The notes under the pieces are model-generated. The model did not search any database, was not told where the DNA came from, and saw nothing but the letters and a program-made list of their open reading frames with translations. Made by a program: the position numbers and the translations under genes. DNA of 64,000 bases. Source: a virus. Shown piece after piece: positions 1 to 64,000 of the stretch (position 1 is its first letter; every line of letters starts with the position of its first letter). The stretch is from IMG/VR virus record IMGVR_UViG_3300030101_003058, positions 19,033-83,032 of that record; one strand, given 5' to 3'.

Positions 1-9
1 GAGACTCTT

Positions 10-351
10 ATGAACCTGTCACAACAAACAATCCGAAATATGACAACAGAAGAACTTCTGAACACTGCTGAGACAGTTGAGAGCATCGACAGACTCACTT
101 TCAGCTATATCTCAGAGAAGATTCAGGCAGACTTTGAGGATACTCAGGATGAGCTAAAGCAAGCTGTAAAGAGTCTTGAGGAAGTTGAGGAGAATCTTTC
201 AGATGCTACTAAGGCTTTTCGTGAGATTGAAGAGATGCTCACAGAAGCTATTGAAGATTGTGAAGGGGATTATCAGACAATTGAAAAGATCATGAAGAAA
301 GTTCGTCTGATTGCTGAGAGAAATGCTGATGAGATTGGAGATTGGTTATGA
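10..351 (+). CDS. acidic coiled-coil protein, unknown function
   Basis: Encodes 113 residues. From about residue 40 to 90 it is rich in Glu, Leu and Lys with heptad-like spacing, so a coiled coil is likely; no catalytic motif is seen. A GAG stands a few bases before the ATG. The stop codon overlaps the ATG of the next gene, which suggests translational coupling in a small rightward early operon. Function not recognised. Confidence 0.7.
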   Translation: MNLSQQTIRNMTTEELLNTAETVESIDRLTFSYISEKIQADFEDTQDELKQAVKSLEEVEENLSDATKAFREIEEMLTEAIEDCEGDYQTIEKIMKKVRLIAERNADEIGDWL

Positions 352-560
352 CAAAACCTTTGAATGGCTACTACACAGCCAAAGAACGCATTCGTGTACG
401 TTGTGGTGTTTCTACATTCCAGTTACCAGAAGGTGCTAAGGTATTTGCAGAGCAATTCGATTGGGATAACAAGAAAGTTCTGGTGCGTTTTGGTGGACGT
501 GATATTGATTGGATGTCTATGAGAACTTTTGAGGAATGTTTTAAGCAAGGTGGAGAATAA
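348..560 (+). CDS. small hypothetical protein (70 aa)
   Basis: The ATG at 348 was chosen over an upstream in-frame TTG because it overlaps the preceding stop and has GGAGA upstream. The product is mixed alpha/beta with a Trp/Phe-rich C-terminal half and no recognised domain. It lies two bases before the next gene, so all three are probably cotranscribed. Confidence 0.65.
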   Translation: MTKPLNGYYTAKERIRVRCGVSTFQLPEGAKVFAEQFDWDNKKVLVRFGGRDIDWMSMRTFEECFKQGGE

Positions 561-561
561 T

Positions 562-876
562 ATGAGCAACTACCAAAGCAAAGCCCTGAATCCTCGCAAC
601 GGAACTGTGGAAGTCGTTAGTATGCTTGACGATTACTTCGGCAAACACCAGTATGCTGTAGCATTCCAAGATGGTTCCAAGTATCCTGAGAATCAAGTTG
701 TGTGTATTCATCCGAATGACTTAGATGCTGAGGATGTTCGTGTGTATTATCAGGGTGAGTCTGCTGTTATCTGGACTTACCACGGGAAATACTTGGTAGA
801 AGGGGTTAAGCACAGACGATTCTCAGATGCTTGTATGGCTTTTAAGATTGCTGTTGATCAGTATAGGAAGAACTAG
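562..876 (+). CDS. hypothetical protein (104 aa)
   Basis: Starts at the ATG at 562, which follows GGAGAATAAT; an in-frame upstream start has no ribosome binding site. The sequence is mixed and soluble, with several Tyr and Asp residues. No family recognised. Last gene of the first unit, followed by a hairpin terminator. Confidence 0.65.
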   Translation: MSNYQSKALNPRNGTVEVVSMLDDYFGKHQYAVAFQDGSKYPENQVVCIHPNDLDAEDVRVYYQGESAVIWTYHGKYLVEGVKHRRFSDACMAFKIAVDQYRKN

Positions 877-890
877 GAAATATCTACAAA

Positions 891-930
891 CACCTCAGGA
901 GGCTTTACAGGCTTTCTGGGGTGATTTTGT
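891..930 (+). terminator. rho-independent terminator
   Basis: CACCTCAG at 891-898 pairs with CTGGGGTG at 916-923 (one G-U pair) and is followed by ATTTTGT. It lies just after the stop at 876 and before a new promoter. Confidence 0.6.
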
Positions 931-939
931 ATTCTGGTG

Positions 940-968
940 TTGACACAGGAATTATGCTGGTGTATCTT
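940..968 (+). promoter_or_regulatory. sigma70-type promoter
   Basis: TTGACA at 940-945, a 17-base spacer and TATCTT at 963-968. It follows a terminator and precedes the gene starting at 1002. Confidence 0.7.
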
Positions 969-1001
969 TAGCACATACATTGAATGAACGGAGGGATTCA
1001 C

Positions 1002-1184
1002 ATGAAACTGAAGTGTATTAACACAAACTCTAATGATCATAGGTTCACAGTGGGCAGGAGCTATAGTGTTGTTGGTAGTGAACACAAGTTTGGTAAGATG
1101 TTCTATACAGTGATTGATAACACACAAGTTAAGTTTAATGTTCCTTTGAACAGTAAAGTTTATCATTTTGAGGTTATTGAATGA
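1002..1184 (+). CDS. small hypothetical protein with MKLKC N-terminus (60 aa)
   Basis: The ATG at 1002 is preceded by a strong GGAGGG; an in-frame ATG at 984 has no such site. The protein begins MKLKC and continues with F-T-x-G-x-x-Y spacing, as does the first third of the leftward gene at 13457-13894. This points to a shared small fold of unknown function. Its stop overlaps the next ATG (ATGA). Confidence 0.65.
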   Translation: MKLKCINTNSNDHRFTVGRSYSVVGSEHKFGKMFYTVIDNTQVKFNVPLNSKVYHFEVIE

Positions 1185-1450
1185 ATCATCGTAGAGAAAT
1201 GACAGAAAAAGAGATTTACATAATTAATCAATTGCAATTAGCAGGCTATGGGTGACGAAAGTATGCCACATCCGTATTGTCACAGGGTTACATTTCAGAC
1301 AAGCAATCTCAGACACTGCGCACTATGCTTCACAAATTGCGTTCGCAACAAGCTGACGCACAATACAGGAAAGCAAGAGCACTCTCTAGTGAATCTTATG
1401 AACCTGATATATCAGACTTGGAAGCAATGCAATCAGGAGATTACTTTTAA
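1181..1450 (+). pseudogene. small gene interrupted by one in-frame TGA
   Basis: A frame of 90 codons runs from the ATG at 1181 (overlapping the previous stop) to TAA at 1448-1450 (overlapping the next ATG). It is interrupted only by TGA at 1253-1255. Before it lie 24 sensible codons ending AGYG; after it lies a typical acidic phage protein tail ending SGDYF. Both junctions keep the tight overlaps of an intact operon gene. A TGG to TGA change would explain this. Readthrough is possible, because the next base is C and UGA-C is a leaky context. Function unknown. Confidence 0.55.
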
Positions 1451-1638
1451 TGTTAGCTACTGAATCAAGAGACTTGTGGAAAGAACAGTTTGAACTAGGC
1501 TACACACCATCGGATATTGTATTAGATGACTACAGGAGACATCGGGATAATCCATATTGGCGAGTATCATCACAAGTAGAACAGCTATGTGAGTACATAT
1601 TGTATTTAGAAAAAGAGCTTGGGAGAAATCAGCAATAA
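1450..1638 (+). CDS. small hypothetical protein (62 aa)
   Basis: Starts at an ATG that shares its A with the previous stop codon (TAATG). It is a helical, charged product with a Leu-rich C-terminus and no recognised family. A terminator hairpin follows within ten bases. Confidence 0.6.
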   Translation: MLATESRDLWKEQFELGYTPSDIVLDDYRRHRDNPYWRVSSQVEQLCEYILYLEKELGRNQQ

Positions 1639-1645
1639 TCTACAG

Positions 1646-1685
1646 ACACCTTGGGACGCTACAGAAGCTCTCAGGGTGTTTTTGT
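1646..1685 (+). terminator. rho-independent terminator
   Basis: A 9-bp stem pairs 1646-1654 with 1671-1679 (two G-U pairs) and runs into a run of T. The bases leading into it resemble those before the terminator at 891. Confidence 0.6.
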
Positions 1686-1760
1686 ATCTAGCCTATGCTG
1701 ACCTAGAGGGTATGTTGATAAAAGCTGTTGTAGACGCTCAGAGGAAGCGAGACAGTGATC

Positions 1761-1789
1761 TTGACACGGTTGTTGAGTTGATTTAGAGT
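1761..1789 (+). promoter_or_regulatory. sigma70-type promoter
   Basis: TTGACA at 1761-1766, 17-base spacer, TAGAGT at 1784-1789, just upstream of the gene starting at 1826. A 24-codon frame at 1711-1785 overlaps it and is too weak to call. Confidence 0.55.
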
Positions 1790-1825
1790 GTGTGAGTGTA
1801 GACTTAAATAAATTTGGAGGTAAGT

Positions 1826-2590
1826 GTGAAGTTAAAGCAAGACGGGACACCTAACAAATCAACTGTGGGTGAGCTGAAGTATAAGTTTGATTCTGGTGAT
1901 GTTGTCACTAATAACGCAGGCAACAGGTATAAATTTATTAAAAGAACACACAACAGGGTATGGGTTGAATTTTTAGATCATAGAAAATATTGTTCGGCAT
2001 ACCCTATTTCTTCTTCATGCGCGTTATCTGGAAAAGTAAAAGATTGGTATGCACCAAGTGTGTATGGGGTAGGTGTCACAGGCATATTATATGAAGAAGA
2101 CAGTCCAATATATTATAAATGGAAGTCGATGTTAAATAGGGTTCTATACAGATGTAAGAGTCAATATGTGGGCTGTGACGTTTCAGAAGAGTTCAGATGT
2201 TTTGAAAATTTTTATTGGTGGTATAAAAAGAATGAGCAGGTGGAAGGTTATAACTATGAGCTTGACAAAGACCTGTTTTGTATGGACTCTAAACTGTATT
2301 CTCCAGAGACTTGTTGTTTGCTACCGAAAGAACTGCACAATAAGCTATATAGGAGTCAGAACGTAAACAAGGCTGTTAAAGAGACGTCAATGGGGTTTAC
2401 GCTAGGGAGTGTATTTGGTGATTTCATTGACCGAGAATCAGGAAGATTTTTTGACACACAAAAGCAGGCTCTAGATTTTTATTGGGATTGCAGGGAGGAT
2501 AGATTAAGAGAGTGCGCCTATAAATGGAAAGACTATATAAAACCACACGTTTATCGTAGAATTTGCGATTTCTCTTTCCGTGACAACTAG
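1826..2590 (+). CDS. HNH/AP2-associated homing-endonuclease-like protein (degenerate)
   Basis: Encodes 254 residues from a GTG at 1826 with GGAGG seven bases ahead. The C-terminal half has the spacing of a phage family also seen at 26757-27596: W-x2-M-L, R-C, Y-x-G-C-x-V, a Trp/Phe stretch, then LDKD followed by YSPETC. In related proteins the last two read LDR and YSPENC and lie in a beta-beta-alpha metal-type nuclease region. The His residues expected of an active HNH site are not obvious here, so it may be inactive or only DNA-binding. It sits alone behind its own promoter and before 800 gene-free bases, as mobile endonuclease genes often do. Assignment is by pattern only. Confidence 0.45.
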   Translation: MKLKQDGTPNKSTVGELKYKFDSGDVVTNNAGNRYKFIKRTHNRVWVEFLDHRKYCSAYPISSSCALSGKVKDWYAPSVYGVGVTGILYEEDSPIYYKWKSMLNRVLYRCKSQYVGCDVSEEFRCFENFYWWYKKNEQVEGYNYELDKDLFCMDSKLYSPETCCLLPKELHNKLYRSQNVNKAVKETSMGFTLGSVFGDFIDRESGRFFDTQKQALDFYWDCREDRLRECAYKWKDYIKPHVYRRICDFSFRDN

Positions 2591-3347
2591 AATTTCACCC
2601 GTCAGAGGAATCGACTGAGCGTTCAATGGAATTTCGGTGGGGGAATCAACTGCTGGCAGAGGTTTTCATTTGTGTGCTGGCGAATTTTCAACTCCGGCAG
2701 ACACTTCTGTTTTCTTCCGGATCGAATTTTGACTTTAAAATCAATGAATTACGACTTCCGGCACTTGTTTTCATCCGAGCCAGCTTTATGTATCGCTCAA
2801 AAAATTTCTAGAGAATCTACTTTTCATTTTTCATAGCTCAGATTTTAGTTAGCAAAACTATTAATTAGCATAAACAACTATTACATAAGCAACCTAACTA
2901 TCTCGCTAGTTGGCAAAAGTTAGCTAAAGCAATTGTTTGAATTACTATTGATTGCCAGAATGTAGGGACAGAATCGCAAGAATGATAAAAGAAATGTCTA
3001 ATACTTTTTAGGACTAACAGGCGGGACTCTATAGATCAAAAGGTAATACGGAATTTTTTCCAGCGAGGGTGATTATCTCCTGCCTTATATTGCGCAGCCT
3101 GTACCTGAAAGAATAGTTGAACGGATACCAGAAAGCAAGCGAGTAGTTGAAAATAATTTATTGCTACTTTCTAATCCCGCGCATGCGTGACTAACACAAA
3201 AGAAAATCAAAAGTCAACAACGCTAAAATCATGCCATTAATTGCCTGTCGTGCTACTCAAACATTACAATTTTTGCTATATTCCAGGATGCTAGGGAAAC
3301 CCATGTTTTCGAGAACAAAACGTTGTAAGCATTTTTGCCTGTTACAC
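2591..3347 (+). other. gene-free stretch, AT-rich
   Basis: No reading frame here has a convincing ribosome binding site or protein-like composition. It contains the degenerate direct repeats at 2847-2929 and a promoter at its right edge. It may be regulatory or a remnant of sequence around the mobile-type gene on its left. Confidence 0.5.
2847..2929 (+). repeat. four iteron-like degenerate direct repeats
   Basis: Copies of AGTTAGCAAAAC with one to three changes begin at about 2847, 2863, 2908 and 2918, all in one direction within an AT-rich segment. The irregular spacing argues against a classical iteron array. Confidence 0.3.
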
Positions 3348-3376
3348 TTGCGCTGGCTTTCTGGTTTTACTATAGT
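3348..3376 (+). promoter_or_regulatory. early-type promoter with conserved leader 12-mer
   Basis: TTGCGC at 3348-3353, 17-base spacer, TATAGT at 3371-3376. Six bases after the -10 lies AACGTCAAACGA (3383-3394). The same 12-mer sits at the same distance after the promoter at 6196. Confidence 0.65.
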
Positions 3377-3413
3377 AGACCCAACGTCAAACGATAGAGC
3401 CAAGGGGTTTACT

Positions 3414-3773
3414 ATGATTATCAACGTTTCAGCCTACGGGATTAGCTCACAGTACAAAGTAGACTTTTCACGCGCCGATAAGGTGGCATTAGAGACTTTC
3501 CTTGCTACCAAGGGTGTATATCTGTCAGATCGTCAAGTAAACGCTTTTGTAGACTCTGGCGAAGGTGTACAGTTCGATGGGCATGGTCGGAAGTGGATCG
3601 CAGCTACTACCGTGCGCGACATTACAAACGAGGTGATGACCGATAAGGCGCGCCAGATTATCCGCAAGTTTTTGCGGAGCATTACCGCGAACGCTACTAG
3701 TAAAACACTAGTGTCGCGTGCTATGAAAGTTAAGAAAGTAGCGCAAGCTTACAACCTTGAACATATGCTCTAA
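3414..3773 (+). CDS. hypothetical protein (119 aa)
   Basis: Starts at the ATG at 3414 after AAGGGG and just downstream of a promoter; the 61 codons upstream overlap that promoter and were rejected. The product is basic toward its C-terminus, with a Thr/Ala/Ser and Lys-rich tail. The first gene of a new unit, it is likely expressed early. No family recognised. Confidence 0.65.
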   Translation: MIINVSAYGISSQYKVDFSRADKVALETFLATKGVYLSDRQVNAFVDSGEGVQFDGHGRKWIAATTVRDITNEVMTDKARQIIRKFLRSITANATSKTLVSRAMKVKKVAQAYNLEHML

Positions 3774-3784
3774 GGGGGTTTGAC

Positions 3785-3892
3785 ATGAAAATTACTAAAG
3801 CAGAATACGATCGTTTAGGCGGTATGAGAAATTCTAAGTTATACCGCAAACAATCCAAAAACGGTCGTTGGAATTACTACAAGTCTAAATAA
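3785..3892 (+). CDS. very small basic protein (35 aa)
   Basis: ATG at 3785, eleven bases after the previous stop, with AAGGGG upstream. The peptide is rich in Lys, Arg, Tyr and Asn. It ends just before a terminator, so it closes this transcription unit. Function unknown. Confidence 0.55.
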   Translation: MKITKAEYDRLGGMRNSKLYRKQSKNGRWNYYKSK

Positions 3893-3900
3893 AAGTTTTT

Positions 3901-3939
3901 GCCCCTGATTGGACTACAAAGCCTTGAAGGGGATTTTTT
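3901..3939 (+). terminator. rho-independent terminator
   Basis: CCCCT at 3902-3906 pairs with AGGGG at 3928-3932, followed by six T. Confidence 0.7.
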
Positions 3940-3991
3940 ATCTATGAGATATTAAACCCATCGAAACGCAAAACCTAAAAGGTACAGACCT

Positions 3992-4147
3992 ATGAAAACA
4001 TCAGAATATACAGCAAACGAATCCCTAGCAGAATCTAAGCAAGCGCCGGATTTAATGGCGGAGAGAAAACCGCTTGTATTTTCTGATAGCACTAGGGATA
4101 ATCAGACGGGTGATAAAGATAAACCGGAAACGTGGAGTATAGTGTGA
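3992..4147 (+). CDS. small hypothetical protein (51 aa)
   Basis: Starts with ATG at 3992 and ends TGA at 4145-4147, sharing bases with the next ATG. The composition is polar (Asp, Lys, Ser, Thr) and probably disordered. The upstream AAAAGG is a reasonable ribosome binding site. Unknown function. Confidence 0.5.
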   Translation: MKTSEYTANESLAESKQAPDLMAERKPLVFSDSTRDNQTGDKDKPETWSIV

Positions 4148-4320
4148 TGAAAACACAAATATCTAATCTGACATTACCAACGCAAGATCAATCTTATATG
4201 CAATACATGAACGTACAATACAAGCTCGAAAGAATACGCCGGAATTCTCGCTTGTCTTTTAAGTGTAAACTGGCGGCAATGATTGCTAGTGATAATCGTA
4301 CTGGAAAGGTTTGGAGCTAA
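4147..4320 (+). CDS. small basic hypothetical protein (57 aa)
   Basis: The ATG at 4147 overlaps the previous stop (TGATG), which supports it over an in-frame GTG 15 bases upstream. The middle is Arg/Lys-rich and could bind nucleic acid. The next gene starts two bases after its stop. Confidence 0.5.
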   Translation: MKTQISNLTLPTQDQSYMQYMNVQYKLERIRRNSRLSFKCKLAAMIASDNRTGKVWS

Positions 4321-4321
4321 T

Positions 4322-4489
4322 ATGAAAGCTACATATAAAGAAGGTAAAGCATTAGATTACATTTTACTGTACACTGACTGTAGGAATGTTAGTGAGGCTA
4401 TTGGATACCTCAACGGAATGTATAACGAAGGTATGACAATAGATGAAATCCTAAGTTATTTTGAGGCAACAAAACCAAGTTTTATTTGA
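4322..4489 (+). CDS. small hypothetical protein (55 aa)
   Basis: ATG at 4322 directly after the previous stop, preceded by GGAG. The product looks helical and acidic. A promoter overlaps its last codons. Not recognised. Confidence 0.55.
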   Translation: MKATYKEGKALDYILLYTDCRNVSEAIGYLNGMYNEGMTIDEILSYFEATKPSFI

Positions 4490-4513
4490 CAAGCGCGTAA
4501 GATAGACTAGACT
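4486..4513 (+). promoter_or_regulatory. sigma70-type promoter
   Basis: Perfect TTGACA at 4486-4491, 16-base spacer, TAGACT at 4508-4513. It precedes the gene at 4554. Confidence 0.6.
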
Positions 4514-4553
4514 TACTAATGTAAACCAATGATAACTTTTGATAGGTGATTTT

Positions 4554-4973
4554 ATGAAACTTTCTACTGTAATCAACAATAGCAACATTCCGGCAACTCT
4601 GATTCGTTCCGTAGTTCGCCAGTGTGCACCATGGGACGAATTTAGAGAAATAGCGCAAGACGTTACAAGCCATGGGGCTGATTCAGGATTCAGCGGTTTT
4701 ATCTATTACCATGAAACTATAGATTTCACAAAACGTAACCGGAAATACATTATTGAACTATTGGAGGAACAATCAGCCGATTTTGGTATTGTTAGTATTT
4801 ATCAGTTTATTTCAGAGTTTAATTGTCTGAGCCGCAACTATACACCGACTGAAATTGCAGAATCATTCTATCGTGACAATGATGCAAGAATAGCGGTATT
4901 CAATGCGCTTGCATGGTATGCACTGGAAGAAGTTTCACGGGCTGTAGTTGATACACTGGAAAGCGAGGAATAA
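4554..4973 (+). CDS. conserved phage protein, unknown function (139 aa)
   Basis: The ATG at 4554 follows AGGTGA; an in-frame TTG 15 bases upstream lacks a site. The N-terminal region (INNSNIPATLIRSVVRQ, then a HGADSGFSGF stretch) resembles a small-protein family I recall from phages of Pseudomonas and relatives (possibly DUF7222). That recognition is from memory and unproven. No catalytic residues can be assigned. Early-region context suggests a host-takeover role, which is inference only. Confidence 0.65.
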   Translation: MKLSTVINNSNIPATLIRSVVRQCAPWDEFREIAQDVTSHGADSGFSGFIYYHETIDFTKRNRKYIIELLEEQSADFGIVSIYQFISEFNCLSRNYTPTEIAESFYRDNDARIAVFNALAWYALEEVSRAVVDTLESEE

Positions 4974-4976
4974 ACA

Positions 4977-5060
4977 ATGCGTAACGTCAACAAAAAAGAG
5001 CATAAACAATTCCGTAAGAATCGCCGTAATGCTCGCGGGAAGCGTTGGACAGTTATTTAA
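4977..5060 (+). CDS. very basic micropeptide (27 aa)
   Basis: ATG at 4977 three bases after the previous stop, with GCGAGGAA as ribosome binding site. About half the residues are Lys, Arg or His, and it could bind RNA or DNA. No family known to me. Confidence 0.5.
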   Translation: MRNVNKKEHKQFRKNRRNARGKRWTVI

Positions 5061-5146
5061 ACATTAATGTTTATTTGGCGGTATTCTTTCGAGAGTATCG
5101 CCCTGTAAACAAACGAAAGAGCAAGGCAACCGACAAGGGCAAGACA

Positions 5147-5500
5147 ATGACAATTTATACAATGAAACACTCAGAAATTAACTTTTCATCTGTTAATGAA
5201 AAGCAAGTAGAGTATTATGAGAAATTACTCTCAGGTATCACACAAAAGGATTTAAAGGATAATACTTTTGAAGGTAGGCACGGCCTATTAATGAATATGT
5301 CATTGGCTGGTGATTCTCCATTAACTTTTGATTACTTGCGGGCACGGGGTATCAAAGAAGAATACAAAAGAAAGTTTGTTAGCTCTTTTGATAAATATAC
5401 AACCACTGTTGTCTATAACAATTCTACAATGCTTATTTGGGATGCAGCGGAAAAATACGCAATTGATCAGACAAAAGACTATACGGGGTGGACAGTATGA
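5147..5500 (+). CDS. hypothetical protein (117 aa)
   Basis: The ATG at 5147 follows AAGGGCAAG; the long in-frame extension upstream to 5045 is Lys/Arg-rich junk and was rejected. A second ATG five codons in is an alternative. Soluble and mixed composition. Its stop overlaps the next start. Function unknown. Confidence 0.6.
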   Translation: MTIYTMKHSEINFSSVNEKQVEYYEKLLSGITQKDLKDNTFEGRHGLLMNMSLAGDSPLTFDYLRARGIKEEYKRKFVSSFDKYTTTVVYNNSTMLIWDAAEKYAIDQTKDYTGWTV

Positions 5501-5916
5501 TTGATCTACTAAAAAGCCACAGCACACAAAAGAACCACACAACAAAACCACAAACAAAGAAACAAGCATTTAAACAAGCTAACGTAAACTCAATACTGCA
5601 CACGGAAAGGCAAGGGGATACATTGGTAGCATCATTGTATATTGAACCACTGGAAAGCCTAAGCAATACTCCAGACAACACAAAAGGGCGCAATAGATTT
5701 CTCACAGTGAGACAGGGAAGGCGTATGCGTAGCAGAAGTATTCTAAAGGATTCTCAGGCATTCATTACAGCGCTACAGTGGGATTGTACTAGTGTGATTC
5801 AAAAGGCTACTAGAGAAGGTCTCAGGGTGGTTCTCAGGTTGCCTATTGTGGATGGCATAGAATGGCCTGATTATTCTTGTGATTGGATTGCTCAAGAAAG
5901 TTTTTTGATGGCTTAG
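5497..5916 (+). CDS. basic hypothetical protein (139 aa)
   Basis: The ATG at 5497 overlaps the previous stop (ATGA). The first 30 residues are low complexity (Gln, Lys, Thr, Asn). The middle has a strongly basic stretch, RQGRRMRSRS, and the C-terminus is hydrophobic and Trp-containing. It may bind nucleic acid. No family recognised. Confidence 0.6.
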   Translation: MIDLLKSHSTQKNHTTKPQTKKQAFKQANVNSILHTERQGDTLVASLYIEPLESLSNTPDNTKGRNRFLTVRQGRRMRSRSILKDSQAFITALQWDCTSVIQKATREGLRVVLRLPIVDGIEWPDYSCDWIAQESFLMA

Positions 5917-5930
5917 GGAGAACCAGAGCA

Positions 5931-6176
5931 ATGCTTAAACGTATACACATAAACCAGCATAACATCCGATACAATGCTAAGGCGGACAAGGGAACAGAAC
6001 TAAAACCTGTGGTGTCTGTAAAGACTTCTAAGGGCAATTACAAGGGCATGACGACAGACATACTAGGCGATTCCAAAGTTGTGTACAGCGAGTCTAAGCC
6101 GCTTTCATGCGGGGCTAAGGTTTGGATAGAGACACGGGCCGTAGTTGTGCTAGATGGGATACTAGAAATTAATTGA
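5931..6176 (+). CDS. hypothetical protein (81 aa)
   Basis: The ATG at 5931 has GGGAGAACCAG upstream; an in-frame alternative inside the previous gene lacks a site. It is predicted to be beta-rich with no clear motif. Unknown function. Confidence 0.6.
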   Translation: MLKRIHINQHNIRYNAKADKGTELKPVVSVKTSKGNYKGMTTDILGDSKVVYSESKPLSCGAKVWIETRAVVVLDGILEIN

Positions 6177-6195
6177 ATTCTTTTTGATTGTTCGC

Positions 6196-6224
6196 TTGCA
6201 TTCTTTGAATAGCTCAACTAAGAT
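6196..6224 (+). promoter_or_regulatory. early-type promoter with conserved leader 12-mer
   Basis: TTGCAT at 6196-6201, 17-base spacer, TAAGAT at 6219-6224. AACGTCAAACGA at 6231-6242 lies six bases downstream, exactly as after the promoter at 3348. Confidence 0.65.
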
Positions 6225-6262
6225 GTTCATAACGTCAAACGAAACACCAAAGGAGAAACACT

Positions 6263-6418
6263 ATGAACGGTTATCAATTGCTCACACAAGAACAGCGGGA
6301 AGATCTTGATAGGTTAGTTGAAAAGAATACCCATGCAGACATTACCCCACTAGAAGCAGCACACATAAGAGCCTATGAGGTTTTATGTGCACAATTGGAG
6401 ATTGAGTACAGCAAGTAA
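6263..6418 (+). CDS. small helical protein (51 aa)
   Basis: ATG at 6263 after AAAGGAGAAACACT. It is an acidic, helical peptide with its own promoter and terminator, so a single-gene unit. Last rightward gene before the origin-like region. Unknown. Confidence 0.6.
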   Translation: MNGYQLLTQEQREDLDRLVEKNTHADITPLEAAHIRAYEVLCAQLEIEYSK

Positions 6419-6441
6419 AACAAACAAATAACTAAAGCATT

Positions 6442-6478
6442 GCCCCGGATTCTCTAAAGGATTGCCGGGGCTTTCTTA
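6442..6478 (+). terminator. strong rho-independent terminator
   Basis: GCCCCGG at 6442-6448 pairs perfectly with CCGGGGC at 6465-6471, followed by a T-rich run. It insulates the gene-free region that follows. Confidence 0.8.
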
Positions 6479-6704
6479 TGTCTGATCAACACGTGACAAG
6501 GGTCATACAGGGCTACACAAAAGACTTTCCACAGGTAGCCTATGGGATAGCATAGGGATAGGCTAAAGGCTTGTCATAAGCGCTCTCAGGCTGTTCTATT
6601 AGATGCTTTAGATTGTCATTGTTTAGCTGCAATTCTCTTATGTGTTATTGGACTAAGTATCTACTTTATTATCTCTTTGGCCTACTTCGGTTAAACCACC
6701 CAAG

Positions 6705-6799
6705 TTATCCACAGAACACTCTGACTTATCCACAGGCAACAATAGCAATCTAAAGTTATCCACAAGTATGATCTAAAGTTATCCACAGACTTATCCACA
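6705..6799 (+). repeat. cluster of five perfect DnaA boxes (TTATCCACA)
   Basis: TTATCCACA occurs at 6705-6713, 6726-6734, 6756-6764, 6779-6787 and 6791-6799, all in the same direction. Two lie in a longer 17-base direct repeat beginning ATCTAAAG (6748 and 6771). This 9-mer is the highest-affinity site of bacterial DnaA. Five exact copies in 95 bases cannot be chance. Confidence 0.85.
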
Positions 6800-6949
6800 G
6801 GATGATCTGAAGGTATACACCTGTATACAATAGTATCATTGGCACAACTATTGCTTATCAATAGCAACCTAATATTATCTTAAGCAAGCTATCTAAATTA
6901 TTCCGAAGGTATGCCGGGGGGGATCTTATGTAGTTCTATTGTGTGCTAG

Positions 6950-6965
6950 TGTTTCACGTGGAACG
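6950..6965. promoter_or_regulatory. parS-like palindrome
   Basis: TGTTTCACGTGGAACG contains the 14-base dyad GTTYCACGTGRAAC, the core bound by chromosomal ParB/Spo0J. It lies 150 bases from the DnaA box cluster, as parS lies near oriC in many bacteria. No ParA or ParB gene is in this window. Confidence 0.6.
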
Positions 6966-7686
6966 TTCTAGGGGATAGTTTTGGTTAGCTATGGTTGCCA
7001 GTGTATAGCCAAGGGATTTAATAGAGTTATCCTTTCAGGGATTACTATTGATATTTTGGGATTTCATTAGGATGCTATATAGGCGGCTCCGGACTGTCTT
7101 AACAGGTCTTGACCAAATCTGAGGAAATACCAGTACAACCCTTGGTACACAAGGGATTAGCACAAGAATGCTGTTGATATTTACCAGAAAGAAAATCTAG
7201 TGGAATTTTTAGCGCCTATAGTAATCTGTAGAAGAGTAGGGAATTCTAACAAAATCAACAGTTTATACTTATATAGCACAAGTATATAAATCAAAATAAA
7301 TCAAAAATTAACTGTTGACTTTCCTTTGACAACCATAAGTTGACACAGAGAACACACATGAGTGTTGTTGGTGTATACTTAAGAGGATCTGTTGAGTAGC
7401 ACAGGTAGGTACACCCCTGCTCTCCTTGCAGTCGATCAGGTAGGATATTTTTCAGATGTGCTTTAGGTAGGACTTTTGAAATGCAGGTGATATTTCTGGA
7501 GAAAATTTAGGAAGGTTCTAAAATATCAAAGGTATCCTTAAGAAGGGAGAATTTATTATTCTTATTTCTCCCTTTCTAAAGCTACACTTTAGCAACCTAA
7601 GTTTCTATATAAAATACCTCTGTATTCTAGGGCACTAAAATAAAGTACCTTAGAAATCAATAGTTTACAGAGGAAATTTGCTGATT

Positions 7687-7716
7687 TTAGACGTTTTGAA
7701 TCGTAGAAACGTCTAA
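7687..7716. terminator. hairpin at end of leftward operon
   Basis: TTAGACGTTT (7687-7696) pairs perfectly with AAACGTCTAA (7707-7716) around a 10-base loop and overlaps the helicase stop codon. No clear U-run follows in the leftward direction, so it may stabilise the 3' end rather than terminate. Confidence 0.45.
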
Positions 7717-9029
7717 GTGTATTTTCCAGACATCCAATCGTACATTCCATCACGTACTCTTGAGCTTGGAATATAGATATTCACAGGTTCATCATTACGT
7801 ACTCTACTTCGATAGATCATCTGTAGAGCTTCAGCAAGCATGTACCTAGTAGGATCTGGTGCAAACTCATCACCCTTACGTTTGAGGTGTTTGTATATCT
7901 CAGGACTCATGTAAGGATTATACACATAAGCAATCTTGGATACGCCAGCATAACTGTTGACAGCTTTGATGTTGTGTGGAACAAACCTTCGTGTATACCC
8001 CTTACCTTTAAGCAACCCTGAACCACCTTTGAGACAAGTCCACATACGTTCTTCCATTGGTGCATAACCATATGTATTATTGTTGAAGAAGTTGATCAGG
8101 TTTTGCTTGGTGGTGTCTACAACAGCATGTGATCTCTGGAAGGCTTTCTGGTGAGTTGCTGAGAAGGCTTCTAAACGTTCTCCCACTCGATTCATCCTTT
8201 CGTTCTCTACGATTCTAATGAGATCAAAAGGATTCTCAGGAATCATAATACCTTTCTTGTGTTCGTAGGGTATACCATAGCACATAAGGTATTTCTGGAA
8301 CACACTACCTTCAAACATATAGGTCATAACTTCAACACGATCAAAAGCAGTGATGAACTCTATTGGATATTCCCACATAAACAACTTTCGATCCCCTGTG
8401 TCGTCATCAACAAGTAGAAGAGAACCGTTCTTGCACATTCTCTTGATACGTTGTTCCCAAGATAACCCTGTGCCATCTATGTCAGATTCTTCATCATCAG
8501 AACTTGCATCATCTGGTGCTACCCACCTGAGTAGTCCAAAGTCATCTTCCTCAACAAACCCACTGTTCAAAAGCATCATCCTACGTTCCTTGCGAAGACG
8601 TAGTTGCTCAATACACTCAAGTTCCTCATCAACAATAAGAGTGTAGCCGTTGTCCTTGATTGCTTGTCGTGTTTCTGGTGTGAACATCTTGAGGGCAGCA
8701 TGTGTGGTTACGATGTCTCTGCCCTCTTGTACCAGCCTTTCGATGTCTTGTACCTTGTTTCTATAGCCAGCAATGGGGTGGTGGAACTCCCTACCAGAAG
8801 CATTACAGCCTGTACCGTTGTAGATCACACGCCCGCGTTCGTCTGTGGCAGGTTTTTTCTTATCACCAGATTTCTCACAAGGGATTGTACCAGCATACCT
8901 GTGACACTCATCTAGAAAGGGTGCTACAACAATATATCTGTTTTCTTCTGGCGCGTTGTTAATGGTTTCTATCATTCTTGTGGACTTTCCGGTGCCCATC
9001 AAGTGGTCGTGTACGATTACATTAGTCAT
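7713..9029 (-). CDS. SF2-type DNA helicase/ATPase
   Basis: Encodes 438 residues. It has a Walker A motif GTGKST near residue 12, a Walker B-like motif LIVDEELE near residue 145, and a motif VI-like QMIYRSRVR near the C-terminus, which fit superfamily 2 helicases. The ATG at 9029 (GGAAGG upstream) was preferred to an in-frame start 12 bases earlier. Last gene of the leftward operon, next to the candidate origin, so a role in replication or recombination is plausible. Substrate and polarity cannot be told from sequence. Confidence 0.75.
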   Translation of the reverse strand: MTNVIVHDHLMGTGKSTRMIETINNAPEENRYIVVAPFLDECHRYAGTIPCEKSGDKKKPATDERGRVIYNGTGCNASGREFHHPIAGYRNKVQDIERLVQEGRDIVTTHAALKMFTPETRQAIKDNGYTLIVDEELECIEQLRLRKERRMMLLNSGFVEEDDFGLLRWVAPDDASSDDEESDIDGTGLSWEQRIKRMCKNGSLLLVDDDTGDRKLFMWEYPIEFITAFDRVEVMTYMFEGSVFQKYLMCYGIPYEHKKGIMIPENPFDLIRIVENERMNRVGERLEAFSATHQKAFQRSHAVVDTTKQNLINFFNNNTYGYAPMEERMWTCLKGGSGLLKGKGYTRRFVPHNIKAVNSYAGVSKIAYVYNPYMSPEIYKHLKRKGDEFAPDPTRYMLAEALQMIYRSRVRNDEPVNIYIPSSRVRDGMYDWMSGKYT

Positions 9030-9351
9030 ACCTTCCCTCAATCAAAATGCCTTCATTGTGTACTTTACCTGTGCCACCACAACATTCACAAGTAGATTCA
9101 CCGTCGTCTGTGTAGATATCAAAGCAATTCCACAGAAGCATACTGTTGAATTTGTCTTCTGTAATTTTATTACCATCATATCCGTAGTGCTTTTCAGCAA
9201 GTTCATCAATCGGCTTGTGAATAATTCGGTTTCTCCCGCCGTTCATGTGAAACCTATAGGTGCCATAGATACCATGTGAAGCAACCAATGTCTCACCGTC
9301 ATCCAACCTGTCGTGAATTCTTTTGAACTTCTCAATATTCATTGAACTCAT
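9022..9351 (-). CDS. small protein with DnaJ-like CxxCxGxG zinc motif
   Basis: Encodes 109 residues; the ATG follows GGAGGATTTTAA. Near the C-terminus CECCGGTGK matches the CxxCxGxG half-site of DnaJ-type zinc fingers. Only one such repeat is present, so zinc binding would need a partner or dimer. Overlaps the helicase start by eight bases. Function unknown. Confidence 0.6.
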   Translation of the reverse strand: MSSMNIEKFKRIHDRLDDGETLVASHGIYGTYRFHMNGGRNRIIHKPIDELAEKHYGYDGNKITEDKFNSMLLWNCFDIYTDDGESTCECCGGTGKVHNEGILIEGRYD

Positions 9352-9365
9352 TTAAAATCCTCCTG

Positions 9366-9713
9366 TCAATAATAAACCACCCGAACATTTAAACCCTTCT
9401 TCTTGGCTGTCTCAATCATATTCAAAGTCCCACGAGATCTTTTATCCCAAAAAGCCACCAGATGCGTTCCATAGTTTGCCATCTCAGCGTTCCTGATATG
9501 TCCTGCTGCCCGTCCATGCTCACTCCAGTTTGCCGGAAATAACTTTAGATCAATACTGTGTTCCTTAGCGTATCTCTCACCAAGAGCATCCGCACCACGA
9601 GCATTCCCAGAAACAATCTCATCAGGCATTCTCTTGCTGAACAAATGATCCAGCTTACGTTTCATCAGAGCATAGTCATTAAAGTCTCTACCGCCTGCTA
9701 TGATTACTTTCAC
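9366..9713 (-). CDS. SLOG-family nucleotide-binding protein (YspA/DUF2493-like)
   Basis: Encodes 115 residues from a GTG at 9713 with GGGAGGA upstream. It opens VKVIIAGGRDF and has SGNARGADALGERYA, the Rossmann-like signature of SLOG/DprA-LOG proteins, which bind nucleotides or derivatives. Later residues FPANW and HIRNAEMA are also typical. SLOG proteins occur in defence and stress signalling; in phages the role is unproven. Confidence 0.75.
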   Translation of the reverse strand: MKVIIAGGRDFNDYALMKRKLDHLFSKRMPDEIVSGNARGADALGERYAKEHSIDLKLFPANWSEHGRAAGHIRNAEMANYGTHLVAFWDKRSRGTLNMIETAKKKGLNVRVVYY

Positions 9714-10096
9714 ACTTCCTCCCAACCATCTTCTGTAATCCTAATCTGCATTTCTTGTGGTTTACCAGAGATAGTAAAGAATTCTCTGCTACACCTATTA
9801 TCCCGAAGCCAGTTACCAACAATCTGCTTGAGATTTTTCTGCAACTCTGCGGTGTCCAAGTTGTTCACCTGATCACACCAATCTATTGCAGTTTCTTCCC
9901 CAAGATCATCAAAAGCATTCTCCAACATTAAATCAACCAAGACGTTTGCAAACGCCATATTAGTAACATCATAGTGTTCTGTTGGTGCCTCCCAGATTGT
10001 AATTGTTTCCCCAACTATATCTTCGAGATCCAAGCAGTCAATAGCATCATCAACTGTTGGCCAATAAAGTTCATCGTTTGCACTATAACTTTTCAT
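9710..10096 (-). CDS. acidic hypothetical protein, paralogue of 14344-14754
   Basis: Encodes 128 residues; ATG at 10096 after GGAGGAGCTTGGGT. It is strongly acidic. The order of motifs (an I-x-I-x-E stretch, a long acidic helix, a Trp/Cys segment, then WLRDNR and a hydrophobic end) matches the protein at 14344-14754, where the corresponding words include GDVIII and WLTEND. The two genes are likely diverged copies. No known fold. Confidence 0.65.
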   Translation of the reverse strand: MKSYSANDELYWPTVDDAIDCLDLEDIVGETITIWEAPTEHYDVTNMAFANVLVDLMLENAFDDLGEETAIDWCDQVNNLDTAELQKNLKQIVGNWLRDNRCSREFFTISGKPQEMQIRITEDGWEEV

Positions 10097-10373
10097 ACCC
10101 AAGCTCCTCCTTCACCATCTCCCAAACACCTTCAAGCACTCTCATAGAAACAGCATCGGGATGTTCCTCAGAAATATCAACACCACTTTCGTCAATCACA
10201 GGTGTCCAAGGCTTCTCCCACAATTCAAAAGCATTCCTGATGCTTCTCCCAACTGTGCTGTGGTAGATCACAAGATCTTCTTTGGGTGTGTCTAGGAATT
10301 TCTTGATCTCATCCACGGGTGACTCTTTGAGCCAACCTCTGACTTGTCTGATCATGTAGTCTTGGTTACTCAT
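10083..10373 (-). CDS. DUF6794-like small protein (96 aa)
   Basis: ATG at 10373 overlaps the upstream stop and follows AGGAGTATCTCG. The segment from VGRSIRNAFELW to HPDAVSMRVLEGVW resembles DUF6794 proteins (invariant RN, LW, HPD and SM). The family's function is unknown. Assignment rests on recalled motif spacing. Confidence 0.6.
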   Translation of the reverse strand: MSNQDYMIRQVRGWLKESPVDEIKKFLDTPKEDLVIYHSTVGRSIRNAFELWEKPWTPVIDESGVDISEEHPDAVSMRVLEGVWEMVKEELGYEKL

Positions 10374-10605
10374 CGAGATACTCCTGCAACCTCTCAGGTA
10401 GAATCACCACACGCTTGTTAACACCGTTGTCCACATGATGATGACACCTTATTTCACCGGGCTTACTGTTGCCATCCCCAAGAACCGTAAGAGTATCTTC
10501 TGTCACCTCTTGCACAACCCCAACGTTCAACGGTTTGTGTCGGCTGCTCTTGCCATATACAATAAAATCACCTACGCTAATCTCTCGTTTAAAATAATCT
10601 TTCAT
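10366..10605 (-). CDS. small beta-rich hypothetical protein (79 aa)
   Basis: ATG at 10605 after AGGAGGGGCCGTAC. The repeated short strands with Val, Gly and Asp (VGDFIVYG, TEDTLTVLGDG) suggest an SH3-like barrel. Overlaps its downstream neighbour by eight bases. Function unknown. Confidence 0.6.
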   Translation of the reverse strand: MKDYFKREISVGDFIVYGKSSRHKPLNVGVVQEVTEDTLTVLGDGNSKPGEIRCHHHVDNGVNKRVVILPERLQEYLDE

Positions 10606-10826
10606 GTACGGCCCCTCCTATAAAACTCTCTAGCAATCTTAGCGTTAAAGTCCACACACTCTCCTGTGGCAAACTCAGAACCACAAGTGTCGCACAAGTA
10701 GCCCCAGCAATCAACAGTTTCTTTTAGTCCGTAAGCTTCTAATGTGTTCTCGTGGGCGTAGAGATAACCAACACCTTCTCCGCAGATGCAGGATGCCTCC
10801 CAGGGTAATTCATCTGTACCGTTCAT
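10602..10826 (-). CDS. putative zinc-ribbon protein (74 aa)
   Basis: CICG near residue 13 and CDTCG near residue 45 could form a four-Cys zinc site, as in zinc ribbons. ATG at 10826 overlaps the stop of the gene upstream and follows GGAGAGATACAA. Such small phage proteins often touch nucleic acid or host polymerase; no evidence here says which. Confidence 0.6.
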   Translation of the reverse strand: MNGTDELPWEASCICGEGVGYLYAHENTLEAYGLKETVDCWGYLCDTCGSEFATGECVDFNAKIAREFYRRGRT

Positions 10827-10999
10827 TTGTATCTCTCCAAAAGTTCTTCTTGGATCTTGCGAATCTGATATACAACATCTACAAAATCCTCTGGCTTATC
10901 TGCAACACGCACCCGTGTATCCTCAAAATGAAGGAACACACCTTCTTCTTCAATATCTCCGCCACTGTCGTACGTGTTTACACTAAACAAAATATCCAT
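10823..10999 (-). CDS. small hypothetical protein (58 aa)
   Basis: A clean frame from ATG at 10999, preceded by AGGAGAGACTT, to a TGA that overlaps the next start. The product is acidic with a helical C-terminus. First gene after a leftward terminator, so probably the head of its own unit. Unknown. Confidence 0.6.
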   Translation of the reverse strand: MDILFSVNTYDSGGDIEEEGVFLHFEDTRVRVADKPEDFVDVVYQIRKIQEELLERYK

Positions 11000-11019
11000 A
11001 AGTCTCTCCTAATATTACC

Positions 11020-11057
11020 AACAAAAACGCACGATACCACATCCAGAGATACCGTGC
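11020..11057 (-). terminator. leftward rho-independent terminator
   Basis: In the leftward direction a 10-bp stem (11057-11048 with 11038-11029, two G-U pairs) leads into GTTTTTGTT. It follows the stop at 11068. Confidence 0.65.
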
Positions 11058-11067
11058 AATGCTTGTG

Positions 11068-11349
11068 TTACCATTCGGTTATAACGTAAACTGGATAATC
11101 TACAAAAGCATATTCTTTGATATACTCGTAAACATAAGATGCAAACTCCCAAGCATCCGGCGACACTTCATCAATAATCACATCGTAATGACAATCACCA
11201 TCAATACTTTGACAAAAGCAAACATCACATACGTTCAAAGACCCCCAGTTAACACCTGTGTACTCATTACTGCCGAAGATCTTTGGGTTTTCCAAAGCAG
11301 CCTTTGCGTATCGTTGGATTTGTTCAAGTTGTTCTTGTATATGTTCCAT
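11068..11349 (-). CDS. acidic hypothetical protein (93 aa)
   Basis: ATG at 11349 after TAGGAGGTAGT, the same ribosome-binding leader as the gene upstream. It has a CDVC pair in the middle and a Tyr-rich C-terminus. Unknown. Confidence 0.6.
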   Translation of the reverse strand: MEHIQEQLEQIQRYAKAALENPKIFGSNEYTGVNWGSLNVCDVCFCQSIDGDCHYDVIIDEVSPDAWEFASYVYEYIKEYAFVDYPVYVITEW

Positions 11350-11357
11350 ACTACCTC

Positions 11358-11771
11358 CTAAACCCAAAGCGACCTAAAGTATTCACCAAACAACATAAGC
11401 CCCTCTTCAACTTTCTGTTGATGTTCAAGGGACTCTTCCCTATACCTCTCCCAAGCATCCTGATCACTCACTTCTGTTGTCAAGCGCCTATACCCAGAGT
11501 TCTCTATGCGGTCTGTGTGTATCGTGATCTCACCAGAATACTCAGGCTCTATATCTGCAAAAGCATATATCATCTTGTCAATAATCTCAAGCCATTTCTC
11601 ACTAGAGTTCTCTGGATGCGCCTCAGCAATGTCCACAGGAACGCTGTAGATACCGAGCTTGTCATAATCATCGCGGAACTTCACAAGCCACGCTAAGATA
11701 ATTTCTGACAGTGTTCTGAAGTCTACAGTATCTTTCCTCCCAAACACAGGCTTTCCTTTGGATATTCTCAT
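11358..11771 (-). CDS. hypothetical protein (137 aa)
   Basis: ATG at 11771 with GAGGAGGTAGT ahead. The middle (SVPVDIAEAHPEN) echoes the HPD-type motif in the gene at 10083, so it may share that family; the match is weak. C-terminal half is charged and helical. Unknown function. Confidence 0.6.
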   Translation of the reverse strand: MRISKGKPVFGRKDTVDFRTLSEIILAWLVKFRDDYDKLGIYSVPVDIAEAHPENSSEKWLEIIDKMIYAFADIEPEYSGEITIHTDRIENSGYRRLTTEVSDQDAWERYREESLEHQQKVEEGLMLFGEYFRSLWV

Positions 11772-11772
11772 A

Positions 11773-11991
11773 CTACCTCCTCAAATAATCCGATTGATCA
11801 AGTGCACCATAGATTCTTTGGTATTCTGCAAGTTCATTCTTGAGATTCTCAAGGTCTGTGTAGAGTCTATCGTTGCGCTCTACTTCAATCAAGCGTTTCT
11901 CATCACATTGCAACCATGCTTTTGCTAGAGTGTAACCAGAGTGTGTATCAGCGATATAACAAGCACTCTCGTGTAATTCAAAACTATTCAT
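11773..11991 (-). CDS. small helical protein (72 aa)
   Basis: ATG at 11991 follows AAAGGAGGTTCTA; a longer in-frame version overlaps the upstream gene and was rejected. The C-terminal half is a probable coiled coil. Unknown. Confidence 0.6.
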   Translation of the reverse strand: MNSFELHESACYIADTHSGYTLAKAWLQCDEKRLIEVERNDRLYTDLENLKNELAEYQRIYGALDQSDYLRR

Positions 11992-12184
11992 TAGAACCTC
12001 CTTTACGACTCTTCCACCACTGCCCAAGTTTATTTGCAAATGTCTGAGAAGGAATCTCATAAAACATCAATGAACGAATCCTATAGTCCTCAAGAGCATC
12101 CTCAGTTTTCACAAGCATCTCTGCAAGTTCATAGGGTGTGTATGTATTCACAAGATCTTCCACTTGTTGTTGTAGGCTTTTCAA
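11984..12184 (-). CDS. small helical protein, TTG start (66 aa)
   Basis: Starts with TTG at 12184, seven bases after GGAGG, and overlaps the upstream stop (TTTTGA). No ATG is available near it. The product is amphipathic with a basic, Trp-containing C-terminus. Unknown. Confidence 0.55.
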   Translation of the reverse strand: MKSLQQQVEDLVNTYTPYELAEMLVKTEDALEDYRIRSLMFYEIPSQTFANKLGQWWKSRKGGSNE

Positions 12185-12570
12185 AACGTAGCCTCCCGTT
12201 TCACAAGATCATATCCAAGATAATCAGCATCACGCTCAAGCTGTTCCTTGGCATTCTCTATCTCCATCCTCTGTCGCATCTCATATTCTGCATTAAAGAG
12301 CGTCTCAAGCTCTTCATCAGACATCTCAAGACACTCCACAGGGATGCTGTAGCTTTCCCATTGGTCACCAAAGGGATCGTAAGAATCCTTATACTCCTTC
12401 TCAGCCATCACACAAGATCGCTCAGGAGCATACCGCCAACGGCTAATGAGATCTGTTGGGACAAAATCAGCAACACCGCAGTCCACCATAATATCAATGA
12501 TGTGCCCAAGGTGTTCTTCAACAGCAACATTACGCTGTGCTGTTTCTTGCAAATACTCTATTGTTACCAT
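12181..12570 (-). CDS. acidic helical protein (129 aa)
   Basis: The ATG at 12570 was chosen over an in-frame GTG six codons upstream because GGAGAAGG lies just ahead of it. The second half is nearly all charged helix (Glu, Arg, Lys). Unknown. Confidence 0.6.
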   Translation of the reverse strand: MVTIEYLQETAQRNVAVEEHLGHIIDIMVDCGVADFVPTDLISRWRYAPERSCVMAEKEYKDSYDPFGDQWESYSIPVECLEMSDEELETLFNAEYEMRQRMEIENAKEQLERDADYLGYDLVKREATF

Positions 12571-12683
12571 TTCCTTCTCCTCTGACACGTTTTATAACTG
12601 TTATATCTGATTCTGGCAATTTCCACAAGATACACAAGAATCCCTGCTGCGCAAATCAAAAGAGCAATCGAAAGGTTTGTCAT
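12564..12683 (-). CDS. small single-pass membrane protein (39 aa)
   Basis: ATG at 12683, preceded by GGAGCACAG, overlapping the upstream stop. Residues 3-22 are hydrophobic and followed by Arg/Lys, giving one likely transmembrane helix with a basic tail on the inside. Function unknown. Confidence 0.5.
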   Translation of the reverse strand: MTNLSIALLICAAGILVYLVEIARIRYNSYKTCQRRRKW

Positions 12684-12838
12684 CTGTGCTCCTTCAGTTT
12701 CCTGTAAAACTCTTGCTTGTGTTGCCCAAGATACCACTTACGCAACTCAGCAGAACTCTTGAAATGATTGTGTGTTTGAGATTGCTCTGGTTGTTTGTTG
12801 GATTCTTGTAAAGACATTAGGTAGTTTTTGAGTTTCAT
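12680..12838 (-). CDS. small polar protein (52 aa)
   Basis: ATG at 12838 with GGAGGCACAG upstream; both ends overlap neighbours by four bases. Rich in Gln, Asn, Ser and Lys. Unknown. Confidence 0.55.
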   Translation of the reverse strand: MKLKNYLMSLQESNKQPEQSQTHNHFKSSAELRKWYLGQHKQEFYRKLKEHR

Positions 12839-13002
12839 TCCTGTGCCTCCTTAAAACTCTTATGATAAGCACGGAGACACATATAAGCATCTGCGAGTGT
12901 CCCAAACTCATCTCGTGTCAGTACAGCAGTGCTTCTCGTGGAGAATCTGTTGTTAATCAGATCCAGCACACGCTCAAACTCTTGTAACTCTTCATCGAAC
13001 AT
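12835..13002 (-). CDS. small helical protein, paralogue of next gene (55 aa)
   Basis: ATG at 13002 after GGAGGATAGGA. The segment STAVLTRDEFGTLADAY closely parallels RSAVITRDEFKAVSDYI in the neighbour at 12992-13222, so the pair arose by tandem duplication. Unknown role. Confidence 0.6.
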   Translation of the reverse strand: MFDEELQEFERVLDLINNRFSTRSTAVLTRDEFGTLADAYMCLRAYHKSFKEAQE

Positions 13003-13222
13003 TCCTATCCTCCTCAAAATCCACCCGATAATGCTCTGGTTGAATCATCTGTGACAACAGCGAGTGGTTCTCACAAGCAAGCATCTGAATATCGTGCTCA
13101 AGTGTTTCTATGTAATCGCTGACAGCCTTGAATTCATCCCGTGTAATCACAGCAGATCGTCTTTGGCCAAGCCTAGCTTCAATAGCAGCCATAGCTTTTG
13201 TGCACCCTCTGTTCTCACTCAT
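12992..13222 (-). CDS. small helical protein with TRDEF motif (76 aa)
   Basis: ATG at 13222 preceded by GGAGATAAAC. Shares the (S/T)AV(I/L)TRDEF core with the gene just downstream and continues into a predicted coiled coil. Unknown. Confidence 0.6.
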   Translation of the reverse strand: MSENRGCTKAMAAIEARLGQRRSAVITRDEFKAVSDYIETLEHDIQMLACENHSLLSQMIQPEHYRVDFEEDRNVR

Positions 13223-13466
13223 GTTTATCTCCAGAATCTCCCTTATGAACAAATGGAATCGCAATAGCTCCCAAGAGCATCCCAATCACCCACACAGTTC
13301 CTCCGATAATCCAAGCAACAGGCCAACAGAATCCAAAGAACCATGCCATTGCTGTGTCCATTGTTGGATCATCACCTGTCACCAAATGCTTCTTGATGAA
13401 ATTTGCTGTGATGATTGTAAAGAATATCCACAGAGTTAATCCGGGCAGTGCTGCAATTACATCCAT
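13215..13466 (-). CDS. two-pass membrane protein (83 aa)
   Basis: Two hydrophobic stretches, about residues 5-25 and 40-72, the second long and Gly/Trp-rich, with a short charged tail. This fits a small inner-membrane protein. Far from the lysis genes, so a host-membrane effect is more likely than a holin; that is inference. Confidence 0.6.
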   Translation of the reverse strand: MDVIAALPGLTLWIFFTIITANFIKKHLVTGDDPTMDTAMAWFFGFCWPVAWIIGGTVWVIGMLLGAIAIPFVHKGDSGDKHE

Positions 13467-13894
13467 TGGTATTTCTCCATATCGCTTTTGAATTTCAACT
13501 TGCTCTCAAGAATTTCAAGAACATCTGCTACAGAGTGTACCATAACTTGCATATCGGTGTCACAATCGAAGATGTTGAATCCTTCGGGATCAATTGAGAT
13601 GCTTAAGTTTGCTCTGGAGCATTGTTCTTGGATGCTTCGGATTGCTGCTACTTGCACGGGCTCTGTTTGATCTTTCCACAAGGGACCGGTCACCTCTATT
13701 GATGTAGAATCTGCTACAATCTCAAACAAATTTATCTCGTCTGTATTTCTTTCAACAAGACTGTCTTTGTTTATCACACCTGAGTCACAATCATCATCCA
13801 TGATCACATAAGCATCTTCCCACTCTTCATCAATGTTGTAAACTTTTCCTTCTGTGAACCAACTGTTTCCTGCTCGTAAACATTTAAGTTTCAT
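13457..13894 (-). CDS. acidic protein with MKLKC N-terminus (145 aa)
   Basis: ATG at 13894 after TAGGAGGAACTT. The first 30 residues (MKLKC, then FTEGKVY) resemble the small early protein at 1002-1184. The rest is acidic and mixed. The same module used in two operons may mark a common binding partner. Unknown. Confidence 0.6.
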   Translation of the reverse strand: MKLKCLRAGNSWFTEGKVYNIDEEWEDAYVIMDDDCDSGVINKDSLVERNTDEINLFEIVADSTSIEVTGPLWKDQTEPVQVAAIRSIQEQCSRANLSISIDPEGFNIFDCDTDMQVMVHSVADVLEILESKLKFKSDMEKYQWM

Positions 13895-13903
13895 AAGTTC
13901 CTC

Positions 13904-14344
13904 CTAATAGCTCCAGTCACAATCAAATCTTCCCCGGTATAAAGGAAAGATAACATCAACCATTTTCCGTTGCAAGCGATTTACGGTGGTTCTAAGTAAA
14001 TCTACAGAGCACACAGATTCTTCCCAATGAATTCTGTCGATAAACTCATTGATCTCATAATCGTTCACACGTAGGTTCACAAGGTATCCTCCGAGCTTCT
14101 CTTGTGCCCACCACTGGCGCTTGTAGGGATCATCTTTAGATTCATCAAAAAGAAACTCAGCACCACAAGGTGTCCGCAAGAGTTCTTCGATTTGCTCACT
14201 TGTGGTTAACTCAAAATAATCCTCAGAAACCTCATCAAACCAACAAGAGGAGCATGTGTAACTCTCAAGAACAGTCAAGATCTGGTCAAGAGATTCTGAG
14301 GATAGCTCAAAACCCTCTGAGGACATTTTGATTAGTCTGTACAT
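13904..14344 (-). CDS. acidic hypothetical protein (146 aa)
   Basis: ATG at 14344 overlaps the upstream stop (TTGATG) with AAAGG ahead. Has a CSSC pair near residue 32 and a Trp/Tyr-rich basic C-terminus. No family recognised. Confidence 0.6.
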   Translation of the reverse strand: MYRLIKMSSEGFELSSESLDQILTVLESYTCSSCWFDEVSEDYFELTTSEQIEELLRTPCGAEFLFDESKDDPYKRQWWAQEKLGGYLVNLRVNDYEINEFIDRIHWEESVCSVDLLRTTVNRLQRKMVDVIFPLYRGRFDCDWSY

Positions 14345-14754
14345 CAATTAAACCTTTCGTATTCGTGGTTATCCGCGTTAATTACTCTGTATTGTATCTC
14401 CTGAATATCCCGCACATCGTAAAAATTAATTTCACAGTCATTTTCTGTGAGCCACTTTTTTACTACTCTGGATAGTTCTGATTCAAGTTTATCGTATTGC
14501 TCTTTTGAAACATCTTCTACAGCACAGATCCACGCATCAGCATGTTCCCCACGATTTTCAAAAACATTCTCGCAGATATTTTCCATTATCCAGTCGGCAT
14601 GGATGAATTCTGAAATAAACGGTTTGATAGCAACACCCTCTTGTATAATGATCACATCTCCGTTGTTTGAATCCTCGCTGGCGACTTCTAGAGTGTAATC
14701 GAGGTCGTCACTAAATTCGTCGCCGCTGCTACTCCAGCATTTTTCAATACTCAT
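14344..14754 (-). CDS. acidic hypothetical protein, paralogue of 9710-10096
   Basis: Encodes 136 residues; ATG at 14754 with GGAGGAGCTTTGAT upstream, nearly the same leader as its paralogue. The shared motif order is described under 9710-10096. Unknown. Confidence 0.65.
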   Translation of the reverse strand: MSIEKCWSSSGDEFSDDLDYTLEVASEDSNNGDVIIIQEGVAIKPFISEFIHADWIMENICENVFENRGEHADAWICAVEDVSKEQYDKLESELSRVVKKWLTENDCEINFYDVRDIQEIQYRVINADNHEYERFN

Positions 14755-14755
14755 A

Positions 14756-15277
14756 TCAAAGCTCCTCCATCTTCTCAAGACACTTATTAGCACCACCTAT
14801 GTGTCTCATGTATTCAATCAAAGTTCCAACACCACCTTCTTTGGCTTCATACAGTTCTTCAGCACAAGGGCTAACCCAAATATTCTCTGAGGTGATCTTC
14901 AGTTCCATCTCGTCATCACATCCGATGTGCTTGAGCCACTTTTGTAGCTCGTGAATGTGATGAGCTACTGCTACAGAACAATCTACAATTTCTTGTTGCT
15001 TTCTTTCGATGCGTTGGAATTCTTCGTCTTCCTCGGCTGTGCTTACAGAGTCTTGTGATTCTTTCTCCGGTTTGCTGTCGTACTTTTGCATTTCGTGGAC
15101 AATTGTTTCAAGTGCTTCTAGGCAGATGTTGTCGTGCTCTGCTAGATCATGAGTACAGACTGAAACTCTAATGTTTTTATTGAGTCCGTCTTTTGATGAC
15201 CAACCGCTATGCCTTGTGATTTCCACATTAAGTTGTGAGTCATCGTTGAATACTTTAAAGTTCTTAAGTGTTGTCAT
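14756..15277 (-). CDS. acidic hypothetical protein (173 aa)
   Basis: ATG at 15277 follows GAGAGGAGATGATT; upstream in-frame starts fall inside the leader element and were rejected. The middle is a highly acidic Ser/Glu linker, then a helical region with two His. It heads the unit that starts behind the element at 15278-15390. Unknown. Confidence 0.6.
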   Translation of the reverse strand: MTTLKNFKVFNDDSQLNVEITRHSGWSSKDGLNKNIRVSVCTHDLAEHDNICLEALETIVHEMQKYDSKPEKESQDSVSTAEEDEEFQRIERKQQEIVDCSVAVAHHIHELQKWLKHIGCDDEMELKITSENIWVSPCAEELYEAKEGGVGTLIEYMRHIGGANKCLEKMEEL

Positions 15278-15390
15278 AATCATCTCCTCTCGTCTAATCT
15301 CAGAGCCTACAGCAGCGTTTCTCATGTTACCCTAAGCTACCCTAGTGGGTATCTTTAAAATGCCCTTGTAGGCTTCTGTAGGCGCTCCTG
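15278..15390 (-). promoter_or_regulatory. leftward operon leader element, copy 1
   Basis: A gene-free 113 bases holding CTTGTAGGCTTCTGT (15365-15379), a short TACCC/GGGTA hairpin, and TAGACGAGAG just before the ribosome binding site. The same parts occur in order at 31398-31522. AGCCTACA/TGTAGGCT also forms an inverted repeat across the element. Promoter, attenuator or processing site are all possible. Confidence 0.5.
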
Positions 15391-15633
15391 TCATTGAATT
15401 GAATACCGGAAAAACTCTCCAGCATTTACAACAGTAACATCCATACCATTGAATTGCAACTTCTCTGGATCTTCTTTGGTGCTTCCATCGTCTAATACAA
15501 GCATCTTGTGATCTTCACATTCTTGTTTAAGTTGTCGCCACAGATCATTAGAGATCCGCAAGGTGTCTGGTGTCTTGCCTGTGGATTTTGCGTGGACGTA
15601 TGCTTGGTCAATGATTTCTTCTGTAAGTTTCAC
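15391..15633 (-). CDS. small hypothetical protein, GTG start (80 aa)
   Basis: GTG at 15633 with GAGAGGAGCTTGAAACC ahead and a four-base overlap with the upstream gene. Soluble alpha/beta protein; no family recognised. Confidence 0.6.
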   Translation of the reverse strand: MKLTEEIIDQAYVHAKSTGKTPDTLRISNDLWRQLKQECEDHKMLVLDDGSTKEDPEKLQFNGMDVTVVNAGEFFRYSIQ

Positions 15634-15881
15634 GGTTTCAAGCTCCTCTCACGTTGCTCCTCAGTGTCTTCCCATGCTTTCGCCAGAATAGCCTTAGCTT
15701 CTTCAATGCGTGGCACAGGAACCAACTCACATATAATCGTAACATACGCTTGATGTACTTCTGGGTCATCAGCCACTCGCATGTTTGTCCAAGCGTTTGC
15801 CAGAAGCCACTCAAATTGTTCACGGTCTTCTTTGTCTGTCACAGAATCTATGAGATCACTCATGCGTTCTTTTAAGTTCAT
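15630..15881 (-). CDS. helical hypothetical protein (83 aa)
   Basis: ATG at 15881 after AAGGAGATTTTG. Acidic and helical throughout with several Trp. Unknown. Confidence 0.6.
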   Translation of the reverse strand: MNLKERMSDLIDSVTDKEDREQFEWLLANAWTNMRVADDPEVHQAYVTIICELVPVPRIEEAKAILAKAWEDTEEQRERSLKP

Positions 15882-15891
15882 CAAAATCTCC

Positions 15892-16359
15892 TTAGTGAAA
15901 AATCGTCAGACGTTTATTGAATGTGTTCACGAATCGCGCTGTCTCATCGTCAATAAAGAACATGCTTCCGCATCGAATGATATTCCGAAGATTATCATAA
16001 GCTCTGTAATGACGAGCCACATCGACTTTCCCGTCGAATGCTACAGATTCCATTGAAATCCACAGAGAACGATCTTGGTCTGTCAACGTGTCCCTCTCGA
16101 TTTTCTTGAATAACCAACGTAGAGCGTAGTAACCATCATCGTTGTACACAAGAACATCTTCCTTGTCCATCTCACGGATGTTCCGCTGCCACCACGAGGG
16201 TTCTTTGGCTTGTGCTAGTGCTTGTGACCATTTCCTGCATGTGTGTTGTTCAAAGGCAATCAGGATTTCTTCGAAACACTGGATTGCTGTCAAAATTTTG
16301 TTGTATCCTCGGGTTTGCTCACCCTTGTCATCGTATCGTGTAACAATTGCTTGGTTCAT
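15892..16359 (-). CDS. hypothetical protein (155 aa)
   Basis: ATG at 16359 preceded by AGAGGAAATTTT. Rich in aromatic and charged residues, probably helical. First gene behind the leftward promoter at 16435-16463, so likely among the first expressed here. Unknown. Confidence 0.6.
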   Translation of the reverse strand: MNQAIVTRYDDKGEQTRGYNKILTAIQCFEEILIAFEQHTCRKWSQALAQAKEPSWWQRNIREMDKEDVLVYNDDGYYALRWLFKKIERDTLTDQDRSLWISMESVAFDGKVDVARHYRAYDNLRNIIRCGSMFFIDDETARFVNTFNKRLTIFH

Positions 16360-16434
16360 AAAATTTCCTCTTTAGTATTATCAGTGGTATCATTATGTGC
16401 AAAGGTTATTCCTAACCAACCCCTACAATTTTTA

Positions 16435-16463
16435 AGTCTACGCTAAAGTAGCAATGAGGTCAA
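16435..16463 (-). promoter_or_regulatory. leftward sigma70-type promoter
   Basis: On the minus strand TTGACC (16463-16458), 17-base spacer, TAGACT (16440-16435), upstream of the gene starting at 16359. Confidence 0.65.
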
Positions 16464-16485
16464 CACTTTTCTTTGGAGAAAATAC

Positions 16486-16959
16486 ATGCCTAGAATTTCG
16501 GACAATTTCTATTTATCGGAATTTACCAAAAGTGCCACAGCAGATCAACACGGTATTACTAATGATCCTGACGATGTTGCTCTGATGGCTATCACAGCAC
16601 TTGTTCATAATGTTCTACAGAAGATTCGGGATGAACACGGGAGGGTCAATATATCTAGCGGGTATCGTAGTCCAGCTTTGAATGCTCAGGTGGGAGGTTC
16701 CAGTAATTCTCAACACGCTAGGGGAAGCGCCGTAGACTTTACTGTAGAAGGTAAGAGTTGTAAAGAGATTTGCGAATGGTTGATGCAGAGTGATCTGCCT
16801 GTGGATCAGGTTATTTTTGAAACGGAGTATGACAAGGATGGTCGTGAGCTAACCCAATGGGTTCATTGTTCGCACGAGAGGTTTGGAGAGAATCGTAAGC
16901 AATTCTTGACAGCTTACGTGCGCCCAAGTGGCACAGAGTATGTTGCGGGAATTCGGTAG
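16486..16959 (+). CDS. M15 family peptidase endolysin
   Basis: Encodes 157 residues. SGYRSPALNAQ, then SQHARGSAVDF, then WVHCS give the Arg, His, Asp and His of the M15 (D-Ala-D-Ala or L-Ala-D-Glu) zinc peptidase site. The full domain fills the protein, as in single-domain phage endolysins that cut cell-wall peptides. No signal peptide is seen, so release would need a holin. It is the only rightward gene amid the leftward block and lies 43 kb from the holin-like and spanin genes, an unusual separation. Confidence 0.85.
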   Translation: MPRISDNFYLSEFTKSATADQHGITNDPDDVALMAITALVHNVLQKIRDEHGRVNISSGYRSPALNAQVGGSSNSQHARGSAVDFTVEGKSCKEICEWLMQSDLPVDQVIFETEYDKDGRELTQWVHCSHERFGENRKQFLTAYVRPSGTEYVAGIR

Positions 16960-16976
16960 GATGTTCTGGAGGGATA

Positions 16977-17012
16977 CCTCTGGTTGCTTGTGCAGAGCCA
17001 GAGGGTTTCTTT
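16977..17012. terminator. terminator between converging genes
   Basis: CCTCTGG (16977-16983) pairs with CCAGAGG (16998-17004), followed by GTTTCTTT. It lies between the endolysin stop and the leftward gene ending at 17020. Confidence 0.65.
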
Positions 17013-17019
17013 GGGATTC

Positions 17020-17217
17020 TTAGGGGCTATTTAGGTAGGCTTGGACCGCTTGGAGATACAGGCAGTCAAATGAGAAACCATTAATTTCATCATATCCTAT
17101 GTGCAGGAGTCCAGAAGCAATTTCTAGGTCTTCTCGGATCACAATGCCGAGTCCAAATGTCCAGTGTTTGAAATCTAGGGACAGTTCTAGTACGAATGGT
17201 ATGATTGTTGTGTTCAT
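17020..17217 (-). CDS. small hypothetical protein (65 aa)
   Basis: ATG at 17217 overlaps the phoH stop and follows GGGAGGATTAA. Beta-rich with many aromatics; not recognised. Confidence 0.6.
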   Translation of the reverse strand: MNTTIIPFVLELSLDFKHWTFGLGIVIREDLEIASGLLHIGYDEINGFSFDCLYLQAVQAYLNSP

Positions 17218-17927
17218 TTAATCCTCCCGTGATCTTTCTCATATTCTTCAAAGGCCATACCCCACATTTTAGCTTCGTCTGAGCGTACACAATAATCCCA
17301 AGAATCAAAGTCAATCATTGCAATGTTCAGGTTTGTATATCCAGCTACATCAATCAGCATTTGTAGACCGCTGTATGACTTGAGGTCTTGCTGGTTGACA
17401 TCACCAGTTAGTACAAGTTTTGAGTTAATCCCTTGGCGACTCACAAGACTCTTTGCAACAGGTCCAGACATATCTTCGATTTCATCCACCAGAATGAATG
17501 TGTCATCCCAAGACCTACCCTTAACCTGCTCAAGTGCCAGAAGCTCTACACGCCCGTTTTCAAGAAATGCTTCTAGGTGCCCTCTGCCCAGCCGCTGTTC
17601 AAAAATGTCAATGATAGGCGCACACCAGCCAGATAACTTCTCGTTTTTGTCGCCTTTGAAATAACCCAGTGATTTACCAACACCCTCAGCAGGGCGGGCT
17701 ATAATCACTTTTTCTATCTTCTTGGCAAGCAGGAGATCACACGCCATTACTGAGGGAATATACGTTTTAGAGCTTCCCCATACTCCTGTGCAGATTACAA
17801 TAGACTCGTTTTTGATAGCATCAATGTATTCTTTCTGGCGATCATTCAAAGGACGCAGAAGAGATGTGTCCCGGTGTTCATCTGACTTCACTTTCTTGGT
17901 CACAGGGGTATTGTTACGCCCTTTCAT
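17214..17927 (-). CDS. phoH: PhoH-like ATPase
   Basis: Encodes 237 residues. VICTGVWGSSKTY is a variant Walker A (PhoH normally has GxAGTGKT), FILVDEIEDM is Walker B, and LTGDVNQQDL matches the PhoH sensor motif. PhoH proteins are ATPases with proposed RNA-related or helicase roles; the part played in phages is uncertain. The odd P-loop, Trp-Gly-Ser-Ser in place of Gly-Thr-Gly, is worth noting but keeps the key Lys. Sits next to the nucleotide metabolism genes. Confidence 0.85.
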   Translation of the reverse strand: MKGRNNTPVTKKVKSDEHRDTSLLRPLNDRQKEYIDAIKNESIVICTGVWGSSKTYIPSVMACDLLLAKKIEKVIIARPAEGVGKSLGYFKGDKNEKLSGWCAPIIDIFEQRLGRGHLEAFLENGRVELLALEQVKGRSWDDTFILVDEIEDMSGPVAKSLVSRQGINSKLVLTGDVNQQDLKSYSGLQMLIDVAGYTNLNIAMIDFDSWDYCVRSDEAKMWGMAFEEYEKDHGRIK

Positions 17928-17941
17928 AAGTTCTCCTTTTG

Positions 17942-18352
17942 TTACTGCACACGTTCAACAGGAATCCCAACAGAAATCAAGTAATCAATACCTTTGTCAC
18001 ATCTGTAAGGATGTCTGTAGTATACCTTAGAAATCTTCGCCGTTGCAATCTTTATCGAACACGCAAGACACGGTTGATGGCTTATGAATATCTCAGCACC
18101 TGTCGACGTTTCTGCTGAATTCCACAGTTTCTCAAAAGCTGCTATTTCCGCGTGTCTGACGGTTGGTTCAGTATCGCCGTTGATGTCTTCACACCTCTCA
18201 TAATCCCAACCCGGAGGTTGTCCGTTTACACCAAGGGATATGATGGATTCATTCTTGTAAATCAGGCAACCAACCTTTAATCTCTCGGCGGCAGAAGTCT
18301 GACCAAATCTCTCAGACATATCCATGAGTGCTTGCTTGTACTTGTGTTTCAC
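17942..18352 (-). CDS. deoxycytidylate deaminase
   Basis: Encodes 136 residues. The zinc site is plain: HAEIAAFE (His and catalytic Glu) and PCLAC (two Cys). dCMP deaminase turns dCMP into dUMP, the substrate of the ThyX encoded nearby. The GTG at 18352 overlaps the kinase stop (GTGA); the longer in-frame extension is hydrophobic and was rejected. Confidence 0.88.
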   Translation of the reverse strand: MKHKYKQALMDMSERFGQTSAAERLKVGCLIYKNESIISLGVNGQPPGWDYERCEDINGDTEPTVRHAEIAAFEKLWNSAETSTGAEIFISHQPCLACSIKIATAKISKVYYRHPYRCDKGIDYLISVGIPVERVQ

Positions 18353-19089
18353 TTCCCACACCCCACAGCAGAATAAGCCCCACAAGTATACGAGAAAGCA
18401 ATACTCTCGCATTCCTCACGCAAACTATCGAGACTCCCGTAATTCATAATGACATCATCAGCAAGTCTTGAGAATTCTCCAAACTGTTTTTCAGAATCGT
18501 GATCAGATGCTACATTGAATTCTGTTGTGTCTCTTTGGATTCCAATAAGGATTCCATTGTCTTTCACCCAAACAGCTTCGTGAGCAAATCTTACATCAGG
18601 CACCAACAGCACTCTATCAAGATTCTGTTTCATTACAGTTTCAACAAAAGAAACCCAAATGTTTTTCCCGAAATACCCTTGCGCCCATTCAGTGCCTAGT
18701 TTTTGCAAGCAAAGTCTCGGGGACGCTTGGAATCGAATCACAGGACTCAACCAATTACCAGAGACACAGAAGGATTCGTTCAGAACTTCCTTCAAAGCCG
18801 CTACGGCATTCTTGAGATCACTTCGGCTGTCTAGGTGTTGTGCAAACATATCCGCAATAACACACTCAACGATGTCCAAGTGCAATTCACAGTCAATCAC
18901 ACGATCCTTTCGCTTTCCATAGAGTTCCTCATGAGACCACCCAAAGATGCGTCCGAGGAATTCTTTTAAAGGTGTGGCAAAGGCGTACTCTAGTGTTTTG
19001 TACCCGTGACCGTTCAGGTAGTCTGCGATATACTTTGCACTCTGCCCTTTCCCCGCACGAGCCTTACCTGAGATACCTATGACGTTCAT
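18349..19089 (-). CDS. deoxynucleoside monophosphate kinase
   Basis: Encodes 246 residues, opening MNVIGISGKARAGKGQSA, a P-loop (GKARAGKG) typical of T4 gp1-like dNMP kinases, which phosphorylate dNMPs to dNDPs for phage DNA synthesis. Overlaps the deaminase start and shares a base with the upstream stop. A later CVSGNW and VRFA region fits the family. Confident in family, less so in substrate range. Confidence 0.8.
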   Translation of the reverse strand: MNVIGISGKARAGKGQSAKYIADYLNGHGYKTLEYAFATPLKEFLGRIFGWSHEELYGKRKDRVIDCELHLDIVECVIADMFAQHLDSRSDLKNAVAALKEVLNESFCVSGNWLSPVIRFQASPRLCLQKLGTEWAQGYFGKNIWVSFVETVMKQNLDRVLLVPDVRFAHEAVWVKDNGILIGIQRDTTEFNVASDHDSEKQFGEFSRLADDVIMNYGSLDSLREECESIAFSYTCGAYSAVGCGK

Positions 19090-19337
19090 TAGAAACCCTC
19101 CAATGTCATTTGCCCGTCTTCAGAAAACACTTCAAAAGTAACACCGTGGCAAATGTCACCCCCAATAAACTCTGCCTGTAACTCTCGTATTCCTGTCATT
19201 TGCTTGAGCCTCTCGTATTCTTCGAGATTCATCATCTCAAGATGCACCTTGCAATAACTCGTTGGAAAAGTCACCGATGATCCCGCGTGGGGCAACTTAG
19301 ATTGCGATAGAATTGTCAATAGCCTGTTGAGTTGCAT
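19089..19337 (-). CDS. small hypothetical protein (82 aa)
   Basis: ATG at 19337 with AAAGGAGTCACCG upstream. Its end overlaps the kinase start by one base. Helical N-terminus, beta C-terminus. Unknown. Confidence 0.6.
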   Translation of the reverse strand: MQLNRLLTILSQSKLPHAGSSVTFPTSYCKVHLEMMNLEEYERLKQMTGIRELQAEFIGGDICHGVTFEVFSEDGQMTLEGF

Positions 19338-19384
19338 CGGTGACTCCTTTTGGTTAGTTTAGATTACTTTTGGGCCTACCATTG

Positions 19385-19471
19385 TCAGATCCCCGGTTTC
19401 TTGTCAAAGCCTTCGTAGTCGTCTTTGAGATCTACAGTGTCTCCGGGACGTTTGCAAGTTGTTACTTTCAT
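19385..19471 (-). CDS. micropeptide (28 aa)
   Basis: ATG at 19471 shares a base with the upstream stop (TAATG) and has GAGAGG ahead. The peptide is polar, Lys/Asp-rich. The tight overlap is the main support. Confidence 0.4.
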   Translation of the reverse strand: MKVTTCKRPGDTVDLKDDYEGFDKKPGI

Positions 19472-19728
19472 TATTTTGGACCTCTCGGGTTGTACCTAAA
19501 GATATCAACTGTTTTACCCTGCTCGTTAATCAGATACACACGCTCTGCCGTAGGAAAATCTGGAATATTACTATCGTCAGATTCGCTAGGGTGAATTATG
19601 ATGGTTTTATTCTCGTTCTCCGCAAAGAAGCTGAGGTATTCAAAGCCACATTCCACAACCTGATGATCAACTGCTGTAGTTGTGAAATACGTGGTGTGTC
19701 CGGGATTACATACTTTTACTGTAAACAT
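19471..19728 (-). CDS. hypothetical protein (85 aa)
   Basis: ATG at 19728 with AGAAGGAATGAAAGT ahead. Predicted beta-rich; no motif recognised. Confidence 0.6.
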   Translation of the reverse strand: MFTVKVCNPGHTTYFTTTAVDHQVVECGFEYLSFFAENENKTIIIHPSESDDSNIPDFPTAERVYLINEQGKTVDIFRYNPRGPK

Positions 19729-19758
19729 ACTTTCATTCCTTCTCTCGTTCTACTTTGG

Positions 19759-20265
19759 TTATGCTCCGATATACTCTCGAAGCTGTTTGGCGACATCTGC
19801 CTTACTGCGACCTGAGATGCCAACAGGTTCTGCAAGTTCATTCAGCTTGGCCATCGAACCTTTTGCTTGCTCAATATCCTCTAGTGTAAACGGCTGTTCG
19901 TTACCTTGAAATACCGGCTTAGCGTCTGTTGGTACTGCCTCTACTTCTCCACCGGATTCTCCTTCGGAGTCACTCGCGTTCTCTTGGTAAAAACCCTTTG
20001 CTCGCTCGTCAGAAGATTCTTCTGCTGTTGCCTCCGGTTGCGCTGGAGATTCTGGTGCTTCTTCTTGAGCAGGCGCTTGGGTTTCAACAGAAGTCTCCTC
20101 TTGGGTTTGTGCAAATGATGCAGAAAAACTCATGCCAATACGCCGAGCAGAATTGTAGTCAATACTTTGGCCTGCTTTGGTTGCTTCTACGATTGCCTCA
20201 ACAAATGCGTTGATTGTGTAGGCTGAGATGCCTGAGTCTTTGATGAAGTAGTCTTTAGTCTGCAA
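19759..20265 (-). CDS. protein with disordered acidic middle (168 aa)
   Basis: A helical N-terminus (1-50), a long Glu/Ala/Pro/Gln-rich linker (about 55-110), and a helical C-terminal domain with ISGRSKADVAKQLREYI, which looks like a SAP/HeH-type DNA-binding helix pair. The start is TTG at 20265 behind AGGAGAACAAAA. It may tether DNA or a partner; inference only. Confidence 0.55.
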   Translation of the reverse strand: MQTKDYFIKDSGISAYTINAFVEAIVEATKAGQSIDYNSARRIGMSFSASFAQTQEETSVETQAPAQEEAPESPAQPEATAEESSDERAKGFYQENASDSEGESGGEVEAVPTDAKPVFQGNEQPFTLEDIEQAKGSMAKLNELAEPVGISGRSKADVAKQLREYIGA

Positions 20266-20482
20266 TTTTGTTCTCCTTTAGGAATTTATTGGTTGCTTCG
20301 TATCCACCAATGTGTTCACCGTAGCGGTACACTTGGGGAACTGTTTTGTGACCTTGCGATCTGATGTATTCCAATGCCTGATCATCTTTAGATAGATCAA
20401 TATAAGTGTGTGCTTGACCATGCAGAATATCTTTCACTCGATCACACCAAGGGCACTCTGGTTTACCGTATACTACAAACAC
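20255..20482 (-). CDS. glutaredoxin
   Basis: Encodes 75 residues with active-site CPWC at about residue 9 and the TVPQV cis-Pro segment and GG(Y) glutathione-site residues in the expected places. It likely supplies electrons to the ribonucleotide reductase encoded just upstream in the same operon. Confidence 0.88.
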   Translation of the reverse strand: MFVVYGKPECPWCDRVKDILHGQAHTYIDLSKDDQALEYIRSQGHKTVPQVYRYGEHIGGYEATNKFLKENKIAD

Positions 20483-20499
20483 CTTCTCTCCTTATGTTA

Positions 20500-21597
20500 T
20501 CAGAAATCAATATCAAACTCATGCCCTGCGTCATCTCTTCGCATTACATTTACCTTGTATTGGGCAATGTCTTCTTCCTGAGGACTCCCTTGACTTTTAC
20601 CGATGTTCAACCAGTTTTCCATAAACTTCAACGGATTGTTCCTTGGAAACTTGAATTCGCTATCAACACCCAAGAAGTTTACCACATCTTTTGCACAGAA
20701 CAAAGTCCATTGTTTAAGAATCTCTGCATTCATGCCAACGAGTTCTCTGCCCTCGGAGAATAGGTAATCGACCCATTCGAACTCCGACCGAATAACCTCG
20801 TCAATCAAATCTTGAATATCTTGCCTACATTGTTCCAGAGCAATCTTACCACGTTCGGTCTTTAGCTCAGACCTAAGGACAGCTTTATCAAGTTCTACGT
20901 GAACCTCAAGTTCATCTTGAGCAATCTTCTGGACAGCCTTACCTATTGGTTGGAATAAGCCTGTGTCACAAACACTAAAGGTGATTGCAAAGCTACTCAT
21001 AAACTGAATCCGTTCGAGCACCAGCATTCCTACAGTAAACATAAAGATGTCGTTATAGGTTTCTTGGTTTGCCTCTACTTGACCCAAAGCATACTTGTGT
21101 GCTGTGCGGTATCCGCTACCCATAACCTCAGAAACTGTGCTCATTCTACTCATTGCTTCTTCAACTCTGAGAACTTCATCGAGAACAACCGAGGGGTCTT
21201 CAAAGCTGTTTCTTACGATTTCAGAGTATGCCGCAGCATGTACCACCTCATTGTCGCTAATACGTTGCCAAGCTGCCCATAGTTCACTAGATGTAACAAC
21301 TGATCCAACAATGGGACTTATTCTAGATGCGGCTGAATCCAATTCCCACTGAAAAGCAAGTGTCTTAATCATCATATCATAGGTTGCGCGATCACATGAT
21401 TTAAAATCGTTTACACAAGATGAGTAATTAAATTCGTCCTCAGACCAGTCCAAGGATTTCATTGTCTTGTAGAGTTCCCAAATCTCGGGAAACTTCTTGT
21501 TGACTGTATCAAATAATCCGTTGCCTCCTTCTCCGAAGAAAAGACTTGGCTTCTCATAATCTTCTTTTGTTACGTTAAAAATTGTATTATCTACCAT
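20500..21597 (-). CDS. nrdB: class Ia ribonucleotide reductase, beta subunit
   Basis: Encodes 365 residues. Metal ligands are visible: Asp in LDSAAS, Glu and His in NEVVHAAAY, Glu in LERIQF, Glu and His in ELEVHVE. The Tyr four residues after the first His (HAAAY) is the place of the radical Tyr. The C-terminus ends in acidic/hydrophobic residues that dock on NrdA. It makes the radical for reduction of ribonucleotides. Complete. Confidence 0.93.
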   Translation of the reverse strand: MVDNTIFNVTKEDYEKPSLFFGEGGNGLFDTVNKKFPEIWELYKTMKSLDWSEDEFNYSSCVNDFKSCDRATYDMMIKTLAFQWELDSAASRISPIVGSVVTSSELWAAWQRISDNEVVHAAAYSEIVRNSFEDPSVVLDEVLRVEEAMSRMSTVSEVMGSGYRTAHKYALGQVEANQETYNDIFMFTVGMLVLERIQFMSSFAITFSVCDTGLFQPIGKAVQKIAQDELEVHVELDKAVLRSELKTERGKIALEQCRQDIQDLIDEVIRSEFEWVDYLFSEGRELVGMNAEILKQWTLFCAKDVVNFLGVDSEFKFPRNNPLKFMENWLNIGKSQGSPQEEDIAQYKVNVMRRDDAGHEFDIDF

Positions 21598-21606
21598 TGG
21601 TTCTCC

Positions 21607-23856
21607 TTAAAGTTTACAGGATTCACAGTCTTCTTCATCCTCTTGCTCTTGCACTTTCCCATTGATCGAGGTGTAGCTGTTGATATAGTAACGAGTCTTC
21701 ATGCCCATTTTGGTCATGTATAGATAATCCGAAATCATCTCTTTAGTTGTTACAGCATCAGAACCAATGATCTTTCTGTAGAGGTCCGCAGAAATCGCTT
21801 GGTCTGTCCATTTTTGAACAATAGCATATACGTCTACAAGATCTTTCGTTGGTATCTCCCAAGAGCTTTCGTACCACTTCTGCAATCTTTCACCTTCAGG
21901 AGCAGCCCAGTAGACAACATTACTAAGATCAGTCTTCATCATAGTCAACTCGCGGATCGGATAGATACCGTTGGTTGTACCAGACGCTTTTGAGCTACTT
22001 TCCCCCGGCATGTGATTGATCAAAGAACTGTTCCGAATACCACCGTTGTCAATAATGTCTCGCCTAAGACTTTCCCAGTCAAATGTCAGATCAGAAGAAG
22101 CAACATTATCCACATTACGGTTATACGTGTCAATAGGCAACCAGCCTTCGGGCCACTTTGTTCGATCCATCCAAGGCGCTACACCGAGTTCTTTGGAAAG
22201 CCTCAGGGATGCCTTGATTACGCTGTAGGCGTGTTGCTCACCAAGTTTATTGATTAACTCTTTACCTTCTGGAGAACTATAGTTTACTTTGTTTTTTGCA
22301 AGGTAGTGTGCCATACCCATCAGACCAATGCCAGCATTTAGACGAGACTTTGCTGTTACCCCAACATGCGGCAACGGATAGTCTGCCTTGTGTATACATT
22401 TGTCCACCATTAGTAAAGCATAGTAGGCAGCATCTTCGTATTGCTTTTGATCTTTGATATTAGCTGCATTGATAGCACCTAAGCTACACATCGCCACCTC
22501 ACCAACGCGCTCTGGATTGTCAGAGTACAGATCAGACATGGACTCGTATGCTTTTGTCGGCAATGATGTCTCTGTGCACAAGTTTGAGGTATACACAGGA
22601 TCTTTGTGTGGAGTATGCCGATTCATCTCATCAGCCCACATCATGTAGGCTTTACCTGTCTCGTAAGCCTCGTTTAATTGAGACAGAAGAATCTCACGAG
22701 CACTTACCCAAGTTTTCTTAAACTTATTATTGCTTTCGTATTTATTGTAGACTTTTTCGAACTCTTCCGCATCCCCCGAGAACATTGCCGCTGTCAAATC
22801 TGGTGCAGTGAAGACATTAAACAAGAATATATCTTCGTTCTTGGCAACCTTCTTGGCAAAAAACTTGTTCTGAAGCATTGCATAGTCAAGACCACGGATT
22901 TGTTTGTCCTTGGTGGTCATGGGATTCTTCAGTTTGCTAATGTCAACAGCTTCTGGATCAAATGCGCTAAAGTAGGTTGTGCAGGCACCTCCACGTCCAG
23001 CTTGTAGGTTCGCATGTACCGCCCCATCAAGCGACCTGTAGTACGGGAGCTTACCTTGGTGTTTGATTGCACCGTTGCGGACAGGATCACCAACAGAGCG
23101 TGACTCGATGTACGATCCAATACCTGCGCTCATGTACGTCATTGTGTACGCAATATGATCACCTACTGCCAAGGACGTAGCAGAATCACCAGATTTATAA
23201 ATACAGCAACTCGCAAGCCCATTGAAAGGCGTACCGAGGTTGATGTAGTTAGGTGTCGGCGCATTGATACGTTTACACGAGAAATTATCATACCATGCTT
23301 TTACATCATCTAACTTACGTTCTTTCGCCTGATCTTCGGCAAGAGCCATTGCCATTCTCATGTATACAAACTGCTGTGACTCGTATTCTTCACCGGTGAC
23401 ACGGTTGCGTAGCGAGTATTTCTTCCGAACCTGTTCAAGCTCAAAATGAGCAGCTTTAAAATCTCTCTTGTGGTCAATGAACTTATCAACTTGCTCGTAT
23501 TCTTCCTCAGAGTAGTTGAGAGTTTTCATCAGACCCTTGCTTTGGAGTTTCTCATGCAGTTCTTTAATAGTTGGTGGTGTACCGTTGTACAGCTTCTTGT
23601 TCAAAAGCGCAGCATAAAGTCTACCTGCCATTCTGTTATAAGACCAACTATTGTTATCCAAACAAGTCTTGATAAGACGCTCCTGTAAAAGTTCTGAGGG
23701 GCAGGTTTCGGGGCAAGTGCTTACTGTGTGGATTACAACGCTACTCCAGTCTACGTAGCGACCTAAAGTCTTACTTGCCCACTCACCCCATTTGTTTACT
23801 TTAGCGGGTTGAAACTCCTCAGTACTACCGTCCCGCTTCTTAATGTATTTTATCAC
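21607..23856 (-). CDS. nrdA: class Ia ribonucleotide reductase, alpha subunit
   Basis: Encodes 749 residues. It has an N-terminal ATP-cone (about 1-90), the substrate-site Cys in LASCCIYKSGDS, the thiyl radical Cys in SNLCTETSLPTKAY, its partner Cys in AMCSLGAINAA, and a C-terminal CESCKL redox pair. It reduces ribonucleoside diphosphates to dNDPs with NrdB. Directly precedes nrdB in the leftward operon with a ten-base gap. Confidence 0.95.
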   Translation of the reverse strand: MIKYIKKRDGSTEEFQPAKVNKWGEWASKTLGRYVDWSSVVIHTVSTCPETCPSELLQERLIKTCLDNNSWSYNRMAGRLYAALLNKKLYNGTPPTIKELHEKLQSKGLMKTLNYSEEEYEQVDKFIDHKRDFKAAHFELEQVRKKYSLRNRVTGEEYESQQFVYMRMAMALAEDQAKERKLDDVKAWYDNFSCKRINAPTPNYINLGTPFNGLASCCIYKSGDSATSLAVGDHIAYTMTYMSAGIGSYIESRSVGDPVRNGAIKHQGKLPYYRSLDGAVHANLQAGRGGACTTYFSAFDPEAVDISKLKNPMTTKDKQIRGLDYAMLQNKFFAKKVAKNEDIFLFNVFTAPDLTAAMFSGDAEEFEKVYNKYESNNKFKKTWVSAREILLSQLNEAYETGKAYMMWADEMNRHTPHKDPVYTSNLCTETSLPTKAYESMSDLYSDNPERVGEVAMCSLGAINAANIKDQKQYEDAAYYALLMVDKCIHKADYPLPHVGVTAKSRLNAGIGLMGMAHYLAKNKVNYSSPEGKELINKLGEQHAYSVIKASLRLSKELGVAPWMDRTKWPEGWLPIDTYNRNVDNVASSDLTFDWESLRRDIIDNGGIRNSSLINHMPGESSSKASGTTNGIYPIRELTMMKTDLSNVVYWAAPEGERLQKWYESSWEIPTKDLVDVYAIVQKWTDQAISADLYRKIIGSDAVTTKEMISDYLYMTKMGMKTRYYINSYTSINGKVQEQEDEEDCESCKL

Positions 23857-23870
23857 TCAAATCCTCCAAG

Positions 23871-23954
23871 TTAGTTTGTTAATCCCACCAGAGCCTCCAA
23901 AAGAAACCCCAGCAGTGCCCATAATGATAGCAGGAAACCGCTGAAGTAATCCAA
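23871..23954 (-). CDS. possible hydrophobic micropeptide (27 aa)
   Basis: A frame from TTG at 23954 with AGG nine bases upstream to TAA at 23871. Nearly all residues are hydrophobic, giving one membrane helix. It fills the gap between thyX and nrdA. The weak start is the doubt. Confidence 0.3.
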   Translation of the reverse strand: MDYFSGFLLSLWALLGFLLEALVGLTN

Positions 23955-23975
23955 TCGTATTTGCCTATATATGCT

Positions 23976-24668
23976 TTAGACTTTCAAATGCTTCATCAGA
24001 GCTTTCCAAGATACAGGATAAAGTGGTGCTACAGTGTCCTCAATCATCTGTGCAAGTTCCTGAGCTTCAACCTGAGCATGGCTGTCGAGACGCAGTTTAC
24101 ACACACGAGCAAACGCCATGATGCTCCCTGTCCAAATCCAATTTGTCATAGTATTCTGTGGAAGAACCATACGTGCTTGTTCTGGTGCAATACCGGACTC
24201 CAACATATTGTTGTACAAGTACAAGCAGGCGTCTACAACATTTTCAGTGCAATTTCTTGGGTCTTGATCTCCAGCAGCATCGTTCCACCGCAGATATTCT
24301 ACTGAGGCATCCCCGCTCCCTTGTTTAACATTCTGCGGGCGACTCCTCCAAACTTCAGGTAAGTAGAACTCAGGAGTATCATCAATGTAGCGCCGACTCT
24401 CTTCGTTCCACACAAGACCAACCTGATGTTTCACGAACTGCCTTGCCATAAATATTGGTGCTTTTACACGAATGCTTACGCTGGTGTGTGCCAGCGGACT
24501 CCAGTGGTTATGCTTGCACAGATAGTTGATCAAACCGGTGTCTTTCTTTGGATCAAACTCTGAGACTTCTTTAGCGAAGGAGCACCTCGCGGCATTTACT
24601 ACGTTTACATCTGATCCCATGTGGTCTAAGTATTGCACTTGCATTCCAACAAACTTAGGTTTTAGCAT
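23976..24668 (-). CDS. thyX: flavin-dependent thymidylate synthase
   Basis: Encodes 230 residues from the ATG at 24668, which follows GGAGAATATT; an ATG four codons upstream lies in that site. It has the ThyX signature region as KHQVGLVWNEESRRY (usual form RHRxxSxNExSxR, so His-Gln replaces His-Arg). ThyX makes dTMP from dUMP with methylene-tetrahydrofolate and FAD, completing the deaminase pathway. Its first codons overlap the end of the HNH gene upstream, and a fragment of a second thyX lies beyond that gene. Confidence 0.9.
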   Translation of the reverse strand: MLKPKFVGMQVQYLDHMGSDVNVVNAARCSFAKEVSEFDPKKDTGLINYLCKHNHWSPLAHTSVSIRVKAPIFMARQFVKHQVGLVWNEESRRYIDDTPEFYLPEVWRSRPQNVKQGSGDASVEYLRWNDAAGDQDPRNCTENVVDACLYLYNNMLESGIAPEQARMVLPQNTMTNWIWTGSIMAFARVCKLRLDSHAQVEAQELAQMIEDTVAPLYPVSWKALMKHLKV

Positions 24669-25194
24669 AATATTCTCCATTTTTAATTTTGATTAAAACT
24701 GTCCGCGTGACACCTAGTCTATCGCAAAGCTCTTTGACTGCTCCATTTGGAGCTTTCTTACCATCTAGCTTTTTGTAGAATTCCCTCACCACATCCACTT
24801 GTTCTTTATCTAACTTGGCGTTCACTGGGGTGTACCCCTGACTCTTCCTTGCGGCTTTGGCCGACTCTACCCTGCTATCTCCCGGCTTATCCAAATTATT
24901 TTCAGAGTGTGTGCCGAGGATAATATTTTCTTTTGAGAAATTTAACGTATTTGCATCTAGATGCCTAACCACAAGTGAGGGATTAAAAGCATCTTCTCCG
25001 TAGAAACAGTAGGCAGCGAATCTATGCACTGGTATCCCAAAGACGTAGCCCCAGTTTGTACTAAATGTTGGATACCGTTGTTTACCCGACAATCTTACAT
25101 TAATCACGCCTTTTGGCCCAAACAGAACACCTTCTTCAGTTACTCGATATCCCCGCTCAACAGCCTCTAGTATCCTCTGCTGTGTTTTCGTCAC
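24655..25194 (-). CDS. free-standing HNH homing endonuclease
   Basis: Encodes 179 residues from a GTG at 25194 overlapping the upstream stop. The HNH-type core runs from VHRFAAYCF to VRHLDANTLNFSKENI and GTHSENN, followed by a helix-turn-helix segment at 130-175 (VKELCDRLGVTRTVLIKIKNG) that should bind DNA. It is inserted between a 40-codon thyX fragment and the intact thyX, so it probably targets this gene. Confidence 0.8.
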   Translation of the reverse strand: MTKTQQRILEAVERGYRVTEEGVLFGPKGVINVRLSGKQRYPTFSTNWGYVFGIPVHRFAAYCFYGEDAFNPSLVVRHLDANTLNFSKENIILGTHSENNLDKPGDSRVESAKAARKSQGYTPVNAKLDKEQVDVVREFYKKLDGKKAPNGAVKELCDRLGVTRTVLIKIKNGEYYAKT

Positions 25195-25313
25195 TTCTTA
25201 CCCTTAGTCTTGTTAGCGTTATAAACTACTCGTGCAGCATTGATCACATTTACGTCACCACCCATGTGACCGACATAGGATACTTCCATAGGTGCAAATT
25301 TAACATCAGTCAT
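25191..25313 (-). pseudogene. thyX 5' fragment (40 codons)
   Basis: From ATG at 25313 the frame reads MTDVKFAPMEVSYV, HMGGDVNVINAAR, then diverges and stops at 25191. The intact ThyX begins with matching K-x-F-x-x-M-x-V-x-Y, HMGSDVNVVNAAR. Similarity ends where the HNH gene begins. It is a remnant of a second thyX copy, either broken by endonuclease insertion or left by a homing recombination. Confidence 0.75.
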
Positions 25314-25497
25314 CGTCGCTATCAATCTCCTGTTCAATCTTCTGCAAACTTTCAATGATCACATTGGCAACACTAGAGTCTTGCTTCAGTCCTGCTAGAA
25401 GGCTCACACAAGAAAGCATACTGACATTCCCAAGAATATCTTCAATCTCTCGTACAGCGAAGTCTAGTCGCTGGAATTCTTCTTTTGTAAGGCTCAT
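25306..25497 (-). CDS. small acidic helical protein (63 aa)
   Basis: ATG at 25497 after TTAGGAGCATAC. Helical, ending in an acidic tail. Unknown. Confidence 0.6.
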   Translation of the reverse strand: MSLTKEEFQRLDFAVREIEDILGNVSMLSCVSLLAGLKQDSSVANVIIESLQKIEQEIDSDDD

Positions 25498-25505
25498 GTA
25501 TGCTC

Positions 25506-25658
25506 CTAATTAATCTTAAAACGTGTTGGGCAGATCAGCGCAGCTACTAACAAAAACCAACCCCAACCACCGAGGGAATTCATTGCCAATAAAACGGCAC
25601 CTGTTGTCAGAATGATTGCTGGCGAATATCCAACCAGCAACCCCAGAATATCTTTCAT
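25506..25658 (-). CDS. small two-pass membrane protein (50 aa)
   Basis: ATG at 25658, just after the upstream stop, with AAGGG ahead. Residues 4-28 and 33-44 are hydrophobic, so two short membrane helices with a basic end. Unknown. Confidence 0.5.
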   Translation of the reverse strand: MKDILGLLVGYSPAIILTTGAVLLAMNSLGGWGWFLLVAALICPTRFKIN

Positions 25659-25659
25659 A

Positions 25660-25911
25660 TCACAAACCCTTAATCACATCAACCTTCTCAGCCATACCTT
25701 CAACTTTAGAGAAGGCATCAGGTTTGTAATTCTTCTTATAGAATAGATCAGCATACTGACGAAACTCCGCTTTATCCATATCGAGTTTCTCTGCTGCTGT
25801 CTCTACAATGCTTTTCTGAAGATCTGCCTGAGATTCCTTCTCCAATTGTGAGTCGCTCCATTCCTGTGCGTACTTCTTGAGTTCTTTTGTGTTAATAGCG
25901 TTCTCGGTCAT
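25660..25911 (-). CDS. DsbA-like dsDNA-binding protein (possible)
   Basis: Encodes 83 residues. The C-terminal half (LDMDKAEFRQYADLFYKKNY, then an acidic helix) resembles the small dsDNA-binding protein DsbA of T4-like phages, which modulates late transcription. Size fits (T4 DsbA is about 89 residues). The match is by spacing of hydrophobic and charged residues only. Confidence 0.45.
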   Translation of the reverse strand: MTENAINTKELKKYAQEWSDSQLEKESQADLQKSIVETAAEKLDMDKAEFRQYADLFYKKNYKPDAFSKVEGMAEKVDVIKGL

Positions 25912-26264
25912 TCTTTAGTCTCCTCCCGTTTAATTTCAGAAATTTCAGTGTAATCTTCACCAGTCGCAAAGTCAATCCCAAATAACCTCTGAACAACTTC
26001 TTTGTCACTCTCAGAAAGTTCTTCAAGATCAATGATTGCTTCTGGCATATCTCCAGCTTCTTCGGTGTCAATCTGTCCTGACATCACTTTTCTCTCGAAG
26101 TCCTCGAAATCCAAAGCATACTGGAATTTAGAATATAACACACCAGAGCCAATGAATGCAAGACACGCTAGAGTGAATGCTACAGATCCTCCGATGATAA
26201 TCAACAGAATTGCTCCGATGATTAGTGCTAGGGATGACAGGAGGAATGTTTTTGAGTTATTCAT
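25908..26264 (-). CDS. two-pass membrane protein with acidic tail (118 aa)
   Basis: ATG at 26264 after GGAGAACCCA. Two adjacent hydrophobic helices (about 5-45) are followed by an acidic cytoplasmic-type tail. Unknown. Confidence 0.6.
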   Translation of the reverse strand: MNNSKTFLLSSLALIIGAILLIIIGGSVAFTLACLAFIGSGVLYSKFQYALDFEDFERKVMSGQIDTEEAGDMPEAIIDLEELSESDKEVVQRLFGIDFATGEDYTEISEIKREETKE

Positions 26265-26757
26265 TGGGTTCTCCAGATTGTTCAAATAGAAGCTCTAAAA
26301 ATGGCTCCACGAATTTCAAGGGCTTCCTCACCTTGCTATCTTTGTCGATGATAGAACCAGTAGGTACGGCATCTTCAAAACCTGTGTAATCAGCACGAAC
26401 TACACGCAAACCTTCGTAACCTTTTTGTGCAAGAGCATCAAGTGAATCTTGACAGTTCTCTAGTTCATCACCTATAAGAGTTTTTGTGCTGTTACTCGCG
26501 TTCACTAGAGCAAGCCCATCTTCAATCGGAAGATCGTTGCGATATGCGAAATCTAGCGTAATGATGAGAATATCCGCACAAGCGTCTAGCATGGCTACAC
26601 GATCATTTGTATCTACAGCTTCTTGTAACTCCTTGAGTTCTTCTTTGATAAATTTGATTGAATTCTTTTGTGCTTTCTTTGTTTGCTTACCTCGGGGAAT
26701 GCCCCATGAATAGAAAATGTCCAACGTGTCGGACAGTGGGTTTTCAAAGTTATCCAT
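26257..26757 (-). CDS. MazG-like nucleotide pyrophosphohydrolase
   Basis: Encodes 166 residues. EELKELQEA and DACADILI are the ExxE and ExxD-type metal-binding helices of all-alpha NTP pyrophosphatases. Such phage enzymes hydrolyse dNTPs or ppGpp-like nucleotides. The gene fits with the nucleotide-pool genes around it. Substrate unknown. Confidence 0.75.
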   Translation of the reverse strand: MDNFENPLSDTLDIFYSWGIPRGKQTKKAQKNSIKFIKEELKELQEAVDTNDRVAMLDACADILIITLDFAYRNDLPIEDGLALVNASNSTKTLIGDELENCQDSLDALAQKGYEGLRVVRADYTGFEDAVPTGSIIDKDSKVRKPLKFVEPFLELLFEQSGEPNE

Positions 26758-27596
26758 TAAAGCTCCCTTATAATTGATTCGTAATTTTCGTTCGGGATGA
26801 TGTAGTCTTCTACGCAGTCTCCAAGAACAGATCTGATGTCTTCACCTAGCGTTTTTATACGGTAGTGTGCGTGTTTGTAACCAATCCCAACGCGCTCAGA
26901 AGCACTTCTCAGTGACATCCATTCACCAGAAATCTTAATTTTCCAAGTGACTCTTTTATTAAGACTTTGCTCTATGCCGTTAGACCACTTACAGTTCTCC
27001 GGAGAGTAGTCTTTATTCACATCTACGCGGTCTAAACTACAATCATTTGGGCACTCGCCCATATCGGACAGAAAAGTATCAAACGATTCTCTCCATCTTT
27101 CACAGACTCCGATTCCTCTTGCGCCGTATAAATAATACCTATTGTTGTTTGGCTCGTAACACCTGCGGCGCATGTTCAACCAACTGGAATAGGTTCTGTC
27201 ACCACCACAAGACTTTCCGTGTCTCTTGTTCCACGGAACTTTTGTTTTAATCCAACAGTCTCTGCATTTACTAGAAGATTTCCTGCCTCTTATTTGGTTC
27301 GGGGGATAGATGCCGCTGTGACCGCACTCCGTGTGTATAAATTTGTACTCGCCAGATCCCACATACCCAAGAGCAATAGCCCCGTTTATAATCTTACCAG
27401 TATAATCCTTCGTTGGTTTATACTTAGAGATACAACCGCAAGACTGCACTGCTCCACTTCTCAAATGATTTTGAAAAACGTCTTTGGTGCTGTTACATAT
27501 CAGACATTTACACGTAATTGTTCTTGGTTCCCTGTCAGGATTTTGCATATCTTCAGGCAACACACGTAAGTAATCTGAGTTATTCTCAATATCCAC
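26757..27596 (-). CDS. free-standing HNH-like homing endonuclease (AP2/zinc type)
   Basis: Encodes 279 residues from a GTG at 27596 with AAGGAG ahead, overlapping the end of the phosphoesterase gene. N-terminus has CKCLIC and SCGC, a likely zinc site. The middle (SSWLNMRRRC, YLYGARGIGVCERW, SLDRVDVNKDYSPENCKW) is a well-known phage endonuclease-like motif set. The C-terminal SASERVGIGYKHAHYRI is a helix-turn-helix. It splits two operon genes without breaking them. Confidence 0.7.
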   Translation of the reverse strand: MDIENNSDYLRVLPEDMQNPDREPRTITCKCLICNSTKDVFQNHLRSGAVQSCGCISKYKPTKDYTGKIINGAIALGYVGSGEYKFIHTECGHSGIYPPNQIRGRKSSSKCRDCWIKTKVPWNKRHGKSCGGDRTYSSWLNMRRRCYEPNNNRYYLYGARGIGVCERWRESFDTFLSDMGECPNDCSLDRVDVNKDYSPENCKWSNGIEQSLNKRVTWKIKISGEWMSLRSASERVGIGYKHAHYRIKTLGEDIRSVLGDCVEDYIIPNENYESIIREL

Positions 27597-28494
27597 CCGC
27601 CCAATCTCCTTGTGAATCTAACACCATCGGTTCAAGAACAGGCATACCATCAATAATCAAGCCCGTTCCAATAATGGGACGTTTAATATTGACATTGTTA
27701 TAGCTAAAGGCATAGCTAGAGTCGTCAATCAAACAACCAACTTGGAAGCCCCAGAATAACCCGTTTGGATTGCCCCAATAGTCAATCTTGAACCTCTCGT
27801 GGAAGTGACCTTGGACAGCGCACATACCCATTTGCTGACTGAGCTTTGTAACATCAGCACTCTTGCCATGATGGAAGTAACACTTATTACCTGTGGGTAA
27901 TTCAATAGTCAAATCAAAATGCCATTGCCAGTTATCATCAACACCAAGCACTTCATTGTAACTTTTTAGATAATGCCTTGGTACACCGTGCGTCTTTGCT
28001 TTACGCCACACAAGACTACCGTGATTGCTCTCAAGAATATCCATAACAGGAAACATTTTCTTGACTTCCTGAATCACTGGAATGCTCTTTCGAAGTTCAT
28101 CACCCGCAGAAGGAAGATCTGGGTCAGAATCGTGATAGCTTAGTGCGTGTTTGTCAAGCTCATCCCCCATGCAAATCACACGAGTGGGTTTATACTTCTC
28201 TTTTAGATATTGCAAAAACGCCAACGTGTCCTTGTGGTGGTACGGGATGTGCATGTCTGAAATAATTAACACACGATCATTACACACATTGCGGTGTACT
28301 TTTGTATAACGGTGTTCATCTTGGTTCCAACCAAGTTTGTTTTGCTCAGCAATGAACTCACGCTTGCGATCAAGGCACCATTCAGACAATGTGCTCCTTG
28401 GCATATCAAGAATAGCTGCAACGGCTCTTTGTGAGAGTCCCTCTTCCAGAAGGTCAAATGCGTTTTGTTTATATTCTTCGGTGTACCTCGTCAT
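27586..28494 (-). CDS. metallophosphoesterase with N-terminal helix-turn-helix
   Basis: Encodes 302 residues. Residues 1-45 form a transposase/resolvase-like helix-turn-helix (GLSQRAVAAILDMPRSTLSEW). From about 75 come calcineurin-like motifs: SDMHIPYHH, MGDELDK, SNHGS, HHGKS and GHFHER, giving the two-metal site. It may cut DNA, RNA or cyclic nucleotides; the DNA-binding module hints at DNA. The fusion is uncommon. Confidence 0.8.
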   Translation of the reverse strand: MTRYTEEYKQNAFDLLEEGLSQRAVAAILDMPRSTLSEWCLDRKREFIAEQNKLGWNQDEHRYTKVHRNVCNDRVLIISDMHIPYHHKDTLAFLQYLKEKYKPTRVICMGDELDKHALSYHDSDPDLPSAGDELRKSIPVIQEVKKMFPVMDILESNHGSLVWRKAKTHGVPRHYLKSYNEVLGVDDNWQWHFDLTIELPTGNKCYFHHGKSADVTKLSQQMGMCAVQGHFHERFKIDYWGNPNGLFWGFQVGCLIDDSSYAFSYNNVNIKRPIIGTGLIIDGMPVLEPMVLDSQGDWAGGY

Positions 28495-28934
28495 TAATCA
28501 TCTCCACCATTTGAAAGTTTGTCTGCTTGGTCTTGCATATCAGAAACGTTAGAGGTCCAAAGTTGAATGTCAAGTGAGGCTCTACCGCTTTGAAGATAAG
28601 ATTTGTCGGATCTTTCGTATGACATTATCCGGTAATCATACACTGGCTCTTTTTGAGATAGACACCGGTGTCTCTTCTTCGGACACACCCACCAACGCTT
28701 ACCTTCGCCTAGTGTGTCAAGCCCAAGAACGTGAAGAAATTCTGCTGTATAGTTCTTAGGAAAAGGCTTGCCATCTTTTTTCACACTTAAGATTTTGACC
28801 GCAGTGACAACCTCCCCGCTATCTTTGGTCTTTTCTAGCTCTTGGAAAACAAATTCGAACCCGAGAGCTTCCATATCTACCACAGAAACCCAAGCAACAG
28901 GTTTAGACTTTCTACCACCTCTATCATCAATCAC
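28494..28934 (-). CDS. hypothetical protein (146 aa)
   Basis: GTG at 28934 lies seven bases after GGAGG; an earlier in-frame start overlaps that site. Contains CPKKRHRC, a basic Cys pair, and ends with a Ser/Asn-rich tail. Between the phosphoesterase and RNA ligase genes, so perhaps linked to nucleic-acid repair. Unknown. Confidence 0.6.
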   Translation of the reverse strand: MIDDRGGRKSKPVAWVSVVDMEALGFEFVFQELEKTKDSGEVVTAVKILSVKKDGKPFPKNYTAEFLHVLGLDTLGEGKRWWVCPKKRHRCLSQKEPVYDYRIMSYERSDKSYLQSGRASLDIQLWTSNVSDMQDQADKLSNGGDD

Positions 28935-28951
28935 TAGCACACCTCCGCTTA

Positions 28952-29884
28952 TCAATAATTATTATCCAGAATATTCAACCAATCCTCACGCACAACACCA
29001 GCGGCTTCCTTATTAACACTCTTAGCAATCAGCTTCCAATCATCCGAAGAAATCTCATATTCATCACGCTCAAATTCTTCTTTGGCATCTTTCACAAGCA
29101 ACCCTTGGAGTTTACCAAAGTCTTTCTGAGAAACTTCCCCGATCTCGCTGATGACGTTATTAAAACGATTCTTGTTGAGATACTGTAGAAAGTCTTCAAA
29201 GATTCCTTTGACTTCTTCGGGCATCTTAAACGGCTTTTTCGGTGCTTTCTGTTTCTTCTCAGAAAAGCTCTTGGACTTGTTCTTGATGATAGCACGGGAG
29301 CCTGTCCGAAGAAATGCTTCATCTTGCAACTGCTTAATCACCAAACCTTCTGCTTTGCTGTCGTACCCATTACGTTTAGATACAATAGAATCAAACTCAG
29401 GAGAAACCTTAAGAAGCTGCTCAAGAGTGTCACGGCCAATTTCCGGTGCAGTTGGAATACTGTAGTCTGCACAAACTTTCACAACAACATCCCAATCAAC
29501 AAACACTTCGTCATCCATCAGGTAAATGTCGAAAGCAATAAAATCCTTTGGTCCGTACTGAATTTCTTTCTGGACACCTTCGCCATACAACTCACCATAG
29601 ATTTGTACAGGTTGATCAAACACAAGCTCGATGTTCTTCACTAGATTCTTATAAATGTCCACTACAGGATTACACCCGTAGAATTCGTAAGAACCTGTTT
29701 CGGGGTTTGCTCCGATTGTGCTTGAGCGTTTGAATGGTGTGACCTCACCACCCTCTACAATAAAACCAAAGTTCGCTCCGTGGATCTTCTCAAGAGCTAC
29801 CCACTCACTTGCTCCAAGTTCTCTGCAATCGTTTACAAACTTCTCTCTGTAAGCATTCTCAAGACTGTTGAATTTCTTAAACAC
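28952..29884 (-). CDS. RNA ligase, Rnl2 type
   Basis: Encodes 310 residues from a GTG at 29884 with AAAGGAG ahead. The start VFKKFNSLENAY parallels T4 Rnl2 (MFKKYSSLENHY). The adenylation Lys lies in LEKIHGANF; EGLVIK and IIKNKSKSFSEKK give nucleotidyltransferase motifs IV and V; the C-terminal domain (NRFNNVISEIGEVSQKDFGK) also matches. It seals 3'-OH/5'-phosphate nicks in double-stranded RNA. No phosphatase/kinase partner is in this window. Confidence 0.92.
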   Translation of the reverse strand: MFKKFNSLENAYREKFVNDCRELGASEWVALEKIHGANFGFIVEGGEVTPFKRSSTIGANPETGSYEFYGCNPVVDIYKNLVKNIELVFDQPVQIYGELYGEGVQKEIQYGPKDFIAFDIYLMDDEVFVDWDVVVKVCADYSIPTAPEIGRDTLEQLLKVSPEFDSIVSKRNGYDSKAEGLVIKQLQDEAFLRTGSRAIIKNKSKSFSEKKQKAPKKPFKMPEEVKGIFEDFLQYLNKNRFNNVISEIGEVSQKDFGKLQGLLVKDAKEEFERDEYEISSDDWKLIAKSVNKEAAGVVREDWLNILDNNY

Positions 29885-29922
29885 ACCATCGTCTCCTTTA
29901 AATACCAATGTTAAACTTTAGT

Positions 29923-30096
29923 TTAAACCACAACCACACTCAAGATCACCCCCTGCACTTCCTCAGCAACCATCTGACGACTCTCATAATCAAACCTTTG
30001 AATATACTTATGCTCATCGTCAACACAAAGCTGCTCAATGCAATCTAGGGTATATCGCTGAGAATCTGTTGTTACTATTACGCTTTCTGGGGTCAT
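29923..30096 (-). CDS. small hypothetical protein (57 aa)
   Basis: ATG at 30096 overlaps the upstream gene end (four bases) and follows GGAGAATCCAGA. Mixed composition with a hydrophobic end. Unknown. Confidence 0.55.
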   Translation of the reverse strand: MTPESVIVTTDSQRYTLDCIEQLCVDDEHKYIQRFDYESRQMVAEEVQGVILSVVVV

Positions 30097-30335
30097 TCTG
30101 GATTCTCCAGTTGGTACTCTAGTTTACTTCTTTCGCCCTTATAGAGAATCTTCCGTGACAAACCATCTCTATACTGCTGCTTCTCGAACTCAGCAATCTT
30201 TTCATTGGCTTTAGCTAATTCTCGAACTGTTCTCCAGTGTTCTTTCTGTAATCGTTCGGCGGATTGACTTGTGAATAGGTTAATGCATATAAGTTCGTTG
30301 ACTTCTTTCTCGTGTGTTTTCTTTAGCATAAACAT
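30093..30335 (-). CDS. charged helical protein (80 aa)
   Basis: ATG at 30335 after GGAGGCAAGCTG. Mostly charged helix, likely coiled coil in the middle. Unknown. Confidence 0.6.
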   Translation of the reverse strand: MFMLKKTHEKEVNELICINLFTSQSAERLQKEHWRTVRELAKANEKIAEFEKQQYRDGLSRKILYKGERSKLEYQLENPE

Positions 30336-30505
30336 CAGCTTGCCTCCAAGTCATCCAAAGCACTCAACATATTCTCAAGATCTTCTCTTGTGAGTTCTAC
30401 TAACGCCATATAACCTATAGAGTCTTCTATATCAAGATCTATTGTTGGTTCTGGCCCCATGTTAATACAAGGTTCCCACTCGTGATCTTCTCTTTTTAAT
30501 TTCAT
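30335..30505 (-). CDS. small acidic protein (56 aa)
   Basis: ATG at 30505 with AGAGGTAACTT ahead; the stop overlaps the next start. Very acidic. First gene behind the promoter at 30537-30565. Unknown. Confidence 0.6.
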   Translation of the reverse strand: MKLKREDHEWEPCINMGPEPTIDLDIEDSIGYMALVELTREDLENMLSALDDLEAS

Positions 30506-30536
30506 AAGTTACCTCTTCTAGTGTCCATACTTATAC

Positions 30537-30565
30537 ATTCTAAGTCTAATCCTCAGAGATGTCAA
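30537..30565 (-). promoter_or_regulatory. leftward sigma70-type promoter
   Basis: On the minus strand TTGACA (30565-30560), 17-base spacer, TAGAAT (30542-30537). One of the closest matches to consensus in the window. Confidence 0.8.
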
Positions 30566-30583
30566 CGCTTTCACAAGCATTCT

Positions 30584-30751
30584 CTAGAATTCATCGTCAA
30601 TATCATCGTTGATATGATTAATCAGCACAACAACGATACACAAGATAGCAACAGCCCCGTAAAGCATTGCCAGAATTCCCGTCAAAGGAATCGCAAGCAC
30701 TACGAAGATAATCGCCAGAAGGCACATGATTTCTGTGTTTAGTAAGTTCAT
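30584..30751 (-). CDS. small two-pass membrane protein (55 aa)
   Basis: ATG at 30751 after GGGGGACTTAGAT. Two hydrophobic helices (about 8-28 and 30-46) and an acidic tail. Unknown. Confidence 0.55.
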   Translation of the reverse strand: MNLLNTEIMCLLAIIFVVLAIPLTGILAMLYGAVAILCIVVVLINHINDDIDDEF

Positions 30752-30763
30752 ATCTAAGTCCCC

Positions 30764-30979
30764 CTAAAGTAAAACTTTGATTTCCACAACAGTGCCCATA
30801 CTAGGCAAAGCTGCGTTAAGTTGCAAGGTCCACTTGCGAAACTCTCTGAGAGCTTCTGAGAAGACTCTTGAGCGATACATCTCTACGTTATCAGCGTAAA
30901 CGACATACACGCAATTGATAGCACCAAAGAAGTCCAGAGTGCTTCCAAAGTCTGTGTCTAAGTTATTCTGTTTGTCCAT
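30764..30979 (-). CDS. hypothetical protein (71 aa)
   Basis: ATG at 30979 follows GGAGAACACAA; a longer in-frame version lies inside the upstream gene. Mixed alpha/beta. Unknown. Confidence 0.6.
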   Translation of the reverse strand: MDKQNNLDTDFGSTLDFFGAINCVYVVYADNVEMYRSRVFSEALREFRKWTLQLNAALPSMGTVVEIKVLL

Positions 30980-31397
30980 TTGTGTTCTCCAGTTCGCTAT
31001 AGATTTTAGACCAACGCTTCCTCTTGCGTTCTTGCACACGAGCCTTCTTCATGTACAGCCATTTTCTTCCTTCAAAAATCAAAAGTTTGTTCTCGGCTTC
31101 TGATAGTGCAAAGGGTGCATCGACGAATTCACCAAATGTATCTCTTGTAAGCCTGAATACAGCTTTTGTTTTCCTGTCCACAGCCTCATAACTGTAAAAC
31201 CCCAAACCAAACTCTTTAGATCTAATGTAAAAGCTCTTGGGACGTTCCTGTAATGCCTTTACAATCATCAGAACAGGCTCTGAAATATCTTTGGCTTTTT
31301 CTTCTGCTTGCTCTGTTGCAGCATCAATAGCCTTCCCGCATTCTTCAATGTCCTCCTCAATCTGTTTTTCGTGCTTACTTTTCCAAAACTGCCACAT
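30963..31397 (-). CDS. charged hypothetical protein (144 aa)
   Basis: ATG at 31397 with TAGGAGGAATTGTT ahead. N-terminal acidic helix, C-terminal strongly basic (ERKRKRWSK), so it may bind nucleic acid. First gene behind leader element copy 2. Unknown. Confidence 0.6.
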   Translation of the reverse strand: MWQFWKSKHEKQIEEDIEECGKAIDAATEQAEEKAKDISEPVLMIVKALQERPKSFYIRSKEFGLGFYSYEAVDRKTKAVFRLTRDTFGEFVDAPFALSEAENKLLIFEGRKWLYMKKARVQERKRKRWSKIYSELENTNGQTE

Positions 31398-31522
31398 AAC
31401 AATTCCTCCTATACTCTCTCGTCTCGCACAGGCGTCTCTAAGGCTATTCCAACATACCCCGCTGGGGTTGCTTAGGGTAGCTCACGAAACGCTCTTGTAG
31501 GCTTCTGTGTGCGCTTGTGTTG
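31398..31522 (-). promoter_or_regulatory. leftward operon leader element, copy 2
   Basis: Holds CTTGTAGGCTTCTGT (31494-31508), identical to copy 1 at 15365, an ACCCC/GGGGT hairpin in the middle and GAGACGAGAG shortly before the ribosome binding site. The order of parts matches copy 1, but the TTAGGGTAGC segment is inverted relative to it. Confidence 0.5.
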
Positions 31523-31753
31523 CTATTGTAAATCTATCCCAAGCATCTCCACCACATCACCACCAATATTATCAAGATCATTGAAGTAGCGATACATAGA
31601 ATACTCATGAACATTCTCAAAATGCTTCAGTTCACACCTTCCGTGTTTCTTTGCGTGTTCACTGAAGGCTCCTGAGATGTTGTTGCTGGCACCTGCTCTC
31701 CAGAGATCAAATTCTGTTTCAATGTAAAAACTTGGGACTGTTGGTTGTTTCAT
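31523..31753 (-). CDS. hypothetical protein (76 aa)
   Basis: ATG at 31753 after AAAAGGAGAACAC, overlapping the HNH stop. Aromatic-rich and soluble. Unknown. Confidence 0.6.
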   Translation of the reverse strand: MKQPTVPSFYIETEFDLWRAGASNNISGAFSEHAKKHGRCELKHFENVHEYSMYRYFNDLDNIGGDVVEMLGIDLQ

Positions 31754-32370
31754 GTGTTCTCCTTTTGTTTGTCTTTGGTGCTTATGCTTGGTTTTCCATG
31801 GCGTTTTGTGTAACCTAGTTGTGGATTTTTGGCGAAAAACTCTTCACGGGCTTTAGCGGCCTCCTCTATAGTGTTGTAATAACCAAGACCTTTGCGACTA
31901 CCATCAACACTAATCTGAGCCTTCCACTTTTCCAGTTTTTTGCACCAACATACGCCCGTAACACCGGATGTGTTGTCCTTTCTAATTCTTTGGTTCCTGA
32001 CATTGATTTTTTGAGGTACATCCCTTAGATTCTCAATTTTGTTATTTTCAGGGTTTCCGTCAATGTGGTCAATATGATGTTCTGGCATATTACCATAAGT
32101 CAACACCCAAACAATTTGATGTGCAGTTATTCCCTTTATTCCACCAGCACCTACTACCAAGTACCCATGCCCTTGTCTGCCGAATTTCACAATTTTCCCT
32201 GCACGCTCCCGAAGAAAATTTCGATATCTGCCTTTATACTTGTTCCACCTCGGGTCAATCCAAGATTTCCAGCAGATTGCTCCTGTATCAGCATCATAGT
32301 CAAAAAATGCTTTAATCACACCTTCTTTTGATCTATCAAGTAATTCTCCGGTGTTTTCTACGTCTTGCAT
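31750..32370 (-). CDS. HNH homing endonuclease with AP2 domain
   Basis: Encodes 206 residues. An HNH_3-type core (ITAHQIVWVLTYG, HHIDHIDGNPENNKIENLR) is followed by an AP2/ERF-like DNA-binding domain (SGVTGVCWCKKLEKW, then a strand and helix ending LGYT). This two-part layout is standard for phage HNH homing enzymes. It heads the leftward block behind the promoter at 32413. Confidence 0.88.
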   Translation of the reverse strand: MQDVENTGELLDRSKEGVIKAFFDYDADTGAICWKSWIDPRWNKYKGRYRNFLRERAGKIVKFGRQGHGYLVVGAGGIKGITAHQIVWVLTYGNMPEHHIDHIDGNPENNKIENLRDVPQKINVRNQRIRKDNTSGVTGVCWCKKLEKWKAQISVDGSRKGLGYYNTIEEAAKAREEFFAKNPQLGYTKRHGKPSISTKDKQKENT

Positions 32371-32412
32371 AGAATATCTCCTTAGTTCGTTCTTGTGTTC
32401 AATCTGATGCGT

Positions 32413-32442
32413 AGCATATCAGCACACAACACATCTTGTCAA
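32413..32442 (-). promoter_or_regulatory. leftward sigma70-type promoter
   Basis: Minus-strand TTGACA (32442-32437), 18-base spacer, TATGCT (32418-32413), upstream of the HNH gene starting at 32370. Confidence 0.6.
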
Positions 32443-32823
32443 CAGAATTCTTTAGGCTGCTTCGCTCTGGCACACGAAACTATGCTTTCGCTTATGAATA
32501 CTTTAACGTATCTATAGTTACTCTTAAGAGTATCCTCAGATGATTCTTGAGTTTGGAAGGTTCTCATTTCCACCTTCCCTTGTCAAGAGGTTACTGAGGT
32601 GTTCTTAAGGTATCCTTAGATTATCCTTAAGAGGGAAGGTAATGTGATTACCATTCCTTCCTTACCTAAGTTCTTTCTAAGAATGTTCTAGGGAATTCTT
32701 TAGATCATTCTTGTGTGATCTGTGTGTATCCCTGCGTTCCTTTGTTTTCTATTGTTTGAGTCTAACGGAATTTCTGATAACCGTCAACACCTAAGGTTTT
32801 CTGAGAATTTCTTTAGTTTGCTA
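32443..32823. other. gene-free divergent intergenic region
   Basis: About 380 bases between leftward and rightward operons with no gene. It has several CTTAAG-containing repeats, the palindrome TACTCTTAAGAGTA near 32520 and GGTAAT-GTG-ATTACC at 32638-32652. These are possible operators or activator sites for the switch to late genes; nothing proves it. Confidence 0.45.
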
Positions 32824-32852
32824 TTGACAATAAGCTGAAAATCGTCAAAGAT
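32824..32852 (+). promoter_or_regulatory. possible rightward promoter
   Basis: TTGACA at 32824-32829, 17-base spacer and a weak AAAGAT at 32847-32852. First rightward promoter of the structural half. Confidence 0.45.
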
Positions 32853-32993
32853 AGTAACTATGGAGTTATAATGAATTACTTAAGTATTCTAAAGAACTAT
32901 CTTAAGATTCTCTTTATTATATTCTTTACTATTCAATACTATTACTTACTAGAGTATTCTAAAGAGATTCTTGAGTATATACAGGAGAAACGT

Positions 32994-33302
32994 ATGACTG
33001 AAATCATAGATCTCAATTCTAAACGAAAGCAATCCCAACAATCCCCACAGAACACATCAATCGACACAATGCTGATGTTGCTTGAGAAATACCACAGTAT
33101 GCTTAGGCAGATGAAAGATTCTGGTGTAGAACATTTGGATGTCACAGTTGGTGACAGTACACTTGAGTTTGTCCCTAAGAGCTTGTGTGTGATCGTTGGA
33201 GACGGATCTGTGGTATTGTCCGAGGGGTTGCATGGGTTAAATTCAATAGAAGCTCTAGGGCTTCAGAGCAAGCTCAAAGAGATTGTTTTTGAACAGACGT
33301 AA
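32994..33302 (+). CDS. hypothetical protein (102 aa)
   Basis: The ATG at 32994 follows AGGAGAAACGT. An in-frame ATG at 32871, with GGAG ahead, would add a hydrophobic N-terminus, but that stretch is built of AT-rich TATTCTAAAGA repeats and looks like leader. The protein is Gln/Ser-rich at the start, then mixed. Unknown. Confidence 0.55.
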   Translation: MTEIIDLNSKRKQSQQSPQNTSIDTMLMLLEKYHSMLRQMKDSGVEHLDVTVGDSTLEFVPKSLCVIVGDGSVVLSEGLHGLNSIEALGLQSKLKEIVFEQT

Positions 33303-33320
33303 GTAAACAATGGAGGGTAT

Positions 33321-33584
33321 ATGAGTAACAGAAAAACACCAGAAGAAATTCTACAGATTAATGGCTTTGAAAAACACCTAAACCACAGATGGTTTTTTAA
33401 GAACGACTTTGGAATTATTCGGGTAGATCTAGACAAGGAAGAAATTGCTTTTAGGAAGCCAACAGATCCTTCTCAAGATTTTTACCAAATGTACGATCAA
33501 GAAACATTTGATGCAGCCCTTGTGCAAACCTATGTGCGCTCTGGGATGTATGATTATCTTCGGCAGAAACAGGAGAGTACATGA
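33321..33584 (+). CDS. hypothetical protein (87 aa)
   Basis: ATG at 33321 with TGGAGGGTAT ahead. Beta/alpha with many aromatics; unknown. Its stop overlaps the next start. Confidence 0.6.
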   Translation: MSNRKTPEEILQINGFEKHLNHRWFFKNDFGIIRVDLDKEEIAFRKPTDPSQDFYQMYDQETFDAALVQTYVRSGMYDYLRQKQEST

Positions 33585-33781
33585 GCGTCCGTTGTAAGTG
33601 TTGCGATGTGCAGCTACTCACCATTCATCGCAAGAAAAACTCAAGCGAACTTGAGGATCTCTGCTCAACCTGTCGATCAGCAGCATGGTATCAATACAAT
33701 TACTTGAATGATCATCGGTATGTCCATCAGGAAGCTGAAGATGGCGATGTTAGTTATCCGCATGACTGTTCGAACTACTAG
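33581..33781 (+). CDS. putative zinc-binding protein (66 aa)
   Basis: CKCC near residue 5 and CSTC near residue 29 form a plausible four-Cys zinc site. Start overlaps the previous stop (ATGA). Unknown role upstream of the terminase genes. Confidence 0.6.
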   Translation: MSVRCKCCDVQLLTIHRKKNSSELEDLCSTCRSAAWYQYNYLNDHRYVHQEAEDGDVSYPHDCSNY

Positions 33782-33794
33782 CTAAAGGGGTATT

Positions 33795-34070
33795 ATGAAT
33801 AAGGCGATCATTAAAGATATAAGGATAGATGGTGGAGACACCTACGGTTTCATAGATACGTTTGAATCGGAGGGTGTATTGTATTCCGATTGTGCTATCG
33901 TGAACACTACAGTTTTTATCAGAATGAACTCAGTCCCGTTTCAAAGATGTTACTTTGAGAATTGTGAAATAAAAACTGAGGCAGGATCAATACACGGCTT
34001 AGGTGGTCAGAACTTTATCTCCAATAGTAAAATCAATGGTGAATTCAAAGAAGACTTCCGTACATATTGA
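33795..34070 (+). CDS. hypothetical protein, beta-rich (91 aa)
   Basis: ATG at 33795 after AAAGGGGTATT. Repeated short strands with Cys and Asn resemble pentapeptide-like or beta-helix repeats, but too short to assign. Unknown. Confidence 0.55.
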   Translation: MNKAIIKDIRIDGGDTYGFIDTFESEGVLYSDCAIVNTTVFIRMNSVPFQRCYFENCEIKTEAGSIHGLGGQNFISNSKINGEFKEDFRTY

Positions 34071-34101
34071 AATCTGTGAATTGTACCAGAATATCATTTG
34101 C

Positions 34102-34130
34102 TTGACAAGAGATAATTTTATGTTCATACT
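34102..34130 (+). promoter_or_regulatory. sigma70-type promoter before terminase genes
   Basis: TTGACA at 34102-34107, 17-base spacer, CATACT at 34125-34130, 73 bases ahead of the small terminase gene. Confidence 0.65.
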
Positions 34131-34202
34131 TAAGTACGTACAGGAGATTCTATGAATTTCTTTTGAAACACTAATTTAACACAACTATAGCTGGAGAAAT
34201 TT

Positions 34203-34541
34203 ATGGCTACTAAGAAAACTAAAGGTGTCGGCGGAAGAAAGCCGGGGATGACTAAAGAGATCGTCTCAGCGAGAAAACACCTGAGAACATGGGCAGAACT
34301 TGAGCATGAGGTTTCTGAGGATGTCTTGGAAGCATATAATGTTGTCCGAAGCGTTATGAAGGATTCTTCTGCTCCTCCTGCATCTCGTCGGGCTGCTGCT
34401 AATGATATCATCGCGTTCTTCAAAGAATTGCAACAGAAGTCTGAGAAGACTGTTGAGGATTTTGAAGGGAGTTTTGAGAATGACGGGGGGGATTCTGAAG
34501 ATGGTTCTAATGTACAGCCTTTGTTTAAATGGAGTGAATGA
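34203..34541 (+). CDS. terminase small subunit (probable)
   Basis: Encodes 112 residues: a Gly/Lys-rich start, a helical middle and an acidic Gly/Asp-rich tail. Position just before the large subunit, size and charge pattern fit a small terminase that recognises phage DNA and feeds it to the motor. No classical HTH is obvious, so the call rests mostly on context. Confidence 0.6.
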   Translation: MATKKTKGVGGRKPGMTKEIVSARKHLRTWAELEHEVSEDVLEAYNVVRSVMKDSSAPPASRRAAANDIIAFFKELQQKSEKTVEDFEGSFENDGGDSEDGSNVQPLFKWSE

Positions 34542-34562
34542 TAGTAATACGGGAGGTGTTGT

Positions 34563-37500
34563 TTGAGTAACGAGAGACACGTACTGAAGCCGCAACCGGG
34601 ACCACAAACAGATTTCCTTAAAGCCGATGAAACTTATGTTTTCTACGGCGGTGGTGCTAAGTAACACTGGTTCCACCTTAAAAACACCTGTCTAATCGGG
34701 GAAACCTACGGTTGATTTATCAACTAGGGCAATCCTGAGCGAATATCGTAATCAATATAAACTCTAAGATTTATCTAAGGAGAAACAGAAATGCCAGACA
34801 TTAAGCCGATATACGGTTACCCAAACTATTCAGTATCTTCGGATGGTGTTGTTTGGAGCAACATTACGGGGAAGCCTGTAACTGAGTATATTACCGAATC
34901 TAGCCCCACTGTCAAAAGGGGTTCCGGTTACCATAGGGTACAGCTTTACAAGAACGGTAAAGGTAAAAAGTTCTTTGTTCATCGTCTTGTAGCGTTAGCC
35001 TTTATATCAAACGATGACCCAGAGGCCAACTGCGTTAACCACAAAAACGGTAATAAAGCAGATAATTCTGTGGAAAATCTTGAGTGGGTTACACACCGCC
35101 AGAATGTAGATCACGCAGTTGAAACAGGTCTGCAACTCAAAGGCGAGGCAGTAGGCACTTCCATCTACGAGGAACAAATGGTTCACAAGGCTTGTCAGAT
35201 GATTGCTCGGGGTGATTTATCACTTCAAGACATCTCTGATGAGACGGGACTTGGTTACCACACAGTGTCTGATCTGAAGAATCGGCGCTCATGGAACCAT
35301 ATCACCGAACAATATGATTACGATAAGGCCAAGAGACTACCGAGGTCGCGCAGAACTGCGTAAGATAGTAGGGTAGGCTGCAAGTGCAGCCGAAACGGCA
35401 GGAACGTGTTTACACGTTAAGATATAGTCCGATACTCGGGGAAACCCGAGAGTGACCTCACGAGTCACATAACAGCCACGGGTGGTGGCAAGAGTTGGGC
35501 CATACTTGCAGATAATCTCAAGTACATACATGACCCAAATTATTTCTCAGTGTTCTTCAGGGAAACCACGACCCAGATAGAATCTGGACTCTGGCCCGAG
35601 GCCCTGAAGATGTATGAACCGTTCTTGAAATATCAGAGCGGCCCAAAGAAAGGTAAACTTCTTCCCGGTGTCAAAATCCGAGATAAAGACAAAACAATAA
35701 TCTGGCCCTCGGGTGCCAAGACACGTTTCAGTTACCTTCAGAATGACCGTGATGCTAACCAGTGGTACGGTACGGAGCTTTCTCGGGTGTATATGGACGA
35801 GTTCCAGCATTTCTCCGAAGTGCAGTTTACCGTACTTCGTTCGCGTCTGCGTTCTAAAGCTAAGTTCCCATCTGCAATGCGCTGTACAATGAACCCAGAC
35901 AGCGGACACTTTGTTCTTGAGTTTATCCGAAGATATCTTGACGAAGATGGTTATCCTATCAGGGATTACTCAGGTAAACGCGCATGGTTCATTATGCAAG
36001 GCGGGGATATCTATACGGATTGGGATTTTGATGCTCTGCAAGAAAAGTTCCCAGATCAGACACCACAGAGCTATACGTATGTCCCGTCGGTGCTCTCTGA
36101 TAACCAAGAGTTGTTAAAACTTGAGCCGGGATATGCAGATATCCTTAAGTCTTTGCCTGATGTAAAACGCAGGCAGCTTCTGGAAGGTTGTTGGTTCGTG
36201 AGCGACAACAATGCGATGTACTTTGATCGCACTTGGTTACACAGGATAAACTCTGTCCCTCCAAATTGTAAAGCAGTCCGCGCATGGGATAAAGCATCTG
36301 AGGAACCGAACCCTTCCCTCCGACATCCTGACTACACTGCATCTGTTAAGATGTACAAGGATAAGCACGGGAATTACTATTTGTGTGAGGGCACAAGGTT
36401 CCGCAAGCAGTCTGGTGAACGGGATATGATGATTCTGAATCAAGCAGAGCATGATGGTAGGGATTGCTACATTGTGTTTCCGATAGATCCGGGATCTTCT
36501 GGAAAATCTGAGTTCCGACACTCAACTAAAACATTTCTGGAAGAAGGCTTTGTAGTAAAGCGTGACCCTATGGCCCCGACAAAACCGAAGGTACTGAAGT
36601 TTGAGCCATTTGCAACAGCGGCTCAGAACGGTCAAGTATATTTGGTTGAGAAGGAATGGGATTCTGATAATCTCAAGGCTTATTTGGATGAGCTTGAGTC
36701 ATTTACAGGGGAACGTTCGAATGCTTCAAGAAAAGACGATTAACAACTTTGTTACCACAGCAAACCCAGTCGTCTATAAACTCCTTTAATTGCTGGAAAC
36801 TCCAGTCAGACTTTGAGTAGGATATTGCACGGTAACGTAGCAACGAACCCTGAAAACCTCAAAGGTATGGACAATCAGCAGACAATAGTGTAGACTCTGT
36901 AAGTAGAGATATAAATTTATTTACGGAGGAATTATTTTGGAAATTAAAAAAGTAAGAGGTTTTGAAAACTATTATGTGAGTAAAAACGGCGATGTGTTTT
37001 CTACATGGCACGGGACCATGAAGAAAATGACCTTACAACTTCATAAGAGCGGTTACTACAGCATTCGACTGTCTAGAGGGTTGCGGGATTACCAAGGTTT
37101 TATGGTGCACAGGCTTGTAGCAGAAGCCTTTATCGAAAACCCGGAAGATTTACCTACCGTAAACCACAAAAATGGTATTAAAACTGACAACCGTGTTGAG
37201 AACCTTGAGTGGATGACATATAAAGAAAACAACCGCCACGCATGGGATATTGGCTTGTGCGATGGTCGCCGGGGTGTCAACAACCATTTCTCTAAAATAT
37301 CAGAGGGTGATGTTCGAACTATTTGTGAGCTTTTGCAAGAAGGTAAGCAGAGTAGACAAGAGATTGCCGATTGTGTTGGTGTCAAATACAACATAGTCAG
37401 CTCTATTGTGGAACGTAGGGATTGGGCACACATAAGTCAGGACTACGACATCCCAAAGCCGCGTAAGATTGCTAAGAAAACTTCTGACGATGTTGCAATA

Positions 37501-37947
37501 GAAGTCTGTAAACTTCTCAATCAAGGTGTTCGTAATAAAGACATTTGCAAGAAGCTGCAAGTTAATGCAGGTTTTGTTACGTCTATAAAAATCGGTAGAC
37601 GTTATAAACATATTTCCAAAATATATTTACACTAAGTTTCAACGACCATCGAAAGCACACGAAAGTGTAGTTAGTAGAGTAGGCTTAAGCAAGCCGAAAC
37701 TAGGAGAGGAGTCTTGAAAGACTCCTAAGATATGGTCTGATCTGCATAGAGATATGCAGCAGCACTTAGAGTGCGGGGAGAGCGTAGCGAACTCTCCTGA
37801 ACATCAATGTGGGTAGATGCAACAGCATCAGCATTCAACAGCCTAAGCCGAGAAAAAGTAATCCCCCAATTCTCCTTAGGCGAATTTTCCAGTAACAGTC
37901 CCACAGCTTTCAAAACACACAAGGATTCCGTAGATTACTACGAATAA
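34563..37947 (+). CDS. terL: terminase large subunit, three exons split by two group I introns
   Basis: Exons 34563-34658, 35481-36740 and 37810-37947 join in frame to 497 residues. The start is TTG after GGGAGGTGTTG. Walker A (FYGGGA + GGGKS) is made by the first splice. Walker B is RVYMDEFQHF. In the C-terminal RNase H-like nuclease, acidic residues lie in RAWDKA and in KDD + WVDATASAF, which the second splice joins. The protein cuts concatemers and powers DNA packaging into the prohead. Unspliced RNA would stop at 34662-34664, so it depends on splicing. Confidence 0.9.
34659..35480 (+). other. group I intron 1 in terL (Walker A site)
   Basis: The 822 bases begin after U (GCU) and end in G, as group I introns do. 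An S-type core element AAGATATAGTCCGA is at 35419-35432, with paired elements around 34690-34735 and a hairpin ACTCGGG/CCCGAG near the 3' end. It carries an HNH gene. Sequence differs from introns 2-4, so it is a separate type. Confidence 0.85.
34791..35363 (+). CDS. HNH homing endonuclease of intron 1
   Basis: Encodes 190 residues. NUMOD4-like start (IYGYPNYSVSSDGVVWS), HNH core (HRLVALAFISN, CVNHKNGNKADNSVENLEWVTHRQN) and a helix-turn-helix C-terminal part (LSLQDISDETGLGYHTVSDL). Starts with ATG after AAGGAGAAACAGA. It should cut intronless terL at the P-loop codons to drive intron homing. Confidence 0.88.
   Translation: MPDIKPIYGYPNYSVSSDGVVWSNITGKPVTEYITESSPTVKRGSGYHRVQLYKNGKGKKFFVHRLVALAFISNDDPEANCVNHKNGNKADNSVENLEWVTHRQNVDHAVETGLQLKGEAVGTSIYEEQMVHKACQMIARGDLSLQDISDETGLGYHTVSDLKNRRSWNHITEQYDYDKAKRLPRSRRTA
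36741..37809 (+). other. group I intron 2 in terL (nuclease site)
   Basis: 1069 bases; 5' exon ends in U (GAU), intron ends in G. Core pieces shared with introns 3 and 4: AATTGCTGG-AACTC near 36790, GACAATCAGCAG near 36870, TTCAACGACC at 37638 and AAGATATGGTCTGA at 37727-37740. Carries an HNH gene. Confidence 0.88.
36937..37635 (+). CDS. HNH homing endonuclease of intron 2 (TTG start)
   Basis: Encodes 232 residues from TTG at 36937 after GGAGGAATTATT. NUMOD4-like start (RGFENYYVSKNGDVFS), HNH core (HRLVAEAFIENP, VNHKNGIKTDNRVENLEWMTYKEN), then two HTH-like repeats (residues ~120-160 and 185-225). A hairpin (36899-36905/36918-36924) touches the ribosome binding site, likely limiting translation. 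Confidence 0.88.
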   Translation: MEIKKVRGFENYYVSKNGDVFSTWHGTMKKMTLQLHKSGYYSIRLSRGLRDYQGFMVHRLVAEAFIENPEDLPTVNHKNGIKTDNRVENLEWMTYKENNRHAWDIGLCDGRRGVNNHFSKISEGDVRTICELLQEGKQSRQEIADCVGVKYNIVSSIVERRDWAHISQDYDIPKPRKIAKKTSDDVAIEVCKLLNQGVRNKDICKKLQVNAGFVTSIKIGRRYKHISKIYLH

Positions 37948-37999
37948 CAACAATTATACCAGAATCTCAAACAAATGTGTAGTTTGCTACTAATAAGTA

Positions 38000-38028
38000 T
38001 TGACAACCAAGAGGTTATCCCCCATAAT
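38000..38028 (+). promoter_or_regulatory. sigma70-type promoter before portal gene
   Basis: TTGACA at 38000-38005, 17-base spacer, CATAAT at 38023-38028. It restarts transcription after the intron-bearing terminase gene. Confidence 0.7.
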
Positions 38029-38161
38029 GTAAGTGTAAGGGGAGAGGAAATAGAACATTATAACATAGCGTTCTTTAGCCCCCTTAGCAGAATTCCAAAG
38101 GATAGCCTCTGGTTGTCTTTTTGTATTTTCACCAAATACACCAAGAGGATATTAAAATTAT

Positions 38162-39622
38162 ATGAGTGATGACGACATCGTTGTAAAGCCAACAGGTGTC
38201 GCCAGCGAAGAATCCGCAACCAGTCGCATGAACCTATCCCAAGTAGGTTACACTGGTCTGAAGGAAGTCTCAGGCTACATCTTTGAAGATGCAAAGGTGG
38301 AGCTTAGATATCCTTACGCTGGTGAAACCTACCGCAAGATGATGCTCGATCCTACCATTGCTTCTGTGACAAACTTCATCAAACTGATGATTACCAAAGC
38401 AGAATGGGCTGCATCATATCCAGAGGACGCTTCTGAAGAAGTTAAGGAAGCAGCAGAATTCCTCGGGTACTGCATGAGCAATATGGTGGATCAGACTTGG
38501 CGAGAGTTCATAAGTCAAGTTGTTGATTACATCTTCTACGGTTTTCAGATTAACGAGAAAGTCTACACCCGAGTGACATCAGGTGAATGGGCTGGAAAGA
38601 TTAAGTGGAAGCATCTTCCAAGCAGACCTCAAGATACTCTGACAGGCTGGGGTATTTCCAAAGACGGTCTTGTGCAATATGTCAAGCAAAACCCCTCCCG
38701 CCTTGGTGTTTCGGCTCCAGAAGGCGAAGTCAAGATCCCCCGCAAGAAGTTCCTTCATTTCAAGCATCATCCAAGGAGTAGTAACCCCGAGGGTACTGCT
38801 GGTCTTCGTGGATGTTATTTGCCATGGAAGGAAAAGACTCTCGCAAACGAACTTGAGCTTGTAGGTCTTACAAAAGACTTGGCTGGGATTGTTAATATAG
38901 GCGTAGACGCAGAGTATCTTGCAAAAGCTGCTTTGAATCCGGCTGGTCCTGAAGCACGTAATATTGAGCAGATGAAAAAAGATGCTGCTAATCTTTCCGC
39001 AGGATCTCAATCTTTCGTAATAACGCCCATTGCTTATTCTGAGTCAGGTAAAGACCTGTTCAACTTTGAATTAACTGGGGTCCAAGGTTCAGGAAAACAA
39101 TTTTCGACTGACACTGTTATTCGAAGAAAGCAGAACGAGATGTTGACCGTATTTCTGGCAGATGTCCTAAAAATAGGTCAGGACTCAGCAGGCTCCTACG
39201 CTCTCAGCGATTCCAAGAACAACATCCTTGCCCTTGCCCTAGAGGGTTATCTAAAGACAATCTCCGATGTAATCAACCGCGATCTTGTTCCCCAGACTCT
39301 AGCCATGAATGGTTGGAAGTTTTCTGCTGAGGAAATGCCCAAGATTACCTTTGGTGATATTGAAGATCGTGACTTGGATGTTCTTTCTAAGTATCTACAA
39401 AGGGTTGCCGCCACGGGCTTGATTTTCAAAGATAAGAAGCTAGATGCTGCTATCCGTAAAGCTGCAAATCTTCCAGAAGCTGATTACGATGATCCAATGC
39501 CTGAGCAAGACTCAGGTGACTCAAGGTCTGGATCGGGGTTATCCGAAGGAATGCCCAACGGCACTGGAGATAGCGATGGAGACTCAGGAGACGATTCAAT
39601 TGATAATGCTGAAAACGCCTAA
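38162..39622 (+). CDS. portal protein (Mu gp29/DUF935-like)
   Basis: Encodes 486 residues. The N-terminal half (YRKMMLDPTIASVTNFIKLMI, WREFISQVVDYIFYGF) matches the DUF935 type of portal, which forms the 12-fold ring at one head vertex through which DNA passes. The C-terminus is a Gly/Ser/Asp-rich disordered tail. Gene order (terminase, portal, protease) supports the call. Confidence 0.85.
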   Translation: MSDDDIVVKPTGVASEESATSRMNLSQVGYTGLKEVSGYIFEDAKVELRYPYAGETYRKMMLDPTIASVTNFIKLMITKAEWAASYPEDASEEVKEAAEFLGYCMSNMVDQTWREFISQVVDYIFYGFQINEKVYTRVTSGEWAGKIKWKHLPSRPQDTLTGWGISKDGLVQYVKQNPSRLGVSAPEGEVKIPRKKFLHFKHHPRSSNPEGTAGLRGCYLPWKEKTLANELELVGLTKDLAGIVNIGVDAEYLAKAALNPAGPEARNIEQMKKDAANLSAGSQSFVITPIAYSESGKDLFNFELTGVQGSGKQFSTDTVIRRKQNEMLTVFLADVLKIGQDSAGSYALSDSKNNILALALEGYLKTISDVINRDLVPQTLAMNGWKFSAEEMPKITFGDIEDRDLDVLSKYLQRVAATGLIFKDKKLDAAIRKAANLPEADYDDPMPEQDSGDSRSGSGLSEGMPNGTGDSDGDSGDDSIDNAENA

Positions 39623-39631
39623 GGAGGTTAA

Positions 39632-41083
39632 ATGGCACATTCACTAAATAGGCTCCTTGGGTCTATCACTCAAACGCCTATGCTTACTACTCAAGAGAAC
39701 TTACTGAGTGTTCTTGAGTATATTAATTCTAGGAATGCTCAAGAAGATTTTGCAATCGTATCTCAGGCAGAGGCTAGAGCGTTCTCTAAAGAATCCCCGC
39801 CGACTGTTGAGAACGGCATTGGCCTTCTGACCATTGAAGGTAGTCTGACATACAAATGGAATTGGTTGTCCGCAATGTGTGGATTGGCCAGCTACCAACA
39901 GATCACTGCTGATTTCGAGAACATGATTGAGCAAGGTGCTCATACCGTGGTGCTTGACATTGATTCCCCAGGCGGGATGGCACATGGAAATTTCGAAGCC
40001 GCAATGGCTATGCGGGATATGGCTGATGCAAACGGTGTCAGAATTGTTACCTACGTGGACGGCATTTGCGCCTCAGCCGCACTAGCATTGGCAAGTGTCT
40101 CGGACGAAATTATTATGAACCCCCTTTCAAAAATAGGGTCGATTGGTGTTGTCGTAAGTCTATACAACGAACTTCCGATGAAGATCAAAGAGGGTGCTGA
40201 AGCAATCTTTGTTTACTCTGGTGATTCCAAAGTCCCCTATGATGCTGAAGGTAAGATTCGACAGGATTTCATTGATGAGATTCAAAAAGACACTGACGCT
40301 CTCTATACACAGTTCATCCGACACGTAGCACAGTTTAGGCCAATGTCCGAAGGTGAGATTAGAGACACCCAAGCAAAAATGTTTAGGGCTGAAGACGCAA
40401 CCGTAAAAGGTCTTGCTGATCGAGTAATGACTTCTGCTGAATTCATCGAATACCTTGCCCAACTATCAGAGAAACAACAGGAGAAAGAATCAATGCCTAT
40501 CTTTGGTTTCGGCAAGAAGAAGCAGCCGAATATGTCCCAAGAAGAACCCGAGGTTTCCCTTGAGGAACCATCCCCTTCTAGTGAATTGCTGGAGGGTAAC
40601 AATCAGGAGGGTGTTCAGGATAACCCAGAATCTCCCTCTATGCAATCCAAAGAAGAAACTAACGAAGAGGTTAATATGACCCTTGAAGAATTGCTGGCTT
40701 CCAACCCGGAAGCGAAAGAGCAGTTTGATACACTGACTTCTGCTAAAGCTGAAGAACTTTCTGGTGAACTCAAGAAGCAACTTGAGAAACTTGAGAGTGA
40801 GCGTGTTGAAGCTGCCAAAGCTGAATACAAGGAATTGGTCGCTGGCTATTCCTTTGTGGGTGCAGATGCACAAGAGAAAGTAGCTACCTTCCTGTACAAC
40901 GCTAATGCCGAGAAGATGGAAGGCGTTGAAGAAGTAATGGAAGCTCTTGAGTCTGCCCGTAATGCTGTTGAAGCTGTTGTTGATGAAGAAATTGGCGACA
41001 GTGGTGAGCAGCTTGAAGTAGACGAACAGGCTCGTGATCAATCACTTGTTCGTGAACAAATTAAAAAGCGTTACGCAAAATAA
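39632..41083 (+). CDS. head maturation protease (S49/ClpP fold) fused to scaffold
   Basis: Encodes 483 residues. Residues 60-280 are an S49 (SppA-like) serine peptidase: VVLDIDSPGGMAHG, then GICASAALALAS with the likely catalytic Ser, then a Lys-bearing stretch near SKIGSIG. From about 290 a Glu/Gln/Lys-rich coiled-coil domain follows, typical of a scaffold. As in lambda C/Nu3, the enzyme would process itself and the scaffold during head assembly. Confidence 0.87.
   Translation: MAHSLNRLLGSITQTPMLTTQENLLSVLEYINSRNAQEDFAIVSQAEARAFSKESPPTVENGIGLLTIEGSLTYKWNWLSAMCGLASYQQITADFENMIEQGAHTVVLDIDSPGGMAHGNFEAAMAMRDMADANGVRIVTYVDGICASAALALASVSDEIIMNPLSKIGSIGVVVSLYNELPMKIKEGAEAIFVYSGDSKVPYDAEGKIRQDFIDEIQKDTDALYTQFIRHVAQFRPMSEGEIRDTQAKMFRAEDATVKGLADRVMTSAEFIEYLAQLSEKQQEKESMPIFGFGKKKQPNMSQEEPEVSLEEPSPSSELLEGNNQEGVQDNPESPSMQSKEETNEEVNMTLEELLASNPEAKEQFDTLTSAKAEELSGELKKQLEKLESERVEAAKAEYKELVAGYSFVGADAQEKVATFLYNANAEKMEGVEEVMEALESARNAVEAVVDEEIGDSGEQLEVDEQARDQSLVREQIKKRYAK
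40493..41083 (+). CDS. nested scaffolding protein (internal start)
   Basis: An in-frame ATG at 40493 inside the protease gene follows AGGAGAAAGAATC and would give a 196-residue scaffold (MPIFGFGKKKQP...), Glu-rich and helical. This mirrors Nu3 within lambda C. A second internal ATG at 40676, after GAGGTTAAT, would give 135 residues. Confidence 0.65.
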   Translation: MPIFGFGKKKQPNMSQEEPEVSLEEPSPSSELLEGNNQEGVQDNPESPSMQSKEETNEEVNMTLEELLASNPEAKEQFDTLTSAKAEELSGELKKQLEKLESERVEAAKAEYKELVAGYSFVGADAQEKVATFLYNANAEKMEGVEEVMEALESARNAVEAVVDEEIGDSGEQLEVDEQARDQSLVREQIKKRYAK

Positions 41084-41107
41084 TTAATCCTCTGGAGGTT
41101 TTTACAA

Positions 41108-41485
41108 ATGGCTAAACTTGGTGAGCGCGGTAATAAGCTCGGTAATCTGGTGAAGTACGAAGAAGGTACTCACATCGGTTACTGCCGCAAGGTTGTAGTT
41201 GCTAATGAAGCGGCTGCTGAAGAATACACTATCGGTACTCTGTTGGGTTTCGATGGTACTGATTGGAAGATTTCTGATCCTGCTGCTGTAGACGGTTCTG
41301 AGACTCCGGCTGCAATCGTTATTGAAGATGTTTCTGTTCCTGCTACGACTAATACTGACGTAGTTGTTCTGTATCGTGGTCCTGCTGGCGTTGCTGATGA
41401 AGCTCTGGTACTTGGTGATCATACCCAAGCAGATGCTAACGCAGCAGTTGAAGCACTCGGTATCAAGGTAATGGAGCAGGTTTAA
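41108..41485 (+). CDS. head decoration protein (lambda D-like)
   Basis: Encodes 125 residues, beta-rich and Ala/Val/Thr-rich, beginning with a Gly/Asn-rich arm. Position between protease/scaffold and major capsid, plus size, fit a D-type decoration protein that stabilises the expanded head. Start after CTGGAGGTTTTTACAA. Confidence 0.8.
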   Translation: MAKLGERGNKLGNLVKYEEGTHIGYCRKVVVANEAAAEEYTIGTLLGFDGTDWKISDPAAVDGSETPAAIVIEDVSVPATTNTDVVVLYRGPAGVADEALVLGDHTQADANAAVEALGIKVMEQV

Positions 41486-41527
41486 TCCTGCTTCTGCTGA
41501 ACTAACAAATAGGAGTTATAGATTACA

Positions 41528-42565
41528 ATGGCTATTACCCGCGATGTATCCAATCTTAATCGCATTATTGATTGGACTCAAGAAATCAATGAAATCCCGA
41601 ACCAGTACGGTTGGGTAAAGAATCAGGGCATCTTCAACGTTCGCCCGACTACTCAGACTGCGATCATCTTCGACAAGAACGAAGCTGAAACTACTCTGCT
41701 GCCTCAGGTTCCCCGTGGTAGCCGTGAGACTACTGTAGGTAAAGATCGTAAGGTTGAAACCTTCAGTCTGCCGCTGGCATATTTCAAGCATACCGACTAC
41801 ATCACTCCTGAGGACATTCAGGGTCAGCGTATGCCGGGTACTCCCGACCAGCCTGAAACTCTTGCGAATGTTCGTATGGAGAAGCTGGAAGATATGCGTC
41901 GTGCTGTTGACCAAACTCACGAGTATATGCAGATTCAAGCACTGAAGGGTATTTCCTCTACCCCTGACGGTACTGTTCTGGCCAATATGTTTACCGAGTT
42001 TGGTGTAGCACAGCCTACCGTAGACTTTGATCTGGGTACTGCTGCTACCAACATCGACAGCAAGATTGCTGAAGTTAAGCGTGGTGTTACTGCTAACCTG
42101 AAGTCTGGTGGTACTATTCAGGGCATCGACATCATGTGTGGCGAAACCTTCTTCGATAAACTTATCGACCATCCGAAGGTTCGTGAAGCATACCTCAACG
42201 CTGCTTCTAACGCACAGTATCAGCGTGACATTTCTCAGTATATGCCTTGGGGCGTATCTGATGTGTTCGTTTATCGTGGTGTTCGCTTCTTTACCTATCC
42301 GGCTGTGTTCTTGCTGCCTGACGGTACTTCTGAGCAGTCTGTAGCTGATGACGAAGCACACGTTATCCCGCGTGTACGTGATCTGTTCCGTGGCTATGTT
42401 GGCCCGAACAACAAATTGGGCGGTGCTAACAACTTCGGTGCTGAGATGTTCGCATTTGAGTACACCGATCCAAAAGATGAGTATCACGAGCTTCAAGTGG
42501 AAACAGCCCCGCTGTTCTTCGCAACCAAGCCCGGTGTACTTTACAAGCTGACCACTTCTACCTAA
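41528..42565 (+). CDS. major capsid protein (lambda E-like)
   Basis: Encodes 345 residues matching the phage capsid E type: RGSRETTVGKDRKVETFSLP, DYITPEDIQGQR and AVDQTHEYMQIQALKGI are typical. Codon choice is uniform and strong, as for a highly expressed gene. A strong terminator follows at once. The protein builds the icosahedral head. Confidence 0.92.
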   Translation: MAITRDVSNLNRIIDWTQEINEIPNQYGWVKNQGIFNVRPTTQTAIIFDKNEAETTLLPQVPRGSRETTVGKDRKVETFSLPLAYFKHTDYITPEDIQGQRMPGTPDQPETLANVRMEKLEDMRRAVDQTHEYMQIQALKGISSTPDGTVLANMFTEFGVAQPTVDFDLGTAATNIDSKIAEVKRGVTANLKSGGTIQGIDIMCGETFFDKLIDHPKVREAYLNAASNAQYQRDISQYMPWGVSDVFVYRGVRFFTYPAVFLLPDGTSEQSVADDEAHVIPRVRDLFRGYVGPNNKLGGANNFGAEMFAFEYTDPKDEYHELQVETAPLFFATKPGVLYKLTTST

Positions 42566-42577
42566 GAATTGGCCAAT

Positions 42578-42606
42578 GGGGGAGCTTCGGCTCCCCTAGC
42601 TTTCTT
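42578..42606 (+). terminator. terminator after major capsid gene
   Basis: GGGGAGC (42579-42585), UUCG tetraloop, GCTCCCC (42590-42596), then TAGCTTTCTT. A very stable hairpin, possibly partial, tuning capsid versus neck expression. Confidence 0.8.
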
Positions 42607-42655
42607 GAGAGTATTCTGGTGAGTATTCTTTGGAAAGCAATTAGGAGAATAAATA

Positions 42656-43123
42656 ATGCCAGCAGATTTTACAACAGAAAATGGTAAGGTGAGATTCAAC
42701 ATTGGCGACATCGAAGAACCCTATATTCTTTCCGATGTTGTCATTGATGGTCTTCTTGCCAAATATACAGAAGAATCAGAAGAATACCGAATCTGGAAAG
42801 CAACAATTGATGCTCTCTATATTCTCAAGGGTATTGCTGCTAAGAACTCAGAAAGACGTAGGGAACGTGAAGGTTCTGTAGAAGTAGAAGTATACAGCAA
42901 CCTCACCTACGATTCTATCAGCGATCTTCTCGACTATTACAAAAGCAATCCCCCGATGCCTGCTGCCTATGGGTATGATCTTCATATCTTCGGTGGTGTG
43001 TCTAAGGATGAGAAGAGTCGTGTTAAGAATGATCCTGATTCTGCAAGACCTTATCCCGAGGTTGATGGAACTTACGAGCAAGAGCCTCGGTATATCCCTG
43101 AGGAATTTGAAGGACTCTACTGA
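42656..43123 (+). CDS. head-tail connector protein (probable)
   Basis: Encodes 155 residues; helical N-terminal half, Pro/Tyr-rich end. ATG after TTAGGAGAATAA. First gene after the capsid, where connector or adaptor proteins normally lie. Function inferred from position. Confidence 0.6.
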   Translation: MPADFTTENGKVRFNIGDIEEPYILSDVVIDGLLAKYTEESEEYRIWKATIDALYILKGIAAKNSERRREREGSVEVEVYSNLTYDSISDLLDYYKSNPPMPAAYGYDLHIFGGVSKDEKSRVKNDPDSARPYPEVDGTYEQEPRYIPEEFEGLY

Positions 43124-43578
43124 TGACTCTTAAGTGTGACACCAGAATCCTTGACAGCCTCATTAGACAAATTTCTAAAGGTGACAAGGGGGCTGCTATA
43201 GGGTACTTCGATGACTCCGGTAAACACCCCAGAAGTGGTGCTACGGCTTACGAGATTGCTGCTATAAACAACTTTGGTGCTCCTGAGAGTAATATCCCCG
43301 AACGTCCCTTCGTAACTGATGGTGCTTTCGAGGGTGAGCTTCCGACATCTGCAAGTATGAAACGTGGTGTTCGAAAGATTCATAAGGGTGCTAGTACGTA
43401 TCACAAAGAGATCAGAGAAGCAGCAAAGATTCAGAAGAATTACATAAGTGCTCAATTGGTTCTTGCTCAATTCCAATACGCACGAAATGCTGAGGCAACT
43501 GTAGCAAGCAAAGGATTTAACTCACCAATGTTTGAGACAGGTTGGCTTCAGAAACAAATTGACATCAAATACGACTAA
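43123..43578 (+). CDS. neck/tail completion protein (HK97 gp10-like)
   Basis: Encodes 151 residues. YEIAAINNFGAPESNIPERPFV matches the nEFG...IPaRPF motif of gp10-type virion morphogenesis proteins, which help close or join the head and tail. Start overlaps the previous stop. Confidence 0.75.
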   Translation: MTLKCDTRILDSLIRQISKGDKGAAIGYFDDSGKHPRSGATAYEIAAINNFGAPESNIPERPFVTDGAFEGELPTSASMKRGVRKIHKGASTYHKEIREAAKIQKNYISAQLVLAQFQYARNAEATVASKGFNSPMFETGWLQKQIDIKYD

Positions 43579-43588
43579 GGAGGTTTAG

Positions 43589-43954
43589 ATGGGTTCTTGG
43601 AATCCCAAGTTGCTACCAAGGCGAACCTTTAATGGTCGTAGAGTAAGTCAGACGCTAGATGAATTTAATCTTCCCTCCGAGACTACCGTTGAATTTACAG
43701 TCGAACAAGCAAACGCTCAGCCGGTCACAGGCCATCACTTAGAAGTTCTTCCAGAAGGCTACAGAGATCGTAAGGTTTATAAGGTGTATACAACTACTCC
43801 TGTGTATTCTGCTGAGGAGGGTACAGATCAATTCTCTGATGAGATTGAAGTGTTACCGGGGGAATGGTTCAAGGTTATTAAAGTTGAAGCGTGGCAAGGA
43901 TATTCTTTGCAATCTCATTACCTAGCATATACAGCGGAGGTTAATGAGCGATGA
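43589..43954 (+). CDS. head closure/neck protein, unassigned (121 aa)
   Basis: Beta-rich protein with HHLEVLPEGYRDRKVYKVYT and a Trp-rich end, resembling small neck components of contractile phages. ATG after AAGGAGGTTTAG. Exact role (stopper or adaptor) not clear. Confidence 0.6.
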   Translation: MGSWNPKLLPRRTFNGRRVSQTLDEFNLPSETTVEFTVEQANAQPVTGHHLEVLPEGYRDRKVYKVYTTTPVYSAEEGTDQFSDEIEVLPGEWFKVIKVEAWQGYSLQSHYLAYTAEVNER

Positions 43955-44532
43955 CAATTGTGTATGATCCTACAGATGATCTTGAGATTGCTGTTTATAA
44001 AATCTTCAATAAGTTCTCAGGTCAGATTCTAGAAGATCCTGTGTATCTCATGGATAGCAACTTTGTCCCTCCTGCTGGTCCTTATGTTGTTCTCAAGTTG
44101 AATGAGATAACTCCGGTATCAACTAAGACTGGTTGGCAGACATCTATCGTTGACGAAACACTTGAGCAAGTAACTTACAATAACTTTGTTGGAATTGCAA
44201 ACGTATACACATACGGTTCACGAGCACTCAGCAAAGCACAAAAGATTGCCTTTGCAACCAAGGATAACAATCTAAGGAAACTTCTTGTTGACAATGGAAT
44301 TGGTGTAAGTAACACCAGTGGAGTCCGCAATGCTTCTAGAGCAATCAGCGGAACAGAGATGGAAGAACGGGCGCAGTTCTCCATTGCATTCAACTTTGTT
44401 CAATCGCTCTCTGGGGTTAACTCAGATGGTATTATTGAGCATATCAATACTGAGGGTGATCTTACGGATCACGAGGGAAATATCATTGAAGAGATCTTCC
44501 CTTCTGCATCTGACCCGAATCCTCTCCCCTAA
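43951..44532 (+). CDS. tail terminator/neck protein (LIC_12616-like)
   Basis: Encodes 193 residues. PPAGPYVVLKLNEITPVS followed by a strand-rich core resembles the LIC_12616/gp12-like neck terminator family at this place just before the sheath gene. It would cap the tail tube. Acidic Pro-rich tail. Confidence 0.65.
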   Translation: MTIVYDPTDDLEIAVYKIFNKFSGQILEDPVYLMDSNFVPPAGPYVVLKLNEITPVSTKTGWQTSIVDETLEQVTYNNFVGIANVYTYGSRALSKAQKIAFATKDNNLRKLLVDNGIGVSNTSGVRNASRAISGTEMEERAQFSIAFNFVQSLSGVNSDGIIEHINTEGDLTDHEGNIIEEIFPSASDPNPLP

Positions 44533-44571
44533 GATATTAAAGTTAGCTAACACAAATTTAGGAGAAACTTA

Positions 44572-46688
44572 ATGGCTAGTGTTTTCACTATTGAGGACAT
44601 TGTTGACGTAAATATTACGCTCGGTGATCGTCCCATTGCCCAAAGCAACTTCAGCACTCCACTGATTCTAACCGCAGATGCTCCATTTGCACCTGATCGT
44701 ATTCTTACGGTTACTGGTGTAGACGATATGACATCTGCTGGTTTTACAGATGGTGATGCTGCTTATGAAATGGTTGCTCTAATTTTCGGAGGTGATAATC
44801 CGCCTCGTGAAGCAATCATTGGTAACGTGGACGTAACTGGTACAGAGACTTACATTGAAGCTCTTGCAGCTATTGAAGCTGAAACTACAGATTGGTTCTT
44901 CATTCTTGCAGATACTCATACAGAAGCTGAGCAGGAAGCTCTGGCGCAATACGCCGAAGCAGAACGCAAGATGTATATTACGTCTTCTTCCTCTGCTGAT
45001 ATTCCTGATGGCACTGCTGGAAATCTTCTGGAGACGTTTCAGGATCTTCAGTATGACAATACTCTGCTTTGGCCTCACGCTGATGCTGATACTGTTTATC
45101 CTGAAGGTGCTATTGTAGGCGCTATGGCTGGTCTTGTTCCGGGCAGCTCTACTTTGCACGGTAAGACTCTTCCGGGTGTCCCAACAAACAAATGGACACG
45201 TACTCAGGCAAACTACATTCAAGACAACAACGGTTTCCAGTACGTTATGATCGCTGGCGTTGGCTTTGGTCTGGATGGCAAGGTTGTCTCTGGTCGATTC
45301 TTTGACGTTACTCGTGGCGCTCTGTTCACCGAAGCCCGTTATATTCCTCTAGCGGCATAATCTCGAAAGAGTTTATGAAAACCTCTCTAATTGCTGGGAA
45401 CTCTAGTTAGGTCTTGAGTAGGCTACTGCATGGTGACATAGCAGCGACCCCTAAAAATCTCAAGAATATAGACAATCAGCAGGAAAGATTGTATACTCTA
45501 TAAGTATAGACACAAATTACTTATGGAGGAATTGTCTTGGAACTTAAGCAAATTGAATACGCGCCTAGATACTACGTGTCTAGTGCTGGTGATGTTTATA
45601 GCGACTGTGGTACAGAACGTAGAAAACTTAATCCTTGGTATAGTAAATACGGTTACTTGTTTGTAACCCTATGTGCCGAAGGTGGTGTTGAGTTTAGGAA
45701 ATCTTGTCACAGACTTGTAGCAGAAAACTTTATTGATAATCCAGAAAACAAACCATACGTTAATCATATCAACTCTGTTAGAGACGACAATCGGGTTGAG
45801 AATCTTGAATGGTGTACTCAGAAAGAAAATATCCATCACGCTTTGGCGAGTGGTAATTTCACACCTACAGGAGAGAATAACGGAGCAAGTAAGCATTCTG
45901 AATCTACAATTGTGAAAGTTTGCCAGTTGCTAGAAAATCCCGATCTGAACAACAAAGCTGTGGAAGGCCAAACTGGCGTTTCTGCGGCCCTAGTCTCTAA
46001 AATACGGAACGGACGTGCGTGGTTGCACATATCATCGGATTATAAAATAAAGCGTAAAAATCGACCGGCACTAAGCAGAGAGTCTATTATTCAGATTTGT
46101 GAACTCATAAACACTGGTGTTCCTTACAAAGAAATATCGCAGCGTTTTGATGGCTATCCTGTTCGCTATATCAGAGAAATAGCCAACAAGACGCATTGCA
46201 AAGAAATTTCAAGACAATATATACAATAATCTTCAACGATCAGCCCTTGTGGCGTAGGTTCAAGTGAACCGAAATGGGAGGACTCGTAACAGGTAATGCT
46301 GACGAGTGTGATATGATCTGGTCTGCATAGAGATGTGTAGCTGCAAGTAATGTTGCGGAGGCGGAGTAACGACCCGCCTTGAACACGAACGATGGAAGAA
46401 GCACTGTTTGGGTTGCTTAAGCGCCGCTCAGACCTCGGAAGTAAAATTTCATACGATGCTGTTGGCCTTACAGTAATTGAGGCTGTAATCTACGAACAAC
46501 TTAACTTGAGGGTTGCAGAAGGTTTCTTGGCGGCTAACCCAGCACCAACAGTAATCATGCCTAGTCTGGCGAATATTCCAGATAATGACAAGGCTAATCG
46601 TGAACTCAATCAGGTTGAATTCCAAGCGGTGTTGGCAGGTGCTGTGCACTATATGCAACCTGTTCGCGGATATTTGACCCTCAGTTAA
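44572..46688 (+). CDS. tail sheath protein, two exons split by a group I intron
   Basis: Exons 44572-45339 and 46392-46688 join in frame to 354 residues. The join FTEAR + MEEALFGLLKRR restores a sheath C-terminal domain (KISYDAVGLTVIEAVI, ending RGYLTLS). Without splicing, frame one stops at 45358 after YIPLAA. Sheath protein polymerises around the tube and contracts at infection. Confidence 0.85.
45340..46391 (+). other. group I intron 3 in the sheath gene
   Basis: 1052 bases; 5' exon ends in U (CGU), intron ends in G. Shares with introns 2 and 4 AATTGCTGGGAACTC near 45395, GACAATCAGCAG near 45470 and TTCAACGATC near 46233. The S-like element is GATATGATCTGGTC at 46310-46323. Carries an HNH gene. 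Confidence 0.87.
45537..46229 (+). CDS. HNH homing endonuclease of intron 3 (TTG start)
   Basis: Encodes 230 residues from TTG at 45537 after GGAGGAATTGTC. NUMOD4-like start (APRYYVSSAGDVYS), HNH core (HRLVAENFIDNP, YVNHINSVRDDNRVENLEWCTQKEN), then two HTH-like segments. A hairpin (45500-45506/45518-45524) abuts the ribosome binding site. Confidence 0.88.
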   Translation: MELKQIEYAPRYYVSSAGDVYSDCGTERRKLNPWYSKYGYLFVTLCAEGGVEFRKSCHRLVAENFIDNPENKPYVNHINSVRDDNRVENLEWCTQKENIHHALASGNFTPTGENNGASKHSESTIVKVCQLLENPDLNNKAVEGQTGVSAALVSKIRNGRAWLHISSDYKIKRKNRPALSRESIIQICELINTGVPYKEISQRFDGYPVRYIREIANKTHCKEISRQYIQ

Positions 46689-46703
46689 TTAAGGAGTATT
46701 TAG

Positions 46704-47177
46704 ATGGCCACAGGCGGCTTGTTCCTTGGAACATATGATCCTCAGCAGGTAATCGTCACAATTGATGATCTACCAATTCTGGGCTACCAAGACGGTGATG
46801 CCATTACTGTAGAACGTAATGAAGACTTCACTAATGAAACCATTGGCATCAAAGGTGACGTATCTCGTGCAATCAATCGAAATGCAACAGGTACACTAAC
46901 GATTTCTCTACAGCATAACAGCCCAAGCGTTGCTCAGATTGAAGCAATGGCTCACCAAGACTATCCTCCGGTTGTTCGGGTGGCAGTACGTGATCCTTCT
47001 TCTGCTGAAGCGTTTAGCTCAAGTTATGCTTGGCTCAAGACTGACGCATCACATTCTTTTGGTGATGAAGTTGGCACTCGTGAGTATACGTTCTTCTTGT
47101 ACAGTGTTCGCGCTGGTCAATACATTGAGAACTTTGCAGAGAACCTTGCGTTCTCTCTGGCTAATAACGCTCTCTAA
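46704..47177 (+). CDS. tail tube protein (DUF3277/KPP10-like)
   Basis: Encodes 157 residues. VTIDDLPILGYQDGDAITV, then GIKGDVSRAINRNATGTLTI, fits the tube proteins of KPP10/Felix O1-like myoviruses (DUF3277). It stacks in rings inside the sheath. Lies right after the sheath and before the chaperone genes. Confidence 0.85.
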   Translation: MATGGLFLGTYDPQQVIVTIDDLPILGYQDGDAITVERNEDFTNETIGIKGDVSRAINRNATGTLTISLQHNSPSVAQIEAMAHQDYPPVVRVAVRDPSSAEAFSSSYAWLKTDASHSFGDEVGTREYTFFLYSVRAGQYIENFAENLAFSLANNAL

Positions 47178-47187
47178 GAATAACTAA

Positions 47188-47211
47188 GGGGAGCTTCGGC
47201 TCTCCTTTTTT
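47188..47211 (+). terminator. terminator after tail tube gene
   Basis: GGGGAGC (47188-47194), UUCG loop, GCTCTCC (47199-47205), then six T. Nearly the same hairpin as after the capsid gene. Confidence 0.85.
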
Positions 47212-47267
47212 ATCTCTAAAGAAAGTTATTGTATGTCCTAAGGTGTAATCCTCACAAGGAGTCTTAA

Positions 47268-47711
47268 ATGACAGAACAAAACAACAACCCCCTTCCTAAT
47301 GGCACTAAGGTTGAGGTCAAAGGTCGCAATGTGTATATCCCCGAGTGGAATATGCAAAAGCAGATCAACAATGCTAAATATGTAATGCCTCTTGTAGCAG
47401 AACCTTTGGCTAATGCTGCTGCTATGAGTGGTGACGAAGATGCTACAGAAGGTGAATACGCTGCTGCTGTTATCCACGGTGTTGTCAAAAGTCTTGGTGC
47501 AGCAGATCTAAAGACAACTATCCCATTGCTTCTCGAAGGTGTTGTTGTCGAGAATGACAACGGTGTTCCTCAGATGTGTACACTGAAAAGTCTTGAGGAA
47601 GTCTATGGGATGAACTTTGCACACGTTCTTAAGATTTGTGCAGAGGTGATTAAGGTTAATGTTGGCCCTTTATTCGAAGACGGTTTACAAGGGTTTCTGA
47701 CGGGAATGTAG
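47268..47711 (+). CDS. tail assembly chaperone, short form (G)
   Basis: Encodes 147 residues, acidic and Ala-rich. ATG after AAGGAGTCTTAA. It lies between tube and tape measure, where contractile and long-tailed phages carry the frameshifted chaperone pair that holds the tape measure before tube growth. The heptamer CCCTTTA near the end lets a fraction of ribosomes pass into the next frame. Confidence 0.75.
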   Translation: MTEQNNNPLPNGTKVEVKGRNVYIPEWNMQKQINNAKYVMPLVAEPLANAAAMSGDEDATEGEYAAAVIHGVVKSLGAADLKTTIPLLLEGVVVENDNGVPQMCTLKSLEEVYGMNFAHVLKICAEVIKVNVGPLFEDGLQGFLTGM

Positions 47712-47968
47712 ATCGTCAAACAAGACGCATGAAGAAACTCTATGAAGCAATCGACAGAGACACTTCATTAGAGCAGATGGAACTTCTTGTGTTCAGACCC
47801 GTCTTTGCTGAACATAGTTCTGTGACATTGACAGATTTGCTTAATAGTACATTAGAGTTCACTTTAAAAGTGAATGAGTTTCTTGATATTAAAGAGTCGA
47901 TTGAAGAGGAGCATTCGAAAGAAATGGAAGCTGCTCAGAAGAAAAATATGCCGAGAGGAGGTCGCTAA
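47268..47968 (+). CDS. tail assembly chaperone, frameshift fusion (GT)
   Basis: After decoding CCT-TTA a -1 slip resumes at 47672 and stays open to 47968, giving 233 residues (135 + 98). The added part is basic, then helical (KKLYEAIDRDTSLEQMELL) and ends PRGGR. Its stop overlaps the tape measure ATG. The second frame could also start at ATG 47729, but no good ribosome binding site is there. Confidence 0.7.
47666..47672 (+). promoter_or_regulatory. -1 ribosomal frameshift heptamer
   Basis: C CCT TTA in frame zero is a canonical X-XXY-YYZ slippery heptamer, 39 bases before the zero-frame stop TAG at 47709-47711. The shifted frame is free of stops from here to 47966. Confidence 0.75.
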
Positions 47969-50869
47969 TGGCTGAATCGGATAGAGTGGCGGGTATATAC
48001 TCAGAGGTTCAATATAGGTTTGACCCAAAGAGTATAAAGACGCTACGGAAGTTCAAAAGGGATTTAATGGAAGTCAAGGATAACATACGTGCTATCAAAA
48101 GACTTTCAAAAGGTAATGTTAAATTAGGCTTTAGTGCAAAGCAAGCCAAAGTATCTCAACAGGTACAAAGGGCTACTGAGAAGACCGCTAAAGCATCCTC
48201 AGATGAAGTTGAAAGGTCAGCAAAAGTCTGGCGAATGAAAGAGAAGATTCTCAAGAACCAAGCAAGGGAAGCAAGGTTGCAAAAGAGGTCTTCACAGATT
48301 GCTGAGAATTCTCAAAAGAAACAACTTGCGATGGAATCTAAGATTGCTGCTCAGAGGGCTAAGATGGCTCGTATGGGTGGCATGGGGATGCAGCGAGGGA
48401 AGATTACGCCAGCATCTCTAGGACGCATCAGAAACGCTCAGGAGAGGCTCAACAGGGCTTATCGTGACGGTAGTATTTCTGTGAGTCAATTCAATACTCA
48501 GTCTCAGAGATTGACAGGGATTCTTCAGAGGCAGACTCAGGCTGCACAGCGTACTAGCATGAGCTTTAACCAGATGCGTTCGGCAATCGCAGGGGCAACC
48601 GGGGCATACAGTGGATTTGCTGCTGGTGCTGGTATTAAGCAGATTGGTGGTCAGTTCGAAGATGCTGCAATTATGCTTGAGACAGCCTTTGGTAGTTCTT
48701 CGGAAGCTCAAGAGATTATGGGATTTCTGATTGAGCAATCTCAAAGACTCGGCGTGGGGGCTGTGGAAGTTTCTAAAGGCTTCGCCAGATATTCATTGGC
48801 CGGTAAGAGAATGGGTTTTACCAATGAACAGTTGCGTGAGCAATTTCTTGGTATAGCAGAGGCTTCGCTCGTGTTCGGCCTAACCCAACAAGAGATCACT
48901 GGCACTATTCGTGCGATGGAACAAATGGCTTAATAATCAATAACTTGAAGGTCATTTAAAACTCCTTTAATTGCTGGGAACTCTAGTTATACTTTAGATA
49001 GGATACTCTGTGGCGACACAAGAGCGACCCCTGACAATTCTAAAGGTATAGACAATCAGCAGGCAAGCATGTATACTCTATAAGTATAGACATAAAATTA
49101 CTTATGGAGGGAATTGGTTTGAATATTACAGAAATAAGTGGGTTTGAAGATTATCTGGTTTCTGACTGCGGCAAGGTTTACTCGACAAAATTTAACAGGT
49201 TTAAAGAGAGGAAATTGACGCCCGATAAGAACGGGTATTTGACAGTTTCATTATCACCCGACGGTGGCTTAACACGCAAGACCTTTAAGGTGCATAGACT
49301 GGTTGCCCAAGCCTTTATTAAGAAAGATATAGATGAGCTTGAGGTTAATCATTTAAACGGAGTGAAATCAGATAACCGTGTCGAAAATTTAGAGTTGGTC
49401 ACGCATTCTGACAATATGAGTCACGCATCTTCCACAGATCTTTTACACAAAGGCGAGATGGTTTCTCAAAGCAAGTACACAGAGAAACAAATCAGAGAAG
49501 TCTGCCGGTTGTTGCGAGACCCCACAATTTTCATTAGGGAAGTTGCAGAGGCCACAGGTGTTTCATATTCTATCTGTAGTAGTATTTACAACGGTCAGAA
49601 ATGGAAGCATATTGCTGAGGAGTATGATTTTCCCGGTAAAAGGCCACGAGGTCGGACTGGCTCTCTGAGCGATGAAGATGTTGTTGAGGTGTGCCACAGA
49701 CTCAACCGTAAGCAAAAGATGACACAGATAGCTAGAGAAACCGGATTGTCGTACTACAAAATCTTACGGGTAAAGAACAATACCACTTATTCTGAGATAA
49801 CAAATCAACATTTACATGAAGCTCCAACGGCTATCGAAAGCACATCTTCGGATGGAAGTGAGTAGAGTAGACCCAAGCGGGTCGAAACGGGGAGAAGGGT
49901 AGGAATACTCTTAAGATATAGTCTGATCTATGTGGAGACACATAGCTGCAAGTAATGTTGCGGGGAGGGTGTAGCGAACCCTCCTGAACATATATGTCCA
50001 AGGGGCAGGTCATGAGTGAGGAATTGAAACTCCAACTCGGTGACCGTATGCCAGCCGTGCTGGGTTTGGCCGCAGATGCTATGGGGCAAACCACAGCAGA
50101 ATTTCTTAAAAATATGGAAAAGGGCTTGGTGAAATCGGAGGAGTTTCTTCCGAAGTTCACTAAAGCTCTCCGTGAAATGGCTGCTCCGGGTCTAGACAAG
50201 GCATTTAAGACGATGAACACATCGTTCAAGCGTCTAACCCAAAACGCCAAACTCTTCGTCAAAGCATTATTCGAGAGTGGCATTGGCGATCTTTTCACAA
50301 GCATATTCAATACTCTCTCGAACGTATTCCAGATAATGTCTCCGGTAATCTCATTACTCGGCGGACTAATCACGGCTGTACTCAAGCCAATCTTTTACGT
50401 TCTTGAAGCAATCACAGATGCCATTCTATATATCACCAAAGCTTTAGATGAAGCTCTCGGTGGTAAGCTGAACGAGTATATGGCCATGATTGGCCAGATT
50501 GGTGGCTTCCTGTTGTCAATCTTTGGCAAACTAGCGTCTGTAATTGGATGGGTTGTGAAAGGCATTGGTAAACTCTTTAGAATGCTCCCAAGTGTTCGCT
50601 TTGCAGGCTCTATGAGCAAAGCAGAAGGTGCTAGTGGAATGATGGCTAGAGCATCCCAAGCTGTTTCTGGTGCTGCTTCTAAGGCCGGACAAGTGGGTTC
50701 TAAAGCACTCAACAGTACAGCCTATAGAACAACAGCGGCTGGTGTTGGGGGTGCAGAGCTTTACCAACAAAAAGTAGCCGTAGAATTCACAGGCGAAGCC
50801 AGAGACAACCTACGACAAAACAAGAGAGAATCTACAGTAAGAACCATTAACACTAATTCGAGGCCGTAA
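47968..50869 (+). CDS. tail tape measure protein, two exons split by a group I intron
   Basis: Exons 47968-48930 and 49997-50869 join to 611 residues. The join AMEQMA + SKGQVMSEELKLQLGDRMPA restores the conserved tape measure motif (QM-SKG-x-EEL-x-Q-GD-x-P). The first third is a basic coiled coil (Lys/Arg/Gln), the middle and end have hydrophobic helices (FTSIFNTLSNVFQIM; IGWVVKGIGKLF). It sets tail length and is ejected with DNA. Quite short, so a short tail (about 100 nm at 1.5 angstrom per residue) is inferred. Confidence 0.87.
48931..49996 (+). other. group I intron 4 in the tape measure gene
   Basis: 1066 bases; 5' exon ends in U (GCU), intron ends in G. Close relative of introns 2 and 3: AATTGCTGGGAACTCTAGTTA near 48972, GACAATCAGCAGGCAAG near 49050, AAGATATAGTCTGA at 49913-49926. 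Carries an HNH gene. Confidence 0.88.
49119..49865 (+). CDS. HNH homing endonuclease of intron 4 (TTG start)
   Basis: Encodes 248 residues from TTG at 49119; an ATG at 49104 overlaps the GGAGG and was rejected. NUMOD4-like start (SGFEDYLVSDCGKVYS), HNH core (HRLVAQAFIKKD, EVNHLNGVKSDNRVENLELVTHSDN), two HTH-like repeats (FIREVAEATGVSYSICSSI; MTQIARETGLSYYKILRV). A hairpin (49080-49086/49099-49105) abuts the ribosome binding site. Confidence 0.88.
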   Translation: MNITEISGFEDYLVSDCGKVYSTKFNRFKERKLTPDKNGYLTVSLSPDGGLTRKTFKVHRLVAQAFIKKDIDELEVNHLNGVKSDNRVENLELVTHSDNMSHASSTDLLHKGEMVSQSKYTEKQIREVCRLLRDPTIFIREVAEATGVSYSICSSIYNGQKWKHIAEEYDFPGKRPRGRTGSLSDEDVVEVCHRLNRKQKMTQIARETGLSYYKILRVKNNTTYSEITNQHLHEAPTAIESTSSDGSE

Positions 50870-50871
50870 CA

Positions 50872-51453
50872 ATGGCAAGACCCGTATCATTCATAGCTGG
50901 TGGGTTGACACCCTCATCCAATGTTGGGCCACAACAGCCTTTCATTGAATTTGATAGTACAGTGGAACTTGTCACAGATTTCTCGGGTAATGTTTCTTCA
51001 CATCCTGTAGAGAAAGGTGCTCGTGTAACTGATCATTTCACAAGAGAGAATCCTGTGTTCACTGTGAGAGGTGTCACGAGCAATACTCCTGTCCTTGGTA
51101 CAGATGAAGCTAATGTGGTGGGAAGTACAGGTAAGAGAACCAAGAACACCTACGAAGCACTCAAGGGAATGTATTTGAATGCTCATGTGTTCACTATGAT
51201 TTCTGACTTGGATTCCTACCCAAATTGTATCATTAAAAACTTTGGCTTTACTCAGAATGCTCAACAAGCTGAAGCACTCTATGTCGATCTTGAGATTGAA
51301 CAATTAAGAATCGTAGGCTCTGCTCGTGCTGTTGCCTTGGTTCCTGTTCAGCCAAGTAAAGCAGATGATAGTGCTCCAAAGGTCAACCGTGGTGTTACCT
51401 CTGGTAAAGAAGCAAGTGAAGATGATCTACCATTGATATTCAGGAGAGACTAA
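50872..51453 (+). CDS. Dit-like baseplate/tail protein
   Basis: Encodes 193 residues. The first 120 (FDSTVELVTDFSGNVSSHPVEKGARVTDHF) match the Dit-like N-terminal fold that joins tube and baseplate hub. The acidic tail is disordered. Follows the tape measure by two bases. Confidence 0.7.
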   Translation: MARPVSFIAGGLTPSSNVGPQQPFIEFDSTVELVTDFSGNVSSHPVEKGARVTDHFTRENPVFTVRGVTSNTPVLGTDEANVVGSTGKRTKNTYEALKGMYLNAHVFTMISDLDSYPNCIIKNFGFTQNAQQAEALYVDLEIEQLRIVGSARAVALVPVQPSKADDSAPKVNRGVTSGKEASEDDLPLIFRRD

Positions 51454-51454
51454 G

Positions 51455-51799
51455 ATGCCAATATTTCTAGATGGATCTGACTCTGCTGATTCCTTTTACA
51501 CAACCAATCTTGAAGGACAAGCGTATGAACTTAGGTTTCGCTGGAATTCCCGAAGTGAAACTTGGTTTATGTATATTGGAATCTCTGGTCAAGAGTATGC
51601 TGTAAAGACTCGACTAACTGTTGGTAATAATCTATTGGCACCCTACCGTTCTATTGACGGTGTTCCTCCGGGTTCTTTGTATCTCGCTGATATTGAGAAA
51701 ACATATGGAAGACCCTCGCGGAATGACTTTGGAATTAACAAGAGGTTTCGGTTGCTCTACTACAGGTCTACAGAGACTGATCCACTAACGGAGGTGTAA
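51455..51799 (+). CDS. baseplate plug protein (Pam3 gp18/DUF6983-like)
   Basis: Encodes 114 residues, beta-rich (YELRFRWNSRSETWFMYI). This small protein between Dit-like and hub resembles the DUF6983 plug family described in simple contractile phages. Recognition by pattern and place. Confidence 0.65.
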   Translation: MPIFLDGSDSADSFYTTNLEGQAYELRFRWNSRSETWFMYIGISGQEYAVKTRLTVGNNLLAPYRSIDGVPPGSLYLADIEKTYGRPSRNDFGINKRFRLLYYRSTETDPLTEV

Positions 51800-53077
51800 A
51801 TGTTTCGTAGACGTTATCAGATGGTTATTGGTAGGGCCTATGCTCAACAATCAACTAATGCTGCTATTCCTGTAGTTCCTGAGACTGGTGTTGTTCTTGA
51901 AAGACGCTTGGACAGAACCTACTACGATGCCTCTGTTAAATCTGTGTGGCGACAAAAGACTCGTGAAGAGATTCAGGCAGAACAAAATGCAATCCTTGAG
52001 AACTTCGTTGGACTCAAAGGAGAATACCTGAATCTCATTTACGATGACCCAAGTTCTCTTGATGGTCTTGCTGGCTTCCTTGATAATAACAATATTATCA
52101 TTGAAGATCATCATGTAGAATTTGATGTTGAGAAAGTTGGTGCTAATTCTTCTGAAGGCAACGAAGGTGAAATTACTTTGTTCAACCTTTCAGATGAGAC
52201 AGCATTACTTTTACAAGTCATAGCAACGACAATGAACTTTGTAGAGTTTTCTGCTGGATACGAAGATGAACCTTTGCGTGTTATCATCCGTGGTAACATT
52301 AAATCAGCAGAAGATAAGTTTGATGGTGTTGATAGGCGTACCAAGATTGTTGTAACAGATGGTGGCGAGTTTGCTCAGAATCAAATGACCACTAAGGTGT
52401 ATCCCAAGGGTACTCCGATAAATGATATTGTAGAAGAGATGATAGATGACCTTGCGCTACCTAAAGGTAACATTGTTCAGTTGGGTGGCTTTGGTACTCT
52501 AAGCAAACCTCTGATTGTTCATGGTAAATCAATAGATCAACTCAAGCGTGTCTTGAACAACTTTGGGTATGTCATAAATATCCAAGACCTTTTTGTGAAT
52601 ATCTACAGCAAGAGAATCCAAGACACCGTTGAAGAATTCCTGAATGGTGCTGGTGAATTTGAAGCACGTAGTATTCCTCTGGTGAGTGCTGATACAGGTC
52701 TTTTGACATCTCCTGCTTATATCACAGATACATCTGACATGACTGCTCAGGAAATCTCTAACGAATCTGTGACAGGTATTAAGTTCAATCATTTGCTTTC
52801 TGGTGAATTTACCCCCAACGCATTCATTCGACTTGAGACAGAGAAGTTCTCAGGAACCTACAGAATCCTCAAGGTGACTCATACAGGAAGTCTTGAGGGT
52901 GATGAGTGGTTCTCTGAGGTAGAAGCTGAGGCTGTTCAATATCAAACTCGTGTAACTCCGCTGAATGAACAACCAACTATTGAAGAACAAGATTTGAACC
53001 CCTCTGATGATGATTTGACATACTGGGGTATTGGTGGTGTTGGTAATGTACTTGAAGGAACCGGAGGTAATGAGTGA
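51800..53077 (+). CDS. baseplate hub protein (gp44/gp27-like)
   Basis: Encodes 425 residues. The region from EFDVEKVGANSSEGNEGEITLFNLSDETALLL on fits hub proteins that form the central ring on which the spike sits. Acidic C-terminus. Start right after the plug gene stop, with ACGGAGGTGTAA ahead. Confidence 0.75.
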   Translation: MFRRRYQMVIGRAYAQQSTNAAIPVVPETGVVLERRLDRTYYDASVKSVWRQKTREEIQAEQNAILENFVGLKGEYLNLIYDDPSSLDGLAGFLDNNNIIIEDHHVEFDVEKVGANSSEGNEGEITLFNLSDETALLLQVIATTMNFVEFSAGYEDEPLRVIIRGNIKSAEDKFDGVDRRTKIVVTDGGEFAQNQMTTKVYPKGTPINDIVEEMIDDLALPKGNIVQLGGFGTLSKPLIVHGKSIDQLKRVLNNFGYVINIQDLFVNIYSKRIQDTVEEFLNGAGEFEARSIPLVSADTGLLTSPAYITDTSDMTAQEISNESVTGIKFNHLLSGEFTPNAFIRLETEKFSGTYRILKVTHTGSLEGDEWFSEVEAEAVQYQTRVTPLNEQPTIEEQDLNPSDDDLTYWGIGGVGNVLEGTGGNE

Positions 53078-53868
53078 ATAAGAATACGTTCTATGAGTCC
53101 ATGAATAATATGTTCAGGGATAAATTCAGGAACATCCACACGATCAAGCCTTGTGTTGTTACAAAGAATAATGGTTTCACTGTTAATGTAAGACCTTTGA
53201 CAACTACAAAGTATCGTGATGGACAACAATTACCTATCCCTGAGATCCCTGATGTACCCCTGATGATTTACTCTGGTACAAAAGGTGGTGCTCGTGTAAC
53301 AGTTCCGGTGGTAGAAGGTGATACAGTTGTGGTATTATGTAGTGATAGGGACGTAGGAAATCTCTTTGAATCTACAGTGAACACCAACAGCATTTTCCCT
53401 TCTGATGAGTATACTCCACTAGAACTTTACCCCATCATGGCAATCCCAATGTTCTTCACAGAACCCGAAGGGAAACCCGTTGATACCAAAAACATTGTCA
53501 TTGAAAATGGCTCTACGAAGATCACAGTGAAACCTTCTGGAGATATTGATATAGATACGCCAGCAAATATCAATGTGAACGTAGCAGGAGACGCCTCTGT
53601 GGACGTTGGAGGGAATCTCAATGCTACCGTAGGGGGTAATGCAAACGTTGCTGTAACAGCCTCTGTGACGCTCTCAGGTACATCTGTCACTGTAGACTCT
53701 CCTCAGACAACCTTTACGGGTAATGTCAGCATTGCTGGTCTTGCTGCTGTAACCGGAGCACTTACTGCTGCAACAATTGATAGCGACAACGTTTCTCTTG
53801 ATAACCATACTCACGATTATACTTGGACTGATCCTGCTGGTTCAGGAACAACCAATCCGCCAAACTAA
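53074..53868 (+). CDS. baseplate central spike (gpV/gp45-like)
   Basis: Encodes 264 residues from a GTG at 53074 overlapping the hub stop. An OB-fold N-terminal part (to ~120) is followed by Val/Asn/Ala/Gly repeats of a triple-stranded beta-helix and a tip with DNHTHDYTW, whose His pair likely binds iron. It pierces the outer membrane. Confidence 0.85.
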   Translation: MNKNTFYESMNNMFRDKFRNIHTIKPCVVTKNNGFTVNVRPLTTTKYRDGQQLPIPEIPDVPLMIYSGTKGGARVTVPVVEGDTVVVLCSDRDVGNLFESTVNTNSIFPSDEYTPLELYPIMAIPMFFTEPEGKPVDTKNIVIENGSTKITVKPSGDIDIDTPANINVNVAGDASVDVGGNLNATVGGNANVAVTASVTLSGTSVTVDSPQTTFTGNVSIAGLAAVTGALTAATIDSDNVSLDNHTHDYTWTDPAGSGTTNPPN

Positions 53869-53877
53869 GGAGGTAAC

Positions 53878-54384
53878 ATGGCTTATGATTTTGCATTAGA
53901 CTCCGATGGTGGAGATTTGGTGATTTCCAAAGGTAAGTTTGGGTTTACTCAAACTGTCAGGGAAGTGTTGAGACAGCGAATGTATATCACATTCAGAACA
54001 TTCAAGGGTGAATGGTTTCTCAATACAAACTTTGGTGCTTACGACAAAGAACTCTTTTTGAACAAAGGTGTTACCAAAGAAGTTCTCGATTCCTACTTCA
54101 TCTCAATCATTAATAATTTCCCAGAGGTACAATCTCTACGTTCTTTTGATGCAACGTATGATGTTGCTTCTCGTGTTTATTCAATGACGTTTGCTGTTGT
54201 TGCTGATGGAACCACAGGTGTTTACAAGATTGATCTGACACCTCCGGGGGTTGAAGTAGCATATCCTGATCCTTCTGGTATCTTTGATGTAGATAACCAG
54301 TGTGACTTCCCCGATATTGATCAGACCAATGCTTATTATGAATACCTGAATATTACCCTTGCAACAGACAAACGCTGGCTTTAG
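53878..54384 (+). CDS. baseplate wedge protein (gp25/Mu gp46-like)
   Basis: Encodes 168 residues. ALDSDGGDLVISKGKFGFTQTVREVLRQRM and LNTNFGAYDKELF match the gpW/gp25 and DUF2634 type. Holds the inner baseplate and starts the sheath. ATG after AAGGAGGTAAC. Confidence 0.85.
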   Translation: MAYDFALDSDGGDLVISKGKFGFTQTVREVLRQRMYITFRTFKGEWFLNTNFGAYDKELFLNKGVTKEVLDSYFISIINNFPEVQSLRSFDATYDVASRVYSMTFAVVADGTTGVYKIDLTPPGVEVAYPDPSGIFDVDNQCDFPDIDQTNAYYEYLNITLATDKRWL

Positions 54385-54399
54385 AATTAAGAGGATAAC

Positions 54400-55884
54400 A
54401 TGGCACAACTAACCGAATTTGGTTTTGAAAGAGATAATAGGACAGATGTTACAACAAGGCTCAATAATAGTTTCAGAAACAAGTTCGGCGCTAATCTTCT
54501 GCTTACTGATGATTCTATTGCCGGACTCCTAAGGTCTGTTATTGCAGAGCGTTCTCTTGAGTTTGAAAAGCTGCTTGAAGATGTTTACTACAGCCGTACG
54601 CTGAATGGTGCTGAAGGTATTGCCCTTGATGATGCGGCAAGTTACTTTGGATTCATCCGAAGAGGACCACAGCCAAGCTCAGGTGTTGCTCATATTGAAT
54701 TTGTGGACAATGGAACTAACCTTGGAACCAACGTAGTCCCCACTAATACTTTTGCAGCAAGCAACGGCCTCACTTACGCTGTACAATCTGGTGGTACTCT
54801 CAATACCAACATCACTGGTGCTGTTATTGATGTTAACCAATTGTCTCCCGGTGATTATGAGTTCTTCATTACCAACACAGTGAACGGTGGTGTTTCTTCT
54901 GATACATTTACTCTTGCTGGTACTGATGATCCTTCGGTTCAAGCGTTTGCTCTTGAGATTGTTTCGTTTGTTCTGAATAACACCGAAGGTAATATTGCGT
55001 CAGTCTTTGAAGATGCTGGTATTGCTTATATTGGCTACGCTTCTTCTGAAGAATTCATTGGCTTGACACAGCCGATCTATTTTGAATCTGCCGATCTTCC
55101 AACAGGATTCACGTATCACTCAGGATATAACGTAGAGGCAACTGTTGCTGGTTTCAATACTCTTGAAGTAGATGGCATCACGAGTTTCTCTAATGAGTTC
55201 GATGGGTATGTTTCTGCAACAAATACAACAGACTTTAACCCCGGCTCTGAGAATGAAACTGATGCAGAGTTTCGACTGAGACTTCAGACAGCACAATTGA
55301 GAACACCAGTAGGTACAAGAGATTCTTTGGCAGAAGCCTTAGATGCTGTTGAGAACGTTATCTCTTATCGAATCTATGATAACCCAACCCCTCTTGATAG
55401 ACCAGAAGCAGATGCCTTGACATTCAATGCTGTTGTTCGTGGTGGTACATCTTCAGATATTGCCAACGCAATCTATGACAACAAACCGTTGAACGTTGGT
55501 ACATCAGGAACTCGATTGTTTACTGTTAGTACAGCCGATGGTCAAACCGAAGACATCTTCTATTCAGAAGCTGAAGAATCCGAATATGATCTCCAGATTA
55601 CTTACGTTGTCAATAATACAACTCCGCTGAGTTCAAGAGAAACTTCAGACATCGAGGATTCTATCACGGGTCTTGTATCATCGCAACCGATTGGACTTGG
55701 GGTGAGCAACAGTCAGCTCTCTAGCGCCGTTCTGGTGGCCCTTCCTGCTGGAAGACTACTGAGTGTCGGGGTGGATGTCAAACGTCCCTCTGAAGGCTCC
55801 TCAGCGTTCTCTCAGCGTGATCTTGAGTTGGACTTTGATCAGTATGCAACGATTAACTCTTATACTTATGTGAGGACTACATGA
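54400..55884 (+). CDS. baseplate J-like protein (Mu gp47-like)
   Basis: Encodes 494 residues with the baseplate J layout: an N-terminal helical part, then VAHIEFVDNGTNLGTNVVP and NETDAEFRLRLQTAQL. It forms wedge dimers with the gp48-like protein next door. Highly Thr/Ser/Asn-rich. Confidence 0.88.
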   Translation: MAQLTEFGFERDNRTDVTTRLNNSFRNKFGANLLLTDDSIAGLLRSVIAERSLEFEKLLEDVYYSRTLNGAEGIALDDAASYFGFIRRGPQPSSGVAHIEFVDNGTNLGTNVVPTNTFAASNGLTYAVQSGGTLNTNITGAVIDVNQLSPGDYEFFITNTVNGGVSSDTFTLAGTDDPSVQAFALEIVSFVLNNTEGNIASVFEDAGIAYIGYASSEEFIGLTQPIYFESADLPTGFTYHSGYNVEATVAGFNTLEVDGITSFSNEFDGYVSATNTTDFNPGSENETDAEFRLRLQTAQLRTPVGTRDSLAEALDAVENVISYRIYDNPTPLDRPEADALTFNAVVRGGTSSDIANAIYDNKPLNVGTSGTRLFTVSTADGQTEDIFYSEAEESEYDLQITYVVNNTTPLSSRETSDIEDSITGLVSSQPIGLGVSNSQLSSAVLVALPAGRLLSVGVDVKRPSEGSSAFSQRDLELDFDQYATINSYTYVRTT

Positions 55885-58868
55885 GCGTAGATTATACTAA
55901 GGCTAATCCAGATATTGTTCAGGAGACTAAGGATTTAGTCTTCGGACAATTCTCGGAATCCAAGAACGTCCAGTTGTTAGTAGAGTTGATTGCAGAAGAA
56001 GCCAAGTCTTATGAAGAAGTTGCTGAGAAAGTATTCACATCATTTCTTCTGAGCGAAGCTACAGGATTTGCTTTGGATTCTATCGGTGAGTTCATCAACT
56101 TCCCGCGAGAGGGACGCTCTGATGATGCTTACCGGACAGCCTTGGTTATTGCTGCGATTGGTTCTGGTTCTAGTATCACAAGAGATTCTATTGCAAACCT
56201 GATTGATATTGTTACAGGTGGTATTGGCGGTTACTTTGTTCAAGGGCGATATCACGACCTCTATATCTATCTTCAAGATGCTTGTGTAGAACGTAGCGTT
56301 GCTCAAGAATTCATTGACAAGTATCTCCCCACAAACACACAAGCGTCTGTATTGTTTGAATCAGGAACATCCTTTGGTTTTGAGGGGAATGATCTTGCAG
56401 GTGGATTCGATAAGGTTCGTCAGCAAGCAGGGGAAGGCGAAGCGTTTCTTCAGTTTCCTGTAGCAGAAGCCGTAACCTTTCCTGAGATGATTCTCCCGAG
56501 AGCATTTGAGTTTACAGCAGATAACACATACGACTACAGAACAGTTGAAGAAGTTAATCTTAAAGAATCTGTTGTAGGTGCTGTGTGGGATATTCCGAAC
56601 ACCTACGAAGCTGGTGATGTTCTTGCTGCTTCTATCCGAAATAATTTAACTCAGGATACTTTTGTTAACTCTTATGTTGTTCAGAGCACACCAGATTCTC
56701 AAAAGGAAGTGTCTGAGTTTATCTCTAGGTTAATTCTTGAAGTTGGTGCATCTAGCATCGAGAATGTCTACACAGATAATACAGTAGGTTATAAAACTTA
56801 TCTTGGTTATGATGAAATAACAGACCCTTTATTGTTCAATAGTAGAAACAGTGTTGGTACAGAGTATGACACGGTTAACAATAAACTCATAGAGATTGCA
56901 GCAGATAACGTCAGAAGTGTCTACGACGACTCCGGTAATTTCCTGAGAGTTCTTAACGAGCAACCTAGCACCAACTTGCTTCCTTGGGGCAATTACATTG
57001 AAGGTAGTATTAATGGTGATTGGGTTGTTACAGGATCTCCTGATGGAACATACATTAGTAGTTCTGTTGAGTTACTTGACAATGTTGGTTTTACAATATA
57101 CTCGTTGACATCGGGTAATTTTGTCCAAGCTTCTAAAGATATTACTGTAACGACCGACAGAGAGCACACGTTTTCTTTCTATTTTTTACCGGGAAGTCTT
57201 ACATACACATTAGCAATTGATGGCAAAGAACTTGTGTTCAATTATCAAGATGCTGATGACCCGATCAGTGTTGTGAGCAACGATTTCGATGAAGTGTTTT
57301 CCGAGCGTGTTGAGGCAGGTAATTCTCTTATCTGTATTCGTGTTTGGGTCACAACAGTTCCATCAACAACAAACGTCACAGCCTCTATAAAAGCCGATGC
57401 TAATTTAGGAGCTTCAACGGATTTCTTCTTGACGTGTGCTCAAGTAGAACCTTGGCATACAGCAACATCCTATATCCCAACAGCAGGCGCTTCACAAGAT
57501 CGTGCTCAGGACTTCTTTAGTTTCTCAGAAGATCCTTCTGTTGTAGGTTTTGTGAATAAACACAGTGTACAAGTGCAAGCACAAGATTACGATGGATTCT
57601 CAGCATGGTCTTCTATTGAACTCTCTGGTCTAACCAAAGGTGAGATTGAAGTTCCTGAGGGTGAAACTTTCTTACCTAAAGAATCCACGCCGTACACTAT
57701 TGAACAAACCGTTGCTGCTGATGGTTGGTTTGATGGCTTTGGTCCAACCGGAGTTGTCTACTATGATGATGCTTACACTGATGCTGGTGACTTCTGCACA
57801 AGAGTTTCTCTGACAAGCAGAGACATCCTTGGGTATCTCACAGGACCAGATGATTCTGCTGAGCAGTTTGAGTATGAGCTTGATTCTAAGTTCTCTGAAA
57901 CTCTCGGATTTACTTTTGACAGTGCTACTCTGGCATCAAGACCTCTACAAACTGTAGAAGAGTTCACATCATTCCGTGGTCCTGAGTGGGATGTTTCTCT
58001 GGCTGGTATTCCGACAAGCTACGGTCTTGCTCTGAGAAGCCCAGATGCTCTGCCGATGTATCAGAACTTTGCTACAAAAGAGATTAAGGACCTCCCGAGA
58101 ACTTATCTTGAGCTTCTTATTGAAGATCCAAGTATATTTCAGCAAGGCAGTAATAATGTAGATGCTTTCGATATTGAGCTTCCTAATAAACCTTACTATT
58201 TCGAAGTTGCTCTGGATGATGCACCCAATGCACCTGCTGTAGATACTCTGTTGTTCTCACAATCGTATACAAAAGTAGATCGTAATCTTGCTGATGATGG
58301 CTCAGGTACAATCAAGGGTTCCATTCTTTCGCTCTACGTATCTACATTCTACAACAGCGGTACTTCAGATTACACAATCGAAGTGAAGTTGTCTGAGAGT
58401 GTTCTTGATCGTGCGATTGCTTCGAATGGTACTGAAACAGATTCTTTGTTCTATACAATCGAATCCATACCTTACTCTGAAACTGCTGCTGATCTCACAA
58501 GTCTTTCTGGAATAACCTTTGGTGTTCTTGTAGATCCAATTGTGAAGAACTACAGAGTTTATGTGGACGGTGTTGCGTACAACGATCCTAGTGCTGGATT
58601 TGCTCAAGTAACTTCTGTAGATGGCCCTGTACAACCCTCTGGAGATTCTGAAGTGATTGTCGGGGATGTGTATTCACCAATTGAATCTGACATGGGTAAA
58701 TGCTCCTTTGGCGTTGCTGGATACACAGATAACTCAGAAGCAGAACCAGCAACTCTCGAAGATTACGGAAGAATCACTTGGGTCTATTCCAAAGACGCTC
58801 TTAGATTCACCTCACAACTTCCCCAGAATACCGTAGACATATTCGGAAGAATAATTCCACAAGCCTAA
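55881..58868 (+). CDS. tail protein I/DUF2612-like wedge protein with long fibre-like extension
   Basis: Encodes 995 residues. Residues 1-200 fit the Mu gp48/DUF2612 wedge protein (LDSIGEFINFPREGRSDDAYRTAL). The remaining 800 are beta-rich and Thr/Ser/Asp-rich with several strand repeats, probably carbohydrate-binding or lectin-like domains. The usual family is about 200 residues, so the extension is unusual. Confidence 0.7.
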   Translation: MSVDYTKANPDIVQETKDLVFGQFSESKNVQLLVELIAEEAKSYEEVAEKVFTSFLLSEATGFALDSIGEFINFPREGRSDDAYRTALVIAAIGSGSSITRDSIANLIDIVTGGIGGYFVQGRYHDLYIYLQDACVERSVAQEFIDKYLPTNTQASVLFESGTSFGFEGNDLAGGFDKVRQQAGEGEAFLQFPVAEAVTFPEMILPRAFEFTADNTYDYRTVEEVNLKESVVGAVWDIPNTYEAGDVLAASIRNNLTQDTFVNSYVVQSTPDSQKEVSEFISRLILEVGASSIENVYTDNTVGYKTYLGYDEITDPLLFNSRNSVGTEYDTVNNKLIEIAADNVRSVYDDSGNFLRVLNEQPSTNLLPWGNYIEGSINGDWVVTGSPDGTYISSSVELLDNVGFTIYSLTSGNFVQASKDITVTTDREHTFSFYFLPGSLTYTLAIDGKELVFNYQDADDPISVVSNDFDEVFSERVEAGNSLICIRVWVTTVPSTTNVTASIKADANLGASTDFFLTCAQVEPWHTATSYIPTAGASQDRAQDFFSFSEDPSVVGFVNKHSVQVQAQDYDGFSAWSSIELSGLTKGEIEVPEGETFLPKESTPYTIEQTVAADGWFDGFGPTGVVYYDDAYTDAGDFCTRVSLTSRDILGYLTGPDDSAEQFEYELDSKFSETLGFTFDSATLASRPLQTVEEFTSFRGPEWDVSLAGIPTSYGLALRSPDALPMYQNFATKEIKDLPRTYLELLIEDPSIFQQGSNNVDAFDIELPNKPYYFEVALDDAPNAPAVDTLLFSQSYTKVDRNLADDGSGTIKGSILSLYVSTFYNSGTSDYTIEVKLSESVLDRAIASNGTETDSLFYTIESIPYSETAADLTSLSGITFGVLVDPIVKNYRVYVDGVAYNDPSAGFAQVTSVDGPVQPSGDSEVIVGDVYSPIESDMGKCSFGVAGYTDNSEAEPATLEDYGRITWVYSKDALRFTSQLPQNTVDIFGRIIPQA

Positions 58869-58878
58869 GGAGTTTTCA

Positions 58879-59673
58879 ATGGCGACCAGACCAGACGTAT
58901 TACCTCAGTTGGCATCTCTTGATGTCAATCTCCCGAATACGGGAAATGTTAATAAACTAAGACCACCCCTCGAAGTTCGTGAGACTGGTTATGATTACCT
59001 TCAGAAACCTCCTGCTGAAGAGTTTAACTGGATTGTTAATAACATCTCTGAATGGATTGATTATCTAGATAGTCTTACACGAGATCAAGGTATCACAGAG
59101 GTAGCAAGTAAGGATCAAGCAGAGCAAGGGGTTGCTACAGATGTTCTTATGACCCCGCAGAGGACTCTACAGAGCATCCAATTCAATGCTGTACCTCCGG
59201 GTACGGTGATGCACTTTGCAGCCTCTACAGCCCCCTCTGGATGGCTCTATTGTGATGGTTCTGCTATCTCTAGGGCTACCTACAGCAGACTCTTTAGTAA
59301 TATTGGCACAACCTTCGGTGCGGGTGATGGAAGTACAACCTTTAATCTTCCTGATCTTCGCAATGAGTTTATTCGGGGTGCTCAGCCGGGATCTCGTGAG
59401 GTTGGCTTTAGTGAATCTGATGCTACCCGTTCGCACACTCACACGGGTACAACTGATTCAGCCGGTTCTCACTCACACAGCTACTCAAGACCAAACAACA
59501 CAGACCGTGCTGAGATTGGTAACGGCAGTACGTCGTGGTTTACCTACGGTGGCGGTAGTGATGGTACTACAGCATCTGCTGGTGCACACGTACACAGCTT
59601 CACAACAGATGCAACAGGTGGTTCTGAGACACGTCCACAGAACGTTGCACTTCTGCCAATCATTAAAATCTAA
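58879..59673 (+). CDS. tail collar domain protein
   Basis: Encodes 264 residues. Residues ~105-170 are a phage tail collar domain (PPGTVMHFAASTAPSGWLYCDG, TFNLPDLRNEFIRG). The C-terminal SHTH, SHSH and HVHSF pairs may bind metal, as in fibre tips. N-terminal part anchors to the baseplate. Confidence 0.88.
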   Translation: MATRPDVLPQLASLDVNLPNTGNVNKLRPPLEVRETGYDYLQKPPAEEFNWIVNNISEWIDYLDSLTRDQGITEVASKDQAEQGVATDVLMTPQRTLQSIQFNAVPPGTVMHFAASTAPSGWLYCDGSAISRATYSRLFSNIGTTFGAGDGSTTFNLPDLRNEFIRGAQPGSREVGFSESDATRSHTHTGTTDSAGSHSHSYSRPNNTDRAEIGNGSTSWFTYGGGSDGTTASAGAHVHSFTTDATGGSETRPQNVALLPIIKI

Positions 59674-59684
59674 GGAGGGTTGCT

Positions 59685-60026
59685 GTGTTTACCTACGAAG
59701 TCGTAATGGTAATCATCGCAATAGTAGGTGGTCTTATGGGAGTCATTGGAACATTCTTTTGGAATAAGGTTAAGAGTTTTGAGGAACAACACAAGGATGT
59801 GCGAAGGGAAATCTCAGAGGTTGACGAGAGATTGTCCACAAGGATGAACGCCATTGAAAACCGTGCAACTGCGATTGAATCCTCTACTGTTACCAAAGAA
59901 GATTTGTTTCAAGCTATCACCACTATTAATGAGCAAGCCTCTAAACGTGATGAGAAACTCTATGGAAAACTGGAGGCTCTCTCAAAAAAGGTTGAAGATT
60001 TACGCTACGACAGCAAGAGAGAATAA
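59685..60026 (+). CDS. membrane-anchored coiled-coil protein, lysis-associated
   Basis: Encodes 113 residues from GTG at 59685 after GGAGGGTTGCT. One transmembrane helix (6-26), then a charged coiled coil to the end. Located directly before a holin-like gene, so an accessory or antiholin role is possible. Confidence 0.6.
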   Translation: MFTYEVVMVIIAIVGGLMGVIGTFFWNKVKSFEEQHKDVRREISEVDERLSTRMNAIENRATAIESSTVTKEDLFQAITTINEQASKRDEKLYGKLEALSKKVEDLRYDSKRE

Positions 60027-60028
60027 TT

Positions 60029-60271
60029 ATGAACACTCCCGATAAACAAAATGTTATTACGAGATTTGTAAAGTGGGCTGAAGAAAACAAGATTATTCGT
60101 AAGATGTGTGTCTTGTGGGTTGTCTGGTTGATCACAATTGTTGTGCTCAATACAACAGACCCTGTGGTTATCAAAGATGTTAACTCGGCTGTTGCAAGTA
60201 TTGTCATTGCGGTTATCGGGATGTTTTCTATTGTATTAAATGCTTTGATTAAAGGGGATAGCGAGGGATAA
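60029..60271 (+). CDS. putative holin (80 aa, two membrane helices)
   Basis: Two hydrophobic helices at about 27-44 and 50-72 with basic residues before them and a charged tail. Size and topology fit a class II holin, and it lies upstream of the spanins. Holin function is inferred. Confidence 0.6.
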   Translation: MNTPDKQNVITRFVKWAEENKIIRKMCVLWVVWLITIVVLNTTDPVVIKDVNSAVASIVIAVIGMFSIVLNALIKGDSEG

Positions 60272-60273
60272 TT

Positions 60274-62280
60274 ATGGTACAGAAAGTTAATTTAGAAATG
60301 ACAGATGGTGTTCAAGAGAAGTTTGACACGGTGACTGAGGCGCTGGATAAGCGCACCATTTATGTGGGTAGTGTGGCGGAGGATTTTTCCGGGCTGACAG
60401 GAATCCCAGAGGGACGATATTCTGTTGCGGACTTCCATCTAGGTGGTAATGCGAAAATCAGACCGCTGGGCGGCGGTCTATTTGTATTTAAGTCAGGACT
60501 TGCTAAGTTAAACCATAACGGCGGCACTGTAATATCACCATCCGTTCCCAGCCTTAGTGCACAGAGTGGGGCGACGAATGCTGATAAGTTGCAAAACTTT
60601 TTAGACGGGATGGGAGAGACTGATCCGAGCGGAACAGGTTGTTTTGTGCGGATCGGTTTTGAAAAGATAGAGGTCGAGTTCTTTGGGGCTAAGGGGGATG
60701 GTCAATACTACGACTCTCCGGCAGTTTCTGGGGCGTGCAATCTTGCGAAAGAGTACGTCGATAACGCAACTGGGTTTGGTCAAAACGCTGGGGCAACAGT
60801 TAAGTTCAATCGAGGCAAATACAGGATTTCTTCAGCTACATCTATAAATACAGGCGTGACGCTTGAAGGCATTCATTCTGGTTTGGTGAATGAAGGTGAC
60901 GCGGCATCCTCCGGAACCGTCCTTCTGTTGTCAGACACGAAGCCTGACGGAACCGCGTGGACAAGTTCGGATCTTATTGATGGAAACACAATAACCAAGC
61001 GTGTCATGTTCTCTGTAGATGGCGCTGGCCCAATCAAGATTCAAAGCCTTGGGGCCATAACAGAAAACAACGACAGCGTTGATAGCGTTTTTGTCTTAGC
61101 TGGAAACGGTTACCCAGTCCCACGAGAAAGGTCTGGAATATCCCAAGGCGTATTCAGAGATGTCAGAGTGTTTTCTTTTGAGTCGGTCATACGCGGATCG
61201 CGGATCGAAGACCTTGTGGTGGATAGCTGCGGCTTCGAATTTAATAGATGGTTTCTGGATGTAGTGCCTACAGACGCTGCTGCCTCGGACATAGGTTATG
61301 CCCGAGATATAATGATCACAAATACCAGATTCTTTGAGCTTTTCGGCTTCGTCAAAGGCTTACCGGATAGAACTGAAATGCGAGGAGTTACATTATCGTC
61401 ATGCTTCCTATCAATTCTGAGGGGCGGGACTTACAGGATCTTCAATGTTGCGGAAGGTGCCATTGAGGGGCTTCATTTTAGTTCCTGTGATTTTAGTAAG
61501 CCCGACACGTCATCAGGTGATCTGTTCAGGCTGGGGACGGCAAGCGGATCAATTAAGGACGTATCTTTTTCCTCTTGCAAAGTCTCGGGACTCGGAATGC
61601 TAAGTTATGATGCATCTGTAACCGGGGATCAAATTTTTGATGTAGATTTTTCATCCACTGTTTTTAAAGACTCTGAAACAATTTTGGGCGCAGGTATTAC
61701 AAAAGGGCTATCCGTATCTGGGTGTTCTTATTCGGGCCTATCTAAATTCCTGTTTTCCGGAGCTGGGCTTTCTTTTGTAGGCAACAGTTTTGAGAATAAT
61801 GCATTAGGCTCGGGCTTTGACTTTGATATTGCAGACGCCTCCAATGTAGTTGCAACAGGCAATACATTCAGGGGAGAGGCCACAATAGCTTTCCGTGGCT
61901 CCCTGTCAAACATTAAAGTTTTTGGGAACGTTAATGGTAAAGATTACCTCACATACGAAACGGCTGCGCTTCTTGAGCAGCCGGGAAACTGGGGTTTAAG
62001 TGCGTCTATTCCGCCATTCTGCTACAGGGATGCGGCTGGAAATGTAAGGTTTGCCGGGTGGGTTACAAGCCCTGCAACGAGCGCATCACCAGACGTTGCA
62101 ATCTCTCTTCCGGCAGGCTATAGCCCAAAATTTAATGTTCGGCAAACAATATGGTCTGCCGTTGATGGTGTGGACGATTATGTGATAATCGCGGCTGGCG
62201 CTGGGGGAAGCGAGTTTACGGTGAAGTTTAAGAAAGGGACAGCGCAGACATTTGATGTGTCAAGTTTAAACTACTCTTAA
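60274..62280 (+). CDS. tail spike with pectate-lyase-like beta-helix
   Basis: Encodes 668 residues. A short N-terminal adapter (DTVTEALDKRTIYVGSVAE) is followed by a beta-helix from about residue 130 (VEFFGAKGDGQYYDS; repeated short strands with Asn/Ser/Cys), typical of capsule or O-antigen depolymerases. The C-terminal 80 residues are a separate strand-rich module. Base composition is richer in GC than its neighbours, hinting at horizontal exchange. Confidence 0.8.
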   Translation: MVQKVNLEMTDGVQEKFDTVTEALDKRTIYVGSVAEDFSGLTGIPEGRYSVADFHLGGNAKIRPLGGGLFVFKSGLAKLNHNGGTVISPSVPSLSAQSGATNADKLQNFLDGMGETDPSGTGCFVRIGFEKIEVEFFGAKGDGQYYDSPAVSGACNLAKEYVDNATGFGQNAGATVKFNRGKYRISSATSINTGVTLEGIHSGLVNEGDAASSGTVLLLSDTKPDGTAWTSSDLIDGNTITKRVMFSVDGAGPIKIQSLGAITENNDSVDSVFVLAGNGYPVPRERSGISQGVFRDVRVFSFESVIRGSRIEDLVVDSCGFEFNRWFLDVVPTDAAASDIGYARDIMITNTRFFELFGFVKGLPDRTEMRGVTLSSCFLSILRGGTYRIFNVAEGAIEGLHFSSCDFSKPDTSSGDLFRLGTASGSIKDVSFSSCKVSGLGMLSYDASVTGDQIFDVDFSSTVFKDSETILGAGITKGLSVSGCSYSGLSKFLFSGAGLSFVGNSFENNALGSGFDFDIADASNVVATGNTFRGEATIAFRGSLSNIKVFGNVNGKDYLTYETAALLEQPGNWGLSASIPPFCYRDAAGNVRFAGWVTSPATSASPDVAISLPAGYSPKFNVRQTIWSAVDGVDDYVIIAAGAGGSEFTVKFKKGTAQTFDVSSLNYS

Positions 62281-62314
62281 TAGATTAAGTGGTCATGCTC
62301 ACCCTGGCCAGATT

Positions 62315-62342
62315 TGCATAGTCGCAATATGGTGACTATGCA
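62315..62342 (+). other. perfect 9-bp hairpin after tail spike gene
   Basis: TGCATAGTC (62315-62323) pairs perfectly with GACTATGCA (62334-62342). No U-run follows. It may mark the edge of the spike cassette or protect mRNA. Confidence 0.5.
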
Positions 62343-62368
62343 GGTGTGCAAGTGACAGGAGTGTTTAG

Positions 62369-62416
62369 ATGAGATTCTTCAAGCCTAGTGAATTTGCCCA
62401 CCCCTGTTGCAAATAG
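62369..62416 (+). pseudogene. possible truncated M15-type endolysin start (15 codons)
   Basis: ATG at 62369 after AGGAGTGTTTAG opens MRFFKPSEFAHPCCK and then stops. Words like 'FFKPSEF' open many phage M15 peptidases, and the spot (holin-like, then this, then spanins) is where an endolysin is expected. Too short for proof. Confidence 0.25.
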
Positions 62417-62453
62417 ACCCGTAAAACACCCAAAGAAAACCCAAGGAGACATT

Positions 62454-62870
62454 ATGGCATTACCAATAGTAATCAAGACACTCTTCAAAAACTTCAAAGT
62501 AATTTCAATTGCTCTTGCTATTGGTGCTGCTGTCTCCTTTGGAACAGGCTTGTACTTCCACGGCAAGAAAGTGCAATCCTTGCAATCTGAAATAGAGCTT
62601 TTGAAATCCGAAGCAGAAGCAGAGCGAATCGTAAGAGAAATTGTAGATGATGCTTCTGTAAGAAATCAAGAGCAACGTAATAAGATCGAACAAGCATCCA
62701 GCGATGCCCAACGAGAGATGAGAGAGGCCAAAGATGAAGATCAAAGTGTTCGTGAGTATCTTTCTACTGATATTCCTGAGCGGGTGCAGTTGGCTCGTGA
62801 AAGAGCGCGTTGTGTATCGCTGCCCTATACCTGCAAATCTAATGCAGCAGAACAAGATACCAGTGAATGA
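62454..62870 (+). CDS. inner-membrane spanin (Rz-like)
   Basis: Encodes 138 residues from ATG at 62454 after AAGGAGACATT. One N-terminal transmembrane helix (13-32) and a long charged coiled coil reaching into the periplasm. Contains the nested o-spanin start, as Rz/Rz1 do. It fuses inner and outer membranes at lysis. Confidence 0.82.
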   Translation: MALPIVIKTLFKNFKVISIALAIGAAVSFGTGLYFHGKKVQSLQSEIELLKSEAEAERIVREIVDDASVRNQEQRNKIEQASSDAQREMREAKDEDQSVREYLSTDIPERVQLARERARCVSLPYTCKSNAAEQDTSE

Positions 62871-62994
62871 TGTGACAACTGTAGAAGAACTTGAGAATGA
62901 AAACTTGAATCTCTACGAAGCTCTTGGGGAATGCTCTGTAGATAAAAAAGAGATTCAAGATGTTGTCACCAGAATCAACAAGGAATCAGACTAA
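62734..62994 (+). CDS. outer-membrane spanin lipoprotein (Rz1-like)
   Basis: Encodes 86 residues starting in a different frame inside the Rz-like gene. Signal peptide with lipobox LSGC (Cys at residue 18), then a periplasmic part rich in Glu/Asn. Longer than lambda Rz1 and without its Pro-richness. Partner of the i-spanin. Confidence 0.8.
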   Translation: MKIKVFVSIFLLIFLSGCSWLVKERVVYRCPIPANLMQQNKIPVNDVTTVEELENENLNLYEALGECSVDKKEIQDVVTRINKESD

Positions 62995-63005
62995 GGAGTC
63001 CATTA

Positions 63006-64000
63006 ATGGTTACACCCGTGTATCCTGCAAGTAATAACCAACAGGCTATTGACCTGAATATTTCCAATGCTAATCAGTTCTTCACAATTCTTCAGGGTGG
63101 TATTGATGACTTCATCCCCACTTATGAAGGTAATGGTGAGATTCCTTCGGTAGCCAAAGCACTCAACGAAGCTGCTGCATATAAGGTTCCTCTTGCTTGG
63201 CAAACAACTGGTGAAGAAACTGATCTACTGCAACCAAGGGAATACAATGGAGACATCTATGTCCCTCTGAGTGTTCCTGCACCTTTCTCTGGTGCTCCTT
63301 CGAATTCTTTCTGGAGATTGTATTCAGAGAAATCTGCACAGATTCTTATTGATAATATTACGTTCACAGGTGATGGTGTAACTACAGACTTCAGCATTCC
63401 TTCGATGGTTGTTGATGATCCTGCTGCGTATCTTGTGAGTGTTGATGGTGTAGACCAAAGACCTACTATTGATTACACTGTGAATGTTGGAACAGATACC
63501 TTGAGTTTCACAGAAGCACCTCCTGCTACAGAAGCTGATAATATCTCTGTGACTGTCTTGGGTGCTCTTAAGGGTGCTTTGGCTGAAGGTATCTATGAAA
63601 CTGTTGCAGATGGTCTTGATGAAACTGTTGATGGTGGTTTCTTCCATGTTGTTAACACAAGTGACCCCGAAGTATTTGTAGATCTTTATAAGAATAACGC
63701 TGGCAGTGCTCTGTTGATTGACACTTATCCTAATAGTGTTGCTTATAATAATCTTGCGAATGCTGTTGCTTATAAAGCGGATCTTGCGAGTAAGGCTGTT
63801 GGTGATGGTTCTGATAAGATTACACACACCGGCACCGATGACACAGTGACTGAAGCGCTGGACAAGCGGACTATCTTTGTTGGGAGTGTGGCGGAGCTTG
63901 AGGCTTTGCCGAGTCCGGTTACTGGTCAGGAGGCGATTGTAAGCGGCTCTCCCTTTAAGTATGACGGTTCAGCATGGCTTCCTTCTGGGGGGTATATCAC
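63006..64000 (+). CDS. tail fibre protein, 3' end outside the window
   Basis: Open from ATG at 63006 (AAGGAGTCCATTA) to the window end, at least 331 codons. It begins with an adapter-like domain, then a strand-rich region (FTGDGVTTDFSIPS), then DTVTEALDKRTIFVGSVAE, nearly the same 19-residue segment as near the start of the tail spike, then a GxxAIVxGSPFKYDGSAW module. Likely receptor-binding. Confidence 0.8.
   Translation, partial: MVTPVYPASNNQQAIDLNISNANQFFTILQGGIDDFIPTYEGNGEIPSVAKALNEAAAYKVPLAWQTTGEETDLLQPREYNGDIYVPLSVPAPFSGAPSNSFWRLYSEKSAQILIDNITFTGDGVTTDFSIPSMVVDDPAAYLVSVDGVDQRPTIDYTVNVGTDTLSFTEAPPATEADNISVTVLGALKGALAEGIYETVADGLDETVDGGFFHVVNTSDPEVFVDLYKNNAGSALLIDTYPNSVAYNNLANAVAYKADLASKAVGDGSDKITHTGTDDTVTEALDKRTIFVGSVAELEALPSPVTGQEAIVSGSPFKYDGSAWLPSGGYI

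Follow-up and report, generated by a model that had tools for sequence, protein, structure and literature searches.

The closest described counterpart of the locus analyzed here is the Vibrio phage ICP1, which carries three introns in its tape-measure gene, with splicing shown by RNA-seq and RT-PCR (PMC10448857; see also PMC9040626). In the td intron of phage T4, which encodes I-TevI, the 3′ end of the endonuclease gene lies over core sequences, the Shine-Dalgarno (SD) sequence is held in a hairpin that has a promoter inside it, and co-conversion is found; the hairpin shields td splicing from translation (PMC2988022). The DNA-polymerase intron of phage SPO1 encodes the HNH endonuclease I-HmuI. 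For phage Twort, PMC5526547 cites Landthaler and Shub (1999) for a tail gene split by three group I introns.

We examined a 64,000-nucleotide stretch (the window) of an 87-kb IMG/VR virus record. As sheath and tail chaperone genes are located upstream of the tape-measure gene, the phage is a myovirus. Its tape-measure gene is interrupted at positions 48931 to 49996 of the window, on the strand given (+). Like ICP1 (L011), the window has its intron in the same gene and motif, with a group I core at 73% identity over 113 nt, an AUGGCU guide and an HNH_3 endonuclease. The two differ in that the ICP1 introns are at sites 984, 992, and 1008 with the HNH gene in the 992 intron, whereas the window intron is at site 963 and has an HNH gene of its own. 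The overlap of endonuclease gene and core and the hidden SD sequence described for T4 td are likewise found in the window, where the promoter inside the hairpin and co-conversion are candidates; however, the T4 enzyme is of the GIY-YIG type and its host gene is thymidylate synthase. I-HmuI is of the same family as the window enzyme but has another host gene and lacks the extra C-terminal HTH repeats. Taken singly, the tape-measure intron is thus of a known kind, for which ICP1 offers a direct precedent, and it extends that published case to an uncultivated myovirus in which three structural/packaging genes together contain four introns.

Overall, we consider it highly probable (about 95% for the joint statement) that the insertion is a group I intron, IA-like and mobile, within the most conserved tape-measure motif, with self-splicing, homing, and hairpin control. 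At the sequence level, the analysis establishes its exact ends, ribozyme core, P6 HNH gene, empty allele, same-site introns, and paralogues. The endonuclease, the sister introns, the evidence for mobility, the hidden ribosome-binding site, and an 11-site hotspot were added to the original prediction of an intron.

Exon junction and empty allele

The tape-measure gene sets the length of the phage tail. In the window it consists of exon 1 (47968 to 48930, +; 321 codons, ending EQMA) and exon 2 (49997 to 50869, +; starting SKGQVM). The reading of exon 1 is terminated by TAA at 48931 to 48933, with which the intron begins, such that an unspliced mRNA read from the normal start would yield the first 321 residues only, as had been predicted. 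The frame resumes at 49997 in phase 0, and the joined protein is 611 aa. This protein scored 89.5 bits against Pfam TMP_3 (PF20155, profile positions 5 to 189), passing the cut-off of 41 bits, compared with 35.0 bits (positions 5 to 100) and 42.6 bits (positions 102 to 189) for exons 1 and 2 taken separately. Similarly, TIGR02675, within which the exon junction falls, scored 39.5 bits on the joined protein (cut-off 21.35 bits, passed) but 23.7 bits on exon 2 and nothing on exon 1. These scores bear out the proposal that joining QMA to SKGQVM rebuilds a tape-measure motif, and PF20155, TIGR02675, and PHROG (tape measure) agree with the host gene originally named.

The same site is uninterrupted in IMG/VR contig 3300025260_000010 (L006/L007), which reads EQMASKGQIMSEEL at this position and thus represents the empty allele; two different introns occur in its tape-measure gene, 29 and 51 nt past this site. 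With this allele, the claimed coordinates of 48931 to 49996 proved exact to the base. An intron at exactly the same base was found in contigs 3300009508_000064 and 3300025881_000025 (L008/L009); no other contigs came up when IMG/VR was scanned for the pattern of the 3′ junction at site 963. The annotations of relatives, which list two 'tape measure' genes (S4-7) or hypothetical genes (J2-1), would fit a free-standing HNH gene between two genes that are always separate, with no intron. However, in the empty allele a single gene runs through this position without a break, joining the exons doubles the score against the profile, and a group I core flanks the HNH gene on both sides; the empty allele and core structure refute this arrangement, and we give it virtually no chance. 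The dN/dS values of the two exons compared with L007 were low (0.18 and 0.16; range 0.16 to 0.18). We infer that splicing may be under strong selection, which fits these values and the published splicing of the ICP1 tape-measure gene.

Ribozyme core and predicted splicing

The intron spans 1,066 nt, is preceded by U as the last base of the 5′ exon, and ends in G49996. Helix P1 (AAAUGGCU/GGUCAUUU) is predicted to form between the exon strand AAUGGCU (48924 to 48930) and the internal guide sequence GGUCAUUU (48950 to 48957), with a U48930·G48950 wobble at the splice site; in the P1 pairing test it had 8 contiguous pairs compared with a null median of 3. A P10 strand, CUUG (48944 to 48947), which can pair with CAAG of exon 2 (49999 to 50002), was read from the sequence.

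Covariation was assessed in an alignment of 11 related introns, including the sheath and 3′-terminase paralogues of the window, from which the P6 ORFs were removed. Helices P3, P4, P5, P5a, P7, P8, P9, P9.1, and P9.2 were scored, amounting to 55 core pairs and 555 cells. Pairing was found in 93.9% of the cells, compared with 37 to 47% when the partners were slid by 1 to 3 columns; double changes were seen in 40 of the 55 core pairs, where shuffles gave 22, and covariation scored 0.536 compared with 0.227. The helices supported in this way include: (i) P3 (48962 to 48967 with 49889 to 49894); (ii) P4 (UGCUGG, 48972 to 48977, with UCAGCA, 49056 to 49061), which is compensated in L008 as UGCGGG/UCCGCA; (iii) P5 (48992 to 48997 with 49040 to 49045) and the enclosed P5a (49006 to 49012 with 49017 to 49024), for which double changes occurred in all 12 pairs and 100% of the cells were paired; (iv) P7 (49827 to 49833 with 49919 to 49924), whose 5′ strand is inside the endonuclease ORF; (v) P8 (49895 to 49901 with 49906 to 49912); and (vi) P9, P9.1, and P9.2 (49928 to 49984). 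A P3-P4-P5-P6-P7-P8 core with the P7/P3 pseudoknot is thus present; its short P6 helix was identified by eye. Between P7 and the P3 3′ strand, a P7.2-type hairpin (GACCC-AAGC-GGGUC, 49870 to 49883) was read from the sequence, with counterparts in the sheath and TerL introns. Extra P7.1/P7.2 hairpins at this place are a trait of subgroup IA, and the intron is termed IA-like by this hairpin rather than by a subgroup model.

At the Rfam gathering threshold, no match was found within the window. The 3′ part of the intron scored 28.5 bits against RF00028 (E = 3e-4), which is below the gathering score of 50; this score is a cut-off for detection and does not define group I introns. In the tape-measure genes of other phages, homologous introns without an ORF mostly scored 48 to 96 bits (one scored 38.9 and one 32.6), and the homologous ICP1 intron scored 77.9 bits; the low score in the window is therefore probably due to the 750-nt ORF inserted in P6. 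By its predicted P1 with U·G, its P10, its terminal G, and its covarying core, the insertion is a group I intron. Its RNA would remove itself by guanosine-initiated transesterification and join QMA to SKG, giving the 611-aa tape measure. The last three intron bases are ATG, in frame with exon 2, and would be consistent with a decayed, non-splicing intron whose two flanking pieces are made separately (exon 2 from ATG 49994) and assembled as a split tape measure. Yet no clear SD sequence precedes 49994, all P3, P4, P5, P5a, and P7 pairs are formed, the 8-pair P1 is kept in both the window and L008, and the ICP1 tape-measure gene splices (PMC10448857). Furthermore, introns at other sites of the motif interrupt codons, and splicing is therefore required at those sites. 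A split tape measure is, on these grounds, very improbable, and self-splicing is the reading we prefer.

Intronic endonuclease and evidence for mobility

The P6 loop contains a gene (49119 to 49865, +) with a TTG start for a 248-aa HNH homing endonuclease of NUMOD4, HNH_3, and HTH repeats, similar to I-HmuI. The only solved relative found was PDB 1u3e (E = 6e-10), an entry itself titled HNH homing endonuclease, which we take to be I-HmuI of phage SPO1. The family assignment, judged from the protein sequence, is secure. A search of IMG/VR with the endonuclease itself found no relative, and an alignment of 8 distant members had no stretch conserved enough for searching. The last codons of the gene double as the P7 5′ strand. 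Compared with the L008 enzyme, pN was 0.33 and pS 0.86, by which the endonuclease appears to be under purifying constraint.

The SD sequence of this gene (GGAGG, 49106 to 49110) is covered by a predicted 11-bp hairpin (49076 to 49109, +; arms 49076 to 49086 and 49099 to 49109). Its computed accessibility was 0.00 compared with 0.61 in shuffles, none of 200 shuffles being equally inaccessible. By folding, removal of the 5′ arm abolishes the hairpin, and an RNA beginning at 49084 leaves the SD sequence uncovered. The hairpin is common to five related introns with two double changes, a modest covariation from only five sequences. Among 11 endonuclease introns tested, SD hiding was clear in the tape-measure, sheath, and TerL2 introns of the window and in L008, where the SD sequence is fully paired and none of 200 shuffles was equally inaccessible; H101-1023 also had low accessibility, reached by 2.5% of shuffles, and hiding was not significant in L006-992, ICP1-992, PhAER-4-992, J2-1-1023, V1084-966, and TerL1. 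A sigma70-like promoter sequence (TAGACA-17-TATACT, 49049 to 49077, +; 10 of 12 matches) overlaps the P4 3′ strand. Such sites are near chance in number in the region (4 found compared with 2.4 expected), and our guess is that transcripts from this putative promoter would begin near 49084, in the 5′ arm of the hairpin; the promoter-like sequence and hairpin recur in the same layout in the sheath and L008 introns. On the long tail-gene transcript, the SD sequence would be locked in the hairpin and ribosomes kept off the P6/P7 sequences shared with the 3′ end of the endonuclease gene, while the enzyme may be made from a short transcript started at the promoter-like site within the 5′ arm, as for I-TevI of T4. 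As far as analogy reaches, the hidden SD sequence matches the published control of I-TevI (PMC2988022), and it suggests that introns encoding HNH enzymes in an unrelated group of phages have this kind of control as well.

Related introns, also on the + strand, were identified elsewhere in the window. That of the tail sheath gene (45340 to 46391; HNH gene 45537 to 46229) separates EAR from MEEA and has 83% identity to the tape-measure intron over ~159 nt; L007, L008, and L027 lack an intron at this sheath site. Another, in the 3′ part of the terminase large subunit gene (36741 to 37809; HNH gene 36937 to 37635), separates KDD from WVDA, and these three introns are related in sequence. Less close is a fourth group I intron (34659 to 35480; HNH gene 34791 to 35363), which separates GGGA from GGGKS in the terminase Walker A motif and scored 26.6 bits against RF00028 (E = 6e-4), its ends being less certain. 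Upstream of the terminase genes there is also a free-standing HNH endonuclease gene with an AP2 domain (31750 to 32370, −).

When the window was compared with L007, nearby exon DNA was mostly 92 to 100% identical, but sharply divergent patches surrounded the tape-measure intron (~48510 to 50240, 54 to 79% identity) and the sheath intron (~45200 to 46750, 63 to 80%). Synonymous difference was 0.75 inside the tape-measure patch and 0.20 outside, a contrast that favors replacement from a diverged donor over relaxed selection. Such patches are as expected from co-conversion; however, a third and similar patch (~51040 to 52200) has no intron in either phage, so the patches alone are no proof of homing, and within the tape-measure patch L007 has introns at other sites. 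The endonuclease was most similar to the same-site enzyme of L008 (52.6%) and only 25 to 39% identical to enzymes from other sites. The best pairs were again same-site at 992 (54.6%) and 1023 (61.4%), compared with 25 to 39% across sites; the exception was L006-992 and L010-992 (35%), a divergence that fits endonuclease turnover. The intron cores of the 963 group (window and L008) and the 984 group separated with 97% bootstrap, and a simple hop of 21 nt from the ICP1 site is therefore not supported, although both have the AUGGCU guide. With its HNH gene, empty allele, same-site introns, and paralogues, the tape-measure intron is, as judged by comparison, a member of a mobile family.

The HNH enzyme would cut or nick intron-less tape-measure alleles of co-infecting phages, and repair of the cut allele would copy the intron and flanking exon DNA across. 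In addition, the intron might be kept mainly as a weapon, the endonuclease cutting the tape-measure gene of intron-less co-infecting phages and leaving them fewer progeny. The intron endonuclease gp210 of PhiPA3 is a precedent, acting in interference competition against PhiKZ (PMC11620839), and both a close relative with an uninterrupted site (L006/L007) and the constraint on the endonuclease are in keeping with this role. Nevertheless, homing alone accounts for the same facts, and we regard the weapon role as a rather unlikely addition to the mobile self-splicing intron.

Intron hotspot in the tape-measure motif

In total, 32 group I introns were placed at 11 sites within 76 nt (25 codons) of the tape-measure motif in 13 phage loci. 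Introns were placed by the joined reading frame, exon-end U, intron-end G, and P1, and sites were numbered in nt of the tape-measure coding sequence of the window. The sites are: 948 (S4-7); 959 (J2-1, HM1, and H101); 963 (window and L008); 966 (S4-7 and Vibrio 1.084.O); 984 (ICP1, S4-7, 1.084.O, J2-1, HM1, H101, and PH357); 992 (ICP1, S4-7, H101, PhAER-4, L006, L010, and L027); 1003 (H101 and PhAER-4); 1008 (ICP1 and 1.084.O); 1014 (L006, L010, and L027); 1020 (HM1); and 1023 (J2-1 and H101). All 31 junctions listed in the P1 test have the exon-end U and intron-end G. Placement of the third 1.084.O intron at 1014 was rejected in favor of the 1008 frame, which was found by eye and is better, as P1 at 1014 has only 2 pairs. 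A scan with the guide sequence revealed further tape-measure-like genes split at 984 (L030, L031, L033, and L034). The hotspot stretch is intron-free in Vibrio phage 1.121.O (L016) and in L026. An informal look at the 13 loci noticed no interruption elsewhere in the tape-measure gene; the sample is biased in that the loci were found through a tape-measure intron or gene.

The most densely interrupted gene is that of Pseudoalteromonas phage H101 (L017, 2651 to 5140), with five introns in 64 coding nt and internal exons of 25, 8, 11, and 20 nt. Twort, as far as the citing source describes it, resembles the relatives of the window in that a single structural gene of the tail carries several group I introns; it differs in the gene concerned, and H101 reaches five introns. 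The crowding of introns into one tape-measure motif is unusual, and no paper describing the 11-site pattern was found in the open literature searched, subscription journals being outside that scope. One tentative possibility is that codons 316 to 341, inside the TIGR02675 domain, are a docking zone for at least 11 site-specific lineages, with up to five introns per gene set apart by exons of 8 to 25 nt. The endonucleases would then compete for and defend this short target when marine phages co-infect, and each occupied site would destroy or shield the targets of the other introns. The hotspot offers a natural system for testing site choice and competition among selfish introns, and it bears on the splicing of an 8-nt exon between two introns. 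Whether splicing order sets the supply of tape-measure protein, and hence of tails, is open to test here.

In the ICP1 record (L011, 6100 to 6126), the position annotated as promoter 'Porf80' is also that of the Q/P4 strand in the first tape-measure intron, likely reflecting either mis-annotation or dual use. A 126-kb phage contig (L036, 666 to 1293) also has, in a different gene, an intron-like sequence with the same guide sequence, where the HNH gene is open only when TGA is read as Trp (code 4).
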